A program made the position numbers and the translations under genes. The notes beneath the pieces were generated by a model. It did not search any database, was not told the origin of the DNA, and saw only the letters and a program-made list of their open reading frames with translations. From positions 1,818,501 to 1,882,500 of the forward strand of contig NZ_CP087114.1 of assembly GCF_022559585.1 (NCBI RefSeq): a DNA stretch of 64,000 nt. Direction: 5' to 3'. Positions 1-64,000 of the stretch are shown one piece after another. Position 1 is the first letter of the stretch. Each line of letters opens with the position of its first letter. This DNA comes from Bartonella machadoae (GTDB lineage: Bacteria > Pseudomonadota > Alphaproteobacteria > Rhizobiales > Rhizobiaceae).

Positions 1-47
1 TGAATGAAATTTAGAGAGGGGCGCCCCCGCCGCGCCCACGGTGTTAT

Positions 48-833
48 TTACGCAGCATCTTTAAGAGACTGATCGTTAGTACAAATATCATCACGAATTT
101 TTATATGGCTATTAACCACGGCATTGCCATAAATTTTTACATGATGATCGATATTTGATTTACCATAAACCTTGGCATTATCATAAATTCTTGCCAAGCA
201 ACCAACGCGCGCCGAGCCAGAGACTTTTGCATTGCCATAGACACTTGCATAATCCTTAATCCAGGCATTGCAAAAGACATGGGCATTATCATAAATATGT
301 GCCCATACATAAATACGTGATTTACCATAAACATGGGCATTTCCAAAAACATAGCCACAAATATGTGCCCTCTCATAAACCCGTGCGTTATCATAAACCT
401 TGGCACCATCAGCAATAGTAGCGTTATCACTTACAACGGCATTGCCAGAGACATGACCACAGACCCTAGCGTTATCGTTAATTTTTGCATTTTCATAAAC
501 ATGAGCTTTATAATCAAACACCCATGCCTTGCCATTTACAGTAGCATTTCCATAAACCTTGGCTTGTCTAAAAACTTTAGCTTCTTGATAAATTTTAGCA
601 TTCTCATAAAGCTTGGCATCCAAAAAAACCGCGGCATTATCATAAATCCAACAATTGCCATCATGAGAGAGGTTATCTTCGTTTTCAATAAAGCCACCCA
701 ATTGACCAGCCTTTACATCATCAAAATCTCTTAATGCGCGAATGCGGTGTAAAGTAATCCCATCAAAAGTGAAGTTTTCAGTGGTTAATTCATATTTTTT
801 GGATGATTTTCTATTTTTAACAGTAGCATTCAT
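48..833 (-). CDS. Hexapeptide-repeat (left-handed beta-helix, YdcK-like) protein
   Basis: After a ~65-residue N-terminal part, nearly the whole protein is a chain of short repeats of the form N-A-x-V/I-x-D/G (for example YGNATVNGKAWVF, YDNARVYERAHI). This is the signature of a left-handed parallel beta-helix as in YdcK and hexapeptide acyltransferases; no acyltransferase catalytic residues are evident, so the role is unknown. I chose the ATG at 831-833 because AAGGAG lies about 9 bases upstream on the minus strand; the frame stays open to 899 but without a ribosome site. The gene lies at the downstream end of the integrated element, behind the restriction gene, and has a structured leader. 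It is probably an accessory cargo gene. The repeat class is certain; the function is not assigned. Confidence 0.75.
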   Translation of the reverse strand: MNATVKNRKSSKKYELTTENFTFDGITLHRIRALRDFDDVKAGQLGGFIENEDNLSHDGNCWIYDNAAVFLDAKLYENAKIYQEAKVFRQAKVYGNATVNGKAWVFDYKAHVYENAKINDNARVCGHVSGNAVVSDNATIADGAKVYDNARVYERAHICGYVFGNAHVYGKSRIYVWAHIYDNAHVFCNAWIKDYASVYGNAKVSGSARVGCLARIYDNAKVYGKSNIDHHVKIYGNAVVNSHIKIRDDICTNDQSLKDAA

Positions 834-844
834 GGCTAGTGTCT

Positions 845-975
845 CCTTGTAGTAATAAAAGTTTTGAATTGACACCCTATAAGGGCATCGGGCGCTCAAA
901 ACACGGCTACAAGTCCGTTGTTACGCTTTTCCTTCGAAAAGGTATTGTATGGCGTAACTACACCCGACAGAATCT
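845..975 (-). promoter_or_regulatory. Possible structured 5' leader of the hexapeptide-repeat gene
   Basis: Between the start codon at 833 and an AT-rich spacer there are several nested inverted repeats. CCCTATAAGGG lies near 875-885; ACGG/CCGT arms lie near 903-919 with about 8 bases between them; GTTACGC/GCGTAAC arms lie at 919-925 and 952-958 and enclose CCTT/AAGG. GC content is higher than in the surrounding spacer. This could be a folded mRNA leader or an operator region. I cannot match it to a known riboswitch class. Confidence 0.3.
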
Positions 976-1552
976 TAATATACTAACAAGAGCATAAAAG
1001 ACAGCCAGTTTTTTTAGATTAGGGATTAGGTTTATCGTAACCCATCCGCTTGTAGATTAGTGTTTTGATCACTTGAGTATTTATATAACAAATTACGTAT
1101 TTATTGTCAACTATCTTTTATTCTTTTTTGTGTTTTTTATAATTATTTTTTATACCATTATGTATAAATATGCGTCATATGCTTATGAATAGTTTCTGTT
1201 TTATTGCATCTATTTGACTCTATATTACGCAATTGCGTTATTTTTCTCTTTTAAACATCATAATAACTAAAAACGCTCTCATAATGCCTATTTTTAACTT
1301 TATAACGCATCATTATTTTTATGAGATAACTTGTGAATATTTTTGTGAATTTTTTATAAGAGGTTTGTAATTTAAACAGCTTTATAGAGACCGCGTCTTT
1401 ATAACCAGCGCTTTTGATTCAAATCTATTGTTTTGATTCATTCTCTATAGCCACCGCATCATTCTCATAAAAAGGATAATATGATCATGCGGTTTTGATT
1501 TTTATAAAAACATTTTGAATTCTTGTATCCTTATCAAAATGCCTTTTTATGG
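976..1552. other. AT-rich spacer, no gene seen
   Basis: No reading frame of meaningful length with a ribosome site is visible on either strand. The stretch is strongly AT-rich, which is common for spacers in integrated elements of this genus. It ends where the left inverted-repeat arm begins. Confidence 0.5.
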
Positions 1553-1780
1553 GCTTTTGTCTCTTTTGTTTGTTTTGTCAGTTAATTTACCCCCCCCCTT
1601 TTATTTAAAAAAATTGAGATAAAATAAAAACATTATATTTCAATAGGTTAGTATTTTTCAAAATTTTAAAACATCACGTATAAAAGCAATGTGAGTAATA
1701 TAGACAATTAATGACACGCATTTTGTCTGTTTTGTCAAATTTTGTCAGTAAATTTTAAAAGACAATTGTTATGATTAGAG
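1553..1780 (+). repeat. Left arm of long inverted repeat flanking the restriction gene
   Basis: Read on the plus strand, this arm carries in order: TTTTGTCTC, TTTGTTTGTTTTGTCAG, TTAATTTAC followed by nine C, TTATTTAAAAAAATTGAGA, AACATTATATTTCAATAGG, a GTGAGTAATATAGAC block, then TTTTGTCTGTTTTGTCAA and a closing GACAATTGTTATGAT. The same order, with scattered substitutions, is found in reverse complement at 7552-7774. The two arms are about 225 bp each and about 5.8 kb apart, with the restriction gene between them. Confidence 0.85.
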
Positions 1781-2312
1781 TGCGTGTTTAAATCATGTTT
1801 TATGAGAGGAAATATGGCTCTTTAAATGCCTTTCAAAAGACAAGAGATGGTTATGAGGCGTGTTATAAAGAGTAACTTATCAATTTAAAGGGGGTTTTGA
1901 GTTTTGAAACTTTGTGTTTTAAAGAAAAAAACACTAAAAAGATAAAAAGTATTATATTTCAATATATTAAGTCTTATCAATGCTTCAAAAAACAATCTCT
2001 CTTGATAAATACAACCTATTAATACGCATAATTCTCTTTAAAGAGAGCTTATGAGAGATATGATAGCATCATTTGAGATTGCGATATAATCTTTTAAAGG
2101 CAATGTAAAAAAATCTCATTCTATTTAAGATGGGATTTCTTAAAAACCTTAAAGCAATCCAAATAAGAGTGTCTAAAAGTGCAAGGCTTCTCTTTTTAGA
2201 ATAGCGCATAGTAAATCATTCCTTTTAAGATTATAGGTAAGCAACCTAATAAGAAAGTATAGATTATGGTTATAAGATCTATACCCCTTATGAGATTGGC
2301 ATGTTCATAAGT
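1781..2312. other. Spacer with a weak third copy of the repeat core
   Basis: No convincing gene. A degenerate copy of part of the inverted-repeat arm is visible near 1935-1970 (AAAAAGTATTATATTTCAATA followed by a TTAAG). A plausible ribosome site precedes ATGGCTCTTTAA near 1815, so any gene that once started here is broken. Confidence 0.4.
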
Positions 2313-5300
2313 CTATTCAGTTTCTCTTAATTCTAGATTTGGTAAGTTTTTAACAATCTTCATTGTTTCTAAACTTACCGTAATAACCCTTTGGAATAAT
2401 TCCAATGGATAAGCAGGGTTTCCAACGGTCTCAATAGCATAGCGATTGGCATCATTAACAATGCCACTCTTTTTATCAGTCTTTACACATTGCCGCCCCA
2501 TAACCCATTCAAGAGCGGGTTTACCATTTACAATATACTCATAAGCTTTAAGAGGAATGTCTGTTATCGTAATATTACTGTTATAAAAAACAGTGCTTTT
2601 ATCCTTTTCCTTGCTATTGCCAGCGAATTTCATTTCTGTAACGTAATAGAATTTCTCAGGATTAGGGATATCGGTAAGTTTTGGATTGCCTTTTTTAAAG
2701 GTCACGGGATAAGGCTCTACCATTTCATAATTGACGTGTAAATTGCCTAATTCACGCCCCGCATTAACAAATGCCCAAAAATCCTTAACACTCTTTACGC
2801 AAGGGATGCGAGGGATCTCTTTACAGAGGTTATCAGCATAACGGGCACGATAATCTTCTGAATGCAAGATTCCGTAAACATAATAGAAAATATCATCTTT
2901 GGTGATGTTCTCATTAGGATAAGCAGTTTTAAAATGTGCTAATCCTTCATCTGTAATGGCATCACGGCGTTGTAAACCAGCACTTTTGCTTTCTTCTGTA
3001 GAATTTGTAAATAAATGAGATTGGGTATTAGTTTTATTTTTTGAAAGCGCAACATCTTCATAAAGGTATAGTGGAAAACATTGGCTATTATCTATCATAC
3101 TTACATCAGGTAAAGTATTAATCATCAAAACAGAAAAGCTGTTTCGTGCTCCTACAGCAGAAGCTTGTATTATTCTATTATTAACCGCTTTTCCTATAGG
3201 GAATATACGCATCTGATAAGCACCATCGCAGTTGAGAGCAGAATCACAATAAAGCCACTGTCGTGTAAAAGGACGATATAAGCTTTTGATAAGATAATTT
3301 TCCTTAAAGTTGAAAGCCTTTCCTTTTATCAAATCTTGTTTGAGATTATAACTCCAACTTATTTTACTCACATCCGAGTCAACAAAATCATTTACAGCAT
3401 TTGCACGTATTGTACGGTTATTATGTGGATAAGTATCATTAAAACGTTCTACTTCACTATTATAGAAGTTAATCATATTACGCATATTGTTTTCTAAAAG
3501 CCTAAGGCTTGAGTTATATGCCCACGCATCACGGCTGGTCATAATGCCACGAGAGTAAGTCTCAAAAAGTTTTTTACCACGACCTTTCTTAACACCCATA
3601 GCTATAAATGTTTCAAAGCTGTCATCACGTTGATTTATCCAATCACCATGCTTGTCTGGTGTAATGAGTTGCCAACTTGATTTATCCGCAATACCATCAA
3701 TACTCCTAAGGTATTCAAGAGCAGCGAGTTTTTCTTTTGTCGTAAGATTATTACCAATATCATGATAGTAAATTTTACAATCTCCAGAAACATTGGGATT
3801 TTTAATAAATAATGTCACAGCAATACCGGTCATACTACCATTGCCAAAAACATTTTCACCTTCTTCAGCTCTACCACCACTTAACATGTTTTTACGAAGA
3901 TCACCCCGTAAATTGAGTACATAAATACTCGTAAATTCCTTGGCTAAAGATTTGCGTAAACTGTCCATAGTTGGCTTTTCTATGTAACCAGAACCAGAAA
4001 CAAAACCGATAACCCCAGCATTTTCAATACGGTCACTTGCCCAGCGAATTGCTCGTATATAACTATCATAAAGCGCTCGTATATTCGTTGCTTTTGACTG
4101 AGCAACATAGGTTTCACGAATACGGTCATCTAAGAGGGGATAAGGAGTATTCTTGGCATTATCATTTTCATTCTTTTGCCCCACGGAATAAGGAGGATTG
4201 CCAAAGATAACTTCGATATTCAGGTTTTTCTGAAGTTCCAAATATTCACTGTTTTCTTTAAACAATTTTTGCAGCAGATTTTTCTCTTCAAGCATCTGAA
4301 ACGTATCGGTTAATCCAATATGTTTGAAGGGGATATAATCTCCTTTCATAAGACTATGATAGGTCGATTCAATATTAATCGCTGCTATGTAATAAGCTAA
4401 AAGAACAATCTCATTGGCATGGATATCATGACGGAACTTATATTCCATATCCTCTGGTTTTATCAGATTGGATTGTAAAAGCCTTGTGATAAAGGTACCT
4501 GTTCCCGTAAAGGGGTCAAGAATAGAAACACCCCGTGAACCCAAGCTCTTGCCAAATTCCTTGCGTAAAACATCATCAACCGAATGAATAATAAAATCCA
4601 CAACCTCAACAGGGGTATAAACAATGCCAAGCCTATCTGTTGTCTTTTTAAACGCCTTGGCAAAAAAGCTTTCATAAAGCTTGATAATAAGGTTCTGTTT
4701 TGCATGAGGTTCGGTAATCCCTGCTGTACAGAACGTGATACTTTTGTAAAATTTATCAAGATCTTTCAACTCTTCTTCGATATTCGTTTTATCGAGTTCA
4801 ATGAGTATTTTGTCCATTGCTTGCGAGATGGCATTGTTCTGTACGAATTCATTGCCCTCAAACAAAGCTTTAAATATAGGACGCGTTACAAGATGCTGCG
4901 CTAACATCTCAACGGCTTCCTCTTGTTTTATTTCACTGTTTACATTGTTTTGTAATTCCTTATGAAATGCATCAAAAGCAAGGTAAGTTTTGCTCTTGTT
5001 ATCGGAAAGCGTATCATGAAGATGGACGATATGGTTTTGCGCAATCTCAGCAACATTGTTCGCCCAAATGCCCCAATAATCCGTGATTTTAAAACTATCC
5101 AGAAAAATGGCTTTGACAAAATCAAAAAATTTAGAACGGTGGAATAAGTCTTTTTGCTCTTTATACCACGTTTGAGATTTGTTTTCTGCTGTTCCTATGG
5201 TACGTCCAGAACTTTCTGCTTTTGCCGGTATCGAGATCTCATCAACCGTTGTGGTGAGCTCTTGTAATTCATTGGCACGCTTAATCTCTATAATCTTAAT

Positions 5301-7280
5301 CGTATGACTGCTATCTTGTCCTAAAGACATTTGATTAATCGTCCTAGCAAACCTTTCATCATGGGAATGTAAAGCATGCAAAACTTGCCAAACAACACGA
5401 TATCTCTTATTGTTTCGTAAAGCTTTTTTAGCTTCTAAGTGTGAGGGAATGATAATCGGTAAAATGATATAACCTGTTTTCTTATTGGGAGCCCGACGCA
5501 TCACACGCCCCACCGCCTGTATCACATCTACTTGGCTATTACGCGGATGTAAGAACATGATCGCATCAAGAGCAGGGACATCAATCCCTTCAGAAAGACA
5601 CCTTACATTGCTTAAAATCCGACAAACGTTTTTACCGGCATCTCCTTTAAGCCAATCCAGTTCTTCATTGCGTTTTTTGACACTTTGCTTTCCGTCAATA
5701 TGTCTTACTTCACAGTTGAGAAAGGGAACTGTTTGAAGGAAATCATTGATATGAGATTTGATAATTTTATTGAAGAGCTTTGTAATATATTGAGAGGTAT
5801 TGATATCTTTGCAAAAAGCCAAAGCACTCTGCATGGGCTCTGTATCATCCTCATCAATAGCTGCTTCCTTATCTATTTTGGTCAGGGCTCTATAACAGCC
5901 AATAATTTTTGCAGCATCATCTAAATCAATTTCACGGTTTTCATTGGCAATAATATCCTGTATGGCTGGTGTAATATAGGTTTCATCAATGCCTAAGACC
6001 ACAATCTTGTAAGGTGTTAAAAGTTCATTATCGACAGCTTCCGCAAAGCTATAATGATGCAGTTGTTTGCCATAAAGCGTTTCATCATCCATAGAAGCCA
6101 GCACGGCATTAATCTCATCCGCACGCCTTTTAGCAGTATCACTAAAAATGCGCGGGGTTGCCGTCATGTACAGACGTTTTTTTCCCTGAACAATAGTGTT
6201 ATCATGAACCTTGACAAATTCAGATTCATTGTCGTCACTTCCTAAGGATGTCCCAGTTGTTCTATGAGCTTCATCACAAATGATCAGATCAAATTCAGGT
6301 AAACCATGATCTTTTTGTGCATCCGATATCACTTGTATCGAATGATAAGTCGAAAACACCACCGTCATTGCATCTGCTTGGTTTTCACGAGCTTCTTTGG
6401 CAAGTGCTTGTGCATCCGTTGTAGCAGGCAATGCAAGATCGGATGTTTCCATTTCAATAATATCATCTTGATTTTTACGACGCTTGCCAACTTTTGTATC
6501 CGAACAAACAGCAAAGGAATGCAATGGAATTTGTGCATCCGCTGTCCATTCCCTTATGGTTTGTGAGACTAATGCAAGAGAAGGTACCAGAAATAAAACC
6601 CGCTTGCCTTTTCCGGCTATTTGTTCTGCTATCTTAAGACTGGTGAAAGTTTTACCTGTTCCACAAGCCATAATCAGCTTGCCACGGTCTGCTTCTTGTA
6701 AACCCTCACAGACTTTCTGAATTGCTTCTATCTGATGAGGGCGTGGTTCTTTTGTCGATTTAAGGACAACTTCTTCTTTTGTTGCAAAGATTTGCCAGTC
6801 TATACGACTGTTTTCCATATGACGAAGGTCAATGCGATAAACCGGTATCGCTTGTCCTTTAATCATTGCATTCACATTGTCACTTAAATTCACTTCAGTG
6901 CTATCAACCAGAAGGCGATATTTGAAGATGTCTTTCCCAGAGGCAGCAATAAAGCTATCAATATCCTTTTTACTGATCTGATGATCTGCTTCATAAAATT
7001 TGCATTGAATAGCAACATACCCATCTCGATTACGGAGTTTTGCAACCAAATCAATACCGATATCATTTTTATTCCAACCTTCACGCTCTTTAGCCCACTC
7101 GTAATAGCTCTGAACCTTTTCATATCGCCCATAATGAAGCGGGTCATGCATAAGGTATTTAGTAACAAAACTTTCAAAGATTTTTCCTTTTTTTGCATTT
7201 GAGGTTGCCTGTTGGCGATAAGACTGTAAGAGAGCGCGTAAAGAGGGTTGTTTCTTATCAGAATTGAGAGATTGAGACAT
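2313..7280 (-). CDS. Type ISP-like single-chain restriction-modification enzyme (nuclease, helicase, methyltransferase, specificity domain)
   Basis: The protein is 1655 aa and all activities of a restriction system are in one chain. Residues ~30-160 form an Mrr-like nuclease with D77 and Q92-C-K94 as the D/QxK pair. Residues ~180-620 form a superfamily 2 helicase: Walker A MACGTGKT at 204-211, DEAH at 336-339, MTATPR at 372-377, and QAVGRVMRR near 588-596. A helical linker follows. The N6-adenine methyltransferase has DPFTGTGTF (SAM binding) at 922-930 and NPPY at 1028-1031. The C-terminal ~550 residues would be the target-recognition region. This order matches the Type ISP enzymes LlaGI and LlaBIII, which translocate on DNA and need no separate subunit. 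The frame appears intact. The gene lies inside a long inverted repeat within an integrated element and likely protects the element or host against phage. It could be acting only as a methylase or a phage-exclusion factor. Confidence 0.9.
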   Translation of the reverse strand: MSQSLNSDKKQPSLRALLQSYRQQATSNAKKGKIFESFVTKYLMHDPLHYGRYEKVQSYYEWAKEREGWNKNDIGIDLVAKLRNRDGYVAIQCKFYEADHQISKKDIDSFIAASGKDIFKYRLLVDSTEVNLSDNVNAMIKGQAIPVYRIDLRHMENSRIDWQIFATKEEVVLKSTKEPRPHQIEAIQKVCEGLQEADRGKLIMACGTGKTFTSLKIAEQIAGKGKRVLFLVPSLALVSQTIREWTADAQIPLHSFAVCSDTKVGKRRKNQDDIIEMETSDLALPATTDAQALAKEARENQADAMTVVFSTYHSIQVISDAQKDHGLPEFDLIICDEAHRTTGTSLGSDDNESEFVKVHDNTIVQGKKRLYMTATPRIFSDTAKRRADEINAVLASMDDETLYGKQLHHYSFAEAVDNELLTPYKIVVLGIDETYITPAIQDIIANENREIDLDDAAKIIGCYRALTKIDKEAAIDEDDTEPMQSALAFCKDINTSQYITKLFNKIIKSHINDFLQTVPFLNCEVRHIDGKQSVKKRNEELDWLKGDAGKNVCRILSNVRCLSEGIDVPALDAIMFLHPRNSQVDVIQAVGRVMRRAPNKKTGYIILPIIIPSHLEAKKALRNNKRYRVVWQVLHALHSHDERFARTINQMSLGQDSSHTIKIIEIKRANELQELTTTVDEISIPAKAESSGRTIGTAENKSQTWYKEQKDLFHRSKFFDFVKAIFLDSFKITDYWGIWANNVAEIAQNHIVHLHDTLSDNKSKTYLAFDAFHKELQNNVNSEIKQEEAVEMLAQHLVTRPIFKALFEGNEFVQNNAISQAMDKILIELDKTNIEEELKDLDKFYKSITFCTAGITEPHAKQNLIIKLYESFFAKAFKKTTDRLGIVYTPVEVVDFIIHSVDDVLRKEFGKSLGSRGVSILDPFTGTGTFITRLLQSNLIKPEDMEYKFRHDIHANEIVLLAYYIAAINIESTYHSLMKGDYIPFKHIGLTDTFQMLEEKNLLQKLFKENSEYLELQKNLNIEVIFGNPPYSVGQKNENDNAKNTPYPLLDDRIRETYVAQSKATNIRALYDSYIRAIRWASDRIENAGVIGFVSGSGYIEKPTMDSLRKSLAKEFTSIYVLNLRGDLRKNMLSGGRAEEGENVFGNGSMTGIAVTLFIKNPNVSGDCKIYYHDIGNNLTTKEKLAALEYLRSIDGIADKSSWQLITPDKHGDWINQRDDSFETFIAMGVKKGRGKKLFETYSRGIMTSRDAWAYNSSLRLLENNMRNMINFYNSEVERFNDTYPHNNRTIRANAVNDFVDSDVSKISWSYNLKQDLIKGKAFNFKENYLIKSLYRPFTRQWLYCDSALNCDGAYQMRIFPIGKAVNNRIIQASAVGARNSFSVLMINTLPDVSMIDNSQCFPLYLYEDVALSKNKTNTQSHLFTNSTEESKSAGLQRRDAITDEGLAHFKTAYPNENITKDDIFYYVYGILHSEDYRARYADNLCKEIPRIPCVKSVKDFWAFVNAGRELGNLHVNYEMVEPYPVTFKKGNPKLTDIPNPEKFYYVTEMKFAGNSKEKDKSTVFYNSNITITDIPLKAYEYIVNGKPALEWVMGRQCVKTDKKSGIVNDANRYAIETVGNPAYPLELFQRVITVSLETMKIVKNLPNLELRETE

Positions 7281-7551
7281 TATTCAATAAACTCCATTGC
7301 CTTATGAGACTCAAAAAATCACAATGGCGTTTCATAAATACATTTAGAACAAATATCGAGTACCCAATAAACCAAAATGGCGCGAAAACCTATCAAATGC
7401 GTCAAAAAAATTTACAAGATGCAATTATAAACAGCCTATAAACAGCAAAGTAGTAAAATTTACTATTCGTTTTATGGAAATAAAAACAAATGCGAATCGT
7501 GTTTTAAGAGATCAAAATGATTGTTTCGAAGTGTTTTATGATCTCAAAATA
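7281..7551 (-). promoter_or_regulatory. Leader/promoter region of the restriction gene
   Basis: This AT-rich spacer lies between the start codon of the restriction gene and the right repeat arm. No open frame of note is seen, and I could not pick a clear -35/-10 pair. The TTTTGTC iterations of the adjacent arm lie just upstream and are candidate regulator-binding sites. Confidence 0.35.
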
Positions 7552-7774
7552 TCATAACAATTGTCTATTAAAATTTACCGACAAAAATTGACAAAACAGA
7601 CAAAACTCAAATCACTGATGGTCTATCTTACTCACATGGCTTTTATGCATTGGATTGCAAAAATTTGTATAATGCTAACCTATTGAAATAGAATGTTTTT
7701 ATTTTTTCTCTCAATTTTTTTAAATAGGAGGGGGGGTAAATCAACAGACAAAACTGTCAAAAGAGACAAAACTC
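7552..7774 (-). repeat. Right arm of long inverted repeat flanking the restriction gene
   Basis: In reverse complement this arm matches 1553-1780 block by block: TTTTGTCTC, TTTTGTCTGTTGATTTACC with a run of seven G on the plus strand (7730-7736), TTTAAAAAAATTGAGA, AACATTCTATTTCAATAGG, GTGAGTAAGATAGAC, TTTTGTCTGTTTTGTCAA and GACAATTGTTATGAT. It sits between the end of the DUF3987 gene and the start of the restriction gene. Confidence 0.85.
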
Positions 7775-7881
7775 TTTTTACAAAAGAATTCTGATCATTT
7801 CCTTTGCAGAAGGTTACCTAACAGAATGCCATTGAAAAGAGTTTTGCAAAATTGTTTTGAGAAGCTTTAAAAGAGCTTTCT

Positions 7882-9498
7882 TCATTGCTTAATACTCTGA
7901 TTTTTTACCAAAGGATGCCATTCATAGCGTATGGTAGAACGACCGCCTTTTTGCTCCTTGTCATCACAGATTTTACGAAGATAGTTGCAACGGCATAAAA
8001 CATCTAAAGCTGTTTTAACGGCTTCTTTGTCTTTTAAATGCGTCCAGCAGCGTCTGTAGATATCACGAGCAGTAAAAACCTCAGGTAAGCAATTACAACG
8101 CTCTATAAGCAAATTTGCACGCTCTGTTGTTAAGCTATCATCCGCCGCATAAAGACGTTTCGCATGACTTAACAAATAGGTTTCCCAACGCAAGGCTGTT
8201 TGAAGGGCTTCTTTATTGATTTCAAAACGACCACCTTCGACAAGTTCAAAAATCAAAGCAAGACTTACTATGGTTTTGTCCATTTTTGCACAATGGGATT
8301 GCAAAGCTTCAGAGAGATCATCCCTTCTGATCGCTTTCTGATGATTTTCCCACCACTCACTAAACATCTCTTGTGCATCGGGAGAAAAACGCATGGTCGT
8401 TGGATGTTGAGAAGATCCTACCGGTTTATCATAAAGCGAACGAAACACTTTTTCATAAGCTTCCCATGCCTTTTGATTGGGATATTCATCCCTCCATTCT
8501 CTCTCTTTATTGTTATCGGGCCATACCATCAGTTGAAACCGTTGCAATAAACCATCATCGTTTATCCCACGGTTTATCGCTTGTACAATAGGAATAATCC
8601 GAGAAGGTTGAATGCCTCCTATAATGGAAAGTGTTGCATTGGGAATATAAATTGTTCCACGTTCTATACGGTCATAGGTATAAGGAGAATTTCCATTAAA
8701 AGCCGTTAGATAAAAAGAACGGTCAGTCTGATATTCCTTTCTTTCCATATTAGCTAAAAAACCAGAAAGTTCATCGCGGACCATTAATAACCCGCGCGGG
8801 TTTTCTCTCAGTAATTCTCCAAGCTTTTCAACCGTTGCATCATTGACGAGAAGACGTCGTTTAACAAGAGTTTCATCCTCACTTTCTTGATCTTCAAGAG
8901 GTTCATTAAGAAGAGCGATAGCTTGTTGCTTGTTTTTATTTTTAAAAGCTTTTCGGGCTTGTTTTTTCTTTTCTTGTCTCTCTAATTCAATGAGAAGATT
9001 TTTTGTCTCTTTCTGTTTTTTCTGTTTACGCCATTGTTGATACCATTCATTTTGAAAGGAATAAAGAGGAGCGAGAGCGGCTTGCATATCAGGTGTTTTG
9101 AGAGTTGCAGATCGCCCGATAATGGCGCCCCATAGATTAGGGACAATTTTCCAATTGTGCGTATTTTGTTTTGGAGCAATGCGAATTCCATTGCCAATCA
9201 GGGCAGCTAACCCACACAGAGCCGAGACAGCAATAAAATCGAGAGAAGATTGTTGGCATTCAGCCACGTCATAAATATAGTCTCGTAAAGTTGAAGGCAT
9301 TTGTTCGGGGTGAAAAGGTTCAACCGGTAAAAGCGCTTTGTTTATCGGTTTTAATTCGCCCCATCCCATTTGTTGCAAAGCCTGTTCATAAGGAATGGCT
9401 TGTAAACAGGGATGCTCCTTTAAAGAGACAGGGGTGTTATCGTTATCAGTATTATTTACAGAACTATTTTCATTGTTTTCTAGAATATTTTTTGTCAT
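7882..9498 (-). CDS. DUF3987 replication-type ATPase of a mobile element
   Basis: This is a large ATPase-like protein of the DUF3987 family, found beside primases in phages, plasmids and integrative elements. Counting from the longest possible start at 9546, a P-loop-like GRSATLKTP lies at residues 143-151, a DE pair in LLMVRDELSGFL at 258-259, and the family signature AFNGNSPYTYDRI follows. I prefer the ATG at 9496-9498. It lies five bases after the stop of the broken primase at 9503-9505, a typical translationally coupled arrangement; the frame is open to 9546. It is probably a helicase/primase partner in element replication. The middle segment is rich in lysine and glutamine. The family assignment is good; the biochemical activity is inferred. 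Confidence 0.8.
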   Translation of the reverse strand: MTKNILENNENSSVNNTDNDNTPVSLKEHPCLQAIPYEQALQQMGWGELKPINKALLPVEPFHPEQMPSTLRDYIYDVAECQQSSLDFIAVSALCGLAALIGNGIRIAPKQNTHNWKIVPNLWGAIIGRSATLKTPDMQAALAPLYSFQNEWYQQWRKQKKQKETKNLLIELERQEKKKQARKAFKNKNKQQAIALLNEPLEDQESEDETLVKRRLLVNDATVEKLGELLRENPRGLLMVRDELSGFLANMERKEYQTDRSFYLTAFNGNSPYTYDRIERGTIYIPNATLSIIGGIQPSRIIPIVQAINRGINDDGLLQRFQLMVWPDNNKEREWRDEYPNQKAWEAYEKVFRSLYDKPVGSSQHPTTMRFSPDAQEMFSEWWENHQKAIRRDDLSEALQSHCAKMDKTIVSLALIFELVEGGRFEINKEALQTALRWETYLLSHAKRLYAADDSLTTERANLLIERCNCLPEVFTARDIYRRCWTHLKDKEAVKTALDVLCRCNYLRKICDDKEQKGGRSTIRYEWHPLVKNQSIKQ

Positions 9499-9502
9499 TT
9501 TT

Positions 9503-9937
9503 TTAGCTTTCATAATTGAATAATAAAATGTTGAAGTCAGAGCCATGGGGAGCTTGCATCATCAAGACTTCAAAGCCTTGGCATTGCGCACGGGCAGCAA
9601 GCATCCATTGTCTTGTAAAAAGGTTCTATGGATTGCAAAGGAGCCACCACCCTCAACAAGAGCAACCAACGCGGGGATGTTTTTCCCAGAGGGATGGGGG
9701 CAGTTGCTATGAAAGCGTAAACTAGGGAGGCAAGTTACAAGTGATACCACGCTTGCGTAAATAAAGCTCTGCTATGGTCTCTTTAAAAGAATATAGAGCT
9801 AAACTAGGCACTTGATCATCATGGGCAGGGCAGCGGGCTAGTCCATAAGCACCATGCCAGACACCCCGCAAGGCATTTGTAATGCCCCGAGCATTTATAA
9901 AATGATACATTTTTCTTGTCCTTAGACGTTGCGTCAC
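9503..9937 (-). pseudogene. Broken toprim/zinc-finger DNA primase
   Basis: Three fragments of one primase are readable in different frames. The N-terminal piece contains GLARCPAHDDQVPSLAL, a zinc-finger-type primase start. A middle piece reads LRFHSNCPHPSGKNIPALVALV followed by AIHRTF. A C-terminal piece reads GFEVLMMQAPHGSDFN and ends at TAA 9503-9505. The central toprim part is deleted and at least two frameshifts separate the pieces. Normal members of this family are about 300 aa. The element has therefore probably lost its own priming function, although the partner DUF3987 gene is intact. Confidence 0.75.
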
Positions 9938-9980
9938 AGGACGGGTTTTGCTATTTTCAATTTACGATAATTTGAGAAAG

Positions 9981-10012
9981 CCTTGTCCGTCCTTACGTGA
10001 CAAGGTTTTTTT
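9981..10012 (+). terminator. Hairpin followed by T run
   Basis: CCTTGTC at 9981-9987 pairs with GACAAGG at 9999-10005, and seven T follow (10006-10012). It has terminator form on the plus strand, yet all neighbouring genes are on the minus strand. It may stop antisense transcription entering the element, or it may be an operator between the regulator and primase genes. Confidence 0.45.
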
Positions 10013-10217
10013 ATGCCACATCACTGAGATGTTGACGTTGCGTTTTGGCTTTTTCAATCACATTCAACAGATCCGATTTTAACCAACGCGATAAAGAACC
10101 AAATTTTAAGGGCTTTGGTAAAGATCCATTGGTGACATGGCGACGAAATGTTGAAACGCTTATATGCAATAATTGTGCACTTTCACGGTCTGTAAGAAGA
10201 ACATCATTTTCAGTCAT
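10011..10217 (-). CDS. AlpA/excisionase-type helix-turn-helix regulator
   Basis: This 68-residue protein begins with a winged helix-turn-helix typical of AlpA and MerR-like excisionases: LLTDRESAQLLHISVSTFRRHV (residues ~7-28), then the wing GSLPKPLKFGSLSRWLKSDL. Such proteins sit next to tyrosine integrases, bind element DNA and control integrase expression or excision. Here the integrase is about 220 bp upstream on the same strand and the primase remnant lies downstream, fitting that role. The family is clear; whether it acts as activator or directionality factor cannot be told from sequence. Confidence 0.85.
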   Translation of the reverse strand: MTENDVLLTDRESAQLLHISVSTFRRHVTNGSLPKPLKFGSLSRWLKSDLLNVIEKAKTQRQHLSDVA

Positions 10218-10410
10218 AACTAAATCCTTTCAATCTAAAAAGAGCAACAAATCATAAGTATTTATTAACCATATTTTATTGAGATTTGAAAGTAAGTTTA
10301 ATCATAAAAAACAGTACTTTATGATGTATTTTCTCATTTGATAATTTATGAGTCTTATTGAAACGGAATGAGAGAACGAAGAGAGAAAGTTATCCACAGA
10401 TAATGGAATA

Positions 10411-10432
10411 AAAATGGGGTACAAGCCCCCAT
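10411..10432 (-). terminator. Rho-independent terminator of the integrase gene
   Basis: On the minus strand ATGGGG (10432-10427) pairs with CCCCAT (10419-10414) around a seven-base loop, followed by TTTTTATT. It begins four bases after the integrase stop codon. Confidence 0.75.
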
Positions 10433-10435
10433 CTT

Positions 10436-11602
10436 TTAAGATTTGCTCGTGACATAAGCCGCCCATTTATCCATATAAACACGGCGCTGTTCTAAATAAT
10501 CAGTACGACGATAAGCACGTTCTACTTTACCCCCGACGGTATGACTTAGAATGGTTTCTGCGACCTCAAAAGGGGCATCGGTTGTTTCAGCTAACCAATC
10601 GCGTAAACTAGAGCGAAAACCATGGGGACAAGCATCAAGTCCAGTTTGTTTCATATATTTTGACATGCAAGTATCAGCAAGGGGACCACGACCTTTTGCA
10701 GAAAAGAAGAAATCATTACGAGACAGCAAACGCGCTTGTTTCAAAATTTCCAATGCTTCTGTTGATAAAGGTACGCGAAACTCTGTTGTAGTATCAAGCC
10801 TTCCTTTCATATTTTCAGCAGGGATGGTCCATATATCATCTTCAACTTGATCTTTATGGATATGACGCAAAGGATAGGTACGAACACCTGTAAGAATAAG
10901 TAAACGCAAAGCTAGATGTGTCATGGTTGTTGTTTCGCAAAGTGTTTTGTAAAAAGCCGGTATATCTTTCCAATCCATTGCAGGTCTATTTTGCGTTTTA
11001 TGGCGTTGTTTTCCTAGGAGCGCGCGTGCTTTTTCTGTAGCCTGTAAATCAACATCCAAACCCAAGGCAGCAGCATGTTTGAAACAAATATTGAGGCGAT
11101 TAAGAGCCTGTATAGCTGTTCCAGCTTTTGTATGCCAGATGGGAGCAAGCGTATTGCGTATATCGGTTTGTGTAATTTCTGAAACCGGCATACAACCTAA
11201 TTTAGGGAGGATATGAAGTTTTAAAGGTGAAAACCACTCACCATTTTTACCATCTCCTTTTAATTCTGCTTTGCGACTTTCAAAAGCATCCAAAGCAATA
11301 TCTTTTAGATAATGAAGATTACGCATTGCCTCACGTTTTTGCTTTTCACGTTCTTTAATGGGGTCACGACCTTCTTGTAAAACAGAACGCCACTCAGTTG
11401 CCAATTCACGTGCTTTTTTTAAAGAGACATTTCTTAAAGCACCCAATCCCATTTCACGACGCCGCCCGTGGATGGTATAACGTAAAAGCCATTGAGCACC
11501 CCCATCTTTACGCTTATGAAGTAACAAGCCAGCACCATCATTATATTTGCCAGCCCCCAATGTTGCGACAGCCCTTGCATTAAGACGATTCATTAAAGGC
11601 AT
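10436..11602 (-). CDS. Tyrosine recombinase integrase, P4-like (DUF4102 arm-binding domain)
   Basis: This 388-residue site-specific integrase is full length for the P4/DUF4102 type. The N-terminal arm-binding domain spans ~1-90, the core-binding domain ~95-190 and the catalytic domain ~205-375. Active-site residues are R241 (TGVRTYPLR), K266, H327-x-x-R330 (HGFRSSLRDW), H354 (LSHTVGG) and Y364 (ERAYRR), so it should be active. The start ATG at 11600-11602 is preceded by GAAAGGAGC. It marks one end of the integrated element. Its 5' part and leader recur as fragments in seven other places in this window, so it is the only complete copy here. TGVRTYPLR replaces the more usual TGVRPGELR. Confidence 0.92.
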   Translation of the reverse strand: MPLMNRLNARAVATLGAGKYNDGAGLLLHKRKDGGAQWLLRYTIHGRRREMGLGALRNVSLKKARELATEWRSVLQEGRDPIKEREKQKREAMRNLHYLKDIALDAFESRKAELKGDGKNGEWFSPLKLHILPKLGCMPVSEITQTDIRNTLAPIWHTKAGTAIQALNRLNICFKHAAALGLDVDLQATEKARALLGKQRHKTQNRPAMDWKDIPAFYKTLCETTTMTHLALRLLILTGVRTYPLRHIHKDQVEDDIWTIPAENMKGRLDTTTEFRVPLSTEALEILKQARLLSRNDFFFSAKGRGPLADTCMSKYMKQTGLDACPHGFRSSLRDWLAETTDAPFEVAETILSHTVGGKVERAYRRTDYLEQRRVYMDKWAAYVTSKS

Positions 11603-11758
11603 TTTTGCTCCTTTCTAAACTGTTTTTTACCCACACACCAACCCCACTTATGACGTGCAAATAAGTGACTTTAATTGATTGAACATAATATGATTTGAAT
11701 TGAGAGAATCTTACAATATTCGGGGGTCTCATTCAATATGCAAAACAGTAAATTATCA
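11603..11758 (-). promoter_or_regulatory. Integrase leader, conserved block of the dispersed repeat
   Basis: This ~155 bp block separates the integrase start from the stop codon of the broken gene at 11759. It contains GAGAATCTTACAATATTCG, ATGCAAAACAGTAAATTAT and a GTGGGTAAAAAACAGT-like stretch before the ribosome site. The same blocks in the same order recur at the other integrase fragments, so it is likely to hold the promoter and possibly the attachment site of the element. Confidence 0.6.
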
Positions 11759-12566
11759 TTATAAATCAATACGTTGTCTTACATGAGAAGGTTTAAAATA
11801 GTTAAGAACATCTCCCAAAACTGAATCAATCATAGACCCACCAACACTTCCAAGCGCTGTCGCTACTAATCCCAAACCTGCACCAAATAATATGGTTTAG
11901 AGTATATTACCTAATCCTTCACCCTATAATGTACCAAATGCTGTGCGCTAACAGTAGTATAATCCATTTTAAGATGCAATCCCTACTTTAAGCGAATGTG
12001 AGAAGGGTGTGTTTTTGGTAATACTGAGAAATGAACTTGCTTTCTCACCACAATATTTCCCGAATCTTCCCACTAAAGTTTGACCAGCTCTCAAAAATGC
12101 TTGACCTAATTTTGAAGCTCTAAACACTCCTCCTCGTGCTAAAGCCGCTATTCCTCCCACCAACAATGCAGACAAAACAGCCCCTACAACATTTCCTAAC
12201 AAAGACGTCCAATAATGCGTATTACTCATTCTACGTTGATAATAGCATAATTCATTAGCAACTTTATCGCATTTATCTTTGTATTTCTTACCTCCAGAGA
12301 ACCAATATCTATATAGCCCTGTATCGAAAAGCATTCAGAGCATTATCATCATCAAAATCGCATCTTACCACTGTTATTGCTGAAACTTCGTCATCTAAAT
12401 TAAAACTCAGATCCTTCTTTAAAGGATTCTAAAAGGCTTCACTTTGTGTGATCTTTGGAGATGATAGTGATGCTGTTCCTTCAAAATTGAAGAGATCATC
12501 AAGAATACGCAAACAATAACGCCTTCCACTTTTAGATGTTACATATTGAGGAATATCAGTAGTCAT
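11759..12566 (-). pseudogene. Broken gene of unknown function, hydrophobic glycine-rich C-terminal half
   Basis: A reading frame can be followed on the minus strand from ATG 12564-12566 (MTTDIPQYVTSKSGRRYC) to TAA 11759-11761 (VLNYFKPSHVRQRIDL), but at least three stops or frameshifts interrupt it. The longest open part is 11969-12334. The first half is soluble and acidic. The second half has long alanine/glycine-rich hydrophobic stretches (VVGAVLSALLVGGIAALARGG; later LGLVATALGSVGGSMID) that suggest membrane insertion. The last codons run directly into the integrase leader. I do not recognise the family. A toxin or surface-protein tail is possible, but only by analogy with cargo genes beside integrases. 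Confidence 0.55.
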
Positions 12567-12579
12567 CAACTTTAAAAGA

Positions 12580-12845
12580 GTAAAGTATTGATTTATAGTA
12601 ATAATTTATCGCTTTGCATGTTGAATTAGACCTGCGAATATTGTAAGCTCCTTTCATGTTCAATCAAGTGAAACCATGTATCTGCACGTCACAAGCAGAG
12701 CTGTCATGTGGGTAAAAACTCTGAAGAAAGGAGCAAAAATGCCTCTTTTGAATCGTCTAAATACCAAAGGCTGTCGCAACATTGGGGGCCAGTAAAGAGT
12801 ATGAGGGGGCCTGCTTGCTCCTTCATAAGCGATACGCGTCACATC
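12580..12845 (+). pseudogene. Decayed integrase 5' fragment (copy 2)
   Basis: The plus strand carries the integrase leader (GTATTGATTTATAG, AATTTATCGCTTTGCATG, GCGAATATTGTAAG), the ribosome site GAAAGGAGC and ATG at 12739, then codons for PLLNRLNTKGCRNIGG with an early stop and a frameshift. Similarity ends near the LLLHKR codons of the intact gene. It is divergent to the intact integrase, with the broken gene 11759-12566 between the two copies. Confidence 0.8.
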
Positions 12846-13426
12846 TAATTAAAGCAATAAAAACTAAAAATAAGCCCATCTAAGCCCATCATAGATCAAT
12901 TTTGAACCGATTTTTTGATTGCTCATAACATGCAAATTGTTTTTCCTACAATTTGCTAAATCCCCCCTGCTTCTAAAAATGGCGATATAATATAACCTAT
13001 TCTCACAAAAACGATAATGAAAGTGAAAACTTTTCACAAACCTTGATTTTAACAGGCATACAACACCATATTTTTGTAAAAAATCGTCTTTTCAAAAAAT
13101 CTCTTTTAATGAATTCTATGCATAAAAATTCCAGGATAAGAACCCACCGATAACGCTTTTTGAAAAAATATTACTGATAAATATATTTATCTAAAAAGAG
13201 TAAATTCTCTTTTACAATAATAAATTCTCTTCATATGACTTCAATGAAGTAAAAACTTTTGTATATTTTCATCTAAAAAAATATTTACATCACCTGCAAT
13301 CAGAATGACATAAAATAAAATCGTAGCTCTCTTTATTTATGTTACATTCATGATATATGATAATGAAAATAAACTGATTAACGCAGAAAAGGACTACTCA
13401 TTGTTTAATACAAAAATGGTGAAAAA
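12846..13426. other. AT-rich spacer before the DUF1460 lipoprotein gene
   Basis: No gene-like frame is seen. It contains A-rich and T-rich tracts and presumably the promoter of the downstream lipoprotein gene; no confident -35/-10 pair could be chosen. Confidence 0.4.
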
Positions 13427-14266
13427 ATGCGAAAAATACTCCAATTTATTTTAATTTCAGCGTTAGTCACAGGATGTGATTTTCAAAGTTCTGAGGGAAA
13501 GAAAGAAACAACGGAAAACAAAACGGAAACACAGCAAAAAAAACAAGTGAATCTAGATCCCTATACTTTAGAAAAACTCAATGTTCTTCTTAAAGAACGC
13601 TCGAAAATTGATAAACATGAAACAGGAAAAATAATCGACTTTTTATCAGGAGCTTTTTTAGGAACACCTTACCAAGCAAATATGTTGCATGGTTCAAAAA
13701 CCGTACCAGAAGAACTCATAATCGACTTTAGAGGTTTAGATTGTTTTACTTATCTAGACTATGTCGAAGCATTACGGAAATCAACTTCGCAAACAGAATT
13801 CATAAACAACGTTATCCAAACACGTTATGTTGATGGTAATATAAGCTTTTTAAAGAGGAAGCATTTTTTCACGGACTGGGCTTATAGAGAAAAGAAACTT
13901 GCCACTGATATCACGGCACAGCTTAGCCCCAATGCTGTAACCACTGAAAAATATCTCAATAAAAAGGCTGACGGTGGAAACTACCTGCCCGGATTACCAA
14001 TTGTGAAACGCAACATAACTTATATTCCAAGTAACTTTATTAATGAAGACGTTATAAATCAGTTACAAACTGGTGATTTTATTGGTATATACACCAAACT
14101 TGCCGGATTGGATGTAACCCATGTTGGCTTCTTCATTGTAACAGAGAATGGTCCAATGTTACGAAATGCTTCTTCACGAAAAGAAAATGAAAAAGTTGTG
14201 GACTCACCCTTTATGGATTACGTAGCAAAAACACTAGGGATTATTGTTTTAAGAGCCCTCAAATAA
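13427..14266 (+). CDS. DUF1460 (N-acetylmuramoyl-L-alanine amidase-like, NlpC/P60-fold) lipoprotein
   Basis: This 279-residue lipoprotein has a signal sequence ending in the lipobox LVTGC with C17 as the lipidated residue, followed by a lysine/glutamate/threonine-rich linker (~22-45). The rest matches the DUF1460 family: LGTPYQANML (~78-87), FRGLDCFTYLDYV with the candidate nucleophile C106, and DVTHVGFFI with candidate catalytic H232. Members are cysteine hydrolases of the NlpC/P60 superfamily and are thought to act on peptidoglycan in the periplasm. The gene stands alone, flanked by spacers, between mobile DNA and carB. Confidence 0.8.
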   Translation: MRKILQFILISALVTGCDFQSSEGKKETTENKTETQQKKQVNLDPYTLEKLNVLLKERSKIDKHETGKIIDFLSGAFLGTPYQANMLHGSKTVPEELIIDFRGLDCFTYLDYVEALRKSTSQTEFINNVIQTRYVDGNISFLKRKHFFTDWAYREKKLATDITAQLSPNAVTTEKYLNKKADGGNYLPGLPIVKRNITYIPSNFINEDVINQLQTGDFIGIYTKLAGLDVTHVGFFIVTENGPMLRNASSRKENEKVVDSPFMDYVAKTLGIIVLRALK

Positions 14267-14648
14267 ACTTCTATCAAAGACAGAAAAGCTACCTATAATA
14301 TTGATATGACCTCAAGTTATCAAACGCAATATCTAAATTTGTGTTACAAATACACATACAATAAGCTTGTTGATATTTTTAATATAACATTAGAGCATTT
14401 TAGTCTATTTTACCCACTGCTAAAATAAACAACTCGATATCAATCATTCTTTTTTTACCATCCTCAATTTTTGACTTTGAAAAAGCATATACAAAGCGCC
14501 TCCTTTTCTATTCTATAAAAAAAGCATGGAAAAGGCATTTTATGGCTTACTTTCTCTATCACTTAACCTATAAAATGAGTTTCAGCTTTAAAATTTAAAT
14601 ATTCAGCCTGACGCAATTGCGCACGGATGTTTGTCATAGGAAAAAACC
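14267..14648. other. Spacer and promoter region of carB
   Basis: No gene is seen in these 382 bases. carB has ATG at 14649 preceded by ATAGGAAAAAACC. No attenuator or clear riboswitch fold could be recognised. Confidence 0.4.
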
Positions 14649-17600
14649 ATGCCAAAACGCACAGATATAAAATCTATTCTTATTATTGGAGCAGGACCTA
14701 TTGTTATTGGTCAGGCATGTGAATTTGATTATTCAGGAACACAAGCTTGTAAAGCATTAAAAGAAGAAGGTTACCGAATTATTTTGGTTAACTCTAATCC
14801 TGCTACCATTATGACAGATCCAGATTTAGCTGATGCAACTTACATTGAACCCATTACTCCTGAAATAGTTGCTCAAATTATTGCTCATGAACGTCCCGAT
14901 GCTCTTTTACCCACTATGGGAGGGCAAACAGCTCTTAATACAGCCCTATCATTAAAACGTATGGGTGTTTTAGACCGCTATCACGTTGAAATGATAGGGG
15001 CAAATGCCGACGCAATTGATAAAGCAGAAGATCGTGCTTTATTTCGCAAAGCAATGGCAAAAATTGGTTTAGAAACACCACGGTCTATGTTAGCCAATGC
15101 AACAGAACTTAAAGAAGAAAATCGCAAACAGCATGCAAAAATGCGCGATGAACTTAAAGCAAAACTTTCTGGTGATACTCTTGACCAAGCATTAGAAGAT
15201 CTTGAACGCAACTGGCATCATACAGAAGCTGACCGTAAACAACATTATATCGCACATGCAACCGCAAAAGCAGTGCAAGCTCTTGACACTATTGGTCTTC
15301 CAGCGATTATCCGCCCTTCATTCACCCTTGGTGGGACCGGTGGCGGAATTGCTTACAATCGCTCTGAATTTTATGAAATCATTGAACGAGGGCTTGAAGC
15401 TTCACCGACCACAGAAGTTTTGATTGAAGAAAGCGTTTTGGGATGGAAAGAATATGAAATGGAGGTTGTTCGCGATAAGAATGACAACTGTATCATTGTT
15501 TGTTCCATTGAAAACATTGATCCTATGGGCATTCATACTGGCGATTCCATTACCGTAGCTCCCGCCCTTACCTTAACGGATAAAGAGTATCAACGTATGC
15601 GCAATGCTTCAATCGCTGTACTGCGTGAAATTGGTGTTGAAACTGGTGGGTCCAATGTGCAATTTGCTGTTAATCCTGAAAATGGCCGCCTCATTGTTAT
15701 TGAAATGAATCCACGTGTTTCACGCTCCTCAGCGCTTGCCTCAAAAGCAACAGGTTTTCCCATTGCCAAGGTAGCAGCTAAATTGGCTGTTGGCTACACA
15801 CTTGATGAATTAAAAAATGATATCACAGGTGGAGCAACACCGGCATCATTTGAACCGTCCATTGACTATATTGTTACCAAGATTCCTCGTTTTGCTTTCG
15901 AGAAATTTCCTGGTTCATCGACTGTCTTAACAACGGCGATGAAATCTGTAGGAGAAGTCATGGCAATAGGACGCACTTTTCAAGAATCGCTGCAAAAAGC
16001 GCTCCGTGGACTTGAAACAGGTCTTACTGGTCTTGATGAAATTATAATCCCTGAACATGCGGAAGGCGATGAAAAGAATTCTATACGCTCCGCCATAGCA
16101 ATCCCAAGTCCCGATCGTCTACGCTATATTGCCCAAGCAATGCGCGCAGGCTTACCTTTAAATGAAATTCACCAGATCAGCAAGATTGATCCATGGTTTT
16201 TGCAACAAATCGCCTCCATTGTTGAAATGGAACAATACATCCGCACTCATGGATTGCCCCAAGACGCAGAAAATTTACGCATGTTAAAAGCTATGGGATT
16301 TTCGGATGCACGTTTAGCTACCCTCACGGGGCAAGATCCTGAGTCTGTTGCTATTCTACGCAAATCGCTCAATGTTCAGCACGTTTTTAAACGAATTGAC
16401 ACATGCGCAGCTGAATTTTCTTCACCAACAGCCTATATGTATTCAACATATGAAATGCCTTTTGCAGGTATAGAACAGTCAGAAGCACATGTTTCTAAAC
16501 GCAAAAAAATTGCTATTTTAGGTGGCGGACCAAATCGTATTGGTCAAGGTATTGAATTTGACTATTGTTGTTGCCACGCTGCTTTTGCACTCCGTGAGGC
16601 AGGATTTGAAACGATTATGATTAACTGCAATCCTGAAACTGTTTCAACGGATTACGATACCTCTGACCGTCTTTATTTTGAATCTTTAACAACTGAAGAT
16701 GTTATTGCTATTTTAGAAACGGAACAGCAAAAAGGCGAATTGGTTGGTGTCATCGTCCAATTTGGTGGACAAACACCCCTGAAGTTGGCCAGCACGCTCG
16801 AAAAATATAATATCCCCATTTTAGGCACTTCTCCTGAAGCCATCGACTTAGCAGAAGATAGAGATCGCTTTCAAAAATTGTTATTTAAACTTAACCTAAC
16901 ACAGCCTAAAAATGGTATTGCCCATTCAGTTGAACAAGCACGCCTTATTGCCCATGAATTAGGTTTTCCACTGGTTGTACGCCCTTCCTATGTTCTAGGA
17001 GGACGTGCTATGCAGATTATCCGAGATGAACGCAGTTTACAAAACTATTTACTCGAGAGTGTCCTTGAGTTGGTTTCAGAAGATATCAAAGCCCGTTATC
17101 CAAACGACAAAACAGGACAAATCAATACATTGCTTGGTAAAAATCCACTGCTCTTTGATACCTATCTAACAGAAGCCATTGAAGTTGATGTTGATTGTCT
17201 CTGCGATGGGGAAGAAACGCTCGTTGTTGGTATTATGGAGCATATTGAAGAAGCTGGTATCCACTCTGGTGATTCAGCATGTTCATTACCAGTCCATACA
17301 CTTTCGCATAAAATAGTATCTGAATTAGAGCGTCAAACAAAAGCACTCGCAAAAGCCCTTCATGTTTGCGGCTTAATGAATGTACAATATGCCATTAAAG
17401 ATGACACAATTTATGTCTTGGAAGTCAACCCCCGTGCTTCGCGTACGGTTCCCTTTGTTGCAAAAACAATCGGTCGCCCTATTGCTAAAATAGCCGCACG
17501 GATTATGGCAGGAGAAACTCTTGATAAAGCCCTTCAAGCTTATGGTGGATTACCCTCTCTACAACAAAAACAACATATCGCTGTCAAAGAAGCCGTTTTT

Positions 17601-18134
17601 CCTTTTGCACGTTTTTCAGGTGTCGATACACTTCTTGGTCCAGAAATGCGCTCAACGGGTGAGGTTATGGGACTGGATTATGAATTTTCTCTTGCTTTTG
17701 CTAAAGCCCAACTTGGAGCTGGTGTTGAACTCCCAAAGGAAGGAACGTTGTTCGTTTCTGTAAGAGACGAAGACAAAAAGCGTATCTTAAATCCTGTAAA
17801 ATTTTTAGCCGATCTTGGTTTTACTGTTTTAGCAACAAGTGGAACACAAAAATTTCTTACCGAACATAAAATTGAGGCACAAAAAATTAACAAAGTCCTA
17901 GAGGGGCACCCTCATATTGAGGACGCCATACGTAATCGGCAAATTCAATTGATTTTTAATACAACCAGTACTGCCAGTGCTGTCTCTGATTCTAAATCAT
18001 TACGCCATGCAGCGCTGATGCAAAAAGTCCCCTATTATACAACAGTCGCTGGTGCCGAAGCTGCCGTGGAAGCTATTAAAGCACTCAAAAAAATGGGCCT
18101 TGAGGTGCGCTCCTTACAGAGCTATTTCACTTAA
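14649..18134 (+). CDS. carB: Carbamoyl-phosphate synthase large subunit
   Basis: This enzyme makes carbamoyl phosphate from glutamine-derived ammonia, bicarbonate and two ATP, feeding arginine and pyrimidine synthesis together with the small subunit CarA, which is not in this window. The two homologous ATP-grasp halves are visible: the first opens with [17 protein letters not shown] (~14-30), the second near residue 620 with [15 protein letters not shown]. The C-terminal allosteric MGS-like domain starts near 1030. At 1161 aa it is longer than the ~1073 of E. coli. Most of the extra length is a charged, probably helical insertion around residues 150-200, which I recall as usual in Rhizobiales. 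The gene is monocistronic here. Confidence 0.97.
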
Positions 18135-18376
18135 AATTTCTGCTATGATACAAAAGACTTTTTCTCGATCTTTTTATATAAAAATACCAATTAAGGCTTG
18201 CTTTTTACTGTAAAAACTCTTATATGATTTTCATCGAACTTTCGGTTATGTGACTTTCTTTCCTGTGCGATCTGCACTTTCGACGAAACTTCTCCCACCC
18301 AATTTCGATCTAAAACCGTATTGGAGGCTTTTTGGCTTCAATGCATAACATAATTATATATTCTAAGGAGTTTCCT

Positions 18377-18586
18377 ATGTCTACAGGAACAGTTAAGTGG
18401 TTTAATACAACAAAAGGTTTTGGCTTCATTCAGCCTAGTGATGGAAGTGCAGATGTCTTTGTACACATTTCCGCTGTTGAGCGTTCTGGTCTAAGTAATC
18501 TTAATGAGGGACAGAAAATTTCCTATGATGTTCTTCAAGATCGTCGTTCTGGAAAATTTGCTGCTGGAAATCTCGCAGCACTTTAA
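18377..18586 (+). CDS. cspA: Cold-shock domain protein (CspA family)
   Basis: This 69-residue single cold-shock domain has both RNA-binding motifs: KWFNTTKGFGFIQP (RNP1, ~6-19) and DVFVHISAV (RNP2, ~25-33). Such proteins bind single-stranded RNA and DNA and melt RNA secondary structure. I chose the ATG at 18377 because CTAAGGAG lies seven bases upstream and the protein then has the usual family length; the frame is open from 18332. About 240 bases separate it from carB, leaving room for the long leader typical of cold-shock mRNAs. A terminator follows. Confidence 0.95.
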   Translation: MSTGTVKWFNTTKGFGFIQPSDGSADVFVHISAVERSGLSNLNEGQKISYDVLQDRRSGKFAAGNLAAL

Positions 18587-18617
18587 TCTTTCAATTCTGC
18601 AATATGCTTTAAAGGTT

Positions 18618-18644
18618 TCCGCCTGCAAAGGCGGAGATTTTTTT
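18618..18644 (+). terminator. Rho-independent terminator of cspA
   Basis: TCCGCCT (18618-18624) pairs with AGGCGGA (18629-18635) around a GCAA loop, followed by GATTTTTTTG. It lies about 30 bases after the cspA stop. Confidence 0.9.
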
Positions 18645-18792
18645 GTTTTTTACCAAACGAATTCAGAAATCTTATAAAAGAAAATACTTTCTATCAAATC
18701 GCTAAAAAAGACATCCCATCTGTTTAATATTTTGAACAATTCTCCCATAAAATATCGTTTTTTGTGAATGTCTTTATTATAGTGTTGCACTC

Positions 18793-19170
18793 TCTTTCCT
18801 TTTTAAAAGAGACCTTTCTTAAGGCACCCAAGCCAATTTAACGACGGCGCCCATAAATGGTATAGCGTAAAAATCATTGAGCACCATCATCTTTACGTTT
18901 GTGAAGGTACAAGCCGGCACCATCATACACTTTGCCAACCCCCAATGTTGCGACAGCCCTTGGTATTGAGAAGATTTCATTAAAGGCATTTTTACTCCTT
19001 TCTTTAGAGTTTTTTACTCACGCATCAGCCCCGCTTGTGACGTGCAAGTACGTGACTTCAATTGATTGAACATAAGGGGAGTTGAGATGAGAGAATCTTA
19101 CAATATTCGAGGTCTAATTCACTATGCAAAAAGATGAATTATATTTATAAATCAATACCTTGTTATTTAT
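18793..19170 (-). pseudogene. Decayed integrase 5' fragment (copy 3)
   Basis: On the minus strand the integrase leader (GGTATTGATTTATAA, AGAATCTTACAATATTCG) and ribosome site (AAGGAGT) lead to ATG 18987-18989 and codons matching the intact integrase to about residue 62 (RREMGLGALRNVSLKK), with stops and frameshifts. Similarity stops near 18793. It is lodged between cspA and the aspartate aminotransferase gene. Confidence 0.85.
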
Positions 19171-20905
<1,735 letters not shown>

Positions 20906-21449
20906 AAACTTAGCGTGTTACTCCACTAGTCATATCTTTACCGCACATCAATTTCTTTGGACGGTTTTTAACTGTTAAATTATGCATGAACAAACTTTGT
21001 AAAACACATATAACAGTAAAAATGCATGACGATACAAGCAAAAAACAAAAGAAAAAGCTGAAATGCTTTACTTGAAAAGAGGGATTACACGTCATTTTAA
21101 GAATGATATTTGAGATATCTTTTTCCCATATTGAAGCTTATACTGTTGGCTATTTTAACTCTACAACGAAGAAACAATTCTTTTGGGATATTATAGTTAT
21201 CTCCATTACTAAAAAGTTTTTATATACTCATAAGATTCACACTATTTAACTCAATTTATGAAGCTAAAAATGAGCCCTTTATAAAAACGATACCCTTTAA
21301 TCAAACTTTTTTATTTTGCAATGATCATTGTAATCCAAAGCTTCTCACATATTATGTGCCCCAAATTGTTAGACACTCATAAAATTTATGAAAAATTTTT
21401 CTACCATCTTCTAAGATATTCATATTTTTAAAAGCTTATTTCAAAAGCT
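20906..21449. other. Spacer between the aminotransferase gene and the small-RNA candidate
   Basis: No gene or clear repeat was recognised in about 540 bases. A minus-strand frame of 61 codons (20910-21095) has no ribosome site and no recognisable product. Confidence 0.4.
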
Positions 21450-21475
21450 AAAAAAAAGCCGGACAAACGTCCGGC
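21450..21475 (-). terminator. Rho-independent terminator of the small-RNA candidate
   Basis: A perfect 7-bp stem, GCCGGAC/GTCCGGC, with a 4-base loop is followed on the minus strand by eight T (plus strand A run 21450-21457). Confidence 0.9.
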
Positions 21476-21562
21476 AAATTTGGAAAATCTCCAGAGATAA
21501 AATCAATCTAGTAGACTTTCATAAGGGAACACTCAAGAAAATGCAATGGGAGGCAACATAAT
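21450..21562 (-). ncRNA. Candidate AbcR-family (alpha-r15) small RNA
   Basis: On the minus strand, about 100 bases after the lsrB-like stop, a TATTAT -10-like box (21574-21569) is followed by about 110 bases ending in a strong Rho-independent terminator: GCCGGAC/GTCCGGC (21475-21458) and eight T. No open frame lies inside. The body carries CUCCCA (complement of 21547-21552) and UUCCC (complement of 21525-21529), the two anti-Shine-Dalgarno motifs I recall for AbcR RNAs, in the right order and at the right total length. AbcR genes in several Rhizobiales lie beside lsrB/vtlR, which regulates them. The transcription start is estimated. Confidence 0.65.
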
Positions 21563-21660
21563 CAAGAGATAATACTCTATGTCATTTTATCAGAAAAAAC
21601 ACAATAAAGACTTTAGCGCATCAGCTATGCAATAAACACATAGCTTAAAATATGATATCA

Positions 21661-22566
21661 TTAAAAAGACCACTGACGCGCTTTTAAAAAAATATAATCT
21701 CGAAAAGCTTTCAACTTTGCCAAATTCTTTAAAGCATAAGGATAACAAAAAAAAGTATCAAAGGAGGGAATATCAACCATATCAGGAAAAAGACGCACGA
21801 GTCGTTCATCGTTATTCACAATATAATCAGGAAGCACAGCGATACCAAGGTCACACATAATTGCATTCTTGATTGAAATAATATTATTGATTCGCAACAC
21901 TGAAAAACGCAAAGAACCATCACTTCTACCAGCCTTTTCCAACCAATTCAAACCAGATAAATAGGAGGGCACAGGTTCACCAAATGAAATAATACGATGT
22001 GCATCCAGCTCAGACAGTGTTTCTGGTTTACCGTAATTTTCAATATAATTTTTTGAAGCATAAACATGCATATGAATTGTAAAGAGTTTTCTTTGGATAA
22101 GATCGGGTTGTTGGGGCTGATGTAAACGAACAGCACAATCTGCCTCACGCATCGTCAAATCAAGTTCTTTATCATCAAACAAGAGTTGAACCTGTATATC
22201 GGGATACAGACTGAGAAATTCTGGCATACGATCTACAAGCCATCCCGCCCCCATTCCAAAGGTGGATGTAATACGTAAACTCCCTGTTGGCTTTTCACAA
22301 CTTTCGCTTAATTGTGAGCGTGCACTCTCAAGCTTCATTAAAACATCATGGGTTGTACGATAAAGAATTTCCCCCTGTTCTGTTAAAATTAACCCACGTG
22401 CATGACGTTGAAACAAGGAGACACCAACCTCTTGCTCTAGAGCCGAAACCTGCCGTGAAATTGCTGATTGTGATAAATGAAGCTTTTGCGCCGCATGAGT
22501 AAAAGAACCTGCTTCCGCGGCAGCATGAAAAACCCTCAATTTATCCCAATCCAACGGTGATGTCAC
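21661..22566 (-). CDS. lsrB: LysR-family regulator, LsrB/VtlR type
   Basis: This 301-residue LysR regulator has an N-terminal helix-turn-helix (residues ~5-63: AAEAGSFTHAAQKLHLSQ, SAISRQVSALE) and a periplasmic-binding-protein-like effector domain. It starts with GTG at 22566, preceded by AAGAGG, and follows trxB by 28 bases on the same strand. trxB-lysR pairing is the arrangement of rhizobial lsrB and Brucella vtlR, regulators of oxidative stress, surface polysaccharide and AbcR small RNAs. Cysteines occur at 90, 144, 238 and 274. Positions 144 and 238 resemble two of the three redox cysteines reported for LsrB (146, 238), while a cysteine near 172 is absent. Orthology rests on neighbourhood and should be confirmed by phylogeny. 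Confidence 0.85.
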   Translation of the reverse strand: MTSPLDWDKLRVFHAAAEAGSFTHAAQKLHLSQSAISRQVSALEQEVGVSLFQRHARGLILTEQGEILYRTTHDVLMKLESARSQLSESCEKPTGSLRITSTFGMGAGWLVDRMPEFLSLYPDIQVQLLFDDKELDLTMREADCAVRLHQPQQPDLIQRKLFTIHMHVYASKNYIENYGKPETLSELDAHRIISFGEPVPSYLSGLNWLEKAGRSDGSLRFSVLRINNIISIKNAIMCDLGIAVLPDYIVNNDERLVRLFPDMVDIPSFDTFFCYPYALKNLAKLKAFRDYIFLKARQWSF

Positions 22567-22594
22567 AATTTAACCTCTTATTTTAAATCAATTT

Positions 22595-23548
22595 TCATGC
22601 TTGTAGATCTAAGAAACGTTCTGCCTCCAATGCTGCCATACATCCTCTTCCCGCCGCTGTTATAGCTTGGCGAAAGACTTCGTCTGTTACATCACCTGCA
22701 GCAAAAACCCCAGCAATGCTTGTTGCTGTTGAATCTGGTACTGTCCATAAGTATCCACCACGTTTTTGTTTCAATTGTCCTTCAAATAAAGAAACAGCCG
22801 GATCATGCCCAATAGCAATAAATATTCCCTCCGCATTCACCTTCATTTCTTGACCGGTTTTCACATTTTTAAGGCGAGCACCCGTGACAACGGCTCCTCT
22901 TGAATCCTGCGCTGGCAAACCAACAATTTCCTCTACAACATGATCCCAAAGAACACGAACATTATCACAAGCAAGCAATCTATCTTGCAAAATTTTCTCT
23001 GCTCGGAAATAATTGCGCCGATGAACCACGCTTACACTCTTCACCAGATGCGATAAATAAAGGGCTTCTTCAATAGCTGTATTTCCTCCTCCCACAACAA
23101 TGACATCCTTACCACGATAAAAAAAACCATCGCATGTAGCACAAGCAGACACACCACCACCCATAAAAGTCTGTTCGCTTTCCAAACCAAGCCATCGTGC
23201 CTTCGCTCCCGTTGCAATAATGAGCGCATCACAACAATATTGTGTCCCAGAATCCCCATATAAAATAAAGGGGTATTTTAATAAATCAGCCTTTGTGATG
23301 CTATCATAGACAATTTCTGTTCCCATATTTTCGGCTTGTTTTGCCATTTGTTCCATCAACCATGGCCCTTGAATTGGATCGGCAAAACCTGGATAATTTT
23401 CAACATCCGTTGTAATCGTCAACTGTCCGCCCTGTTGTAAACCAGTAACGACAACCGGTTTAAGCATTGCTCTTGCTGCATAAATCGCTGCCGTATAACC
23501 AGCTGGACCTGAACCAAGTATGAGCAGACGAATATGCGATTGTGCCAT
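22595..23548 (-). CDS. trxB: Thioredoxin reductase
   Basis: This 317-residue cytoplasmic flavoprotein passes electrons from NADPH to thioredoxin. Motifs in order: FAD-binding GSGPAGYTA (12-20), the redox-active pair C136-A-T-C139-D, NADPH-binding GGGNTAIEEA (~153-162) and the C-terminal FAD contact AAGDVTDEVFRQA. Length is normal. ATG follows GAAGGGGATGCT. It leads a two-gene unit with the LysR regulator downstream. Confidence 0.97.
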   Translation of the reverse strand: MAQSHIRLLILGSGPAGYTAAIYAARAMLKPVVVTGLQQGGQLTITTDVENYPGFADPIQGPWLMEQMAKQAENMGTEIVYDSITKADLLKYPFILYGDSGTQYCCDALIIATGAKARWLGLESEQTFMGGGVSACATCDGFFYRGKDVIVVGGGNTAIEEALYLSHLVKSVSVVHRRNYFRAEKILQDRLLACDNVRVLWDHVVEEIVGLPAQDSRGAVVTGARLKNVKTGQEMKVNAEGIFIAIGHDPAVSLFEGQLKQKRGGYLWTVPDSTATSIAGVFAAGDVTDEVFRQAITAAGRGCMAALEAERFLDLQA

Positions 23549-23836
23549 AGCATCCCCTTCACTTTTTTTAAATATTCTATAAATTATAACGAAATACAGC
23601 CTTTTAAAAAAACATTTTTCAATAGCCTAAATTATAGTATATACATACTTTTTTCAGGTTTGGTGAAAAGTTCAATTGTCAATTCATCGAGGCATGCTTA
23701 ATGTAGAAATCAATCTTTACCCTATAAAAAGAAAAACGTAAATTCTTATAAGCATAAAATCATAACAACAATATAGATACAAAAATAGAGAACGGCCATT
23801 TTTCAATTTATTATCAACATCTGTGCGCGTTTTGCG

Positions 23837-25249
23837 TTGATCATGGGAGCAGCAATGCTTCTGCCAATTCTTGTGGATTTGCACGATAGAAACCATAATT
23901 GGGTAAGCTTTCTCTACTCTTGTGCTATAATCACCATATTAGCGACACTGATTCTGTTAGCGACCAAAGGTGCTACGTGTCGTTTTTCAGCAAGGTTAGG
24001 GTTTATGCTCACTGTTTGTCTTTGGCTAACAGGAAGTGTTGTTGGTGCTTTACCTCTTTATCTCTCTCCTCTTCCAATTTCTCTCGCAGGAGCAATCTTT
24101 GAATCTGTTTCTGGCATTACAACCACGGGTTCTACAGTGCTTACAGGTCTTGACAATTTCCCGCGAAGTATTTTGCTATGGCGCTCACTTATATGTTGGA
24201 TTGGCGGTATTGGTTTTATCGGTTTAGCTTTATTGCTTTTACCCTCACTGCGTGTTGGAGGCGTACGACTTTTTCATATGGAATCATCAGATAAATCTGA
24301 AAAAATATTGCCTCGCATCAACCAAATTGCCAATGGAATTATCATAGCTTATATTGGATTAACATTGGCATGTATACTCTCCTATTTTGCCGCAGGCATG
24401 AGTTTATTTGATGCTATAAACCATGCAATGAGTACGGTAGCAACAGCGGGCTTCTCAACCCACGATGCTTCTTTTGGATATTTTTCTGATAAACCCGCTA
24501 TTTTAATTGTTTCAACAATCTTTATGTTACTCTCTGCCTTGCCTTTCGTACTTTATGTTAAACTCGTGCTCCCTGGCCACTCCAAACGCTTTATTGATCC
24601 ACAAGTAATTGTTTTTCTCAATATTGTTTTCCTCTTTAGCCTTGCTTTAGCAACATGGTTACATTTTCATGACCATCGCGCCTTCTACTGGATTTTCCTT
24701 GATGTTATTTTCCACCTCACATCTATTATAAGCACCACTGGATATAGCGCTGAAGATTATCAGCTTTGGGGATCTTTTGCCCTTGGGATTTTTTTCATTA
24801 TCTCTTTTACAGGGGGATGTGCAGGCTCGACCTCTGGCGGTATGAAAATCAATCGTTTAATTATCCTCTGGCGCCTTACACAAGCAAATATAGAAAAGCT
24901 TATTGCCCCCAATATTGTTGTAAAAGCCCATTATGACAACGCAAATATATCAAGCGACGTTGCCAAAGCAGTTTTATTTTTTGTTTCTCTTTATATGTTC
25001 TGTCTTGTTATCGGCACAGCATTTCTCCTCACAACCGGTCTTGATTTTACATCTGCATTTACCGGTGTCTTAACGGCTCTCTCAAACGTTGGCCCAGGCT
25101 TTGGAGACATTATTGGTCCTGCTGGTAATTTCTCTACCATTAACGATAATGCCCTATGGATTTTGAGTTTTCTCATGCTAGCCGGACGTCTTGAAATTAT
25201 AACTATATTCGTGCTTTTTATCCCCGCTTTTTGGCGTGAACAATTTTAA
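23837..25249 (+). CDS. trkH: TrkH-family potassium uptake membrane protein
   Basis: This ~470-residue polytopic inner-membrane protein is the K+-translocating subunit of Trk systems, which work with the NAD-binding TrkA ring. The four pore-loop selectivity segments are visible: SGITTTGSTVL (~90-100), STVATAGFSTHD, TSIISTTGYSAEDY and LTALSNVGPGFGDI. The start is uncertain. TTG 23837 is the first usual start in the frame and gives a short N-terminus (LIMGAAMLLPILVDL), ATG is at 23843, and the frame is open upstream only to 23789. Compared with family members, part of the first helix (FIINICARFA) may be translated from a non-standard codon upstream. Confidence 0.9.
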   Translation: MIMGAAMLLPILVDLHDRNHNWVSFLYSCAIITILATLILLATKGATCRFSARLGFMLTVCLWLTGSVVGALPLYLSPLPISLAGAIFESVSGITTTGSTVLTGLDNFPRSILLWRSLICWIGGIGFIGLALLLLPSLRVGGVRLFHMESSDKSEKILPRINQIANGIIIAYIGLTLACILSYFAAGMSLFDAINHAMSTVATAGFSTHDASFGYFSDKPAILIVSTIFMLLSALPFVLYVKLVLPGHSKRFIDPQVIVFLNIVFLFSLALATWLHFHDHRAFYWIFLDVIFHLTSIISTTGYSAEDYQLWGSFALGIFFIISFTGGCAGSTSGGMKINRLIILWRLTQANIEKLIAPNIVVKAHYDNANISSDVAKAVLFFVSLYMFCLVIGTAFLLTTGLDFTSAFTGVLTALSNVGPGFGDIIGPAGNFSTINDNALWILSFLMLAGRLEIITIFVLFIPAFWREQF

Positions 25250-26542
25250 TGTACAGCGTTTAATTTTGGAATGATCAGACATTCATAAGATAAAGAGTGT
25301 ACATTATAAGCCCTAATTCTCATTCTGCTTATTGAGAAACCTATAAAAAGCTTCAAGCACTTAAATCATACCGTCATAGAAATTTGACACGAAATAGGAA
25401 TTTCGCACCCTCCTTTTTAGCACACAAACCCTTGGAAACGGCTGTCATGGACCAAAATGATAAAGCGCAGGCAAAAACCCTCCATATCAGATAAACTGTT
25501 ATAACATTCTTCTTTATGAAGATTCTTTATCAAAAAGGATAATAGATTGAATATAACCTCTTAAATGGTTTCTCATTGAAAATGCAATGTTTGCTCATAA
25601 AAATATTTTTTTATTATAAGACATCTCTCATAAATTTTGATTATTAAAAATGCACAACAACTTACCCAACTAGAGCAATACAAACAGCTTCGATAGTACA
25701 GCCATCATAGTAAAGAATAGTACACTCTATTCTTAAAAGTGTATGAGTAGAATAATCAATAAATCTCTCTTATTTGTCTTTTACATTACCTAAAAGGATA
25801 AAGTTCTTATCCTTTTCTACTGAGATGACGGTCGTATACTCTATGCACCAACAGCAAAAGTTTTCAAAGTTTTTTCGAAATGATAGTCTCTTTTAGAGTC
25901 CCTAGTAAAAATTACGGCTTAATATTGTTATTGAAATATGTAAAAATCACCATAAATTCAGATAGATCGTCAATATATTAAAGATAAGTCTTAATCCTCA
26001 AAGTTATCAAAACAACCCAAACCCAAAAAATGTAGAAAATACATTTTAAACAAACAAAAAACTCCTTTTTAGTTCAATTCGAAAGGGGGCTGAAACAGGT
26101 GGATAACAATCTATATTGGGTACAAATCAATAAAAAAGATTATAAAAATTTATGAGCACGCATTAATTATACGAACAAACATTTTAATACTTCGTCAGGT
26201 ATAGAAAAATGGAAATTTTAAACCTAGCTAAACCTGTTGAGATTAAGAATGTAAAAAAGACTAACAGAAAGTTGAAAAAATGGTAAGAAAAAAGAAAGCT
26301 TTACAGTAGGCATAAATAAACGAATAAATACCCGAACAAATCATTTCATTTTAATATCTTTTCTGAAATTGAAAAACAATGCTTAAAAACGCTTACAGCT
26401 TATTGTCGTAACATCCCCCAAAATACGCCTAAATTTTGTAACATAATATTTGTATTATTAAATTGTTCGCGGAAAATCTTTATTTGCGGAAATTTTTAAA
26501 GAGAGCATTTTTCCCTACCTCTCAAGAAAATTTCTAATATAT
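25250..26542. other. 1.3 kb gene-free spacer
   Basis: No frame above about 50 codons with a ribosome site is seen. A 25-codon frame, MEILNLAKPVEIKN and onward, starts at 26210 without further support. The length suggests a deleted gene. No integrase fragment was recognised here. Confidence 0.4.
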
Positions 26543-27601
26543 TTAAAGTGCTTTTTCTGTAAAAATTTCTTCATAAAGACTCCCAATTGCTTTCGCCTCT
26601 TTTTCCAGAGGAAAATGCGCACGAACATGGTCTAAAGCCTTTTGCCCTGCTGCTAATGTTTTGTTCAAATCAGCAAAATACGATTCAATTGCTGTCGTTA
26701 AAGCTTCTCCATCGTCTACTGGAACAACCGTTCCGGTCCCTTCTACCACCAATTCTTTAAAAATTCCAACATCACTCGTCACTACAGCAGTTTGTGAAGC
26801 CATTGCCTCCAATGGCGTTAAACCAAAACCTTCCATACGAGAAGGTGCCACATAAAGCGATAAACGACGATACCACACGGGTGTATTCAACACCTCACCA
26901 AGAAAAATAATGCGTTCACTCAAACCGGCTTCAGTAATTTTTTGTCGCAATTTTTTTTCAAAATTATAATGTTGTTCTGTCGTACGACCAGCAATAAATG
27001 CTGTCCATTCAGGATAGCGGGGTAATAATGCTATCATTGCATCCACAAACAAATCAACACCCTTTAAGTAACGCACACGCCCAAAACACCCCACGGCATA
27101 CTTTCCAGGAAATCCTGATGAAGCAAAGTAATCATCAATCGCCTTTGGTGGAGAAAAGCGCTTCACATCCACTCCATGCATAATCACCTGATAAGGCACC
27201 TCTAAGTAGGATCCCGTACATGCACTGGTTGCAATCACCTTATCCATACGACGCAGTAACCATTTAGTAAAAGATTTATGATGGCGCCTAGATGCTGATG
27301 TAAAGACGAGTTTTAACTTCATCCGCAACACATCGCGCAGCAAGACTCCACAAAGCATTTCAATATTGCGTCGTGCATGCCAAATACGAAAGGGCTTACC
27401 CTCTGGACTCTTCCAAAGTCCCAAAAGATCTTTAAAAGCAAGAGTTGGCAAATCTTTCGGTAATCCAAACCCAAAAGTGGATATACACACACCTTGCTTG
27501 CGCTGTAATGGAATAAGCTGAACGACTGTAGATGTCACCCCCGATAACCGCTTTTTAAAGTGAGGAGCAATAATCTCAGTCTCTTTTAAAGACATACGCA
27601 T
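26543..27601 (-). CDS. lpcC: Group 1 glycosyltransferase, LPS core mannosyltransferase type
   Basis: This 352-residue GT4-family glycosyltransferase has the C-terminal nucleotide-sugar domain motifs FGRVRYLKGVDLFVDA (~183-198) and the E-x7-E type signature SRMEGFGLTPLEAMASQTAVV. The sequence and the position right after greA resemble rhizobial LpcC, which adds mannose to the Kdo of the lipopolysaccharide inner core at the cytoplasmic membrane face. ATG 27601 lies six bases after the greA stop, so translation is probably coupled. The substrate is inferred from family resemblance. Confidence 0.85.
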   Translation of the reverse strand: MRMSLKETEIIAPHFKKRLSGVTSTVVQLIPLQRKQGVCISTFGFGLPKDLPTLAFKDLLGLWKSPEGKPFRIWHARRNIEMLCGVLLRDVLRMKLKLVFTSASRRHHKSFTKWLLRRMDKVIATSACTGSYLEVPYQVIMHGVDVKRFSPPKAIDDYFASSGFPGKYAVGCFGRVRYLKGVDLFVDAMIALLPRYPEWTAFIAGRTTEQHYNFEKKLRQKITEAGLSERIIFLGEVLNTPVWYRRLSLYVAPSRMEGFGLTPLEAMASQTAVVTSDVGIFKELVVEGTGTVVPVDDGEALTTAIESYFADLNKTLAAGQKALDHVRAHFPLEKEAKAIGSLYEEIFTEKAL

Positions 27602-27607
27602 ATTCGT

Positions 27608-28081
27608 TTAGATATACTGAACCTTAATAATTTCATAATTATGTGCTCCCCCCGGTGCAATCACTTCAATCACATCGCCCTCTCGTTTACCAATGAGAGC
27701 ACGTGCAATAGGTGAAGAAATAGAGATTTTACCAGTTTTTACATCAGCCTCTTGATCACCAACGATTTGGTAAATTTTTTTCTCTTCAGTATCCTCATCC
27801 AAAAGTTTAATAGTCGCTCCAAACTTAATTTGGTCACCTGAAAGACGCGAAACATTAATAACTTCTGCCCGAGCAATATAATCTTCAAGCTCGTTAATAC
27901 GCCCTTCATTATGACTTTGCGCCTCTTTAGCAGCATGATATTCAGCATTTTCCGATAGATCACCATGCGCACGCGCCTCAGAAATCGCTTCAATAATGCG
28001 CGGACGTTCCTCTTGTTGACGCCAACGCAACTCTTCTTTAAGATTCTCAAAACCAGCTGTAGTCATCGGAACTTTTTTCAT
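27608..28081 (-). CDS. greA: Transcription elongation factor GreA
   Basis: GreA rescues backtracked RNA polymerase by stimulating transcript cleavage. The protein has an N-terminal antiparallel coiled coil (~1-75, with the tip acids in [20 protein letters not shown]) and a C-terminal FKBP-like domain ending [22 protein letters not shown] chose ATG 28079-28081, giving the family-typical 157 residues and lying after AAGGGACG. The frame is open to 28123. It heads a two-gene unit with lpcC. Confidence 0.95.
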
Positions 28082-28357
28082 AACGCGTCCCTTTCTGTTA
28101 CATAGAAGGATCAATAAAAACATAAAAAACGGCTTCCAAAATCACTTTTGGAATCCGAAAACCACAATTCTATATATTATATAGTACAGCACCCCTCTTT
28201 TCCATATAAAAATAAAAAGGAAAACAAAGCATTCAACAATTTTGTTGAGCAAACTTCAATAATGAGGACATTTAAAATATTCAACGAAACATCCTATAAT
28301 AGAAGAAATAATTGTAATTTTTTTTATTTTATCATAGTCTAACAAAAGAGATCTTAT

Positions 28358-28846
28358 ATGAAAAGAGAAGGAAGAGAAATCTCGAGAGGAATCTTCTGTG
28401 GAAAAATGAAAAATTTGGTAATTTTTTTTGTGTTTAGCTCTCTCCTTCTAAACACAAGTGTCTCTGGAGCTATCGGTGCTTTTGTCACAAGCAATCTTAA
28501 TTTTAGAACGGGACCAAGTACGCAACATACACTTCGTGGTTTAATTCCTGCAGGAACATTGATCTTTGTCCAAACCTGTAGAGGAAACTGGTGCCATATA
28601 CAATATAACACTCAAACAGGCTGGGTATCATCACGCTATCTCTCCTTTAAAGATGGTGATGATCTTTACCGCACATATGCAAGACTTCCTGTTACAAATT
28701 GCCATATGGACAATCTCACTATCCATAGCAATGGCAGTGAACATCATCATAGTATAAATGACAAAAGCAATACAAAGAACCTCAACTGTCATGATGCTAA
28801 AAAAGCAAAAAGAAACGCTTTAGAGAACGAAGAAAATGTTCTATGA
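28358..28846 (+). CDS. Secreted bacterial SH3-domain protein
   Basis: This 162-residue protein has a hydrophobic signal segment (MKNLVIFFVFSSLLLNTSVSGA, starting at residue 17 of this frame), one SH3b domain (FVTSNLNFRTGPSTQHTLRGLIPAGTLI through WVSSRYLSF, ~42-97) and a polar, histidine- and lysine-rich tail. SH3b domains in exported proteins usually bind peptidoglycan or peptides. The true start may be ATG 28406, which puts the signal peptide at the very N-terminus; ATG 28358 is preceded by AAAAGAG. It lies before uvrB with a 117 bp gap. Confidence 0.75.
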   Translation: MKREGREISRGIFCGKMKNLVIFFVFSSLLLNTSVSGAIGAFVTSNLNFRTGPSTQHTLRGLIPAGTLIFVQTCRGNWCHIQYNTQTGWVSSRYLSFKDGDDLYRTYARLPVTNCHMDNLTIHSNGSEHHHSINDKSNTKNLNCHDAKKAKRNALENEENVL

Positions 28847-28963
28847 AAGATTTAACAAGCGAGAATCCCCCCTCAACAACGCTTTGTCGTTATCTCGATC
28901 AAATCTTGGTGAATATAATATTCCCTGAAAAGCATATGCCTTTCTCTCTCAAAGGAAGCAATA

Positions 28964-31252
28964 ATGAAAAATGGTGTTACAGCAACAGTTGAGGCTCTTT
29001 CCAGACTCATTGCTTCAGGAAATCCTCTTTTTAAGAATGGTGTATTATGGACACCTCACCGCCCTGTTCGTCCTGAAAAATCTGAAGGTGGCATTTCCTT
29101 TCAACTCGAAACGTCCTTTGAACCAGCAGGAGATCAACCCAAAGCAATTAAAACTCTGGTTGAAGGAATTGAAAAGGGTGAACGTACACAAGTCCTTTTG
29201 GGCGTTACCGGATCGGGGAAAACCTATACTATGGCCAAAATCATTGAAAAAACACAACGTCCGGCCCTGATCTTAGCGCCCAATAAAACTCTTGCAGCCC
29301 AACTTTACGGAGAATTTAAAAGCTTTTTTCCCCACAATGCTGTAGAATATTTTGTTTCCTATTATGACTACTATCAGCCAGAAGCCTATGTGGCACGCTC
29401 TGACACTTATATTGAAAAAGAATCCTCTATTAATGAACAAATTGATCGTATGCGCCATGCCGCAACACGTGCTGTCCTTGAACGTGATGACGTCATTATT
29501 GTTGCATCTGTATCGTGTATCTACGGGATTGGTTCGGTAGAAACCTATACTGCGATGACCTTTACAATAGAAAAAGGTGATCGGCTTGATCAACGGCAAT
29601 TATTGGCCGATTTAGTTGCCCAACATTACCGTCGACAAGATATCAATTTCATTCGTGGTTCCTTTCGTGTTCGAGGAGATACAATTGAAATCTTCCCTGC
29701 CCACCTCGAAGATCGTGCTTGGCGTATTTCGCTGTTTGGCGATGAAGTAGAAACAATTACTGAATTTGATCCTCTCACAGGTCAAAAAACAGGTGCTCTT
29801 CAATCTATTAAAATTTATGCCAACTCACACTATGTAACACCACGCCCAACACTCAATCAAGCAATGAAATCAATTAAAACAGAACTCATTCAACGCCTCG
29901 ATGAATTGAACGCAGCGGGGCGTCTTTTAGAGGCACAGCGTTTGGAACAACGTACAATTTTTGATTTAGAAATGTTAGAAACCACCGGCTCATGTGCGGG
30001 AATTGAAAATTATTCACGCTATTTAACAGGACGAAAACCCGGTGAACCACCACCAACCTTGTTCGAGTATATTCCAAACAATGCCCTTGTTTTTATCGAT
30101 GAAAGCCATGTAACAATTCCGCAAATTGGTGGCATGTACAGAGGTGACTTTCGGAGAAAAGCGACCTTAGCAGAATATGGTTTTCGCCTTCCCTCTTGTA
30201 TGGACAATCGTCCACTACGCTTTGAAGAATGGGATGCCATGCGTCCGCAAACGATTGCCGTCTCTGCAACACCAGGTCGCTGGGAAATGGAACAATCTCA
30301 CGGCATTTTTGCGGAACAAATTATTCGCCCAACAGGGCTTGTTGATCCACCAACAGAAGTCCGCAAAGCCAAAAATCAAGTAGATGATGTTATGAATGAA
30401 ATTCATAAAACAATCCAAAAAGGCTACCGTACACTGGTAACTGTCCTCACCAAGCGTATGGCCGAGGATTTAACGGAATATCTCCACGAACAAGGTATCC
30501 GCGTCCGCTATATGCACTCCGATATTGATACATTAGAACGTATTGAAATTCTACGAGATCTTCGGCTTGGCACTTTTGATGTCTTAATCGGTATCAATCT
30601 ATTGCGAGAAGGTTTAGATATCCCAGAATGTGGTTTTGTCGCTATTTTAGATGCCGACAAAGAGGGTTTTTTGCGCTCAGAAACTTCTCTCATACAAACC
30701 ATCGGACGCGCAGCACGCAACGTCGATGGCCGTGTTATCCTCTATGCGGATACAATCACCGGTTCTATAGAACGCGCCTTGCAGGAGACACAAAGACGTC
30801 GACAAAAACAAATCGCTCACAACAAAGAGCACCATATCACACCGACCAGTATCAAAAAAAATATCGCAGATATTCTCAATTCAGGCGATGGAAACGACCC
30901 TATTCAGACAAATATTCCTGATTTCATCGAGAAAAACAAAATGGTTGGCAACAATTTAGCACTCCATATTCAACATCTCGAAAAATCAATGCATGAAGCA
31001 GCTGCTGATCTTAACTTTGAAGAAGCCGCGCGACTTCGTGATGAAATCAAACACTTACAAAAAATCGAACTAGCGATTGCCAATGATCCCTTACCACATC
31101 ATAGCGAACAATCTACCCACGAACCCATGCTACAACAAAGCCTTTTTTCCAAACCAGACCTTAACCATATGGGACCAACGATAGATACTGGTATTTTGGA
31201 AAATCGAAAAGGAAAACGAAAATCTCATTCCCCTCTAACAAAGCGAAAATAA
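28964..31252 (+). CDS. uvrB: Excinuclease ABC subunit B
   Basis: UvrB is the damage-verifying helicase-like subunit of nucleotide excision repair, loaded by UvrA and pairing with UvrC. It has a ~45-residue N-terminal extension, a Walker A GVTGSGKT at 80-87, the damage-probing beta-hairpin [10 protein letters not shown] (~134-143), motif DESH in [11 protein letters not shown], the helicase end QTIGRAARN, and the C-terminal UVR helix pair ([20 protein letters not shown], ~672-691). ATG follows AAAGGAAGC. Length is normal for Rhizobiales. Confidence 0.97.
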
Positions 31253-31562
31253 AAAAACGTCTAGCAAACCAGCAAAAAGTTTCAAAGCACTAAAAAGAAG
31301 CTTTTATTCTTTTGAAAAAACAACTAAAGACCAAAAAAAAGAGCGTTATCTTTAAAAAGATAACCTCAAACATCAAGAATGCTCCGATTTGTCTCAAAAA
31401 ATATAAGAGAGAGCATTTGCCAAAAAACACTTCAACTGATTAACTTTTAACACAATTTTTCTTTCTCCAACAGCTTATGCAAAAGCTCTAAAACTGTAAA
31501 AATGTGCCAAAAATACTTCCAGAAACTAAATGAGCACAAAAAATTAATGAGAGAATTTTTCT
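31253..31562. other. Spacer after uvrB
   Basis: No gene is seen. A perfect inverted repeat, GTTATCTTT-AA-AAAGATAAC, lies near 31347-31366 without a T run behind it and may be a weak transcription stop. Confidence 0.4.
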
Positions 31563-32207
31563 CATATATCAAAAAAATCCCCATACGTTATATATCTCAG
31601 TTTGCGTAATCTCTGAAACCAGTAAACAACCTAATTTAGAGAAAATATGAAGTTTTAAAGATGAAAACCACTCACCATTTTTACAATTTCCTTTTAGTTC
31701 AGCTTTACGAGTTCCAAAACTATACAAAGCAAAATCTTTTAAATAATGCAGATTACGCATTGCTTCATACTTTTGTTTCTCACATTCTTTAATGGGATCA
31801 CAACCCTTATGCAAAACAGATCGCCACCCAGTTGCACATTCACGCACTTGCTTTAAAGAGACATTTCTTAAAACATCCAAGCCCATTTCACGACGGCACC
31901 GGTAAATGATATAGTGTGAAAGCCATTGAGCATCACCATCTTTACGCTTATGAAGCATGCAATCCGGCCTCATCATTATATTACCAACCCCCAATGTTGC
32001 AACAGCCCTTGATATTGAGACGATTCATAAGAAGCATTTTTACTCCTTTTTTAGAGTTTTTTACCCACATGACAGCTCTGCTTGGTGGCATGCAGAAACA
32101 TAGTTTTGATTGATTAAACATAAGATAAGAGAATCTTACAATATTCGGGGAATAATTCAACATGAAAAACGATAAATTATCGTTATCAATCAATATCTTG
32201 TAGTATC
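31563..32207 (-). pseudogene. Decayed integrase 5' fragment (copy 4, longest)
   Basis: The minus strand has the integrase leader (ACAATATTCGGGGAATAATTC region in reverse, ATTATCG), then ATG 32035-32037 and codons similar to residues 1-~150 of the intact gene. After one early stop/frameshift, a 141-codon frame (31569-31994) stays open: HKRKDGDAQWLSHYIIYRCR through SKLGCLLVSEITQTEIYN. The core-binding and catalytic domains are absent, so it cannot recombine DNA. It sits between uvrB and the BA14K gene. Confidence 0.9.
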
Positions 32208-32324
32208 TCATACACCACAGACATTGTCTATACGATCATAATAGCGAAAGATCATCAACCCTATAAAAGCAAACAAAAAGGACAAAGCTCCATAGTGCAA
32301 AGAAACAAAGCAATATTTTATCAC
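32208..32324 (-). CDS. Possible 38-residue single-helix membrane protein
   Basis: GTG 32322-32324 follows AGGATTATGAAATG and opens a frame with one hydrophobic helix (YGALSFLFAFIGLMIFRYY) and a polar end (DRIDNVCGV). It lies immediately upstream of the integrase leader of copy 4 on the same strand, so it could be cargo left by the lost element. There is no recognisable family and it may be chance. Confidence 0.25.
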   Translation of the reverse strand: MIKYCFVSLHYGALSFLFAFIGLMIFRYYDRIDNVCGV

Positions 32325-32676
32325 CATTTCATAATCCTATAATGAGAAAAATGAGAGTCTTTGTTTATGCTCATACTATCGATGCGATCTAAGATCAAAA
32401 GATATAAATAAGTATTGTTCAATGTAGAACTTACATCCATAGTAAAAATAAAGTGCTCTTAATCCACGTTTATAAATAAATTAAGCGAAGAAAAGTATAA
32501 TGTTTAAAATCAAATTTTTGACATGATATTATTCTATGATTTCACGCTATATATTTTAACTAAAGAGCTTTTTATTCGTTTTGTAAAAATAAATAAATTC
32601 TAAATTTGTTCAGGTTCTATTCAGTTTGGTCCGTGTAAGATACGAAAAAATGCGAATTTATATAAGGAGTGTTGCT
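32325..32676. other. Promoter region of the BA14K gene
   Basis: This AT-rich spacer holds no gene. The BA14K ribosome site TATAAGGAG lies at 32661-32669. Confidence 0.4.
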
Positions 32677-33351
32677 ATGCAAAAAGCAATCAAACTAGCG
32701 GTATTATCAGCAATGTCAACGGCAACTGTTTTGATATCACTGGGTACAACACGTGCGGATATGGCATCCTTTCATAGTGAATCTGTCACAAGAAGAATAG
32801 AGAACATGCGAAAGGAAATGGATCATTCGATGAAAAGAATGAAGTCCGAAACGCGTTTCCCTTCTAACGACTTTAGAATCCGTTCTGAGGACTATAGCTC
32901 TCGTTCAACTCTTAAGAGATATCATCCCTCTTATGATTCTAAGAAATATCATCATGTGGATCATAAAAGGAGAGAAAAAAGCCATCGTTACGTTGAACGT
33001 GAGACATATCATTATGTTGAACGCGAAAAGACAAAATATCGTAATGTTTATGTGAATCGCGATAACTCAGGAGATACTTTAGCCGCGGGTGTTCTTGGCC
33101 TTGCAGCGGGTGCTATTTTGGGTAATATTTTGAAACAACCAGCGCAGCCTCAAGTTATCTATCAAATACCACCACAAAATCAGGTGGTTTATCAAGTACA
33201 GGAAAGTGTGGAATATCTACCATTAGAGCAAACTTCGAAAGCTCAATGGCTTGAATATTGCACAAAAAATTACCGTTCATTCAATCCTAAAACAGGAACT
33301 TTTAGAGGATATGATGGTCTAGATCATGTCTGCTATGCTCCGGTGAATTGA
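32677..33351 (+). CDS. BA14K-family secreted protein with basic repeat region
   Basis: A signal peptide (MQKAIKLAVLSAMSTATVLISLGTTRADM) is followed by a very basic, tyrosine/histidine-rich region with repeated YVERE/YHYVERE units (~95-125). Next comes a glycine-zipper helix (AAGVLGLAAGAILGNIL) and the BA14K C-terminal motif WLEYCTKNYRSFNPKTGTF...GLDHVCYAP with its cysteine pair. BA14K proteins are immunoreactive cell-envelope proteins of Brucella and Bartonella relatives, with reported lectin-like behaviour. I chose ATG 32677 because of AAGGAG eight bases upstream and the signal peptide. Expect an export or outer-surface location. Confidence 0.85.
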   Translation: MQKAIKLAVLSAMSTATVLISLGTTRADMASFHSESVTRRIENMRKEMDHSMKRMKSETRFPSNDFRIRSEDYSSRSTLKRYHPSYDSKKYHHVDHKRREKSHRYVERETYHYVEREKTKYRNVYVNRDNSGDTLAAGVLGLAAGAILGNILKQPAQPQVIYQIPPQNQVVYQVQESVEYLPLEQTSKAQWLEYCTKNYRSFNPKTGTFRGYDGLDHVCYAPVN

Positions 33352-33381
33352 ATGAACCCAATAAAATGAAATGAACACTGA

Positions 33382-33407
33382 AAAAGCCCGCTCTAAAGCG
33401 GGTTTTT
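33382..33407. terminator. Bidirectional Rho-independent terminator
   Basis: CCCGCT (33387-33392) pairs with AGCGGG (33397-33402). It is flanked by AAAAAG on the left and TTTTT on the right, so it can serve both the BA14K gene and the convergent hydrolase gene that ends at 33422. Confidence 0.85.
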
Positions 33408-33421
33408 GATGTATCTATCCC

Positions 33422-34066
33422 TTAAATTTCTTGAAGAAAAGGATTGTTTTGACGTTCATAGCCTATGCGACTTCCTGGACCATGGCCGCAAATGAAACAA
33501 ACACCATCACCCAAAGGCAAAACCTTTTCTCGAAGCGATTTCATTAATTTTTCATGAGAGCAGAATGGCAAATCCGTACGCCCAATCGAGCCACGAAACA
33601 GAACATCACCGAGTAGAGCAAGGCGTTCTTTTTCATTGAAATAAATGACGTGACCAGGAGAGTGTCCCGGTGTATGAAAGACTTTGAACACATGTCCAGC
33701 AAAATGAACGTATTCGCTATCTTCTAACCATTGATCAGGAATACAAATACATACGTCATCAATACCATAATTTTTTGCGCTTTCTCTCACACTCTCCATC
33801 ACAGGTTTATCATCACGATGGGAACCAATAATTTTAACATCAAGCGCCTGTTTTGCTTGCATAGCAGCTCCGACATGATCAAAATGACCATGCGTTATCC
33901 AAATAGCCTCAACAATAACACCACTCTTTTTAATCACTTCTTGAATTCGAAACCAATCACCACCAGGATCAACGAGAACACCCACTTTTTTTTCATGATC
34001 AAAAAGCAAAGTGCAATTTTGTTGAAAAGCTGTAACCGGAATAATACATGTACTAAGCTTCCCCAT
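33422..34066 (-). CDS. Metallo-beta-lactamase-fold hydrolase (glyoxalase II-like)
   Basis: This 214-residue MBL-fold hydrolase has all metal ligands in place: H59-x-H61-x-D63-H64 (THGHFDHVG), H135 (HTPGHSPGH), D154 (LLGDVLF) and H195 (ICGHGPGS). The short single-domain form resembles YcbL-type proteins related to hydroxyacylglutathione hydrolase rather than a true GloB with its C-terminal helical domain. It is cytoplasmic. ATG follows AGGATATC. The substrate is unknown; a thioester is likely. Confidence 0.88.
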   Translation of the reverse strand: MGKLSTCIIPVTAFQQNCTLLFDHEKKVGVLVDPGGDWFRIQEVIKKSGVIVEAIWITHGHFDHVGAAMQAKQALDVKIIGSHRDDKPVMESVRESAKNYGIDDVCICIPDQWLEDSEYVHFAGHVFKVFHTPGHSPGHVIYFNEKERLALLGDVLFRGSIGRTDLPFCSHEKLMKSLREKVLPLGDGVCFICGHGPGSRIGYERQNNPFLQEI

Positions 34067-34212
34067 GATATCCTATCCAAAAGTAAAATTTTTCTAAGTC
34101 TATAAGGAGCATTCCCTCTCCCTTTACAAAAAATAGCCTGCTCGACAGTTTTATGCAACTTATGTAAACTTAGACTTTGTATAAACTAAATTTTTGTCAA
34201 GGTTTTTAAAGA

Positions 34213-34917
34213 ATGAGTGATCATGTTCAAACTTTATGTGACGATGCACCTCACCTTCTTGTAATTGATGATGATACCCGTATCCGTAATCTTTTATTTC
34301 AATTTCTCATTAAAAATGGATTTCGTGTTTCAGTCTCCTCCAATGCTAAGCAAGCAAGACGGCAACTTTCAAGCTTAGATTTTGATCTTCTTATTGTTGA
34401 TGTTATGATGCCTGGTGAAAACGGTATCGATCTTACCTACGCACTGCGTCAAACAAAAGATGTTCCCATCCTCATGCTCACAGCGTTATCAGAAACAGAC
34501 AATCGTATTGATGGCTTAGAAGCGGGCGCAGATGATTATCTCGCTAAGCCATTTGATCCTCGTGAACTTTTACTGCGCGTTAATGCTATTTTACGACGTG
34601 GCTCTCCTCTTTCTCAACCCAAAATTGAACAGGTTGTTTTTGGACCTTATATTTTTTCAATTTCACGGCGAGAACTCAAAAAAGGGAGAGAAATTATCAA
34701 ATTAACAGACAAGGAACAAGAAATGATGGTCCTTTTTGCCGAAAATGCCGGTGATACAATTCCACGCCATAAATTTGCAACGGAGGACAGCACTATCAGT
34801 GAGCGTACTATTGATGTACAAATTAACCGTCTCCGTCGTAAAATCGAACAAGAACCAACAACCCCCATATGGCTTCAAACTGTGCGAGGAATAGGTTATA
34901 AACTCTCCATTGAATAG
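34213..34917 (+). CDS. OmpR-family response regulator
   Basis: A receiver domain (~13-128) has the acidic pair D19/D20, phospho-acceptor D63 (IVDVMMPG), T90 and K112. It is followed by a winged-helix DNA-binding domain (~140-232, ending TIDVQINRLRRKIE and VRGIGYKLS). It is the partner of the histidine kinase that starts seven bases downstream. The pair resembles OmpR/EnvZ- or PetR-like systems of Rhizobiales, but the stimulus and regulon cannot be read from sequence. Confidence 0.92.
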   Translation: MSDHVQTLCDDAPHLLVIDDDTRIRNLLFQFLIKNGFRVSVSSNAKQARRQLSSLDFDLLIVDVMMPGENGIDLTYALRQTKDVPILMLTALSETDNRIDGLEAGADDYLAKPFDPRELLLRVNAILRRGSPLSQPKIEQVVFGPYIFSISRRELKKGREIIKLTDKEQEMMVLFAENAGDTIPRHKFATEDSTISERTIDVQINRLRRKIEQEPTTPIWLQTVRGIGYKLSIE

Positions 34918-34924
34918 AGACATA

Positions 34925-36265
34925 ATGATCAAATCTTCAAGAAAACTTATCCAATGGCTAACAAAGAGGATGCCGAAACGGCTTTATACCCGCTCTTTGA
35001 TCATTATTATTGCTCCTATGGTTCTCCTACAAACAGTAATTGGTTATGTCTTTATGGAACGCCATTGGCAAATGGTCACTGAGCGTCTTTCAACGGCTGT
35101 TGTTCATGATATTTCTGCCATTATTGATATTATTGAAACTTATCCGCAACAAGATAACTATGAAGATATCAAGCGTATTGCACAACAACGCATGGGATTA
35201 AACATTTCTATTTTACCCCCATCTCCCCTTCCGCCTTCAGGACCCAAACCATTTTTTGCCATTCTTGATTATTTTTTAAGCGAAGAAATTAAACGCCAAA
35301 TTAACCGCCCTTTCTGGATTGATACCGTAGGTGATTCTGATCTTGTTGAAATCCGTATTCATCTTGGTCATAATATTTTGCGCGTCTTCGCATTACGCAG
35401 CCAAGCTTATGCTTCCAATACGGCTATTTTTTTAAGCTGGATGGTAGGAACAGCGCTCGTTTTATTGCTGATAGCAATTTATTTCCTGCGCAACCAAATC
35501 AGACCGATTCAACAATTGGCTGAAGCAGCAGAGAGTTTTGGACGTGGTCGTCCTTTGCCCAAAGGATTTCAACCACAAGGTGCTGATGAGGTTCGTCGTG
35601 CGGGTATTGCTTTTTTACGCATGCGTGAGCGTATTGAACGGCAAATTGAACAACGTACCATGATGCTCTCAGGAGTAAGCCATGATTTAAGAACCATTCT
35701 TACACGCTTTAAACTGCAGCTAGCGTTAGCAGATACTGACATGGATATGAAACCCCTTGAGCAAGATGTAAGTGACATGCAAAATATGTTAGAAGATTAC
35801 CTTTCTTTTGCCCGTGGCGAAGGAAATGAAAGTGTTAAAAACTTTGATTTAAATGCTCTTATGCAAAAATTCTCTGCCGATGCGCATCTTCATAAACGTC
35901 AATTTTCCTATACCATTGAAGGCCCGACATACATACAAGTGCGCCCCCGTGCCTTCACACGCCTTGTAAGCAATCTTATGTCAAATGCCTTTTGTTATGC
36001 CACCACTGTCCATTTAAGAGCCACCTCTAAACAAGAATCTTTTATCTTAACTATCGACGATGACGGACCTGGAATCCGTAAAAATATGCGTACAGAAGTT
36101 TTTAAGCCATTTTTTAGGCTTGATAAAGCACGCAATCAAGATGCAAGTGGAACGGGCCTTGGCCTTTCTATTGCTCAAGATATAGCGCGCAGCCATGGAG
36201 GCAACATTCAATTAAATGACAGCCCGCTTGGGGGATTACGCGCGACTGTTGATATTCCTCTATGA
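34925..36265 (+). CDS. EnvZ-like sensor histidine kinase
   Basis: An inner-membrane kinase with a first membrane helix (LIIIIAPMVLLQTVIGYVF, ~28-46), a ~115-residue periplasmic sensor, and a second helix (FLSWMVGTALVLLLIAIYFL). Then come a HAMP linker (NQIRPIQQLAEAAESFGRG), the phospho-acceptor H253 in GVSHDLRTILTRF, the N box RLVSNLMSNAF, and G boxes DDDGPGI and GTGLGLSIA. I chose ATG 34925. A TTG at 34910 in frame overlaps the regulator stop. It forms a two-gene operon with the response regulator. Confidence 0.9.
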   Translation: MIKSSRKLIQWLTKRMPKRLYTRSLIIIIAPMVLLQTVIGYVFMERHWQMVTERLSTAVVHDISAIIDIIETYPQQDNYEDIKRIAQQRMGLNISILPPSPLPPSGPKPFFAILDYFLSEEIKRQINRPFWIDTVGDSDLVEIRIHLGHNILRVFALRSQAYASNTAIFLSWMVGTALVLLLIAIYFLRNQIRPIQQLAEAAESFGRGRPLPKGFQPQGADEVRRAGIAFLRMRERIERQIEQRTMMLSGVSHDLRTILTRFKLQLALADTDMDMKPLEQDVSDMQNMLEDYLSFARGEGNESVKNFDLNALMQKFSADAHLHKRQFSYTIEGPTYIQVRPRAFTRLVSNLMSNAFCYATTVHLRATSKQESFILTIDDDGPGIRKNMRTEVFKPFFRLDKARNQDASGTGLGLSIAQDIARSHGGNIQLNDSPLGGLRATVDIPL

Positions 36266-36315
36266 GTCATAGCTCACAAATCGTCCATAAGGAAATCTAA
36301 CGAAAACTTGCCGAT

Positions 36316-36819
36316 TTAAGCATTCCCTACAGTTTCAAACAAAGTATATTGCAGTGCCTTGCAAGCACTCTCCCCTCTCCAAGCAACCATCTGAAATGCA
36401 ACATAATGGCTTTCACAAACTTTAAGCGCATAGATCAATAATGTTTCAACCTGTATATGAGACGGGTGCACCCCCCCAGCCAGAAGAAGCCCTTGTCGAT
36501 AAATAACAGAATTATTCCCTTGCCAATAATCAAAATGTCCCAGCAACAATTTTTCATTAATTGCTAGCAATAAGCGGTGCATTTCTGCTGTTCGCGCATT
36601 TTCCATAGAAAGATCAAATGCACAAGCTAAATGGAGTGCCTCCTGCTCTTCCATCCAAGAAAAAGCAAGGCGATAATTTGCCCGTTTTCCTTCCACGCAA
36701 ACACTAATTTCATCTTGAGCATCTCGCTCAAACGACCAATCATATTTACAGGCAATCTGTTCAATAAAGTCAACAGGATGCTCTTCCCTTTCTGTGGCGC
36801 GAAATGCAAGCCTCATCAT
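36316..36819 (-). CDS. YbjN-domain protein
   Basis: This ~168-residue soluble protein matches the YbjN family (PF10722): YDWSFERDAQDEISVCVEG, then LACAFDLSM and a helix with LLLAINEKLLLGHFDYW, ending in YALKVCESHYVAFQ. YbjN proteins resemble type III secretion chaperones in fold and affect stress and motility phenotypes in enterobacteria; the mechanism is unclear. I chose ATG 36817-36819 (a second ATG follows directly) because TGAGGGTT precedes it; the frame opens at TTG 36828. It ends 50 bases from the convergent kinase gene. Confidence 0.8.
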   Translation of the reverse strand: MMRLAFRATEREEHPVDFIEQIACKYDWSFERDAQDEISVCVEGKRANYRLAFSWMEEQEALHLACAFDLSMENARTAEMHRLLLAINEKLLLGHFDYWQGNNSVIYRQGLLLAGGVHPSHIQVETLLIYALKVCESHYVAFQMVAWRGESACKALQYTLFETVGNA

Positions 36820-36828
36820 AACCCTCAA

Positions 36829-37180
36829 TCACATTAAAACATTGGTCAACAGAATATAAACAACCCAAACTGTAACAATATTTTGCTACAATCAAAACTT
36901 TTACACGAAACAAATACACATTAAAAACAATCGACAGTACACACACCCCGGACCACAATAATGTTCCCCGCGGTAACCTGATAATAAAAAACGAATCATC
37001 AAGTTCTTCCAGTGTATTGATACAATTTTATAGTACTAGCCCCCCTGATTCAAAAAAATGTTCTTTTACGAAAAACAAATCAAAAAATGAAGAACACCTC
37101 TCCTCTAACAGACTCAAGATTAAGCATTTTTTAGCTCCACGCATGGCATTGAAAAATTGGGGATATTTTTTCTAATGCTC
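36829..37180. other. Spacer between ybjN-like gene and ubiK
   Basis: No gene is seen. It contains short C-rich runs (CACACCCCGG near 36942; AGCCCCCCTG near 37039) and must carry the promoter of the ybjN-like gene. Confidence 0.35.
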
Positions 37181-37438
37181 TTATTTTTTCTGTAGCTTTA
37201 TTTTTTCTAACGCATCAAGACGTTTTTTTAAATCGGCATTGTCGGCATGTAGTTTCAATACCATCTCCTTAAAGGTCTCAAATTCTTCCCGTGGAATAAG
37301 ATCAAGTTGATTGGCGATTTTTTCAGCCTGCGAACGAAACGCTGTTCCGGCTTCCTGTCGTATACCTTGTGCAACACTCGCTGCATCTGTTGCTAGTTTT
37401 GCTAATTCATCAAGAATGCGATTAGATCCATTACGCAT
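37181..37438 (-). CDS. ubiK: Ubiquinone biosynthesis accessory factor, BMFP-domain (UbiK)
   Basis: This 85-residue, almost entirely helical protein is of the BMFP/UbiK family. Its C-terminal half (LIPREEFETFKEMVLKLHADNADLKKRLDALEKI) is a coiled coil that trimerises. UbiK assists the aerobic ubiquinone assembly complex in enterobacteria; older annotation calls it a membrane fusogenic protein. I chose ATG 37436-37438 because AAGGAAAATCTT precedes it; the frame opens at 37471. It is divergent from lgt. Confidence 0.85.
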   Translation of the reverse strand: MRNGSNRILDELAKLATDAASVAQGIRQEAGTAFRSQAEKIANQLDLIPREEFETFKEMVLKLHADNADLKKRLDALEKIKLQKK

Positions 37439-37699
37439 AAGATTTTCCTTTAAGTGAACTGACTGACACACCCATTATAGCGTATTTTCATAATATTTAG
37501 ATACTGTATTTGTTCCTTTTATCCTATAGAGTTTATTTTTCCATGAAGATTTGCTTTAAGCCTTTTTATACTTTTTTCCATTATAAAGTTTTCACACTAA
37601 AATTCAGTGGAAACCTAAGCCTCTCCTAGCTTGACCATTCCGCATTCTTCTGTCATTCCTCACCATCATGTCTCTTTCATAATGTAAAATGCTTAACTC

Positions 37700-38560
37700 A
37701 TGAACACTCTTTCTTGTCCTGCTATTGCTTTTCCATCTTTTCTTAATCCCGTCATTATACAGTTAGGACCCGTATCTCTCCATTGGTATGGACTAGGTTA
37801 CGTAGTGGGTATTCTTTTTGCTTGGTGGTATGCGCAAAAATTATTAAAAAGACAACCACTATGGTATGCAAATCATCCTCCCATGGATAAAGAAAAAATA
37901 GGGGATTTTGTTGTCTGGTCTGCCATCAGCATTGTTATTGGTGGACGCTTAGGACAAGTTCTCGTCTGGGATCCCATTTATTATTTTAGCCATCCAAGCG
38001 CCATCATTGCAGTATGGGATGGAGGAATGTCCTTTCATGGTGGATTGATTGGCATTATCATTGCCATGGTCTGGTTTGCCCGAAGAAACAATATCAACAT
38101 ACGAGCAATGTTTGATATCGTTGCTGCAGGTGCGCCTATTGGTATTGGTATTGTGAGAATATGCAATTTCATTAACCAAGAATTATGGGGCAATGTTACC
38201 ACACAACCTTGGGCTGTTTGTTTTCCCCTAGATCCCTATTATCTCCCTCGTCATCCAAGCCAGCTCTACGAAGCTTTCATGGAAGGATTTCTTCTTTTCA
38301 TCATCTTATACTTTATGATTTTTGCTTTTAAAGCGTTAAAGCGCCCCGGACTGATAGCAGGAGTCTTTATTATAGGCTATGCAATAGCACGCAGTTTTTC
38401 AGAAATTTACCGTGCTCCTCAAGAAGATCCAGAATGGTTTTCTACTCTTTTCCATTCTACTGGATTGACCTACGGTATGGCTTTATCTCTTCCCATGTTT
38501 TTTTTAGGATTTTATTTCATTCTCCAAGCCTTTAAACACAAGCCAACAGAAAATGATTAG
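37700..38560 (+). CDS. lgt: Prolipoprotein diacylglyceryl transferase
   Basis: This 286-residue polytopic inner-membrane enzyme transfers diacylglycerol from phosphatidylglycerol to the lipobox cysteine, the first step of lipoprotein maturation. Conserved features: [11 protein letters not shown] (~28-38), [17 protein letters not shown] with the essential histidine, the [12 protein letters not shown] signature and RHPSQLYEA. It overlaps the methyltransferase gene by eight bases, so the two are co-transcribed and coupled. The ribosome site is weak. Two lipoproteins in this window (13427 and 45729) would be its substrates. Confidence 0.95.
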
Positions 38561-39632
38561 CCTCAAAGAAAAAATTAAAGAAATCATTGCGCAGAATGGG
38601 CCAATCACAGTCAGTCAGTACATGACATTAGCGCTTACTGATTGTGAATTTGGCTATTATCAAACCCAGAAACCCTTTGGCAGCACAGGTGACTTTATCA
38701 CCGCTCCTGAAATAAGCCAATTATTTGGAGAGATGATAGGTATTTGGACCCTTGCAAGCTGGAAAGCCCATGGCTGTCCTCAACCTTTCATTCTGGCTGA
38801 AATGGGTCCAGGACGTGGAACACTCATGGATGATATTTTACGTACCATTCAAAAATTATCCACAACAGCCTTTAATGCTGCCGAAATTTTTCTTATTGAA
38901 ATCAGTAAAAAGCTTGCCGAGGAACAAAAAAGACGTCTTTCTTCTTATCAGAAAAAAATCTACAATCTTAACAACTTTTCTCAAATTCCTTCAAAACCTC
39001 TGTTTTTAATTGCCAATGAGTTCTTCGATACTCTTCCCATCAATCAATATATTAAAATCAACGGAATATGGAAAGAACGCCTTATTACAGTCAATCAAGA
39101 AGGAGACTTTACCTTTATCGCTTCTCCACATAAACTTCCTTCTTCCTGCTTACAATCCTATTGTTCTAAAGTCCCTGACGGAACAATTTTTGAACACGCT
39201 CCCTCTCGACATCAATTAATGCAACAAATCAGCAACCACTTAAGGAAAGTAACAGGTTCTGCTTTGCTTATTGACTATGGTGCTTCTGATCTTGCCTTTG
39301 GCGATACATTACAAGCAGTTTCAAAGCATAGATTCCGCAATATCTTTGAATCTCCCGGTGAACATGATTTAACATCCCATGTTGATTTTTCTTTTTTAAA
39401 AAAAATAGCTCTTGAACAAGGCTGTTTTACTGAAATTCTAGAACAAGGAGAGTTTCTTGTAAAAATGGGACTTTTGGAGCGCGCACAACAGCTTGGAGCA
39501 GGAAAAAGCACGACACAAAAAGATAAAATCCGTCAAGACATCGAACGATTAGCCGGTCCAGATCAAATGGGAAAATTGTTTAAAGTCTTATATATTTGTG
39601 ATAAAAACATATCTTTGCCTCCTCAATTTTAA
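38553..39632 (+). CDS. SAM-dependent methyltransferase, NDUFAF7/MidA family (DUF185)
   Basis: This 359-residue class I methyltransferase of the PF02636 family has N-terminal [21 protein letters not shown], the SAM-binding [18 protein letters not shown] (~87-104), [12 protein letters not shown] and a C-terminal [17 protein letters not shown]. The mitochondrial member NDUFAF7 dimethylates an arginine of a complex I subunit; bacterial substrates are not settled. The position between lgt and pgeF is conserved in alphaproteobacteria. ATG overlaps the end of lgt. Confidence 0.9.
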
Positions 39633-39713
39633 TAACCGGCAATCATGCTTATTGACAAAGACATCTTATCCGCCATTCTACTTAAAAAAAGACACCCCCT
39701 ATAAGGAACTTTT

Positions 39714-40502
39714 ATGAATTCTATCCCTGTTCCTATCCTAGCAAAAGATCTTTCTGCTTTACATCCGCATGGGATAAAACATGGTTTTTTTACACGTCAA
39801 ACTGGGGTTTCAAAAAGTCTTTATCAAAGCCAAAATTTTGGACAAAAAGCACATAACCAACCTGAATATAATGACCAAAATCGCATTTTGATTACCGATT
39901 ATTTTGGTGTTGAGGTGCAAAATTTCGTCACTCTCAATCAAATACATTCCTGCAATGTTGTCGTGGTTAATCAAGCTTTTATTGATGACGTTCCAAAAGC
40001 CGATGCTCTTGTTACCACCACACAAGGACTAGCAATCGGTATTCTTACCGCAGATTGTGGACCAGTTCTCTTTGCTGATCCACAAGCAGGTGTCATTGCT
40101 GCTGCACATGCTGGCTGGCGAGGAAGCTTCAATGGCATTGTAGAAAAAACCATTTGTGTGATGGAAGAACAAGGCGCCAAAAGACAATCGATAACAGCAG
40201 TCCTTGGACCTTGTATCGGTCCTTGCAACTACGAAGTCACCAGCGAATTTTATCACCAATTTGTTGATTGCCATCATAAATTCCAAAAATATTTTTTGAA
40301 AACAGATAAAGAAAACCACTTTCACTTTAACCTATGGGCATTCATTATGAATCAACTAAAAGAAGCAGGAGTTCACGCTTCTTGTGTAGAGCTTTGTACC
40401 TATCAGGATGAACAACGCTTTTTTTCCTATCGCCGTGCGATACACCACAATGAACCTGATGATGAACGGCAAATTTCTGCTCTTATGCTGAAAAAGAGAT
40501 AA
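39714..40502 (+). CDS. pgeF: Peptidoglycan editing factor / multicopper-like laccase-domain protein
   Basis: This 262-residue protein of the YfiH/DUF152 family has the Zn/Cu-binding triad region: LNQIHSCNVVVV (His), TADCGPVLFAD (Cys) and AAAHAGWRGSFNG (His), plus GPCIGPCNYEV and the C-terminal ELCTYQDEQRFFSYRR. In E. coli PgeF (YfiH) prevents serine misincorporation into peptidoglycan stems; human FAMIN is a purine-nucleoside relative. ATG follows TAAGGAAC. Third gene of the lgt cluster, 81 bases after the methyltransferase. Confidence 0.92.
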   Translation: MNSIPVPILAKDLSALHPHGIKHGFFTRQTGVSKSLYQSQNFGQKAHNQPEYNDQNRILITDYFGVEVQNFVTLNQIHSCNVVVVNQAFIDDVPKADALVTTTQGLAIGILTADCGPVLFADPQAGVIAAAHAGWRGSFNGIVEKTICVMEEQGAKRQSITAVLGPCIGPCNYEVTSEFYHQFVDCHHKFQKYFLKTDKENHFHFNLWAFIMNQLKEAGVHASCVELCTYQDEQRFFSYRRAIHHNEPDDERQISALMLKKR

Positions 40503-40940
40503 CGATCCTTGGATTTTAAAGAAGAAGAGCAAAATTGTACAATAATTTTTATCTCTCAATAAATTTTAACAACTTCTCTTATAGGATGGCACTTTATCGC
40601 AAAATGATCTCTTAACTTGGAGCATATAAGCGCTTTAACGCATGTTCTTTTCAAGATTTTCTTATGATGGGAAAAAAATATTCATAGATCAGAAATCACA
40701 TAGAGTGATATCGTTTTGTTATAACATGAAAGAAAAAAGCTTAATAAAAAGGTCTTTTTCACCTCATAACCCAAAAGAATGCTGCTTAAAAGTAACAAAA
40801 ATTCTGGAAAAAGAAAAAACCAAACGCATAGCTCTTTCATAATGATAAAGAAAATTGTAATGCTTTTGTAATTGTTGTCTTGTCTTCTGGTAACAAGAAG
40901 TTAAACACCATCTCTACCGTGATTCTTTAGAGGTTCTACT
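40503..40940. other. Spacer before prs
   Basis: A 66-codon plus-strand frame (40642-40842, MFFSRFSYDGKKIF start) is rich in lysine and lacks a ribosome site, so I do not call it a gene. The last ~90 bases should contain the prs promoter; GTAATTGTTGTCTTG lies near 40868. Confidence 0.35.
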
Positions 40941-41873
40941 ATGAAACTTTTCTGCGGCAATTCTAACCCACGCCTTGCTGAGGATGTTACGAATTATTTA
41001 AATATTCCCTTAGGCAAGGCAACTGTGAAACGCTTTGCCGATCAAGAGATTTTCGTAGAATTACATGAAAATGTACGCGGACAAGATGTGTTTGTTTTGC
41101 AATCCACATCCTATCCTGCTAACGATCACTTGATGGAATTGCTCATCATGATTGATGCGCTTCGCCGTTCTTCGGCACGTCGTATTACAGCTGTAATCCC
41201 CTATTTTGGTTATGCCCGTCAAGACCGTAAACCTGGACCACGCACACCTATTTCAGCAAAACTTGTTGCCAACCTGATTGCTGAAGCAGGAGCGCATCGC
41301 GTTTTAACTTTGGATCTTCATGCAGGACAAATTCAAGGTTTTTTTGATATTCCAACCGATAATCTCTATGCTGTTCCGGTTATTTCTCGGGATGTTAAAA
41401 TGCACTACTCCCTTGAAAATGTTATTGTTGTTTCACCTGATGTTGGTGGTGTAGTGCGCGCACGCGCACTCGCCAAGCGTCTGAACAGTTTGCTTGCTAT
41501 TGTTGATAAACGTCGTGAACGTCCTGGTGAATCAGAAGTTATGAATATCATTGGCGATGTCTCTGGAAAAGATTGTCTTTTGCTCGATGATATTGTTGAT
41601 TCAGGTGGAACACTGTGCAATGCAGCAAGTGCTCTCCTTAAACATGGTGCCAATAGTGTTACAGCTTACATAACGCACGGTGTTCTTTCTGGAAATGCTA
41701 TTGAACGCATTACCGATTCAGAAATGAAAGAATTGGTTATTACAGATTCAATTATGCCAACGCAAGCAATTGAAAAAGCACATAATATTCGCGTTTTACC
41801 CATTGCCGACCTTATTGGAGAAGCAATTGCCAGAACAGCAGCAGAACAATCTGTCTCAAGCTTATTTGGTTAA
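40941..41873 (+). CDS. prs: Ribose-phosphate pyrophosphokinase
   Basis: This 310-residue class I PRPP synthetase makes 5-phosphoribosyl 1-pyrophosphate from ribose 5-phosphate and ATP for nucleotide, histidine and tryptophan synthesis. Visible motifs: [53 protein letters not shown] (catalytic histidine region) and the PRPP loop [17 protein letters not shown] follows AGAGGTTCTACT. Its stop codon overlaps that of the convergent HerA-like gene by three bases. Confidence 0.97.
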
Positions 41874-43381
41874 GCTGGTCCCTTTGGATCTCCTGGTGCT
41901 GTTTCTATACCAAGATCAGGAAAAGCGACAATGCGTTGACCATTAAAATGTGTATGAACAACAACCAGTCCACGCTCTTCGAAGTAGGTTAAAAGCCGAC
42001 GAGCACGACTTAAAGAGTGTGTCCCATAAAGACGTGCCAAAAATGCATCGGATGGGCATGGTTTTCCGCTTAAAGCAGCCTGCGCCACATTCAAAAAAAC
42101 ACCTTGAACATCATCTTCCAAACTTTCCGAAAGATGTAAAATACGTTTCCAGTTTTCACTTACCGCAGTTTCTTCATCAACATCAGCCTGAGCAACAGCC
42201 AATTTACGCCGAAATTGTGCAAGATTTAAAAGCTGTCCTGAATGACCATGAATCCGGCAACGAACCAAGAAATCTTGATAAAGCACGGCTGTTGAACGAT
42301 AAAAAGCCTCAGGATCATCAAGAATTTCCCGAATAACATGTTCTGCTTGGATATCACGATCAACGGCAGAAAGTTCAGAAAATAAGCTTGGTTCTTCTTC
42401 CAACGATTCTTGTTTTTTATGCGCGACTTCTTCTAATATCTCATGAACTGATTTTTCTCTGACCGGCTCTCGTGCCATCTCTCGTGATTGTTTAAAGGGA
42501 AGTAAAATTTCCTCCGGAGAAGCCGTAAAAACGAGTTCTTTGACATCAACCCGCTCCGTTGGGAGGGGCATTAATTTAGGGCTAGTAGAACGTGCCAATG
42601 TTTCGACAGGGCCAATGACAATCGGTAAGGGGCGTCGTGATAAAGCTGGTCCTAAAGCAACAAAATGCCCTCGTTCAAGATCTCTAAACATTTCCGCTTG
42701 ACGACGCTCCATCCCCAAAAGATCAGCAGCGCGCACCATATCAATATCTAAAAAAGTTCGCCCTATTAAAAAATTTGATGCTTCAGCAGCTACGTTTTTG
42801 GCAAGTTTAGCCAAACGCTGGGTAGCGATGACACCGGCAAGACCACGTTTGCGTCCTCGACACATAAGATTGGTCATAGCACCAAGGGAAATCTTACGTG
42901 CTTCATCAGAAACTTCACCCGCCACAGCTGGAGCAAACAATTGCGCTTCATCGACCACAACGAGCATAGGATACCAATAATCACGCTCCACATCAAATAA
43001 TGCACCAAGAAAAGCACCCACAGCGCGCATTTGTTGTTCCGTATCCAAACCTTCAAGGTTGAAAACAACAGAAACCCGATGTTGGCGAATTCGATGGGCA
43101 ATGCGTGTCAATTCTCGTTCACTGCGTTGAGCCTCAACAACAACATGGTCAAATTTATCTGCTAAAGTGACAAAATCACCTTCTGGATCAATCACACAAT
43201 GTTGCACCCACGCAGCACTTTGTTCCAGAAGACGACGGAGAAGATGTGATTTTCCTGAACCAGAATTACCTTGCACAAGAAGACGTGTTGCCAATAATTC
43301 TTCCAAATCAACGCATGCGGGCATCGCTTTATGCAAAGCACGACATTCTGTCATCTCACCCAAGGCGATATCAACTTTCAT
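41870..43381 (-). CDS. HerA-like ATPase (DUF87 helicase-type ATP-binding protein)
   Basis: This ~503-residue RecA-like ATPase has Walker [12 protein letters not shown] (38-48 from the chosen start), Walker [14 protein letters not shown] and [21 protein letters not shown], a combination typical of HerA/FtsK-clade ATPases with DUF87. The C-terminal ~200 residues are mostly helical and charged, with a winged-helix-like end. HerA proteins assist DNA end resection in archaea; the role of this rhizobial type is unknown. I chose ATG 43379-43381 because CTGGAGATGTT precedes it; the frame is open to 43492 without a ribosome site. Confidence 0.85.
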
Positions 43382-43660
43382 AACATCTCCAGTATTTGAT
43401 TTTGAATATATCGGCGCATATTTATTCTCCATCCAAACCATGTGTGTAACATTTCCTCTTTCCCAACGATAGAAATCATCGATTTTTCCCACAACTCTTG
43501 CATCTGTAAACAGTTTGAATTATAGAACAGTCTTCTGCGTAGACACCCTTGGAGGCAACGCAGGATGGAGCAATCGTTGCTTAGCAACGTATATCTTCAT
43601 ATTCATACAAAACTGTTGTTGGTTTTGATGAATCTCCAATCATATAAAAGGACTTAAATT

Positions 43661-44287
43661 ATGAGCAAAAGCTATACTCTTAAGGCCGAGATACGCGAGC
43701 GGGTTGGTAAGGGGTCCTCCCGTGAACTTCGCCGCAACGGTCTTATTCCTGCTGTCATTTATGGTGAAAAACAACCACCTTTGGCAATCACAGTTCCCTA
43801 TAAAGAAATTTTTTATAAAATTCAGGCTGGTGGTTTTCGTACCACCACCGCAACTATTGTTATTGGTAAACAAAAAATTATGGTGTTACCAAAAGATTAC
43901 CAATTAGACCCAGTGCGTGACTTCCCCTTACATGTTGATTTCTTACGTATTTCAGCGAAATCAGTTGTCGAAGTGAATATTCCTGTCCACTTCCTCAATG
44001 AAGAGACAGCACCTGGTCTTAAAAAGGGAGGTGTCCTCAATATTGTCCGCCACGAAATTGAATGTACCGCTCCAGCAAACGCTATCCCTGAAGCGATTGA
44101 GATTGATCTCGCAAGCTACTCTATTGGTGATTCTATCCATATTTCAGCAGTAAAATTACCAGAAGGGGTTACACCCGTTATCCAAGATCGAGACTTTACC
44201 ATTGCAACCATCGCAGCCCCTGCTGGTATGGATGTCAGTGATGAAACTTCCGAACAAGAGGATGATGAAAACAACGAAACAACTTGA
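43661..44287 (+). CDS. rplY: 50S ribosomal protein L25, long Ctc/TL5 form
   Basis: L25 binds 5S rRNA in the large subunit. This 208-residue form has the N-terminal L25 domain ([26 protein letters not shown], then the PAVIYG turn, ~1-95) and a C-terminal TL5/Ctc beta domain ([22 protein letters not shown] through IATIAAPAG). An acidic tail ([15 protein letters not shown]) follows. ATG follows AAAAGGAC. rplY-pth pairing is standard. Confidence 0.96.
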
Positions 44288-44299
44288 TAAATTTTAGCA

Positions 44300-44325
44300 G
44301 GCGGGAAAATTCCCGCCTTCCCTTA
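44300..44325 (+). terminator. Hairpin between rplY and pth
   Basis: GGCGGGA (44300-44306) pairs with TCCCGCC (44311-44317) around AAAT. The following TTCCCTTATTT is only moderately T-rich, so it is probably an attenuating or partial terminator that lets some transcripts reach pth. Confidence 0.6.
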
Positions 44326-44368
44326 TTTAAAATTCTCAAATTCCTTATACTATACTGAAGGCATACGC

Positions 44369-44950
44369 ATGTGGCTTATTGCGGGTCTTGGCAATCCTGG
44401 TTCACAATATCAAAAGAACCGCCATAATATCGGTTTTATGGCTATTGATGCCATTTACCACTCTTTTTCTTTTTCTCCATGGTCGAGAAAATTTCAAGCC
44501 GAGATTTCCAATGGTCTCATAAATGATGAGAAAATTCTTCTTCTAAAGCCTCAAACTTTCATGAATCTCTCCGGTCAAGCCATTGGCGAAGCCTTACGAT
44601 TTTATAAATTAGATTTAAAAAATTTACTTGTCATTTATGACGAATTAGACCTTGCACCAGGAAAAGTGCGTGTAAAAATTGGTGGAGGAAATAACGGACA
44701 CAATGGTATAAAATCGATTGATGCCCATTGTGGTACTGATTACTATCGTCTGCGTTTAGGAATTGGACGCCCTAATTCCAAAGAATTTGTTCATCAACAT
44801 GTTTTGGGAAATTTTACGAAATCCGATCAAGAATGGCTTCCCCTTCTTTTACAAGCAATTGCAAAAAACATCAGGCTCCTCATAAAAGGTGATACAAGCC
44901 TTTTTATGAATGAAATCGCACAAACAATAAAAAACGAAAACCCACTATAA
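44369..44950 (+). CDS. pth: Peptidyl-tRNA hydrolase
   Basis: This 193-residue enzyme recycles peptidyl-tRNA released from stalled ribosomes. It has [18 protein letters not shown] with catalytic H19, then [17 protein letters not shown], the [28 protein letters not shown] stretch with the conserved aspartate and asparagines, and [11 protein letters not shown] 44369 follows GAAGGC. In many relatives ychF follows directly. Here a decayed integrase fragment and an L,D-transpeptidase gene lie between them. Confidence 0.97.
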
Positions 44951-45219
44951 CAACTCATATTTCTAAAACACAAAGTCAATCACACATTGTACAATTCTCA
45001 CACATAATACTGTTTTTAAAGAAAAAGAGCATGAAGCGATAAATCAGTATCATATGAATTTATAAGGAGAATATACCGTTATTCATCTTAAATGAGATCA
45101 CCCAATACCGTCAGATTCTCTCATTTCACACCTATGGTATACTCAATCAATCTAAACCATCTTCTTGTCCATAAGAAACAGAATAATTGTGGAGATAAAA
45201 ACACGAGAAGAAAAGAATA

Positions 45220-45690
45220 AAACACCTCTCATAAATCGCCTTAATACAAAAGCAGAAACATTGGATGACGAGAGAATATAATAATGGTGCCAGCTTTCAC
45301 CTTCATCAGCGTAAAGAGAGTGGGTACTCAAGGACTTTTACATTATAACATTCACAGGGTGCCGTCGTGAAATGGGCTTGAGTGCACTGAGAGATATTTT
45401 TTTTAAGCGCACGAATTGGCAACCCAATGTTGCTCTCTTCTACATCAGGGTCGTTCTCCATTGAAGAACGTGACAAACAAAAACATGAGGCAATACGCAA
45501 TCTCTATTATTTTAAAAGATATAGCTGTCGATACTTTTAAACGTTGTAAAGCCGCGTTAAAGAGTGATAGGCTGGAACGGATTTTTCCCTTTACGCCTTC
45601 ATATCCTTACCCAATGAAGTTGTCTGTTTCCCCACCTCAGAGGTTACAGAAAACCAATACACGCAGTATGCTTCCTCTCATCTGACAAAA
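45220..45690 (+). pseudogene. Decayed integrase 5' fragment (copy 5, most diverged)
   Basis: Plus-strand codons correspond to the integrase from its start (PLINRLNTKAE; the ATG is lost near 45220) through FHLHQRKESG, then CRREMGLSALRDI, DKQKHEAIRNLYYFKRYS and TFKRCKAALKS, ending around FISLPNEVVCFPTSEVTENQY near residue 150. At least four frameshifts or stops interrupt it. It is more diverged than the other copies and comes from either an older insertion or a related integrase. It lies between pth and the L,D-transpeptidase gene. The 270 bp before it contain no gene. Confidence 0.8.
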
Positions 45691-45728
45691 ATCATCCAAT
45701 GATACAAACCAAGATCACATCCTTGAAA

Positions 45729-46469
45729 TTAAAAGAAACTCTGTGGATTAATAGTTTCCTGAAGCGGATCATACATTCTTGATTGTTGACTTAAAGCCGA
45801 TTGACGATCACCATTTTGCAACACCACCACACGTGCGCCAACGGGAACACGATCATAAAGATCAATAATATCTTGATTAAGCAACCGAATACATCCGCTT
45901 GAAATAGCACGACCAATAGACCAAGACTCATGAGAACCATGAATACGGAAAAACGTATCCTGCCCATTTTTGAACAGATAAAGTGCTCGTGCACCCAAAG
46001 GATTATCGGGACCTGGAGGCATCCCTTTTCCCAGATGACCATAACGTTCTGGTTCTCGCGCCATCATTGCCGCGGTAGGTGCCCAATTTGGCCACTTGCG
46101 CTTGCGCTGGACAACTCCCTCACCTTCAAATGCTAACCCTTCCTTACCAACCCCAATACCATAACGCAGAGCTTGCCCATTTTCACCAATAAGATAAAGA
46201 AAACACTCCTGCGTATCTATCACCAATGTTCCAGGTGGATAAGATGTATAATAGATCACTTTTTGACGCCAAAATTTTGGATCAATCGTTGTAAGATTAA
46301 TGGCGGGCAATAAGTAAGGTTCATTGGTTACAGGACCGTATAAGGCCTGCATTTCTGCTGGAATATGCATAACTTGTTGAGAAGAAACCAACGACATATC
46401 TGATTGATGCGTAGCACATCCAACCAAAGCCAAAGGTGCTGCAATTAAAAAAGCACGATGAGATAACAC
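45729..46469 (-). CDS. L,D-transpeptidase (YkuD domain) lipoprotein
   Basis: This 246-residue protein has a lipoprotein signal (lipobox LVGC, C18) and a YkuD catalytic domain (~80-235) with H177-G-S-H180 and S191-G-C193-I-R195, the HGTx/SxGCxR active site. Such enzymes form 3-3 peptidoglycan cross-links or attach proteins to peptidoglycan in the periplasm. It starts with GTG at 46469 behind GGAGAGAATG. The gene is placed against the flanking pth and ychF genes. Confidence 0.9.
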   Translation of the reverse strand: MLSHRAFLIAAPLALVGCATHQSDMSLVSSQQVMHIPAEMQALYGPVTNEPYLLPAINLTTIDPKFWRQKVIYYTSYPPGTLVIDTQECFLYLIGENGQALRYGIGVGKEGLAFEGEGVVQRKRKWPNWAPTAAMMAREPERYGHLGKGMPPGPDNPLGARALYLFKNGQDTFFRIHGSHESWSIGRAISSGCIRLLNQDIIDLYDRVPVGARVVVLQNGDRQSALSQQSRMYDPLQETINPQSFF

Positions 46470-46726
46470 TCTTACATTCTCTCCAATTAATTCTTTATGC
46501 AGACTTGCATACTATGAAAAACTTAGCGTATTATTAACGCTAATTTGAAAATCTCTTATCCTTAAGAGATAAGTTTTTAAAGATGTTTAAAAAAGCAACC
46601 TATTCGTTAACATAGACTTTTTTCTTACCTACAGCAATAACAGACTATAACTCTTCTTAAAATATGCTATAAAACGTCAAAGATGTTTCATCTTAACCAT
46701 AAAATCAATAGAAAAGAAGACTACTC

Positions 46727-47830
46727 ATGGGCTTTAAATGTGGTATTGTGGGATTACCTAATGTTGGTAAATCAACCCTTTTTAATGCATTAACAAAAAC
46801 AGCGACAGCACAGGCTGCCAATTATCCCTTTTGCACAATTGAGCCCAATACCGGTGAAGTTGCTGTTCCAGATTTGCGAATGGAAAAAATTGCCTCAATC
46901 GCCGGCTCAAAAGAAATCATCCCCACACGCATCAGTTTTGTTGATATTGCTGGACTCGTACGTGGCGCTTCAAAAGGCGAAGGTTTAGGCAATAAGTTTT
47001 TAGCCAATATCCGAGAAGTTGATGCCATTGTTCACGTTTTACGCTGTTTTCAAGACGATGATATTACCCATGTAGAAGGCCGCATTGATCCTGTTTCTGA
47101 TGCTACAACCGTTGAAACAGAACTCATGCTTGCAGATCTTGAAAGCCTTGAACGACGAATTGTACAAGTCCGTAAACGTGCAACCGGCAAAGAAAAAGAA
47201 GCTCTCACCATTCTTCCCATTATGGAAGCAGCATTAGATTTACTACAGAAAGGAAGCCCTGTCCGGTTATTACTCAAAGAAATCTCCTCCGATGAACGCC
47301 GTATCCTTGATAATTTAAACCTTTTAACGTCCAAACCGGTACTTTATGTATGCAATGTGAGTGAAAGTGATGCCGCTCATGGAAATAGCTTCACCAAAAC
47401 TGTTGAAAAAATAGCAACAGAGCAAAATGCACAAAGCATTATCATTTCGGCTTCGATCGAAGCAGAAATCACCCAACTTGATGATGCAGAAGCCTTAGAA
47501 TATCTTAATGCCTTAGAACTCTTTGAACCGAGTTTAAACCGCCTCATTCGCGCTGGCTACTCTTTGCTTGATCTGATTACTTACTTTACCTGTGGCCCCA
47601 AAGAAACACGCGCATGGACAATTGTGCGTGGCACCAAAGCCCCCCAAGCGGCTGGTGTAATCCACTCAGACTTTGAACGTGGCTTTATTCGTGCTCAAAC
47701 CATCAGCTACGAGGATTATATCGCTCTAGGTGGAGAAAATGGTGCGAAAGAAGCAGGTAAAGCCCGTGATGAAGGCAAAGAATACATTGTGCAAGACGGC
47801 GATATTATGCTCTTTAAACATAATACCTAA
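46727..47830 (+). CDS. ychF: Obg-like ATPase YchF
   Basis: This 367-residue TRAFAC P-loop ATPase binds ribosomes and acts in translation and stress control. G1 is GLPNVGKST (9-17), G3 lies in [12 protein letters not shown], and the altered specificity motif is NVSES, which favours ATP over GTP. A coiled-coil insertion follows (~120-190), and the C-terminal TGS domain holds [18 protein letters not shown] and the final [13 protein letters not shown]. Full length. Confidence 0.96.
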
Positions 47831-47935
47831 TATCCACTTCATCTCAATATTTCATCCTAAAGGATTTACACAAAAAACAGTGCCATCATAGATCATGATA
47901 ACACTGCTCTCTTCATAGAAAATGAAAATACGAAA

Positions 47936-48376
47936 TTAACGTGCCCAACGTCCTTCGTACTTAAAGGTTGGAGCCTGTTTTAAAGAATCCTTTGTTGCAT
48001 TGGTAATAAGCTTCCATTTACCATAGTCATTTATCATCTGGATTGTTTCTGGAGCAACAACCACATAACTTTCCCCTAGACCAAGGAAACCACCAACAGC
48101 GATAACAAATCCCGCAATATTATTTTCACGCAGAATGATATCTTTTACTTCACCAATATTTTCATCATCTATATTGTATACATTGGCACCAATAAGGCTT
48201 GAAGCAACAAAATCCGTTGCTAAAGGCGTCACATAACGCACAGACGCATCGGAACCTACCTGTACAGTCCCTGTCGCAGAAATCGTTTCAGGTTTATGAG
48301 GAACTGTGAGAGGCTGGGCATAAGGACTAGAAGCCATCAAAACTGATATAAGAGTAGTATATACAATTTTCTTCAT
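47936..48376 (-). CDS. Secreted PRC-barrel domain protein
   Basis: This 146-residue protein has a cleavable-type signal peptide (MKKIVYTTLISVLMASSPYA). Its single PRC-barrel (~58-125) contains SLIGANVYNIDDENIGEVKDIIL, GFVIAVGGFLGLGESYVVV and IQMINDYGKWKL. PRC-barrels occur in photosynthetic reaction centre H subunit and RimM; exported single-domain versions are common in Rhizobiales envelopes and their role is unknown. ATG follows GGAGATGTTAAA. Convergent with ychF. Confidence 0.88.
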   Translation of the reverse strand: MKKIVYTTLISVLMASSPYAQPLTVPHKPETISATGTVQVGSDASVRYVTPLATDFVASSLIGANVYNIDDENIGEVKDIILRENNIAGFVIAVGGFLGLGESYVVVAPETIQMINDYGKWKLITNATKDSLKQAPTFKYEGRWAR

Positions 48377-48483
48377 TTTAACATCTCCGTTTTTACTTTG
48401 CTTTTACTTGATAAAACTCAATGCATCATGATCAGATTTGTTCCATGCTTTTTCACAACCAGCACTCTAGCCCACTCTTCTTT

Positions 48484-49362
48484 TCAGCCTCTCCTATTCT
48501 CTCCCAATTTTCCTTCTAAACCACGCCAGATCCGGACTTTCAAAATATAAACAAGACTTGCCAAAATGATTAAAAACAAGATAACACGAAACCCTGTTTT
48601 TTTACGAACCTCCATATGAGGATCTGCAGCCCACATCAAAAAAGCAGAGACATCACGCGCATATTGTTCAACGGTTTCCTGTGCCCCATCCTCATAGGAG
48701 ACAATGCCATCACGCAACGGAGGCGCCATAGTTAAAGTATCACTTGCAACAAAATAAGGATTATACCAATAACCACCAGCAATTTTTTTATTCTCTGGTG
48801 CCTTTTGATATCCCGTTAAAAGAGCTGTAATATAATCTGGACCCGCCGTATTGTAATGCGTCAATACATCGGAAATAACAGCAGGAAATGGCAAAGATAT
48901 GGCGCGCGCTCGTGCCATCAACGAGAGATCTGGAGGAGAAGCACCATTGAGAATAAATCTTGCTTCTTCTTCATTAGCAAAAGGAGAAGGAAAATGGTCT
49001 GTTGCAATACCAGCACGTTTAAAAAATTTTCCTTCTCGATTAGGACCATCTTTCACTTCATATTGCTTGGCGAAATTCTGAATCTGTTGCTGATCATAGC
49101 CTAGCGCCTTTAAATCATGAAAAGTCACATATTTGAGCCCATGGCAACTGGCACAAACCTGCCGATAAACCTTTAAACCACGCCGTAACTGCGCCTTATC
49201 ATAAACCCCAAATGGCCCTGAAAAACTCCATTCTTGTTTTTTAGGAACACGTAATGGGAAAGAACTAAACTCTTTCTCTTTATCAGAGACGTTCCTTGCA
49301 ACACTCTGAAATGGAAAACTCATCACCGCTATAACAATCAATCCAATAAAAACATTCACCAT
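48484..49362 (-). CDS. petC: Cytochrome c1 of the bc1 complex
   Basis: This 292-residue subunit carries covalent haem on C70-A-S-C73-H74, has a methionine-ligand region near DTLTMAPPL, an N-terminal signal segment and a C-terminal anchor (VILFLIILASLVYILKV). It takes electrons from the Rieske centre and passes them to cytochrome c. ATG 49360-49362 overlaps the end of petB by seven bases. In some relatives petB and petC are fused as fbcH; here they are separate. Last gene of petABC. Confidence 0.95.
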   Translation of the reverse strand: MVNVFIGLIVIAVMSFPFQSVARNVSDKEKEFSSFPLRVPKKQEWSFSGPFGVYDKAQLRRGLKVYRQVCASCHGLKYVTFHDLKALGYDQQQIQNFAKQYEVKDGPNREGKFFKRAGIATDHFPSPFANEEEARFILNGASPPDLSLMARARAISLPFPAVISDVLTHYNTAGPDYITALLTGYQKAPENKKIAGGYWYNPYFVASDTLTMAPPLRDGIVSYEDGAQETVEQYARDVSAFLMWAADPHMEVRKKTGFRVILFLIILASLVYILKVRIWRGLEGKLGENRRG

Positions 49363-50612
49363 AATGTATTTTTTCTCTGTTTTATATCTTCAGTCATTGA
49401 AGCAGGAAGAGAGCGCCCCTTTTCAAAAAGAGGGAGAATCGGCAAAACAACCAAAAAGAATATAAAATAATAAGCAATTGCCAAATACGTCCATAAAAGA
49501 GTGCTATCACTCATTTCCCTTGCCCCCAACCAACCAAGAAAAAGAACATCAAAAATAAAGGCCCAAAAGAAAATTTTATAAACAGGTCTATATCTTGCCG
49601 AGCAAATTTGAGAGCGATCTAACCATGGAACAAATACCCAAACAAACACCGAACCCGCTAAAAGAAGAACACCCACAAAAGTTGATGAAAGAAAACCAAT
49701 ATTAAAAGTTATAGCACGCAATATCGCATAAAAAGGCAAAAAATACCACTCTGGTACAACACGAAGAGGCGCTTTTAAAGGATCAGCAACGCTATAATTT
49801 TCAGCCTGCCCCATATAATCGGGCATATAAAATAAAAACCAAGAAAAAAGAAGCAAAAAAACAAGAATGGCAAAAAGATCTTTAATAAACGCATAGGGTA
49901 AAAAAGGAACAATTTCCTCATCGGATTGTATTGCAAGACCGGTTGGATTACTCTGTCCAACTTGGTGGATTGCCCAAATATGAAGCCCGACCAAAAAAAG
50001 TAAAACAAATGACAAAACATAATGAAAAACATAAAAACGGTTTAACGCTGGCTGTCCTACGCTATAACCACCAAGAAGTGTCTCATGTAGCCATGTCCCC
50101 ACCACAGGGATAGCTTTTAGGAGACCAGCAACCACCGAAGCTGCTGAAACAGACATCATTCCCCACACAAGCACATAACCCAAAAATGCTATTGCCATCA
50201 TAGTGATATAGATAAAAACACCTGTAACCCAAACCATTTCGCGCATATTTTTATAAGAACCGTAATAAAGTCCGCGTGCTAAATGAAGATAAGCAGCAAT
50301 AAAAAAGAAGGACGATCCTACACAATGCCATGGACGAAAAAGCCAACCAAATTGCCCCTCACGCCTAAAGCGCTCACCCGTTTCAAAGGCCAAATGAACA
50401 TCCGGAACATAATGCAATGCCAAAACAATGCCGGTCAAAAGCTGTGATAAAAGCATAACGGTCAAAATACCGCCAAATGTATAAAAGTAATTAAGATTAC
50501 GTGGCACAGGAAAAATAACAAACGCATTATAGAAAAAACGGGGAAGAGGTAAACGCTTGTCCAACCAGCGGGCAACAGCACTTTTAGGACAATAAGGAAG
50601 AAATTTTGTCAT
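49356..50612 (-). CDS. petB: Cytochrome b of the bc1 complex
   Basis: This ~418-residue, roughly nine-helix inner-membrane subunit holds haems bL and bH. Haem-ligand histidines are visible in LTGIVLALHYVPDVH/FRPWHCVG/AAYLHLARG and FHYVLSFVLLFLVGLHIWAIHQ, and the quinol-oxidation signature is PEWYFLPFYAILRA. I chose ATG 50610-50612, seven bases after AGGA; an adjacent GTG at 50615 is the alternative. It overlaps or abuts both neighbours and is the middle gene of petABC. Confidence 0.95.
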   Translation of the reverse strand: MTKFLPYCPKSAVARWLDKRLPLPRFFYNAFVIFPVPRNLNYFYTFGGILTVMLLSQLLTGIVLALHYVPDVHLAFETGERFRREGQFGWLFRPWHCVGSSFFFIAAYLHLARGLYYGSYKNMREMVWVTGVFIYITMMAIAFLGYVLVWGMMSVSAASVVAGLLKAIPVVGTWLHETLLGGYSVGQPALNRFYVFHYVLSFVLLFLVGLHIWAIHQVGQSNPTGLAIQSDEEIVPFLPYAFIKDLFAILVFLLLFSWFLFYMPDYMGQAENYSVADPLKAPLRVVPEWYFLPFYAILRAITFNIGFLSSTFVGVLLLAGSVFVWVFVPWLDRSQICSARYRPVYKIFFWAFIFDVLFLGWLGAREMSDSTLLWTYLAIAYYFIFFLVVLPILPLFEKGRSLPASMTEDIKQRKNTLW

Positions 50613-50616
50613 CACC

Positions 50617-51189
50617 TCATCCTATTTTGAGTAAGGTATCAGAAAGGAAACGATAAGGTGGTATAGCTAAATTATAATGAGCGGGTCCTGAACGCACTCT
50701 TCCAGCTGTATCGTAAACAGACCCGTGGCATGGACACAACCACCCACCAAATTTACCTGATTGTCCAAGTGTTACACAACCAAGATGCGTACAAAGATTA
50801 ATGATAATAAGCCAATTCTCACGCCCCTCACCTGCCGAACGGGCAAAATCTGTTGCCTCTTCTTCACCTTCAAGATTAGGATTACGTGCCTGACGGTCTC
50901 TCAAAAGGCTTAATTTGGTAGCACGAGCCTCAGCAATTTCTTTTGCGGTGCGGTTACGAATAACGACAGGTTGTCCACGCCACTTCACTGTTATCGACAT
51001 GCCTTCTTCAATCCCAGAAAGGTCTACTTCCACACAAGAAGATGCCAAAACAGCCTCATCTGGGCGCAATTGACGGATAAAAGGCCACGCAACAACACCC
51101 ATCCCAACTGCCCCTGTCACAGCTGTTACCAAAAACAGAAAATCGCGTCTTGTTTGCTTACTCATTCCCTTAACGACGAGGTCGTCCAT
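50617..51189 (-). CDS. petA: Rieske iron-sulfur subunit of the bc1 complex
   Basis: This ~190-residue protein has a twin-arginine-type anchor (TRRDFLFLVTAVTGAVGMGVV) and the two [2Fe-2S] ligand boxes CTHLGC and CPCHGS near the C-terminus. It oxidises quinol and reduces cytochrome c1. The start is ambiguous: ATG 51187-51189 (MDDLVVKGM, GGAG two bases upstream), ATG 51163-51165 (MSKQTRRDF, closest to family N-termini) or TTG 51231. First gene of petABC. Confidence 0.94.
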   Translation of the reverse strand: MDDLVVKGMSKQTRRDFLFLVTAVTGAVGMGVVAWPFIRQLRPDEAVLASSCVEVDLSGIEEGMSITVKWRGQPVVIRNRTAKEIAEARATKLSLLRDRQARNPNLEGEEEATDFARSAGEGRENWLIIINLCTHLGCVTLGQSGKFGGWLCPCHGSVYDTAGRVRSGPAHYNLAIPPYRFLSDTLLKIG

Positions 51190-51809
51190 AGCTCCAAGAG
51201 ACCTTTTACCATACCAACTTCCATTGTACAATCCCTGATCTTTGAGTTCCCTAAACCATAAAACCCCTCAAAAAATTTCTTACCATTTATGCAATCTGTT
51301 ATCTCATCCCAAAACTTATAGTTCCCACTCTCAAAAAGAGTGTAACTCTCCCCCATTCTGATGCTTTCATCCTCAAAACCCTCAACGATAAAGCCCCCTC
51401 TTCACAGATATGATCTGCTATTGCTATGCTGTTTATTGTAAAAACCAAGATTTTTTTAACGAAAACAATATTTTAACCACCAAATTTATGAAACACAAAA
51501 CTCTTGTTTCATAGGAAAAGATTGATACAGAGATTTTTATAACCAACCTCTATAAAAAAGATTTAAATTTTACATTGAATTCTCTTTAGAACTCCATCAA
51601 AATTATAAGTTCTGGCGCTATAAATACTGATAAAAAGTGACAAATACCCATTCTAAACCGCGGTGCCACCACTTGTTATTTTTATGACCAAGCAACCTTA
51701 CAATACAACGCATTGATTTATAATAACTTATCATTATGTATATTGAATGATCCCCCGAAGACCATAATCTTCTCTCATCTGAAATACTCTCATTTTGCAT
51801 CAATTAAAA
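51190..51809. other. Spacer upstream of petA
   Basis: This should hold the petABC promoter. No convincing gene is seen; minus-strand frames at 51162-51356 and 51618-51803 have no recognised product. Confidence 0.4.
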
Positions 51810-52020
51810 TTATTTATTTGCACGTCATAAACGGGAATTGGCGTGTGGATAAAAAACATTGAGAAAGGCATAAAATGCCTCTTATGAATCGTCTAAATAC
51901 CAAGGACTGTGATAACATGGAGGGCTGACAAAGAGTATGATGGAGCCGACTTGCACCTTCTAAACGTAAAGACAGCGGTGCACAATGGCTTTATTACTAT
52001 ACCATTCACAATCACATACC
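51810..52020 (+). pseudogene. Decayed integrase 5' fragment (copy 6)
   Basis: The plus strand has TTTGCACGTCATAA and GTGTGGATAAAAAACA of the leader, AGAAAGGCATAAA and ATG 51875. The codons PLMNRLNTKDCDNMEG follow, then in another frame LHLLNVKTAVHNGFITIP, resembling residues 1-~45 of the intact integrase, with stops. The far upstream part of the leader is missing. Confidence 0.8.
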
Positions 52021-52324
52021 ATTTACGGGCACGAATATGCATCTCTCATATGCAATAAAACTTCGCAAATAAAGTCATCCTCTTCTGAAGAAAATATGTT
52101 TTTGTACTATTTACATTCGTATTAAAACGCATTGGTGATTGTTGTTTTCTTTGATTACATTCCACGTATCCCATAATAAACTTAGAGACAGAGCTTTCTC
52201 TAAAATACAGAATAAATGGCAATAAAATACAAAGATAAAGATTCTGCGCTTTTCAATGATATTCTTTGCATAAATCAAGAGAACTTCTTTACAAACATGA
52301 AGAAAAAGACATACTATAGAGCAT
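52021..52324. other. Spacer before trmL
   Basis: No gene is seen in about 300 AT-rich bases. Confidence 0.35.
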
Positions 52325-52819
52325 ATGACACTCCATATTGCGCTTTTTCAACCGGATATCGCTGGTAATACTGGAACAATTTTGCGTCTTAGCGCCTGTT
52401 TTGGTTTACATGTACACATTATTGAGCCAGCAGGTTTTAATCTGTCAGATCGCAATCTTAAGCGTGCAGGATTAGATTATCTCGAATATGCTTCGCTAGA
52501 GCGACATATGGATTGGCAACATTTCATGCATTCCATGAAACATTTTAATCGTCGTCTTTTGCTTTTAAGCACAAAAGCACAAACATGCTATACGCAAATA
52601 GGCTATCAGAAAAATGATGTTTTACTTTTTGGTCGTGAATCAGCCGGCGTTCCCGATTATGTTCATGAAGCTGTTGATTGTGCATTAAAAATTCCTATGC
52701 AATCCCATGCACGCTCGTTAAATCTAGCAATGAGTGTAGCAATCACAACAGGAGAAGCACTTCGTCAAATTGGCTTTCCTGAAAAAGAGAAGCTTTATAA
52801 AAAACCACGAAGAAATTAA
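52325..52819 (+). CDS. trmL: tRNA (cytidine/uridine-34-2'-O)-methyltransferase
   Basis: This 164-residue single-domain SPOUT methyltransferase matches TrmL, which methylates the wobble ribose of tRNA-Leu. The trefoil-knot motifs are NTGTILRLSACFGLHVHIIEPAGF (~16-39), VLLFGRESAGVP and the SAM-binding end IPMQSHARSLNLAMSVAI. Length fits TrmL rather than longer SpoU proteins. Its position next to petABC is common in Rhizobiales. Confidence 0.93.
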   Translation: MTLHIALFQPDIAGNTGTILRLSACFGLHVHIIEPAGFNLSDRNLKRAGLDYLEYASLERHMDWQHFMHSMKHFNRRLLLLSTKAQTCYTQIGYQKNDVLLFGRESAGVPDYVHEAVDCALKIPMQSHARSLNLAMSVAITTGEALRQIGFPEKEKLYKKPRRN

Positions 52820-52879
52820 ATCTTGATAAAAATGCAAACACCTTGCCCATGAAAACAGTTTTTAAAAGAAAGCTTTTAA

Positions 52880-53150
52880 GACTACAACAAATTGATTTAT
52901 AAAGATAATTTACTGTTTTACCTGTTGAATGAGACGCCCGAATATTGTAAGATTCTCTTAATTCAAATCCCCTTATGTTGAATCAAGTGAAATGATGTTT
53001 CTGCACATCATAAGCAGGGTTTGTGTGTGGGGTGAAAACCGTTTAGAAAGGAGCAAAAATGCCTTTAATGAATCGTCTCAATAACAAGGGCTGTTGCAAC
53101 ATTGGGGGCTGGCAAAGAGTATGATGGTACCGACTTATTACTTCATCACA
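52880..53150 (+). pseudogene. Decayed integrase 5' fragment (copy 7, best-preserved leader)
   Basis: The plus strand has an upstream frame tail (RLQQIDL-stop at 52880-52902), GTTGAATGAGACGCCCGAAT, ATTGTAAGATTCTC and GAAAGGAGC before ATG 53059. Codons PLMNRLNNKGCCNIGGW follow, then a stop and a frameshift; similarity ends near 53150. The leader is nearly identical to that of the intact integrase, so this copy is comparatively young. It lies between trmL and cca. Confidence 0.85.
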
Positions 53151-53230
53151 CTATGATGACCCTCAGCAATCATAATGCTATAAGCAATTTGCTCTATGAA
53201 AATAACAAAGATTCTTTATAAAGAACTGTA

Positions 53231-54484
53231 TTACGAATGAATTTTTTCTAACAATGCATTACGATCCATTGAAAATCCACTTTCAATCCATAGCATCTCG
53301 AGCTCTTTGAGCTTTTCTCCTAACAAAACCCCTTTAGAGAAACCTTTTTTCATCAAATCCTTGCCATTAACAGGAAAAGTAGGAATTTGCCATTTTTGAG
53401 CAAGCTGATAAAGCCGCATATACCTTTCTACTTTCTGCGCAGCCTCATCTTCTTGCAGGGCGGCAAAATGTGCTGCAGCCACACACAAGGACAATTGATC
53501 TACAACCGGCTGACGGCCATGAAAATAAATCATTTTTTGCACAAAAGCGTCTGAATAGTTTTGGCTCGTCATTTTTAACTCTGCCCATTGTTTTAATCGC
53601 GTTGTTTCCTTATTAGAAAGACGCAAACGTTGTGCCATTTCATGAAGACGGATAGGATCAGGAGGAAGAAGGCTTTCCAGCCGTAACAACGGGTCAATGT
53701 TCCAACCAAAAGCCTGTTCTGCTTTTACCAATGCGTGGATTGCATCAATACCCCATTTTTCTGTTTCAGGAAAAACGCATGTCAAAACACCACTTTGACG
53801 CATCCATAAAAGAGCACGTGTTGGATCTGAAGCAGCAAGAAGTTTTTTCATCTCTCCCCAAATGCGCTCAGAGGACAGTTTTTGCAAACCATCTTTTAAA
53901 CCAACACATGCTTTCAACCCCTGTACATCAGGTCGCCCAGCTCCATACCAAGCAAAAAAGCGAAAAAACCGCAAAATACGCAAATAATCTTCACGAATAC
54001 GATTTTCTGCAATGCCGATAAAACGAACTGTCCGGCTAGCAATATCATTCAAACCGCCGACATCATCATAAAGGTGGCCTTCGGCATCACAATAAAGCGC
54101 ATTAATCGTAAAATCGCGCCGTCTAGCATCTTTTTTCCAATCGCGACCAAACGCTACTTTTGCATGGCGACCATCCGTTTCAATATCAGAGCGAAGCGTT
54201 GTTATCTCATAACAACATGACGGAGAAACCACCGTTACTGTGCCAAATGCAATTCCTGTAGGAATGGCTTTAAATCCTGCTTCTTCTACACGCATAATAA
54301 CCTGCTGTGGCAAACAAGTTGTCGCAATATCAATATCGCTAATAGGCTGCCCTAACAGCTGATTACGCACCGCTCCCCCTACAATACGGGCTTCTTCACC
54401 CCCAACAGACAAAACACGAAGAAGTGTTTGGATATCACTATGCTGTAACCATTTTACATGTTTGAAGTTTTGTCTTATGCCCAC
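53231..54484 (-). CDS. cca: CCA tRNA nucleotidyltransferase / poly(A)-polymerase family
   Basis: This ~417-residue class II nucleotidyltransferase has the active-site GGAVRNQLLG and DIDIATT (two catalytic aspartates), RRDFTINALYCD, and the nucleotide-selecting stretch RILRFFRFFAWYG, then a helical tRNA-binding part. It adds or repairs the 3' CCA of tRNAs. I chose GTG 54482-54484 because AAGGATTCGAGG precedes it; a TTG at 54499 is the longer alternative. Divergent from the MoxR operon. Confidence 0.92.
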   Translation of the reverse strand: MGIRQNFKHVKWLQHSDIQTLLRVLSVGGEEARIVGGAVRNQLLGQPISDIDIATTCLPQQVIMRVEEAGFKAIPTGIAFGTVTVVSPSCCYEITTLRSDIETDGRHAKVAFGRDWKKDARRRDFTINALYCDAEGHLYDDVGGLNDIASRTVRFIGIAENRIREDYLRILRFFRFFAWYGAGRPDVQGLKACVGLKDGLQKLSSERIWGEMKKLLAASDPTRALLWMRQSGVLTCVFPETEKWGIDAIHALVKAEQAFGWNIDPLLRLESLLPPDPIRLHEMAQRLRLSNKETTRLKQWAELKMTSQNYSDAFVQKMIYFHGRQPVVDQLSLCVAAAHFAALQEDEAAQKVERYMRLYQLAQKWQIPTFPVNGKDLMKKGFSKGVLLGEKLKELEMLWIESGFSMDRNALLEKIHS

Positions 54485-54743
54485 CCTCGAATCCTTCAAA
54501 AAAATTGCTCTCGTTGCCTTAAACAGATATTATACGAGAATGATATCTCCAATACATCCCCTTACACAACACTCTTATTTGCTTCAATCCTGCGTGTTTC
54601 AAAGAGAGCGCTGTGGGTATACAAATATTAAAAAATAACATATTATCCTTCTTTTCTTCTCATTTTCTGCTACAAATCATAAAATATTCATTACCATGCA
54701 GAGAAAATTATCGATTTTGCGACAAACGCCTTAAGGAAAAAAT

Positions 54744-55775
54744 ATGAGTCAACGTGATACATCATCCAATTCTCTTAAAAAAGCCAATATCAATAATGAA
54801 GCCCAAATGATCATTGATGATATTGACGCAGCACACAAAGAATTGAATGTCCTACAACAAGAAATTGACAAAGTTATTTTTGGACAAAGTCACGTAATTG
54901 AATATGCTTTAATCGCTATTTTTTCTGGCGGGCATGCCCTTCTTGTTGGCGCACCAGGACTTGCTAAAACACGCCTTGTTGAAACTTTGGGAACAGTATT
55001 GGGACTTGATGAAAAACGCATTCAATTTACGCCCGATTTAATGCCATCAGACATTATCGGTTCTGAAATTATGGATTTAGATAAAAATGGTAAACGTTCT
55101 TTCCGCTACGTCCAAGGCCCCATTTTCACTCAACTTCTTATGGCAGATGAAATCAACCGCGCTTCTCCACGCACACAATCGGCTCTTTTACAAGCCATGC
55201 AGGAATATCATGTTACCGTAGCTGGTACTCGCTATGATTTACCACAACCTTTTCATGTGCTTGCAACGCAAAATCCTCTTGAACAAGAAGGAACCTACCC
55301 ACTTCCTGAAGCACAACTGGATCGCTTCTTGATGCAAATTGATATTGACTATCCTGATCTAACCACAGAGCGGCGTATTATTTTAGAAACAACCAGAGAA
55401 AAAAAGCAAAAGACAAAACCGATCTTATCAACCCAAAAATTACAAAAAATTCAAAAGACTGTTCGTAAAATGCCCCTCTCAGAAAATGTCGTAGAAGCCA
55501 TTTTAAAAATTGTCCGTTTGGCCCGCCCTCATAAAGACAACACTCTTGCCAATACTTATATTGCTTGGGGTCCTGGTCCTCGCGCATCGCAAGCACTTTC
55601 ACTTTGTGTCCGTGCCCGTGCACTTTATTATGGTCGTTTAGCGCCCTCCCTTGATGATGTTGAAGCATTAGCTTATCCGGTCTTACAACATCGCATGGCA
55701 CTCAATTTTTCCGCACATGCTGAAAATATAACCGTAAAAGATATTATTAATACTCTCATGAAAGACGCTCTTTGA
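54744..55775 (+). CDS. MoxR-family AAA+ ATPase
   Basis: This 343-residue AAA+ protein has Walker A GAPGLAKT (69-76), Walker B LLMADEINRASP (~131-142), the sensor region ATQNPLEQEGTYPLPEAQLDRF, and a C-terminal lid. MoxR ATPases act as chaperones that mature or insert metal centres or envelope complexes together with von Willebrand-type proteins, matching the three genes downstream. ATG follows TAAGGAAA. It is the first gene of a tightly packed four-gene operon (54744-61585). Confidence 0.95.
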   Translation: MSQRDTSSNSLKKANINNEAQMIIDDIDAAHKELNVLQQEIDKVIFGQSHVIEYALIAIFSGGHALLVGAPGLAKTRLVETLGTVLGLDEKRIQFTPDLMPSDIIGSEIMDLDKNGKRSFRYVQGPIFTQLLMADEINRASPRTQSALLQAMQEYHVTVAGTRYDLPQPFHVLATQNPLEQEGTYPLPEAQLDRFLMQIDIDYPDLTTERRIILETTREKKQKTKPILSTQKLQKIQKTVRKMPLSENVVEAILKIVRLARPHKDNTLANTYIAWGPGPRASQALSLCVRARALYYGRLAPSLDDVEALAYPVLQHRMALNFSAHAENITVKDIINTLMKDAL

Positions 55776-55776
55776 A

Positions 55777-56688
55777 ATGGCTATTGGCAAAAAAGTTGCT
55801 CCAGAGCCTCCAATATCACTGACGGAAAAACTACAGGAAGATGCAACAAAAATGCCACATCTTCTTTTACAAGCTCGTAAGATCGCCAATACACTTCTTA
55901 CTGGATGGCATGGACAACGTAAACGGGGGAACGGGGAAAATTTTTGGCAATTTCGCCCCTATATGGAAGGGGAATCCATTACCCGCATTGACTGGCGTCG
56001 TTCAGCACGTGATGAACATACCTACCTCCGTGAACAAGAATGGCAAATGACACAAACAGTTTGGCTATGGCCTGATCAAAGCGAATCTATGCATTATTGT
56101 TCGCGTTTTTCCAAAATCTCCAAGAGTGATTATGCCATCATTCTAACCCTCGCATTAGCATCACTTTTGGCACGCAGTGGCGAACATATTGCTATCCCGA
56201 CTTTAATGCCTCCTACAATGGCAACCAATGTCATAGAACGCATAGCTCTCGCTCTAACAAATTATCAAAGTGACAATCCATTTCCAAACTTTTCAACGGT
56301 TACGCGTTTTTCACACGCCATTATCATAAGCGATTTTCTTGATCATCCTGAAAAGATTATCCGCGATTTAACCCTTTTATCGACAAAACAGGTTACTGCT
56401 CATTTAATTGAAATTGCTGATCCTGCAGAAGAAACCTTTCCCTACAAAGGTCATACAGAGTTTTTTGATCCCGAAACAAAAGAAAAGCATATTTTGGGAA
56501 AAGCAGAAGATCTTCGTGAAAACTATTGCCAACTCTACCAAGCAAGGAGACAACAATTAACAAACTTTTGCGCACGCCAAGGATGGACCTATCACGTGAG
56601 TAAAACAAACCAATCTTTGACCCAAACCATTTTGCATCTTGCAAACAAAATTGGGCATGCTCCATCTCACTCTAGGAGGTTGCCTTGA
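55777..56688 (+). CDS. DUF58 protein (MoxR-associated)
   Basis: This 303-residue protein has the DUF58 hallmark GENFWQFRPYMEGESITRIDWRRSARDEHTYLRE (~48-81), followed by a von Willebrand A-like fold (VWLWPDQSESMHY, with the acidic cluster position). It has no signal peptide or membrane helix. DUF58 proteins are constant partners of MoxR ATPases. It starts one base after the moxR stop. Confidence 0.92.
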   Translation: MAIGKKVAPEPPISLTEKLQEDATKMPHLLLQARKIANTLLTGWHGQRKRGNGENFWQFRPYMEGESITRIDWRRSARDEHTYLREQEWQMTQTVWLWPDQSESMHYCSRFSKISKSDYAIILTLALASLLARSGEHIAIPTLMPPTMATNVIERIALALTNYQSDNPFPNFSTVTRFSHAIIISDFLDHPEKIIRDLTLLSTKQVTAHLIEIADPAEETFPYKGHTEFFDPETKEKHILGKAEDLRENYCQLYQARRQQLTNFCARQGWTYHVSKTNQSLTQTILHLANKIGHAPSHSRRLP

Positions 56689-59492
56689 GTTTTGCTTCCC
56701 CCCTGCTTTTACTAGGACTTCTGTCTTTACCAATCGTTTGGTGGTTGTTGCGCATAACACCGCCCCCCCCGCATAAAGAACTTTTTCCTCCTTTGCGTTT
56801 TCTTCCAAAACCAACGCATCAACAGGAAACGGCAAACCATACACCTTGGTGGTTACTGTTATTACGTTTAACCATAGCAGCACTCATTATTATCGCTTTG
56901 GCGCAACCTATTTGGAATCAAAAACCCATTATCCTTTCCGGCTCTCAACCCCTAGCACTTATTATCGATAATGGATGGGCATCTATAAGAGAATGGAAAA
57001 AACGTATTTCTGTTGCTGAAACCCTCCTTGCACAAGCAGAAAAACAGCAAAAAAATATCTATTTTCTTGCAACAGCCGAAAGTGATACCGCCAATAGAGG
57101 TCCTCTTCCGGCAAAAGTCATCAAACAACAATTAATGCATTTGCAACCCCAACCATGGCCGGTCAATCGTATACATGCCCTAAAAAAGCTGATTGAAATA
57201 AACAAAGGGAAACCTCTCGATATTGCTTACTTAAGTGATGGTTTACAAACAGAAGAAGATGATCAAACTTTCACTCTTATTGAACAACTCAAACCCAAAA
57301 CATTCCTATGGTACTCATCTGATATTTCTGATTTAACCGGCATAACAGCTATAGAAAATAACAATGGCGATATGGCCGTACGCGTTATCCGTTCAACACC
57401 CCATGGTAAAACTCCCGTCACCTTGAACCTTTATGATGCAAACAATCAACTCCTTAGTCGCTTTACGACCAATTTCCTTGAGGGAGAAACAACAACGCTC
57501 GTACCTTTTCATGTTCCCCTTGAACTACGCAATGACATTGCTTGGATAAAAATGAGCAATCAAACCCATGCTGCTGCAACCTTCTTAGTAGACAGCCATA
57601 ACAGGGCAAGCCGTGTTGCTCTTCTCTCACCAAACACGCGTGAAATGGTACAACCTTTGCTCTCTCCATTTTACTATATTATCAAAGCATTACAAGGTCA
57701 TACACAGCTTATAACAGCCGATGGAAGAGAGCTTTCGACCGATCTTGATCACTTACTCAAACAAAATCCTTCTGTTTTCATCATGGGTGACATTGTCAAC
57801 ATGTCAGAAGAAGCTGAAAACAAACTCTCTGACTTTGTCAATAAAGGAGGAACACTCATCCGCTTTGCGGGAGAAAAGCTGAGTACTGCAGAACATTACG
57901 ATAGTCTGCTTCCGGTGCCGCTTCGTCATGGCAAGCGTTCACTTGGGAGTATTATGTCTTGGACGAAACCACAAAAACTTGCGCCATTTGCAAAAAATAG
58001 CTTATTCTTTGATCTTCCTTTTCCAGAAGATGTCACTGTCTCACGCCAAATCCTAGCAGAACCAAGCCCAGATCTTTTTGAAAAAACATGGCTTAGTCTT
58101 TCTGATGGAACTCCCCTTATTACAGCGTCTAAACGTGGCAAAGGAACACTCATTCTGATTCACATTGCGCCAGATCCCACATGGTCAAATCTTCCTCTTT
58201 CTGGCTTTTTTGCGCAAATGTTGCAAAAATTGATCACCTTGAGCGCCTATAAAGAGACAAATTTAACACCCATCAAAGAACAAACAACAATACAAAAGCC
58301 TTGGCGAACAATGACCGCTGATGGACAATTACAAATGCCTCCCCCTTATGTTGCCTCACTGGTCCTTGAGAACCAAAATCCACCCTCTCCCTCCTCTCTC
58401 ACTCCTCCTGGACTTTATGGTGTAAAAAACAATTTTTATGCCCTCAATCTCTTAAACCCTTCATCATATTTGAAGAAACAATCATCGTTACCATCCTTCT
58501 TAAAAGAAAACCCTCTCTCTTACGAGACAAAAGAACAACACCTTATTGGTCCACTGTTAGGATTAGCCGTCTTATTATTTGCCTTTGATAATTTTCTTAT
58601 GTTATGGAGAGGAAGCACTTTTTCTTTTAACCGGCGGCGTAATGTACTGCTTCTCTTACCCCTTGTAATAAGTTTTATTGCCTTTTTTCTCTATAATACA
58701 ATAGTGCATGCACAAGAGACAGAAAATAACGATGAAACAATAATACAAGCAGCAGGTGCGACGCATCTTGCTTACGTTGTGACACATAACCATGAAATTG
58801 ATACAACAAGCAAAAATGGTCTAGAAGCACTGAGCCAATTTATCGCAGAACGGACAATGCTCTCACCAAGTTCTGTGATAGCTCTTGATCTCGATAAAGA
58901 TGAACTCGCCTTCTATCCTCTAATCTATTGGCCCATTGATGCGAATAGTCCTTTACCAACACAAAAGAGCCTCGAAAAAATCAATAACTTTATGAAACAC
59001 GGAGGCACAATTCTCTTTGACACGCGTGATCAAATAAACGCCAGCCTTAATCTTGAAGGAGAAGCGACCCCAGCAACACAAAGATTACGAACCATCTTAA
59101 AAGGATTAAATATCCCCGCTATTGAACCCGCTTCAACAGATCATGTAATTGCGCGTTCTTTTTATATTATGCCAGATTTTCCCGGTCTCTACCGTGGTTC
59201 ACCTTTGTGGGTTGAATCATCATCAACCAATAAAAAAGGAAACAATTCTCCAAGCTTTGGTGATAATGTAAGTGCTCTCCTGATTACCGGCAATAACTTT
59301 GCTGGTGCTTGGGCACTCGATGAAAAAGGCATGTGGAAATACCCTCTTATTCCCAATGATCCAATGCAACGCCTCTGGGCATTTCGTGCAGGATTAAATA
59401 TAGTTATCTACGTCCTTACAGGGAACTATAAAGCTGACCAAGTTCATGTTCCAGCACTTTTAGAACGCTTTAAGCGAGAAAGAAAGCAATGA
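56685..59492 (+). CDS. BatA-N / DUF4159 membrane protein of the MoxR operon
   Basis: This 935-residue protein has the N-terminal BatA/aerotolerance segment (LLLLGLLSLPIVWWLLRITPPPP, a helix, ~7-29) and a second helix near residues 60-77. A long periplasmic part follows with a von Willebrand-like region, then two helices around 620-675, and a C-terminal DUF4159 domain (THLAYVVTHNHEID through FMKHGGTILFDTRD). It starts with TTG at 56685, placed by AGGAGG five bases upstream, and overlaps the DUF58 stop by four bases. Probably a substrate or partner of the MoxR ATPase in envelope maintenance. Confidence 0.88.
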   Translation: MSFASPLLLLGLLSLPIVWWLLRITPPPPHKELFPPLRFLPKPTHQQETANHTPWWLLLLRLTIAALIIIALAQPIWNQKPIILSGSQPLALIIDNGWASIREWKKRISVAETLLAQAEKQQKNIYFLATAESDTANRGPLPAKVIKQQLMHLQPQPWPVNRIHALKKLIEINKGKPLDIAYLSDGLQTEEDDQTFTLIEQLKPKTFLWYSSDISDLTGITAIENNNGDMAVRVIRSTPHGKTPVTLNLYDANNQLLSRFTTNFLEGETTTLVPFHVPLELRNDIAWIKMSNQTHAAATFLVDSHNRASRVALLSPNTREMVQPLLSPFYYIIKALQGHTQLITADGRELSTDLDHLLKQNPSVFIMGDIVNMSEEAENKLSDFVNKGGTLIRFAGEKLSTAEHYDSLLPVPLRHGKRSLGSIMSWTKPQKLAPFAKNSLFFDLPFPEDVTVSRQILAEPSPDLFEKTWLSLSDGTPLITASKRGKGTLILIHIAPDPTWSNLPLSGFFAQMLQKLITLSAYKETNLTPIKEQTTIQKPWRTMTADGQLQMPPPYVASLVLENQNPPSPSSLTPPGLYGVKNNFYALNLLNPSSYLKKQSSLPSFLKENPLSYETKEQHLIGPLLGLAVLLFAFDNFLMLWRGSTFSFNRRRNVLLLLPLVISFIAFFLYNTIVHAQETENNDETIIQAAGATHLAYVVTHNHEIDTTSKNGLEALSQFIAERTMLSPSSVIALDLDKDELAFYPLIYWPIDANSPLPTQKSLEKINNFMKHGGTILFDTRDQINASLNLEGEATPATQRLRTILKGLNIPAIEPASTDHVIARSFYIMPDFPGLYRGSPLWVESSSTNKKGNNSPSFGDNVSALLITGNNFAGAWALDEKGMWKYPLIPNDPMQRLWAFRAGLNIVIYVLTGNYKADQVHVPALLERFKRERKQ

Positions 59493-61585
59493 TACCATTC
59501 TTTACTTTTCAGTCTTTCTTGCCTCTTTCTTGGATTCTCTTCTTAGGAGGAATATCGGCTTGTTTTGTCATGATTGGTCTTATTACACAACGTAAAGGCT
59601 CTCTGTTACGCCTTATGGCATTGGTATCTCTCATCCTTGCTTTGCTTAATCCAATGATTGTAAAAGAGCAGCGTGAACCCCTTAAAAGTACGGTAGGCAT
59701 TGTCATTGATCGCAGCAAAAGCCAAACATTTGGCACACGTACCAATGAGAGTGATGAAGCACGTGCGCAATTAATCAATGCCCTGAAACATTATCCACAA
59801 TTTGAACCACGCTTTATTGAAGCAGGAAAACTTGCTGATAATCAATATGCAGCCTCAACAAATTTGTTTCATGCTTTAACACAAGCGACATCTGATATCC
59901 CCCCCTCTCGTTATGCAGGGACAATTTTTATCACCGACGGACAAGTGCACGATATCCCTCCCATTGCCGATCTTCACTCTACAGCACCTATCAACGCTCT
60001 GATAACAGGAAGATCAGAAGAGTTTGATCGGCAAATCAAAATTATTTCTCCCCCTCGTTTTGCTCTTATTAACAAACCACAGATGCTTTCTATATTGGTA
60101 GAAGATAAAGGACACAGCCAAGATACTCTACCAAAGCAAGCAAATATTATTGTAAGCATCAATGGACAAGAAGTTGGTCACTATTCTGTAACCCCTGGTA
60201 TCATTTTTCAAACTGAAATCACCCTTCCTCACGCTGAAAAAAATATTATTCAAGTCTCCACCGATACGCACAAAGGCGAATTAAGCTTTGAAAACAACCG
60301 TTCTATAGCTATTATTGAAGGCATCAGAGAAAGTTTGCATGTCCTTCTTATTTCAGGTGCGCCTTACAATGGGGAACGGACATGGCGCGATCTTCTGAAA
60401 GGTGACTCTAACATAGATCTTGTTCATTTTACTATTTTGCGTCCTCCCAACAAAGCCGATAATACGCCATCAAGCCAATTATCACTTGTGGTCTTTCCCA
60501 CAAAAAAGCTGTTTGTTGAAGAGATTGATAGTTTTGATCTCGTCATCCTTGATGGCTATCAACATTCTGCTGTTCTGCCATTAATCTATTATGATTATAT
60601 TGCTCAGTATGTACAAAAGGGTGGTGCGTTGCTGATCGTAACAGGGCCTGAATTTACTAAAGAAAATTCGCTTGCAAAGACACCTTTAATAAGCGTTCTT
60701 CCAGCATTGCCCAATGGCACTATCCTTCAAAAACCTTTTCGTCCTACATTAACCAAACAAGGCGAACGTCATCCTGTGACCAGAGATCTTGCAACCTCTA
60801 CCACTCCAGCCTCGCAATGGGGACGCTGGCTACGACAAATTGCCATTCAAAATATGCACAAAGGCAAGGTTCTCATGAAAGGAGCTGATGACCAACCACT
60901 TTTGCTTCTTTCCCATGTTGGCAAAGGACGTGTGGGCATGCTGCTTTCCGATGAAAGTTGGCTTTGGGCAAGAGGTTTTGAGGGTGGAGGTCCTTATGCT
61001 GCTCTTTATCGCCGCATTGCTCATTGGCTTATGAAAGAACCCGAACTTGAAGAGGAAAAGTTAAGCGCTACCAGCAACCATTATCGTTTAACCGTTCGTC
61101 GCCAAACACTCAAAGATCATCCAGAACCAGCGGAAATCACTTTTCCTTCTGGAAAGAGAGAGAATATCACCCTTACAAAAGAGCAAGAAGGTGTCTTTAC
61201 AGCCGCGATTGATACCGATGAAACAGGGATTTTTACGATCAAAAATGATGATTTAACAGCCTTTTCTGCTGTAGGAATGCTTGATAATCTCGAACTGTTT
61301 GACCTAATTTCAACAAAAGAAAAACTAGCTCCCATCAGTCAACATACCGGAGGTTATACCGTGCGTTTACACGACAAAGAAAAACAAGCTATTCATCTTC
61401 CTCCCTTCAAACTGATTCAATCACAAAAAGACCGCGCACCTTCTCGTACCCCTTCAATTGTTTTGAAAGAAGCAACAGAAACCCGTTTAATAAATTCTTT
61501 CTATTTTCCGATCTTTTCTGGTTTCTTTGCACTGCTTGCATGTCTTTTACTATTGAACAGTCTGTGGTATCGTGAAAGCCGTTAA
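59489..61585 (+). CDS. Large membrane protein with glutamine-amidotransferase-like/VWA fold (MoxR operon)
   Basis: This 698-residue protein has two N-terminal helices (LSWILFLGGISACFVMIGL; LLRLMALVSLILALLNPMIV), a periplasmic von Willebrand-like domain (VGIVIDRSKSQTFG, ~69-82; IFITDGQVHDIP), a class I amidotransferase-like region (YVQKGGALLIVTGPEF), and a C-terminal helix (FSGFFALLACLLLLNSLW). Last gene of the MoxR operon; ATG overlaps the previous stop by four bases. The molecular role is unknown. Confidence 0.85.
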   Translation: MIPFFTFQSFLPLSWILFLGGISACFVMIGLITQRKGSLLRLMALVSLILALLNPMIVKEQREPLKSTVGIVIDRSKSQTFGTRTNESDEARAQLINALKHYPQFEPRFIEAGKLADNQYAASTNLFHALTQATSDIPPSRYAGTIFITDGQVHDIPPIADLHSTAPINALITGRSEEFDRQIKIISPPRFALINKPQMLSILVEDKGHSQDTLPKQANIIVSINGQEVGHYSVTPGIIFQTEITLPHAEKNIIQVSTDTHKGELSFENNRSIAIIEGIRESLHVLLISGAPYNGERTWRDLLKGDSNIDLVHFTILRPPNKADNTPSSQLSLVVFPTKKLFVEEIDSFDLVILDGYQHSAVLPLIYYDYIAQYVQKGGALLIVTGPEFTKENSLAKTPLISVLPALPNGTILQKPFRPTLTKQGERHPVTRDLATSTTPASQWGRWLRQIAIQNMHKGKVLMKGADDQPLLLLSHVGKGRVGMLLSDESWLWARGFEGGGPYAALYRRIAHWLMKEPELEEEKLSATSNHYRLTVRRQTLKDHPEPAEITFPSGKRENITLTKEQEGVFTAAIDTDETGIFTIKNDDLTAFSAVGMLDNLELFDLISTKEKLAPISQHTGGYTVRLHDKEKQAIHLPPFKLIQSQKDRAPSRTPSIVLKEATETRLINSFYFPIFSGFFALLACLLLLNSLWYRESR

Positions 61586-61612
61586 AAAACTCAAAGATTA
61601 TAGGACGCTTTT

Positions 61613-61688
61613 ACAAGACAGCACACGATACGCAACATACCCCCCAATAAAATAAAGAATAATATGATGGGGTATGCTGTCTTGTTTT
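61613..61688 (+). terminator. Long hairpin after the MoxR operon
   Basis: ACAAGACAGCA (61613-61623) pairs perfectly with TGCTGTCTTGT (61675-61685). Inside it CATACCCC (from 61636) can pair with GGGGTATG (to 61676), competing with or extending the stem, and TTTT follows. It is far longer than a usual terminator and may be a remnant of a small inverted-repeat element that now stops the operon. Confidence 0.6.
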
Positions 61689-61862
61689 ATTTAAAACCAA
61701 TAAGTATAAATTTCCTAAAAACTTTTCTTACCTTTTCGGCAAATTGTCTTTTTATTTTATAATCTTCTCTTCTCTCAAAAAAATGAACGCGCTTTAGCTG
61801 AGGAAGTTCTTATAATGGCAACTCTTATACTCTTTTGTATTGCCTAAATCGTTTTCCGCGCT

Positions 61863-62765
61863 ATGCTAACGCCTATGTTTTATCTCGCTCATATATCGGA
61901 TGTGCATCTTTCCCCCCTACCACAACCTTCCCTATTTGAACTTTGTGGAAAGCGTCTTACTGGCTATCTCAATTGGCAAAAAAAACGCAAACACAAAATG
62001 GCAACCGATGTTTTAGAAACTTTAATGGATGCCTTAAAAAAAACAAATCCTGATCATCTTGTCATTTCTGGTGATCTTGTTAATCTTGCTCTCGATAAAG
62101 AATTTGAACAAGCACACACTTGGTTGCTTAACCAAGGGCAGCCTCAAGATATTTCTTTAACATTTGGCAATCATGACGCCTACGTTCGTGGTGCATTGCA
62201 AAAAGCCTGTACTCTCTTTCAACCTTGGATTACAGGTGATTTCCCTCAAAATCCTGCCCTGCCCTTTCCTTATATGCGCATTCGCAAGAATGTTGCCATT
62301 ATAGGAACTTCCTCAGCTATTGCGACACCACCTTTTCAAGCTTTTGGTTATTTTGGCAAAAGACAAGCGCAAGCTTTATCACAACTTTTAAATGAAGCTG
62401 CAACACGCAATCTTTTTCGTGTTGTCATGATACATCATCCCCCCTTTCACCATGCAACCTCTTGGCATAAAAAATTATGGGGTATCAATCGTTTTCTAGA
62501 CGTTATCAAACACCATGGTTGTGAACTTGTTCTTCACGGCCATACCCATCTCCCCACATTGCACACTATTACAGGAACAATGGGAACAATTCCTATTGTT
62601 GGTGTTACTTCCGCATCACAAGCTTTTGGTAATAAAAAGCCACCAGCAGGCTTCAATTTATTTGCCATTGAAAGCTTTCACCATCGATGGCGCTGCCAAT
62701 TGCAACGTTATCGCCTTATCAATCAAAACAATGAAATAGCCTGTACAGAAACAATTGATCTTTAA
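61863..62765 (+). CDS. Calcineurin-like metallophosphoesterase
   Basis: This 300-residue phosphoesterase has the full metal-binding set: HISDVHLSP, VISGDLVNLA, FGNHDAYVRG, MIHHPPFHHA and VLHGHTHLPT. The short soluble form resembles Icc/CpdA- or YkuE-like enzymes; the substrate (cyclic nucleotide, phospholipid or nucleotide) is unknown. Two starts are possible, ATG 61863 and ATG 61875 (MFYLAHISDVHL). Neither has a strong ribosome site, and the second gives the usual short N-terminus. Confidence 0.9.
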   Translation: MLTPMFYLAHISDVHLSPLPQPSLFELCGKRLTGYLNWQKKRKHKMATDVLETLMDALKKTNPDHLVISGDLVNLALDKEFEQAHTWLLNQGQPQDISLTFGNHDAYVRGALQKACTLFQPWITGDFPQNPALPFPYMRIRKNVAIIGTSSAIATPPFQAFGYFGKRQAQALSQLLNEAATRNLFRVVMIHHPPFHHATSWHKKLWGINRFLDVIKHHGCELVLHGHTHLPTLHTITGTMGTIPIVGVTSASQAFGNKKPPAGFNLFAIESFHHRWRCQLQRYRLINQNNEIACTETIDL

Positions 62766-63129
62766 ACACGTGCTAACAACAACCTCAAAGCTGCAAAAAC
62801 AGCAAAAAATGAAAATCTCTTTATTTCATATCCCTTTAAAGAATAGCTTAGTTTCCGCTTTATACTAAGGAAATAAAAATTCTTAAGACCAATCTAATAA
62901 CAAGTTTATTTCTCTTGAGATCATATTCCACCCATCAGTCCAGCCCCCCTCATCATTGTCCCAGCCCCCCTCAGTCAATATGATTCATATCACAAATCCG
63001 CTGAAAAAATCCGTATCAAAAATATTCCGTTGAACTTCACTTTTCTATGCTTAATTGATGAAAAAAATAAAAATCAGATGGAAACAACCATTGTATTTAT
63101 GGGGTCATACCCCTCACGAAGAACAAAAC
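62766..63129. other. Spacer with two C-rich direct repeats
   Basis: No gene is seen. CCAGCCCCCCTCA occurs twice, at 62940-62952 and 62961-62973, about 20 bases apart. The remainder is AT-rich. Confidence 0.5.
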
Positions 63130-63535
63130 GCCATTGAGTTTCTCATTCACACGCTTGCTTTAAAGAAGCATCTCTTAAAGAGCACCCAAACCCATTTCAC
63201 GCCGCCCATGGATGATATATAGGGATGATATATCGATAAATCCACTGAGCACCACCATCTTTACGTTTGTGCAGTAATAAACCGGCACTATCATACTATT
63301 TACCAACCTCCAATGTTGCGGCAACCCTTGGTATTTAAACAATTCATAAAAGATATTTTTACTCCTTTCTTTTCTATTTTTTATCCACACAATAATCCCA
63401 CTTGTGGCGTGCAAGGGGATGATTTTGATTGCTTCAACATAAGCACGTTTGAAATAAGAGAATCTCAGGATATTCGAAACTCTCATTCAACATGCAAAAC
63501 GATAAATTATTTTCATAAATCAATATGTTGTATTT
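63130..63535 (-). pseudogene. Decayed integrase 5' fragment (copy 8)
   Basis: The minus strand carries the upstream tail (IQHIDL-stop near 63513-63530), GAATATCCTGAGATTCTC, a GTGTGGATAAAAAATAG leader end and AGGAGT. Codons from the lost start near 63355 read to GRREMGLGAL near 63175-63190 and LKQACE near 63150, interrupted by stops, frameshifts and a short duplication around GATGATATAT (63209-63231). It lies between the metallophosphoesterase and transporter genes. Confidence 0.85.
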
Positions 63536-63609
63536 TATAGGATGCGTGTACTCTGTATTATCATCCAAAAATACAATGCTTTACACTATCAAACAATTGA
63601 GAAAAATTT

Positions 63610-64000
63610 TTATATAAAAGGAACAACCGTTGTACCGAGAGGCAACTTCGCCTCCTCTTCAGGCTCGACATGAATAGAAACACGCACATTATCAAATTCT
63701 TTTTGCAGAACATCTTCAATTTTATCGCAAATCTGATGTGCCTCTCCGACCGACATTGCGGCTGGTACAACCAAATGAAACTCTATAAAAGTCACTCTAC
63801 CAGCAACACGTGTAAGCAAATCATGGACTTCAAGTGCACCCTGTGCATTTGCAGAAATAAGCTCACGAATCCGCATCGTTTCATTCAATTCAACTCCAAC
63901 ATCCATAAGCCCTTGAACGGCACTGTTAATCACCTTCCAGCCCTGCAAAAGAATATTAATGGCAATAATGATTGCTAAAATCGGATCCAAGATATTCCAT
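63610..64000 (-). CDS. Cation diffusion facilitator transporter, C-terminal part (runs off the window)
   Basis: The readable 130 residues begin WNILDPILAIIIAINILLQGWKV, the final membrane helices with the conserved DP of CDF proteins. They continue into the cytoplasmic CDF dimer domain (ALEVHDLLTRVAGRVTFIEFHLVVPAAMSVGEAHQICDKIEDVL), ending VHVEPEEE-like and VVPFI. CDF proteins export Zn2+, Fe2+ or other divalent cations by proton exchange (FieF/YiiP type). The 5' part lies beyond position 64000, so the start and metal-site residues in early helices are not seen. Confidence 0.88.
   Translation of the reverse strand, partial: WNILDPILAIIIAINILLQGWKVINSAVQGLMDVGVELNETMRIRELISANAQGALEVHDLLTRVAGRVTFIEFHLVVPAAMSVGEAHQICDKIEDVLQKEFDNVRVSIHVEPEEEAKLPLGTTVVPFI

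Follow-up and report, generated by a model that had tools for sequence, protein, structure and literature searches.

A probable AbcR small RNA beside lsrB/vtlR in Bartonella machadoae and its apparent erosion in related lineages

A compact unit on the minus strand of a 64 kb stretch of the Bartonella machadoae genome (the whole stretch analysed, which we refer to as the window) is very probably the Bartonella orthologue of AbcR (Rfam ar15), an RNA known in related bacteria as switching off nutrient-uptake messages. We have high confidence in the reading as a whole, in which this unit is the orthologue of the AbcR that adjoins vtlR in Brucella and lsrB in Sinorhizobium, is probably activated by LsrB/VtlR and would repress mRNAs via two motifs, M1 and M2. 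The RNA is a member of a known family, here apparently without annotation; to this come a promoter change specific to its group and losses that follow a pattern.

The regulator gene and its neighbourhood

The features of the locus are as follows.

22595–23548, minus strand: thioredoxin-disulfide reductase gene, synteny anchor (TIGR01292, 386.8 bits, cut-off 343.45)
21661–22566, minus strand: gene for the LysR-type regulator LsrB/VtlR, GTG start, 301 amino acids (69–71% identity to Brucella/Phyllobacterium-group relatives; Pfam)
21624–21644, no strand assigned: palindrome GCTATG-N9-CATAGC (ATG-N9-CAT, of the form T-N11-A), putative LsrB/VtlR operator
about 21450–21571, minus strand: probable AbcR-type small RNA (ar15, R1, fold z-score, base-pair counts)
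about 21568–21532, minus strand: hairpin 1
21547–21552, minus strand: M1 motif CUCCCA, within the hairpin 1 loop (predicted 0.94 unpaired)
21525–21530, minus strand: M2 motif GUUCCC, in the segment joining hairpins 1 and 2 (predicted 0.95 unpaired)
about 21520–21483, minus strand: hairpin 2
21450–21475, minus strand: intrinsic terminator (the terminator hairpin), a 7-bp stem at 21475–21458 followed by T8

The unit directly follows the regulator gene, as the sequence-only reading had placed it, and a convergent aminotransferase gene (19703–20905) lies on its other side. The regulator matches Pfam HTH_1 and LysR_substrate, both over their cut-offs, and the residues SQSAISRQ in the recognition-helix region do not vary among 20 LsrB proteins compared. 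A thioredoxin-disulfide reductase gene also adjoins vtlR in Brucella melitensis (PMC12595884). In loci L020, L022–L027, L029, L030 and L032–L036 about 0.3–1.6 kb of extra DNA separates lsrB from an intact palindrome-plus-RNA block.

Fold, motifs and ends of the unit

That same reading had seen a strong terminator, the motifs CUCCCA and UUCCC and a stretch free of open frames, and each of these is borne out: one terminator-like site was found against 0.1 expected in shuffles, both motifs are present and predicted to be unpaired, and the unit has no long frame, its sole short ORF being eight codons and not conserved. For the 119-nt strand the folding energy is −33.3 kcal/mol, compared with a shuffle mean of −18.3 kcal/mol (z −5.55), and none of 200 shuffles was as stable. 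Mean identity to 16 Bartonella relatives, in 20-nt bins, is 0.78–0.98 over 21560–21461 and 0.37–0.67 from 21440 on.

The fold has three hairpins, the last being the intrinsic terminator, and the base-pair counts come from an alignment of 28 sequences (A2); another alignment (A1) puts hairpin 2 out of register from group to group, hence the covariation claim rests on A2. Standard pairs fill 98.9% of the A2 pair cells, as against 34–52% in slid controls, and five pairs have changed on both sides, where shuffles average 1.2 and none of 500 reaches five; the count of further pair types was not above shuffles (272/500). Compensatory changes, named beforehand as a check, occur in hairpins 2 and 3 and are lacking in hairpin 1, whose pairing goes without covariation support because it is nearly invariant. 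Hairpin 1 is also weak, at −7.2 kcal/mol compared with −10.2 to −11.3 in B. tamiae, L039 and L044 and −14.6 in L055 and L068.

Homology would put the 5′ end near 21570, rather than near 21562 as first proposed. The proposed −10-like box is a weak point, three promoter-like sites in 401 bp standing against 2.1 expected; the sole site on the strand of the RNA has its second hexamer (21563–21558) inside the conserved RNA, and promoter hexamers could not be assigned.

Covariance-model evidence for AbcR

Rfam at its gathering scores listed no match anywhere in the 64-kb window. At a relaxed threshold, ar15 (RF02345) was the best match in 21000–22000, spanning the full model at 21454–21570 on the minus strand with 27.6 bits (E 0.0022); the suggested covariance-model check therefore returned the expected family at a score under its gathering score of 40 bits, a value that is a detection threshold and no biological feature, and by this copy alone the curated score is missed. 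In the 2.7 Mb window genome (G000) this place is the only ar15 match listed to E 1 (E 0.0014, stricter filters; 44 of 109 first-look candidates scored), while a search to E 0.001, in which all 109 were scored, returned none, as it did in 14 control genomes. Listed to E 1, three of the 14 controls also match, none of them over the cut-off.

What decides the identity of the window copy is that the ar15 matches of its syntenic relatives exceed the cut-off. At the corresponding place, 14 of 71 Bartonella genomes score 50.9–59.5 bits, and among the 18 loci given to a synteny check (six B. apis-type/B. tamiae, three outgroup and nine from the window's group), ar15 exceeded the cut-off immediately after lsrB in 6/6, 3/3 and 0/9, respectively. 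Descent from the ar15 gene beside lsrB/vtlR can be followed through a series at one syntenic place, from the window through the B. tamiae/B. apis-type loci to the Brucellaceae group. The covariance match, the syntenic relatives over the cut-off, both motifs and the conservation together support the AbcR-type RNA that had been proposed beside lsrB/vtlR. At its curated cut-off, the Rfam model misses the Bartonella branch to which the window belongs. A side observation concerns L072, a contig titled Bacillus subtilis SK6B4, whose lsrB-AbcR locus is nearly identical to that of Pseudochrobactrum; the assembly is probably mislabelled or contaminated.

The unit resembles Brucella AbcR2, which adjoins vtlR, and AbcR1 in having trxB and vtlR as neighbours, three hairpins and equally placed M1 CUCCCA and M2 GUUCCC motifs (PMC5461406, PMC12595884), the two motifs having been defined in Brucella (PMC5461406); the VtlR target is named abcR1 in PMC7143759 and abcR2 in PMC12595884. 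It differs from that pair in that one copy was found instead of two, hairpin 1 is weaker and the strict VtlR box is missing upstream, and in the M1 region the window copy reads GCCUCCCA where non-Bartonella rows read CCUCCUCCCA. Similarly, Sinorhizobium meliloti AbcR1 and AbcR2 (alpha-r15; Rfam RF02345 ar15) lie beside lsrB, measure about 114–120 nt, expose anti-Shine-Dalgarno motifs and end in an Hfq-type terminator (PMC7143759, PMC3712013), whereas they form a tandem pair where Bartonella has a single RNA, and the window copy is under the family cut-off. As far as its texts were accessible, the Bartonella literature on AbcR, VtlR, LsrB and small RNAs yielded no description of a Bartonella AbcR, which does not establish that none is in print; a B. 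henselae RNA-seq paper reports Brt RNAs (PMC5387305).

Distribution and copy number

The window's group comprises the window and loci L001–L037 and provides 37 units, L037 being without one, whilst the B. apis-type/B. tamiae group (L038–L048, several loci from MAGs) was assigned by lsrB similarity. The former is blood-dwelling; B. apis, B. choladocola and B. apihabitans are honey-bee bacteria. A covariance model (R1) trained on 28 units of the window's group only gives the window unit 147.3 bits, this copy being part of the training set, and, of 71 Bartonella genomes, picks up the RNA in 68 at E ≤ 0.1, training species included, two of the 68 being weak (32.8 and 31.3 bits). Three genomes of 1.4–1.5 Mb (G002, G007 and G008) have neither an R1 nor an ar15 match, yet the similar-sized G046 (1.4 Mb) retains the RNA. 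Of the 48 named Bartonella loci, 47 have an R1 match, the exception being L037 (B. bacilliformis), including all 11 of the B. apis-type/B. tamiae group (80.8–95.4 bits), and so do 20 of 32 non-Bartonella lsrB loci (41.3–56.6 bits); absence from the other 12 is not to be read from this, as R1 is Bartonella-specific.

Multiple AbcR copies per genome are usual in Rhizobiaceae and Brucellaceae, without being a requirement of the family (PMC3712013). A single AbcR had been suggested for this genome, and one copy is what we found, within the sensitivity of the ar15 (listed to E 1) and R1 searches. A second R1 match in the window genome (21.1 bits, E 0.30) covers this terminator region again, read from the opposite strand, and of the second R1 matches in 7/71 genomes six share the terminator only and one is low-complexity; we discounted all of these. 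Weak second ar15 matches occur in two genomes, G006 and G049 (E 0.08 and 0.22). Separately, pattern matches in the window genome (G000:C1, about 44–84 kb and 96–136 kb) recur at a constant offset of ~51.9 kb (44359/96250, 60342/112234, 80103/131995), as would be seen with a large direct duplication or a pair of near-identical mobile regions.

A palindrome at fixed spacing upstream

The palindrome is centred ~64 bp before the probable RNA start. Palindromes of the form T-N11-A at about −65 are usual for LysR-type activators, and this one agrees in both form and distance. The pattern GCYATG-N9-CATRGC has one exact match in the genome and nine places with one mismatch, the reversed-pattern control having eight; allowing two mismatches proved too loose (214 places vs. 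114). Wherever the palindrome has no more than one mismatch, it lies 72–75 nt before the unit, a spacing held even where ~0.3–1.6 kb separates the block from lsrB.

The VtlR box of Brucella and Agrobacterium is GCAT-N3-TG-N3-T (PMC7486931), also given as its reverse complement CAATGCAGCCATGCA (PMC12595884), and it falls on the palindrome's right half together with flanking sequence. In the window the strict box is absent, its last T being C. It is present in all 11 B. apis-type/B. tamiae units and all 20 non-Bartonella units and in none of the 37 in the window's group, while the palindrome (N8 or N9) occurs in 10/11, 13/20 and 32/37, respectively. Compared with the Brucella and Agrobacterium box, the TG-N3-T part is degenerate in the window's group, the full ATG-N9-CAT palindrome being kept instead. 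As SQSAISRQ is invariant in the 20 proteins, it is the operator that changed, and not obviously the LsrB protein.

Proposed mechanism, targets and rival explanations

The palindrome at about −64 is probably the site from which LsrB/VtlR activates the RNA. Probably with the help of Hfq (the genome has an hfq gene, 109.4 bits), the RNA would expose unpaired M1 and M2, which may pair with the Shine-Dalgarno or early coding regions of mRNAs, ABC-transporter messages perhaps among them, and so repress them. Complementarity to transporter genes was compared at nine genes of the SBP_bac_5 and SBP_bac_3 families, where the mean duplex energy, computed with no accessibility term and with mechanically set ORF starts (that of L206 looks wrong), was −15.2 kcal/mol; the 37 window ORFs used for comparison (all of a set of 38 but ORF 48–899) averaged −16.5 kcal/mol, so that the nine genes show no enrichment (one-sided p 0.79). 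GGGAGG before ATG occurs 62 times on the forward and 62 on the reverse strand vs. 37 and 28 in the control, as is expected for Shine-Dalgarno sites. The sequence TGGGAGGCAA, a ten-nucleotide complement of the M1 region, stands before ATG in 31 of 71 genomes (three control matches); of 30 loci listed, 11 belong to a single site that recurs ahead of a 15-codon frame, probably within another gene, and three are the start of an MFS_3 exporter gene, read in the window genome (L240:886–2498, G000:C1 from about 250886) and in L216 and L237; a fourth genome shares the matched letters.

The lack of extra complementarity at the nine SBP genes, the MFS_3 site in these four genomes and the longer survival of M2 than M1 would all fit an RNA that is AbcR by descent with shifted targets, acting on messages other than ABC-transporter mRNAs, such as that of the MFS_3 exporter, or mainly via M2. 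We regard such a shift as a possibility of the lesser kind, since the test covered nine genes in two families without accessibility, pairing beyond start regions is known for AbcR RNAs (PMC7143759, PMC7486931), and a site in 4/71 genomes is no conserved target. A role as the 3′ end of the lsrB message, retained for its terminator and no separate gene, would agree with the shared strand, the 90 bp between the lsrB stop and the unit in the window and a promoter not above chance; it is improbable given the loci listed above, where palindrome and unit stay together across the gap to lsrB, and the mapped starts that S. meliloti AbcR1 and AbcR2 have of their own (PMC7143759). Least credible is a small peptide: the eight-codon ORF does lie over M1 in the window, but a frameshift breaks it in L013, its ATG is replaced by ACG in the B. 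apis-type/B. tamiae rows, and pairs in hairpins 2 and 3 are preserved through both-side changes.

Erosion of the RNA in Bartonella lineages

The hairpin and CUCCCA, whose absence from related genomes would have counted against the first reading, are kept in most relatives. Of 37 units in the window's group, 30 keep M1, 33 keep M2 as UUCCC (32 as GUUCCC) and 32 keep the palindrome; M1 is lost in seven and M2 in four, and M2 is never lost while M1 is kept. L007 (Bartonella sp. DB5-6) and L019 (B. clarridgeiae) have lost M1 alone, L017 (sp. A05) has lost M1 and has a palindrome one base off, and L018 (sp. WD12.1), L021 (B. melophagi), L028 (sp. G70) and L031 (sp. AR 15-3) have lost M1, M2 and the palindrome altogether. 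These counts are not independent events, because the lineages are related. In B. bacilliformis (L037) there is no recognisable unit, whilst lsrB is open over 301 codons. A putative relic after its lsrB was unconvincing, alignments to L017 and L001 barely exceeding 300 shuffles and those to L021, L018 and L019 not doing so. A B. bacilliformis small-RNA survey has neither "AbcR" nor "ar15" in its main text (PMC7717549), as would be expected if the gene is gone in that species. By comparison of these loci, the RNA seems to be in the course of being lost in some Bartonella lineages.

A wider reading joins these patterns: the true VtlR operator would be the T-N11-A palindrome, the published box covering one of its halves and a flank, and in the window's group the palindrome alone would be left; the single AbcR would be a natural experiment in loss, M1 going first, then M2 and the operator together; and lsrB would outlive the RNA, in which case VtlR must have another output worth keeping, e.g. 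DUF1127 genes. To this reading, taken jointly, we give even chances. Two neighbouring DUF1127 genes (L166, G000:C1:2410691–2413801) each have GCATATCT[A/G]TTAT 95–98 nt upstream, one of them a strict VtlR box, and this pair may represent further LsrB/VtlR targets; DUF1127 genes are a VtlR target class in Brucella (PMC12595884).

Bartonella relatives appear to show the two pairing motifs of AbcR lost in a consistent order, and the outlasting of M1 by M2 agrees with the result that Brucella infection requires M2 and not M1 (PMC5461406). With the palindrome, the VtlR operator becomes open to a direct test. AbcR RNAs have been described as multi-copy and partly redundant, and as Bartonella seemingly has one copy, a single deletion would reveal the function of the RNA.
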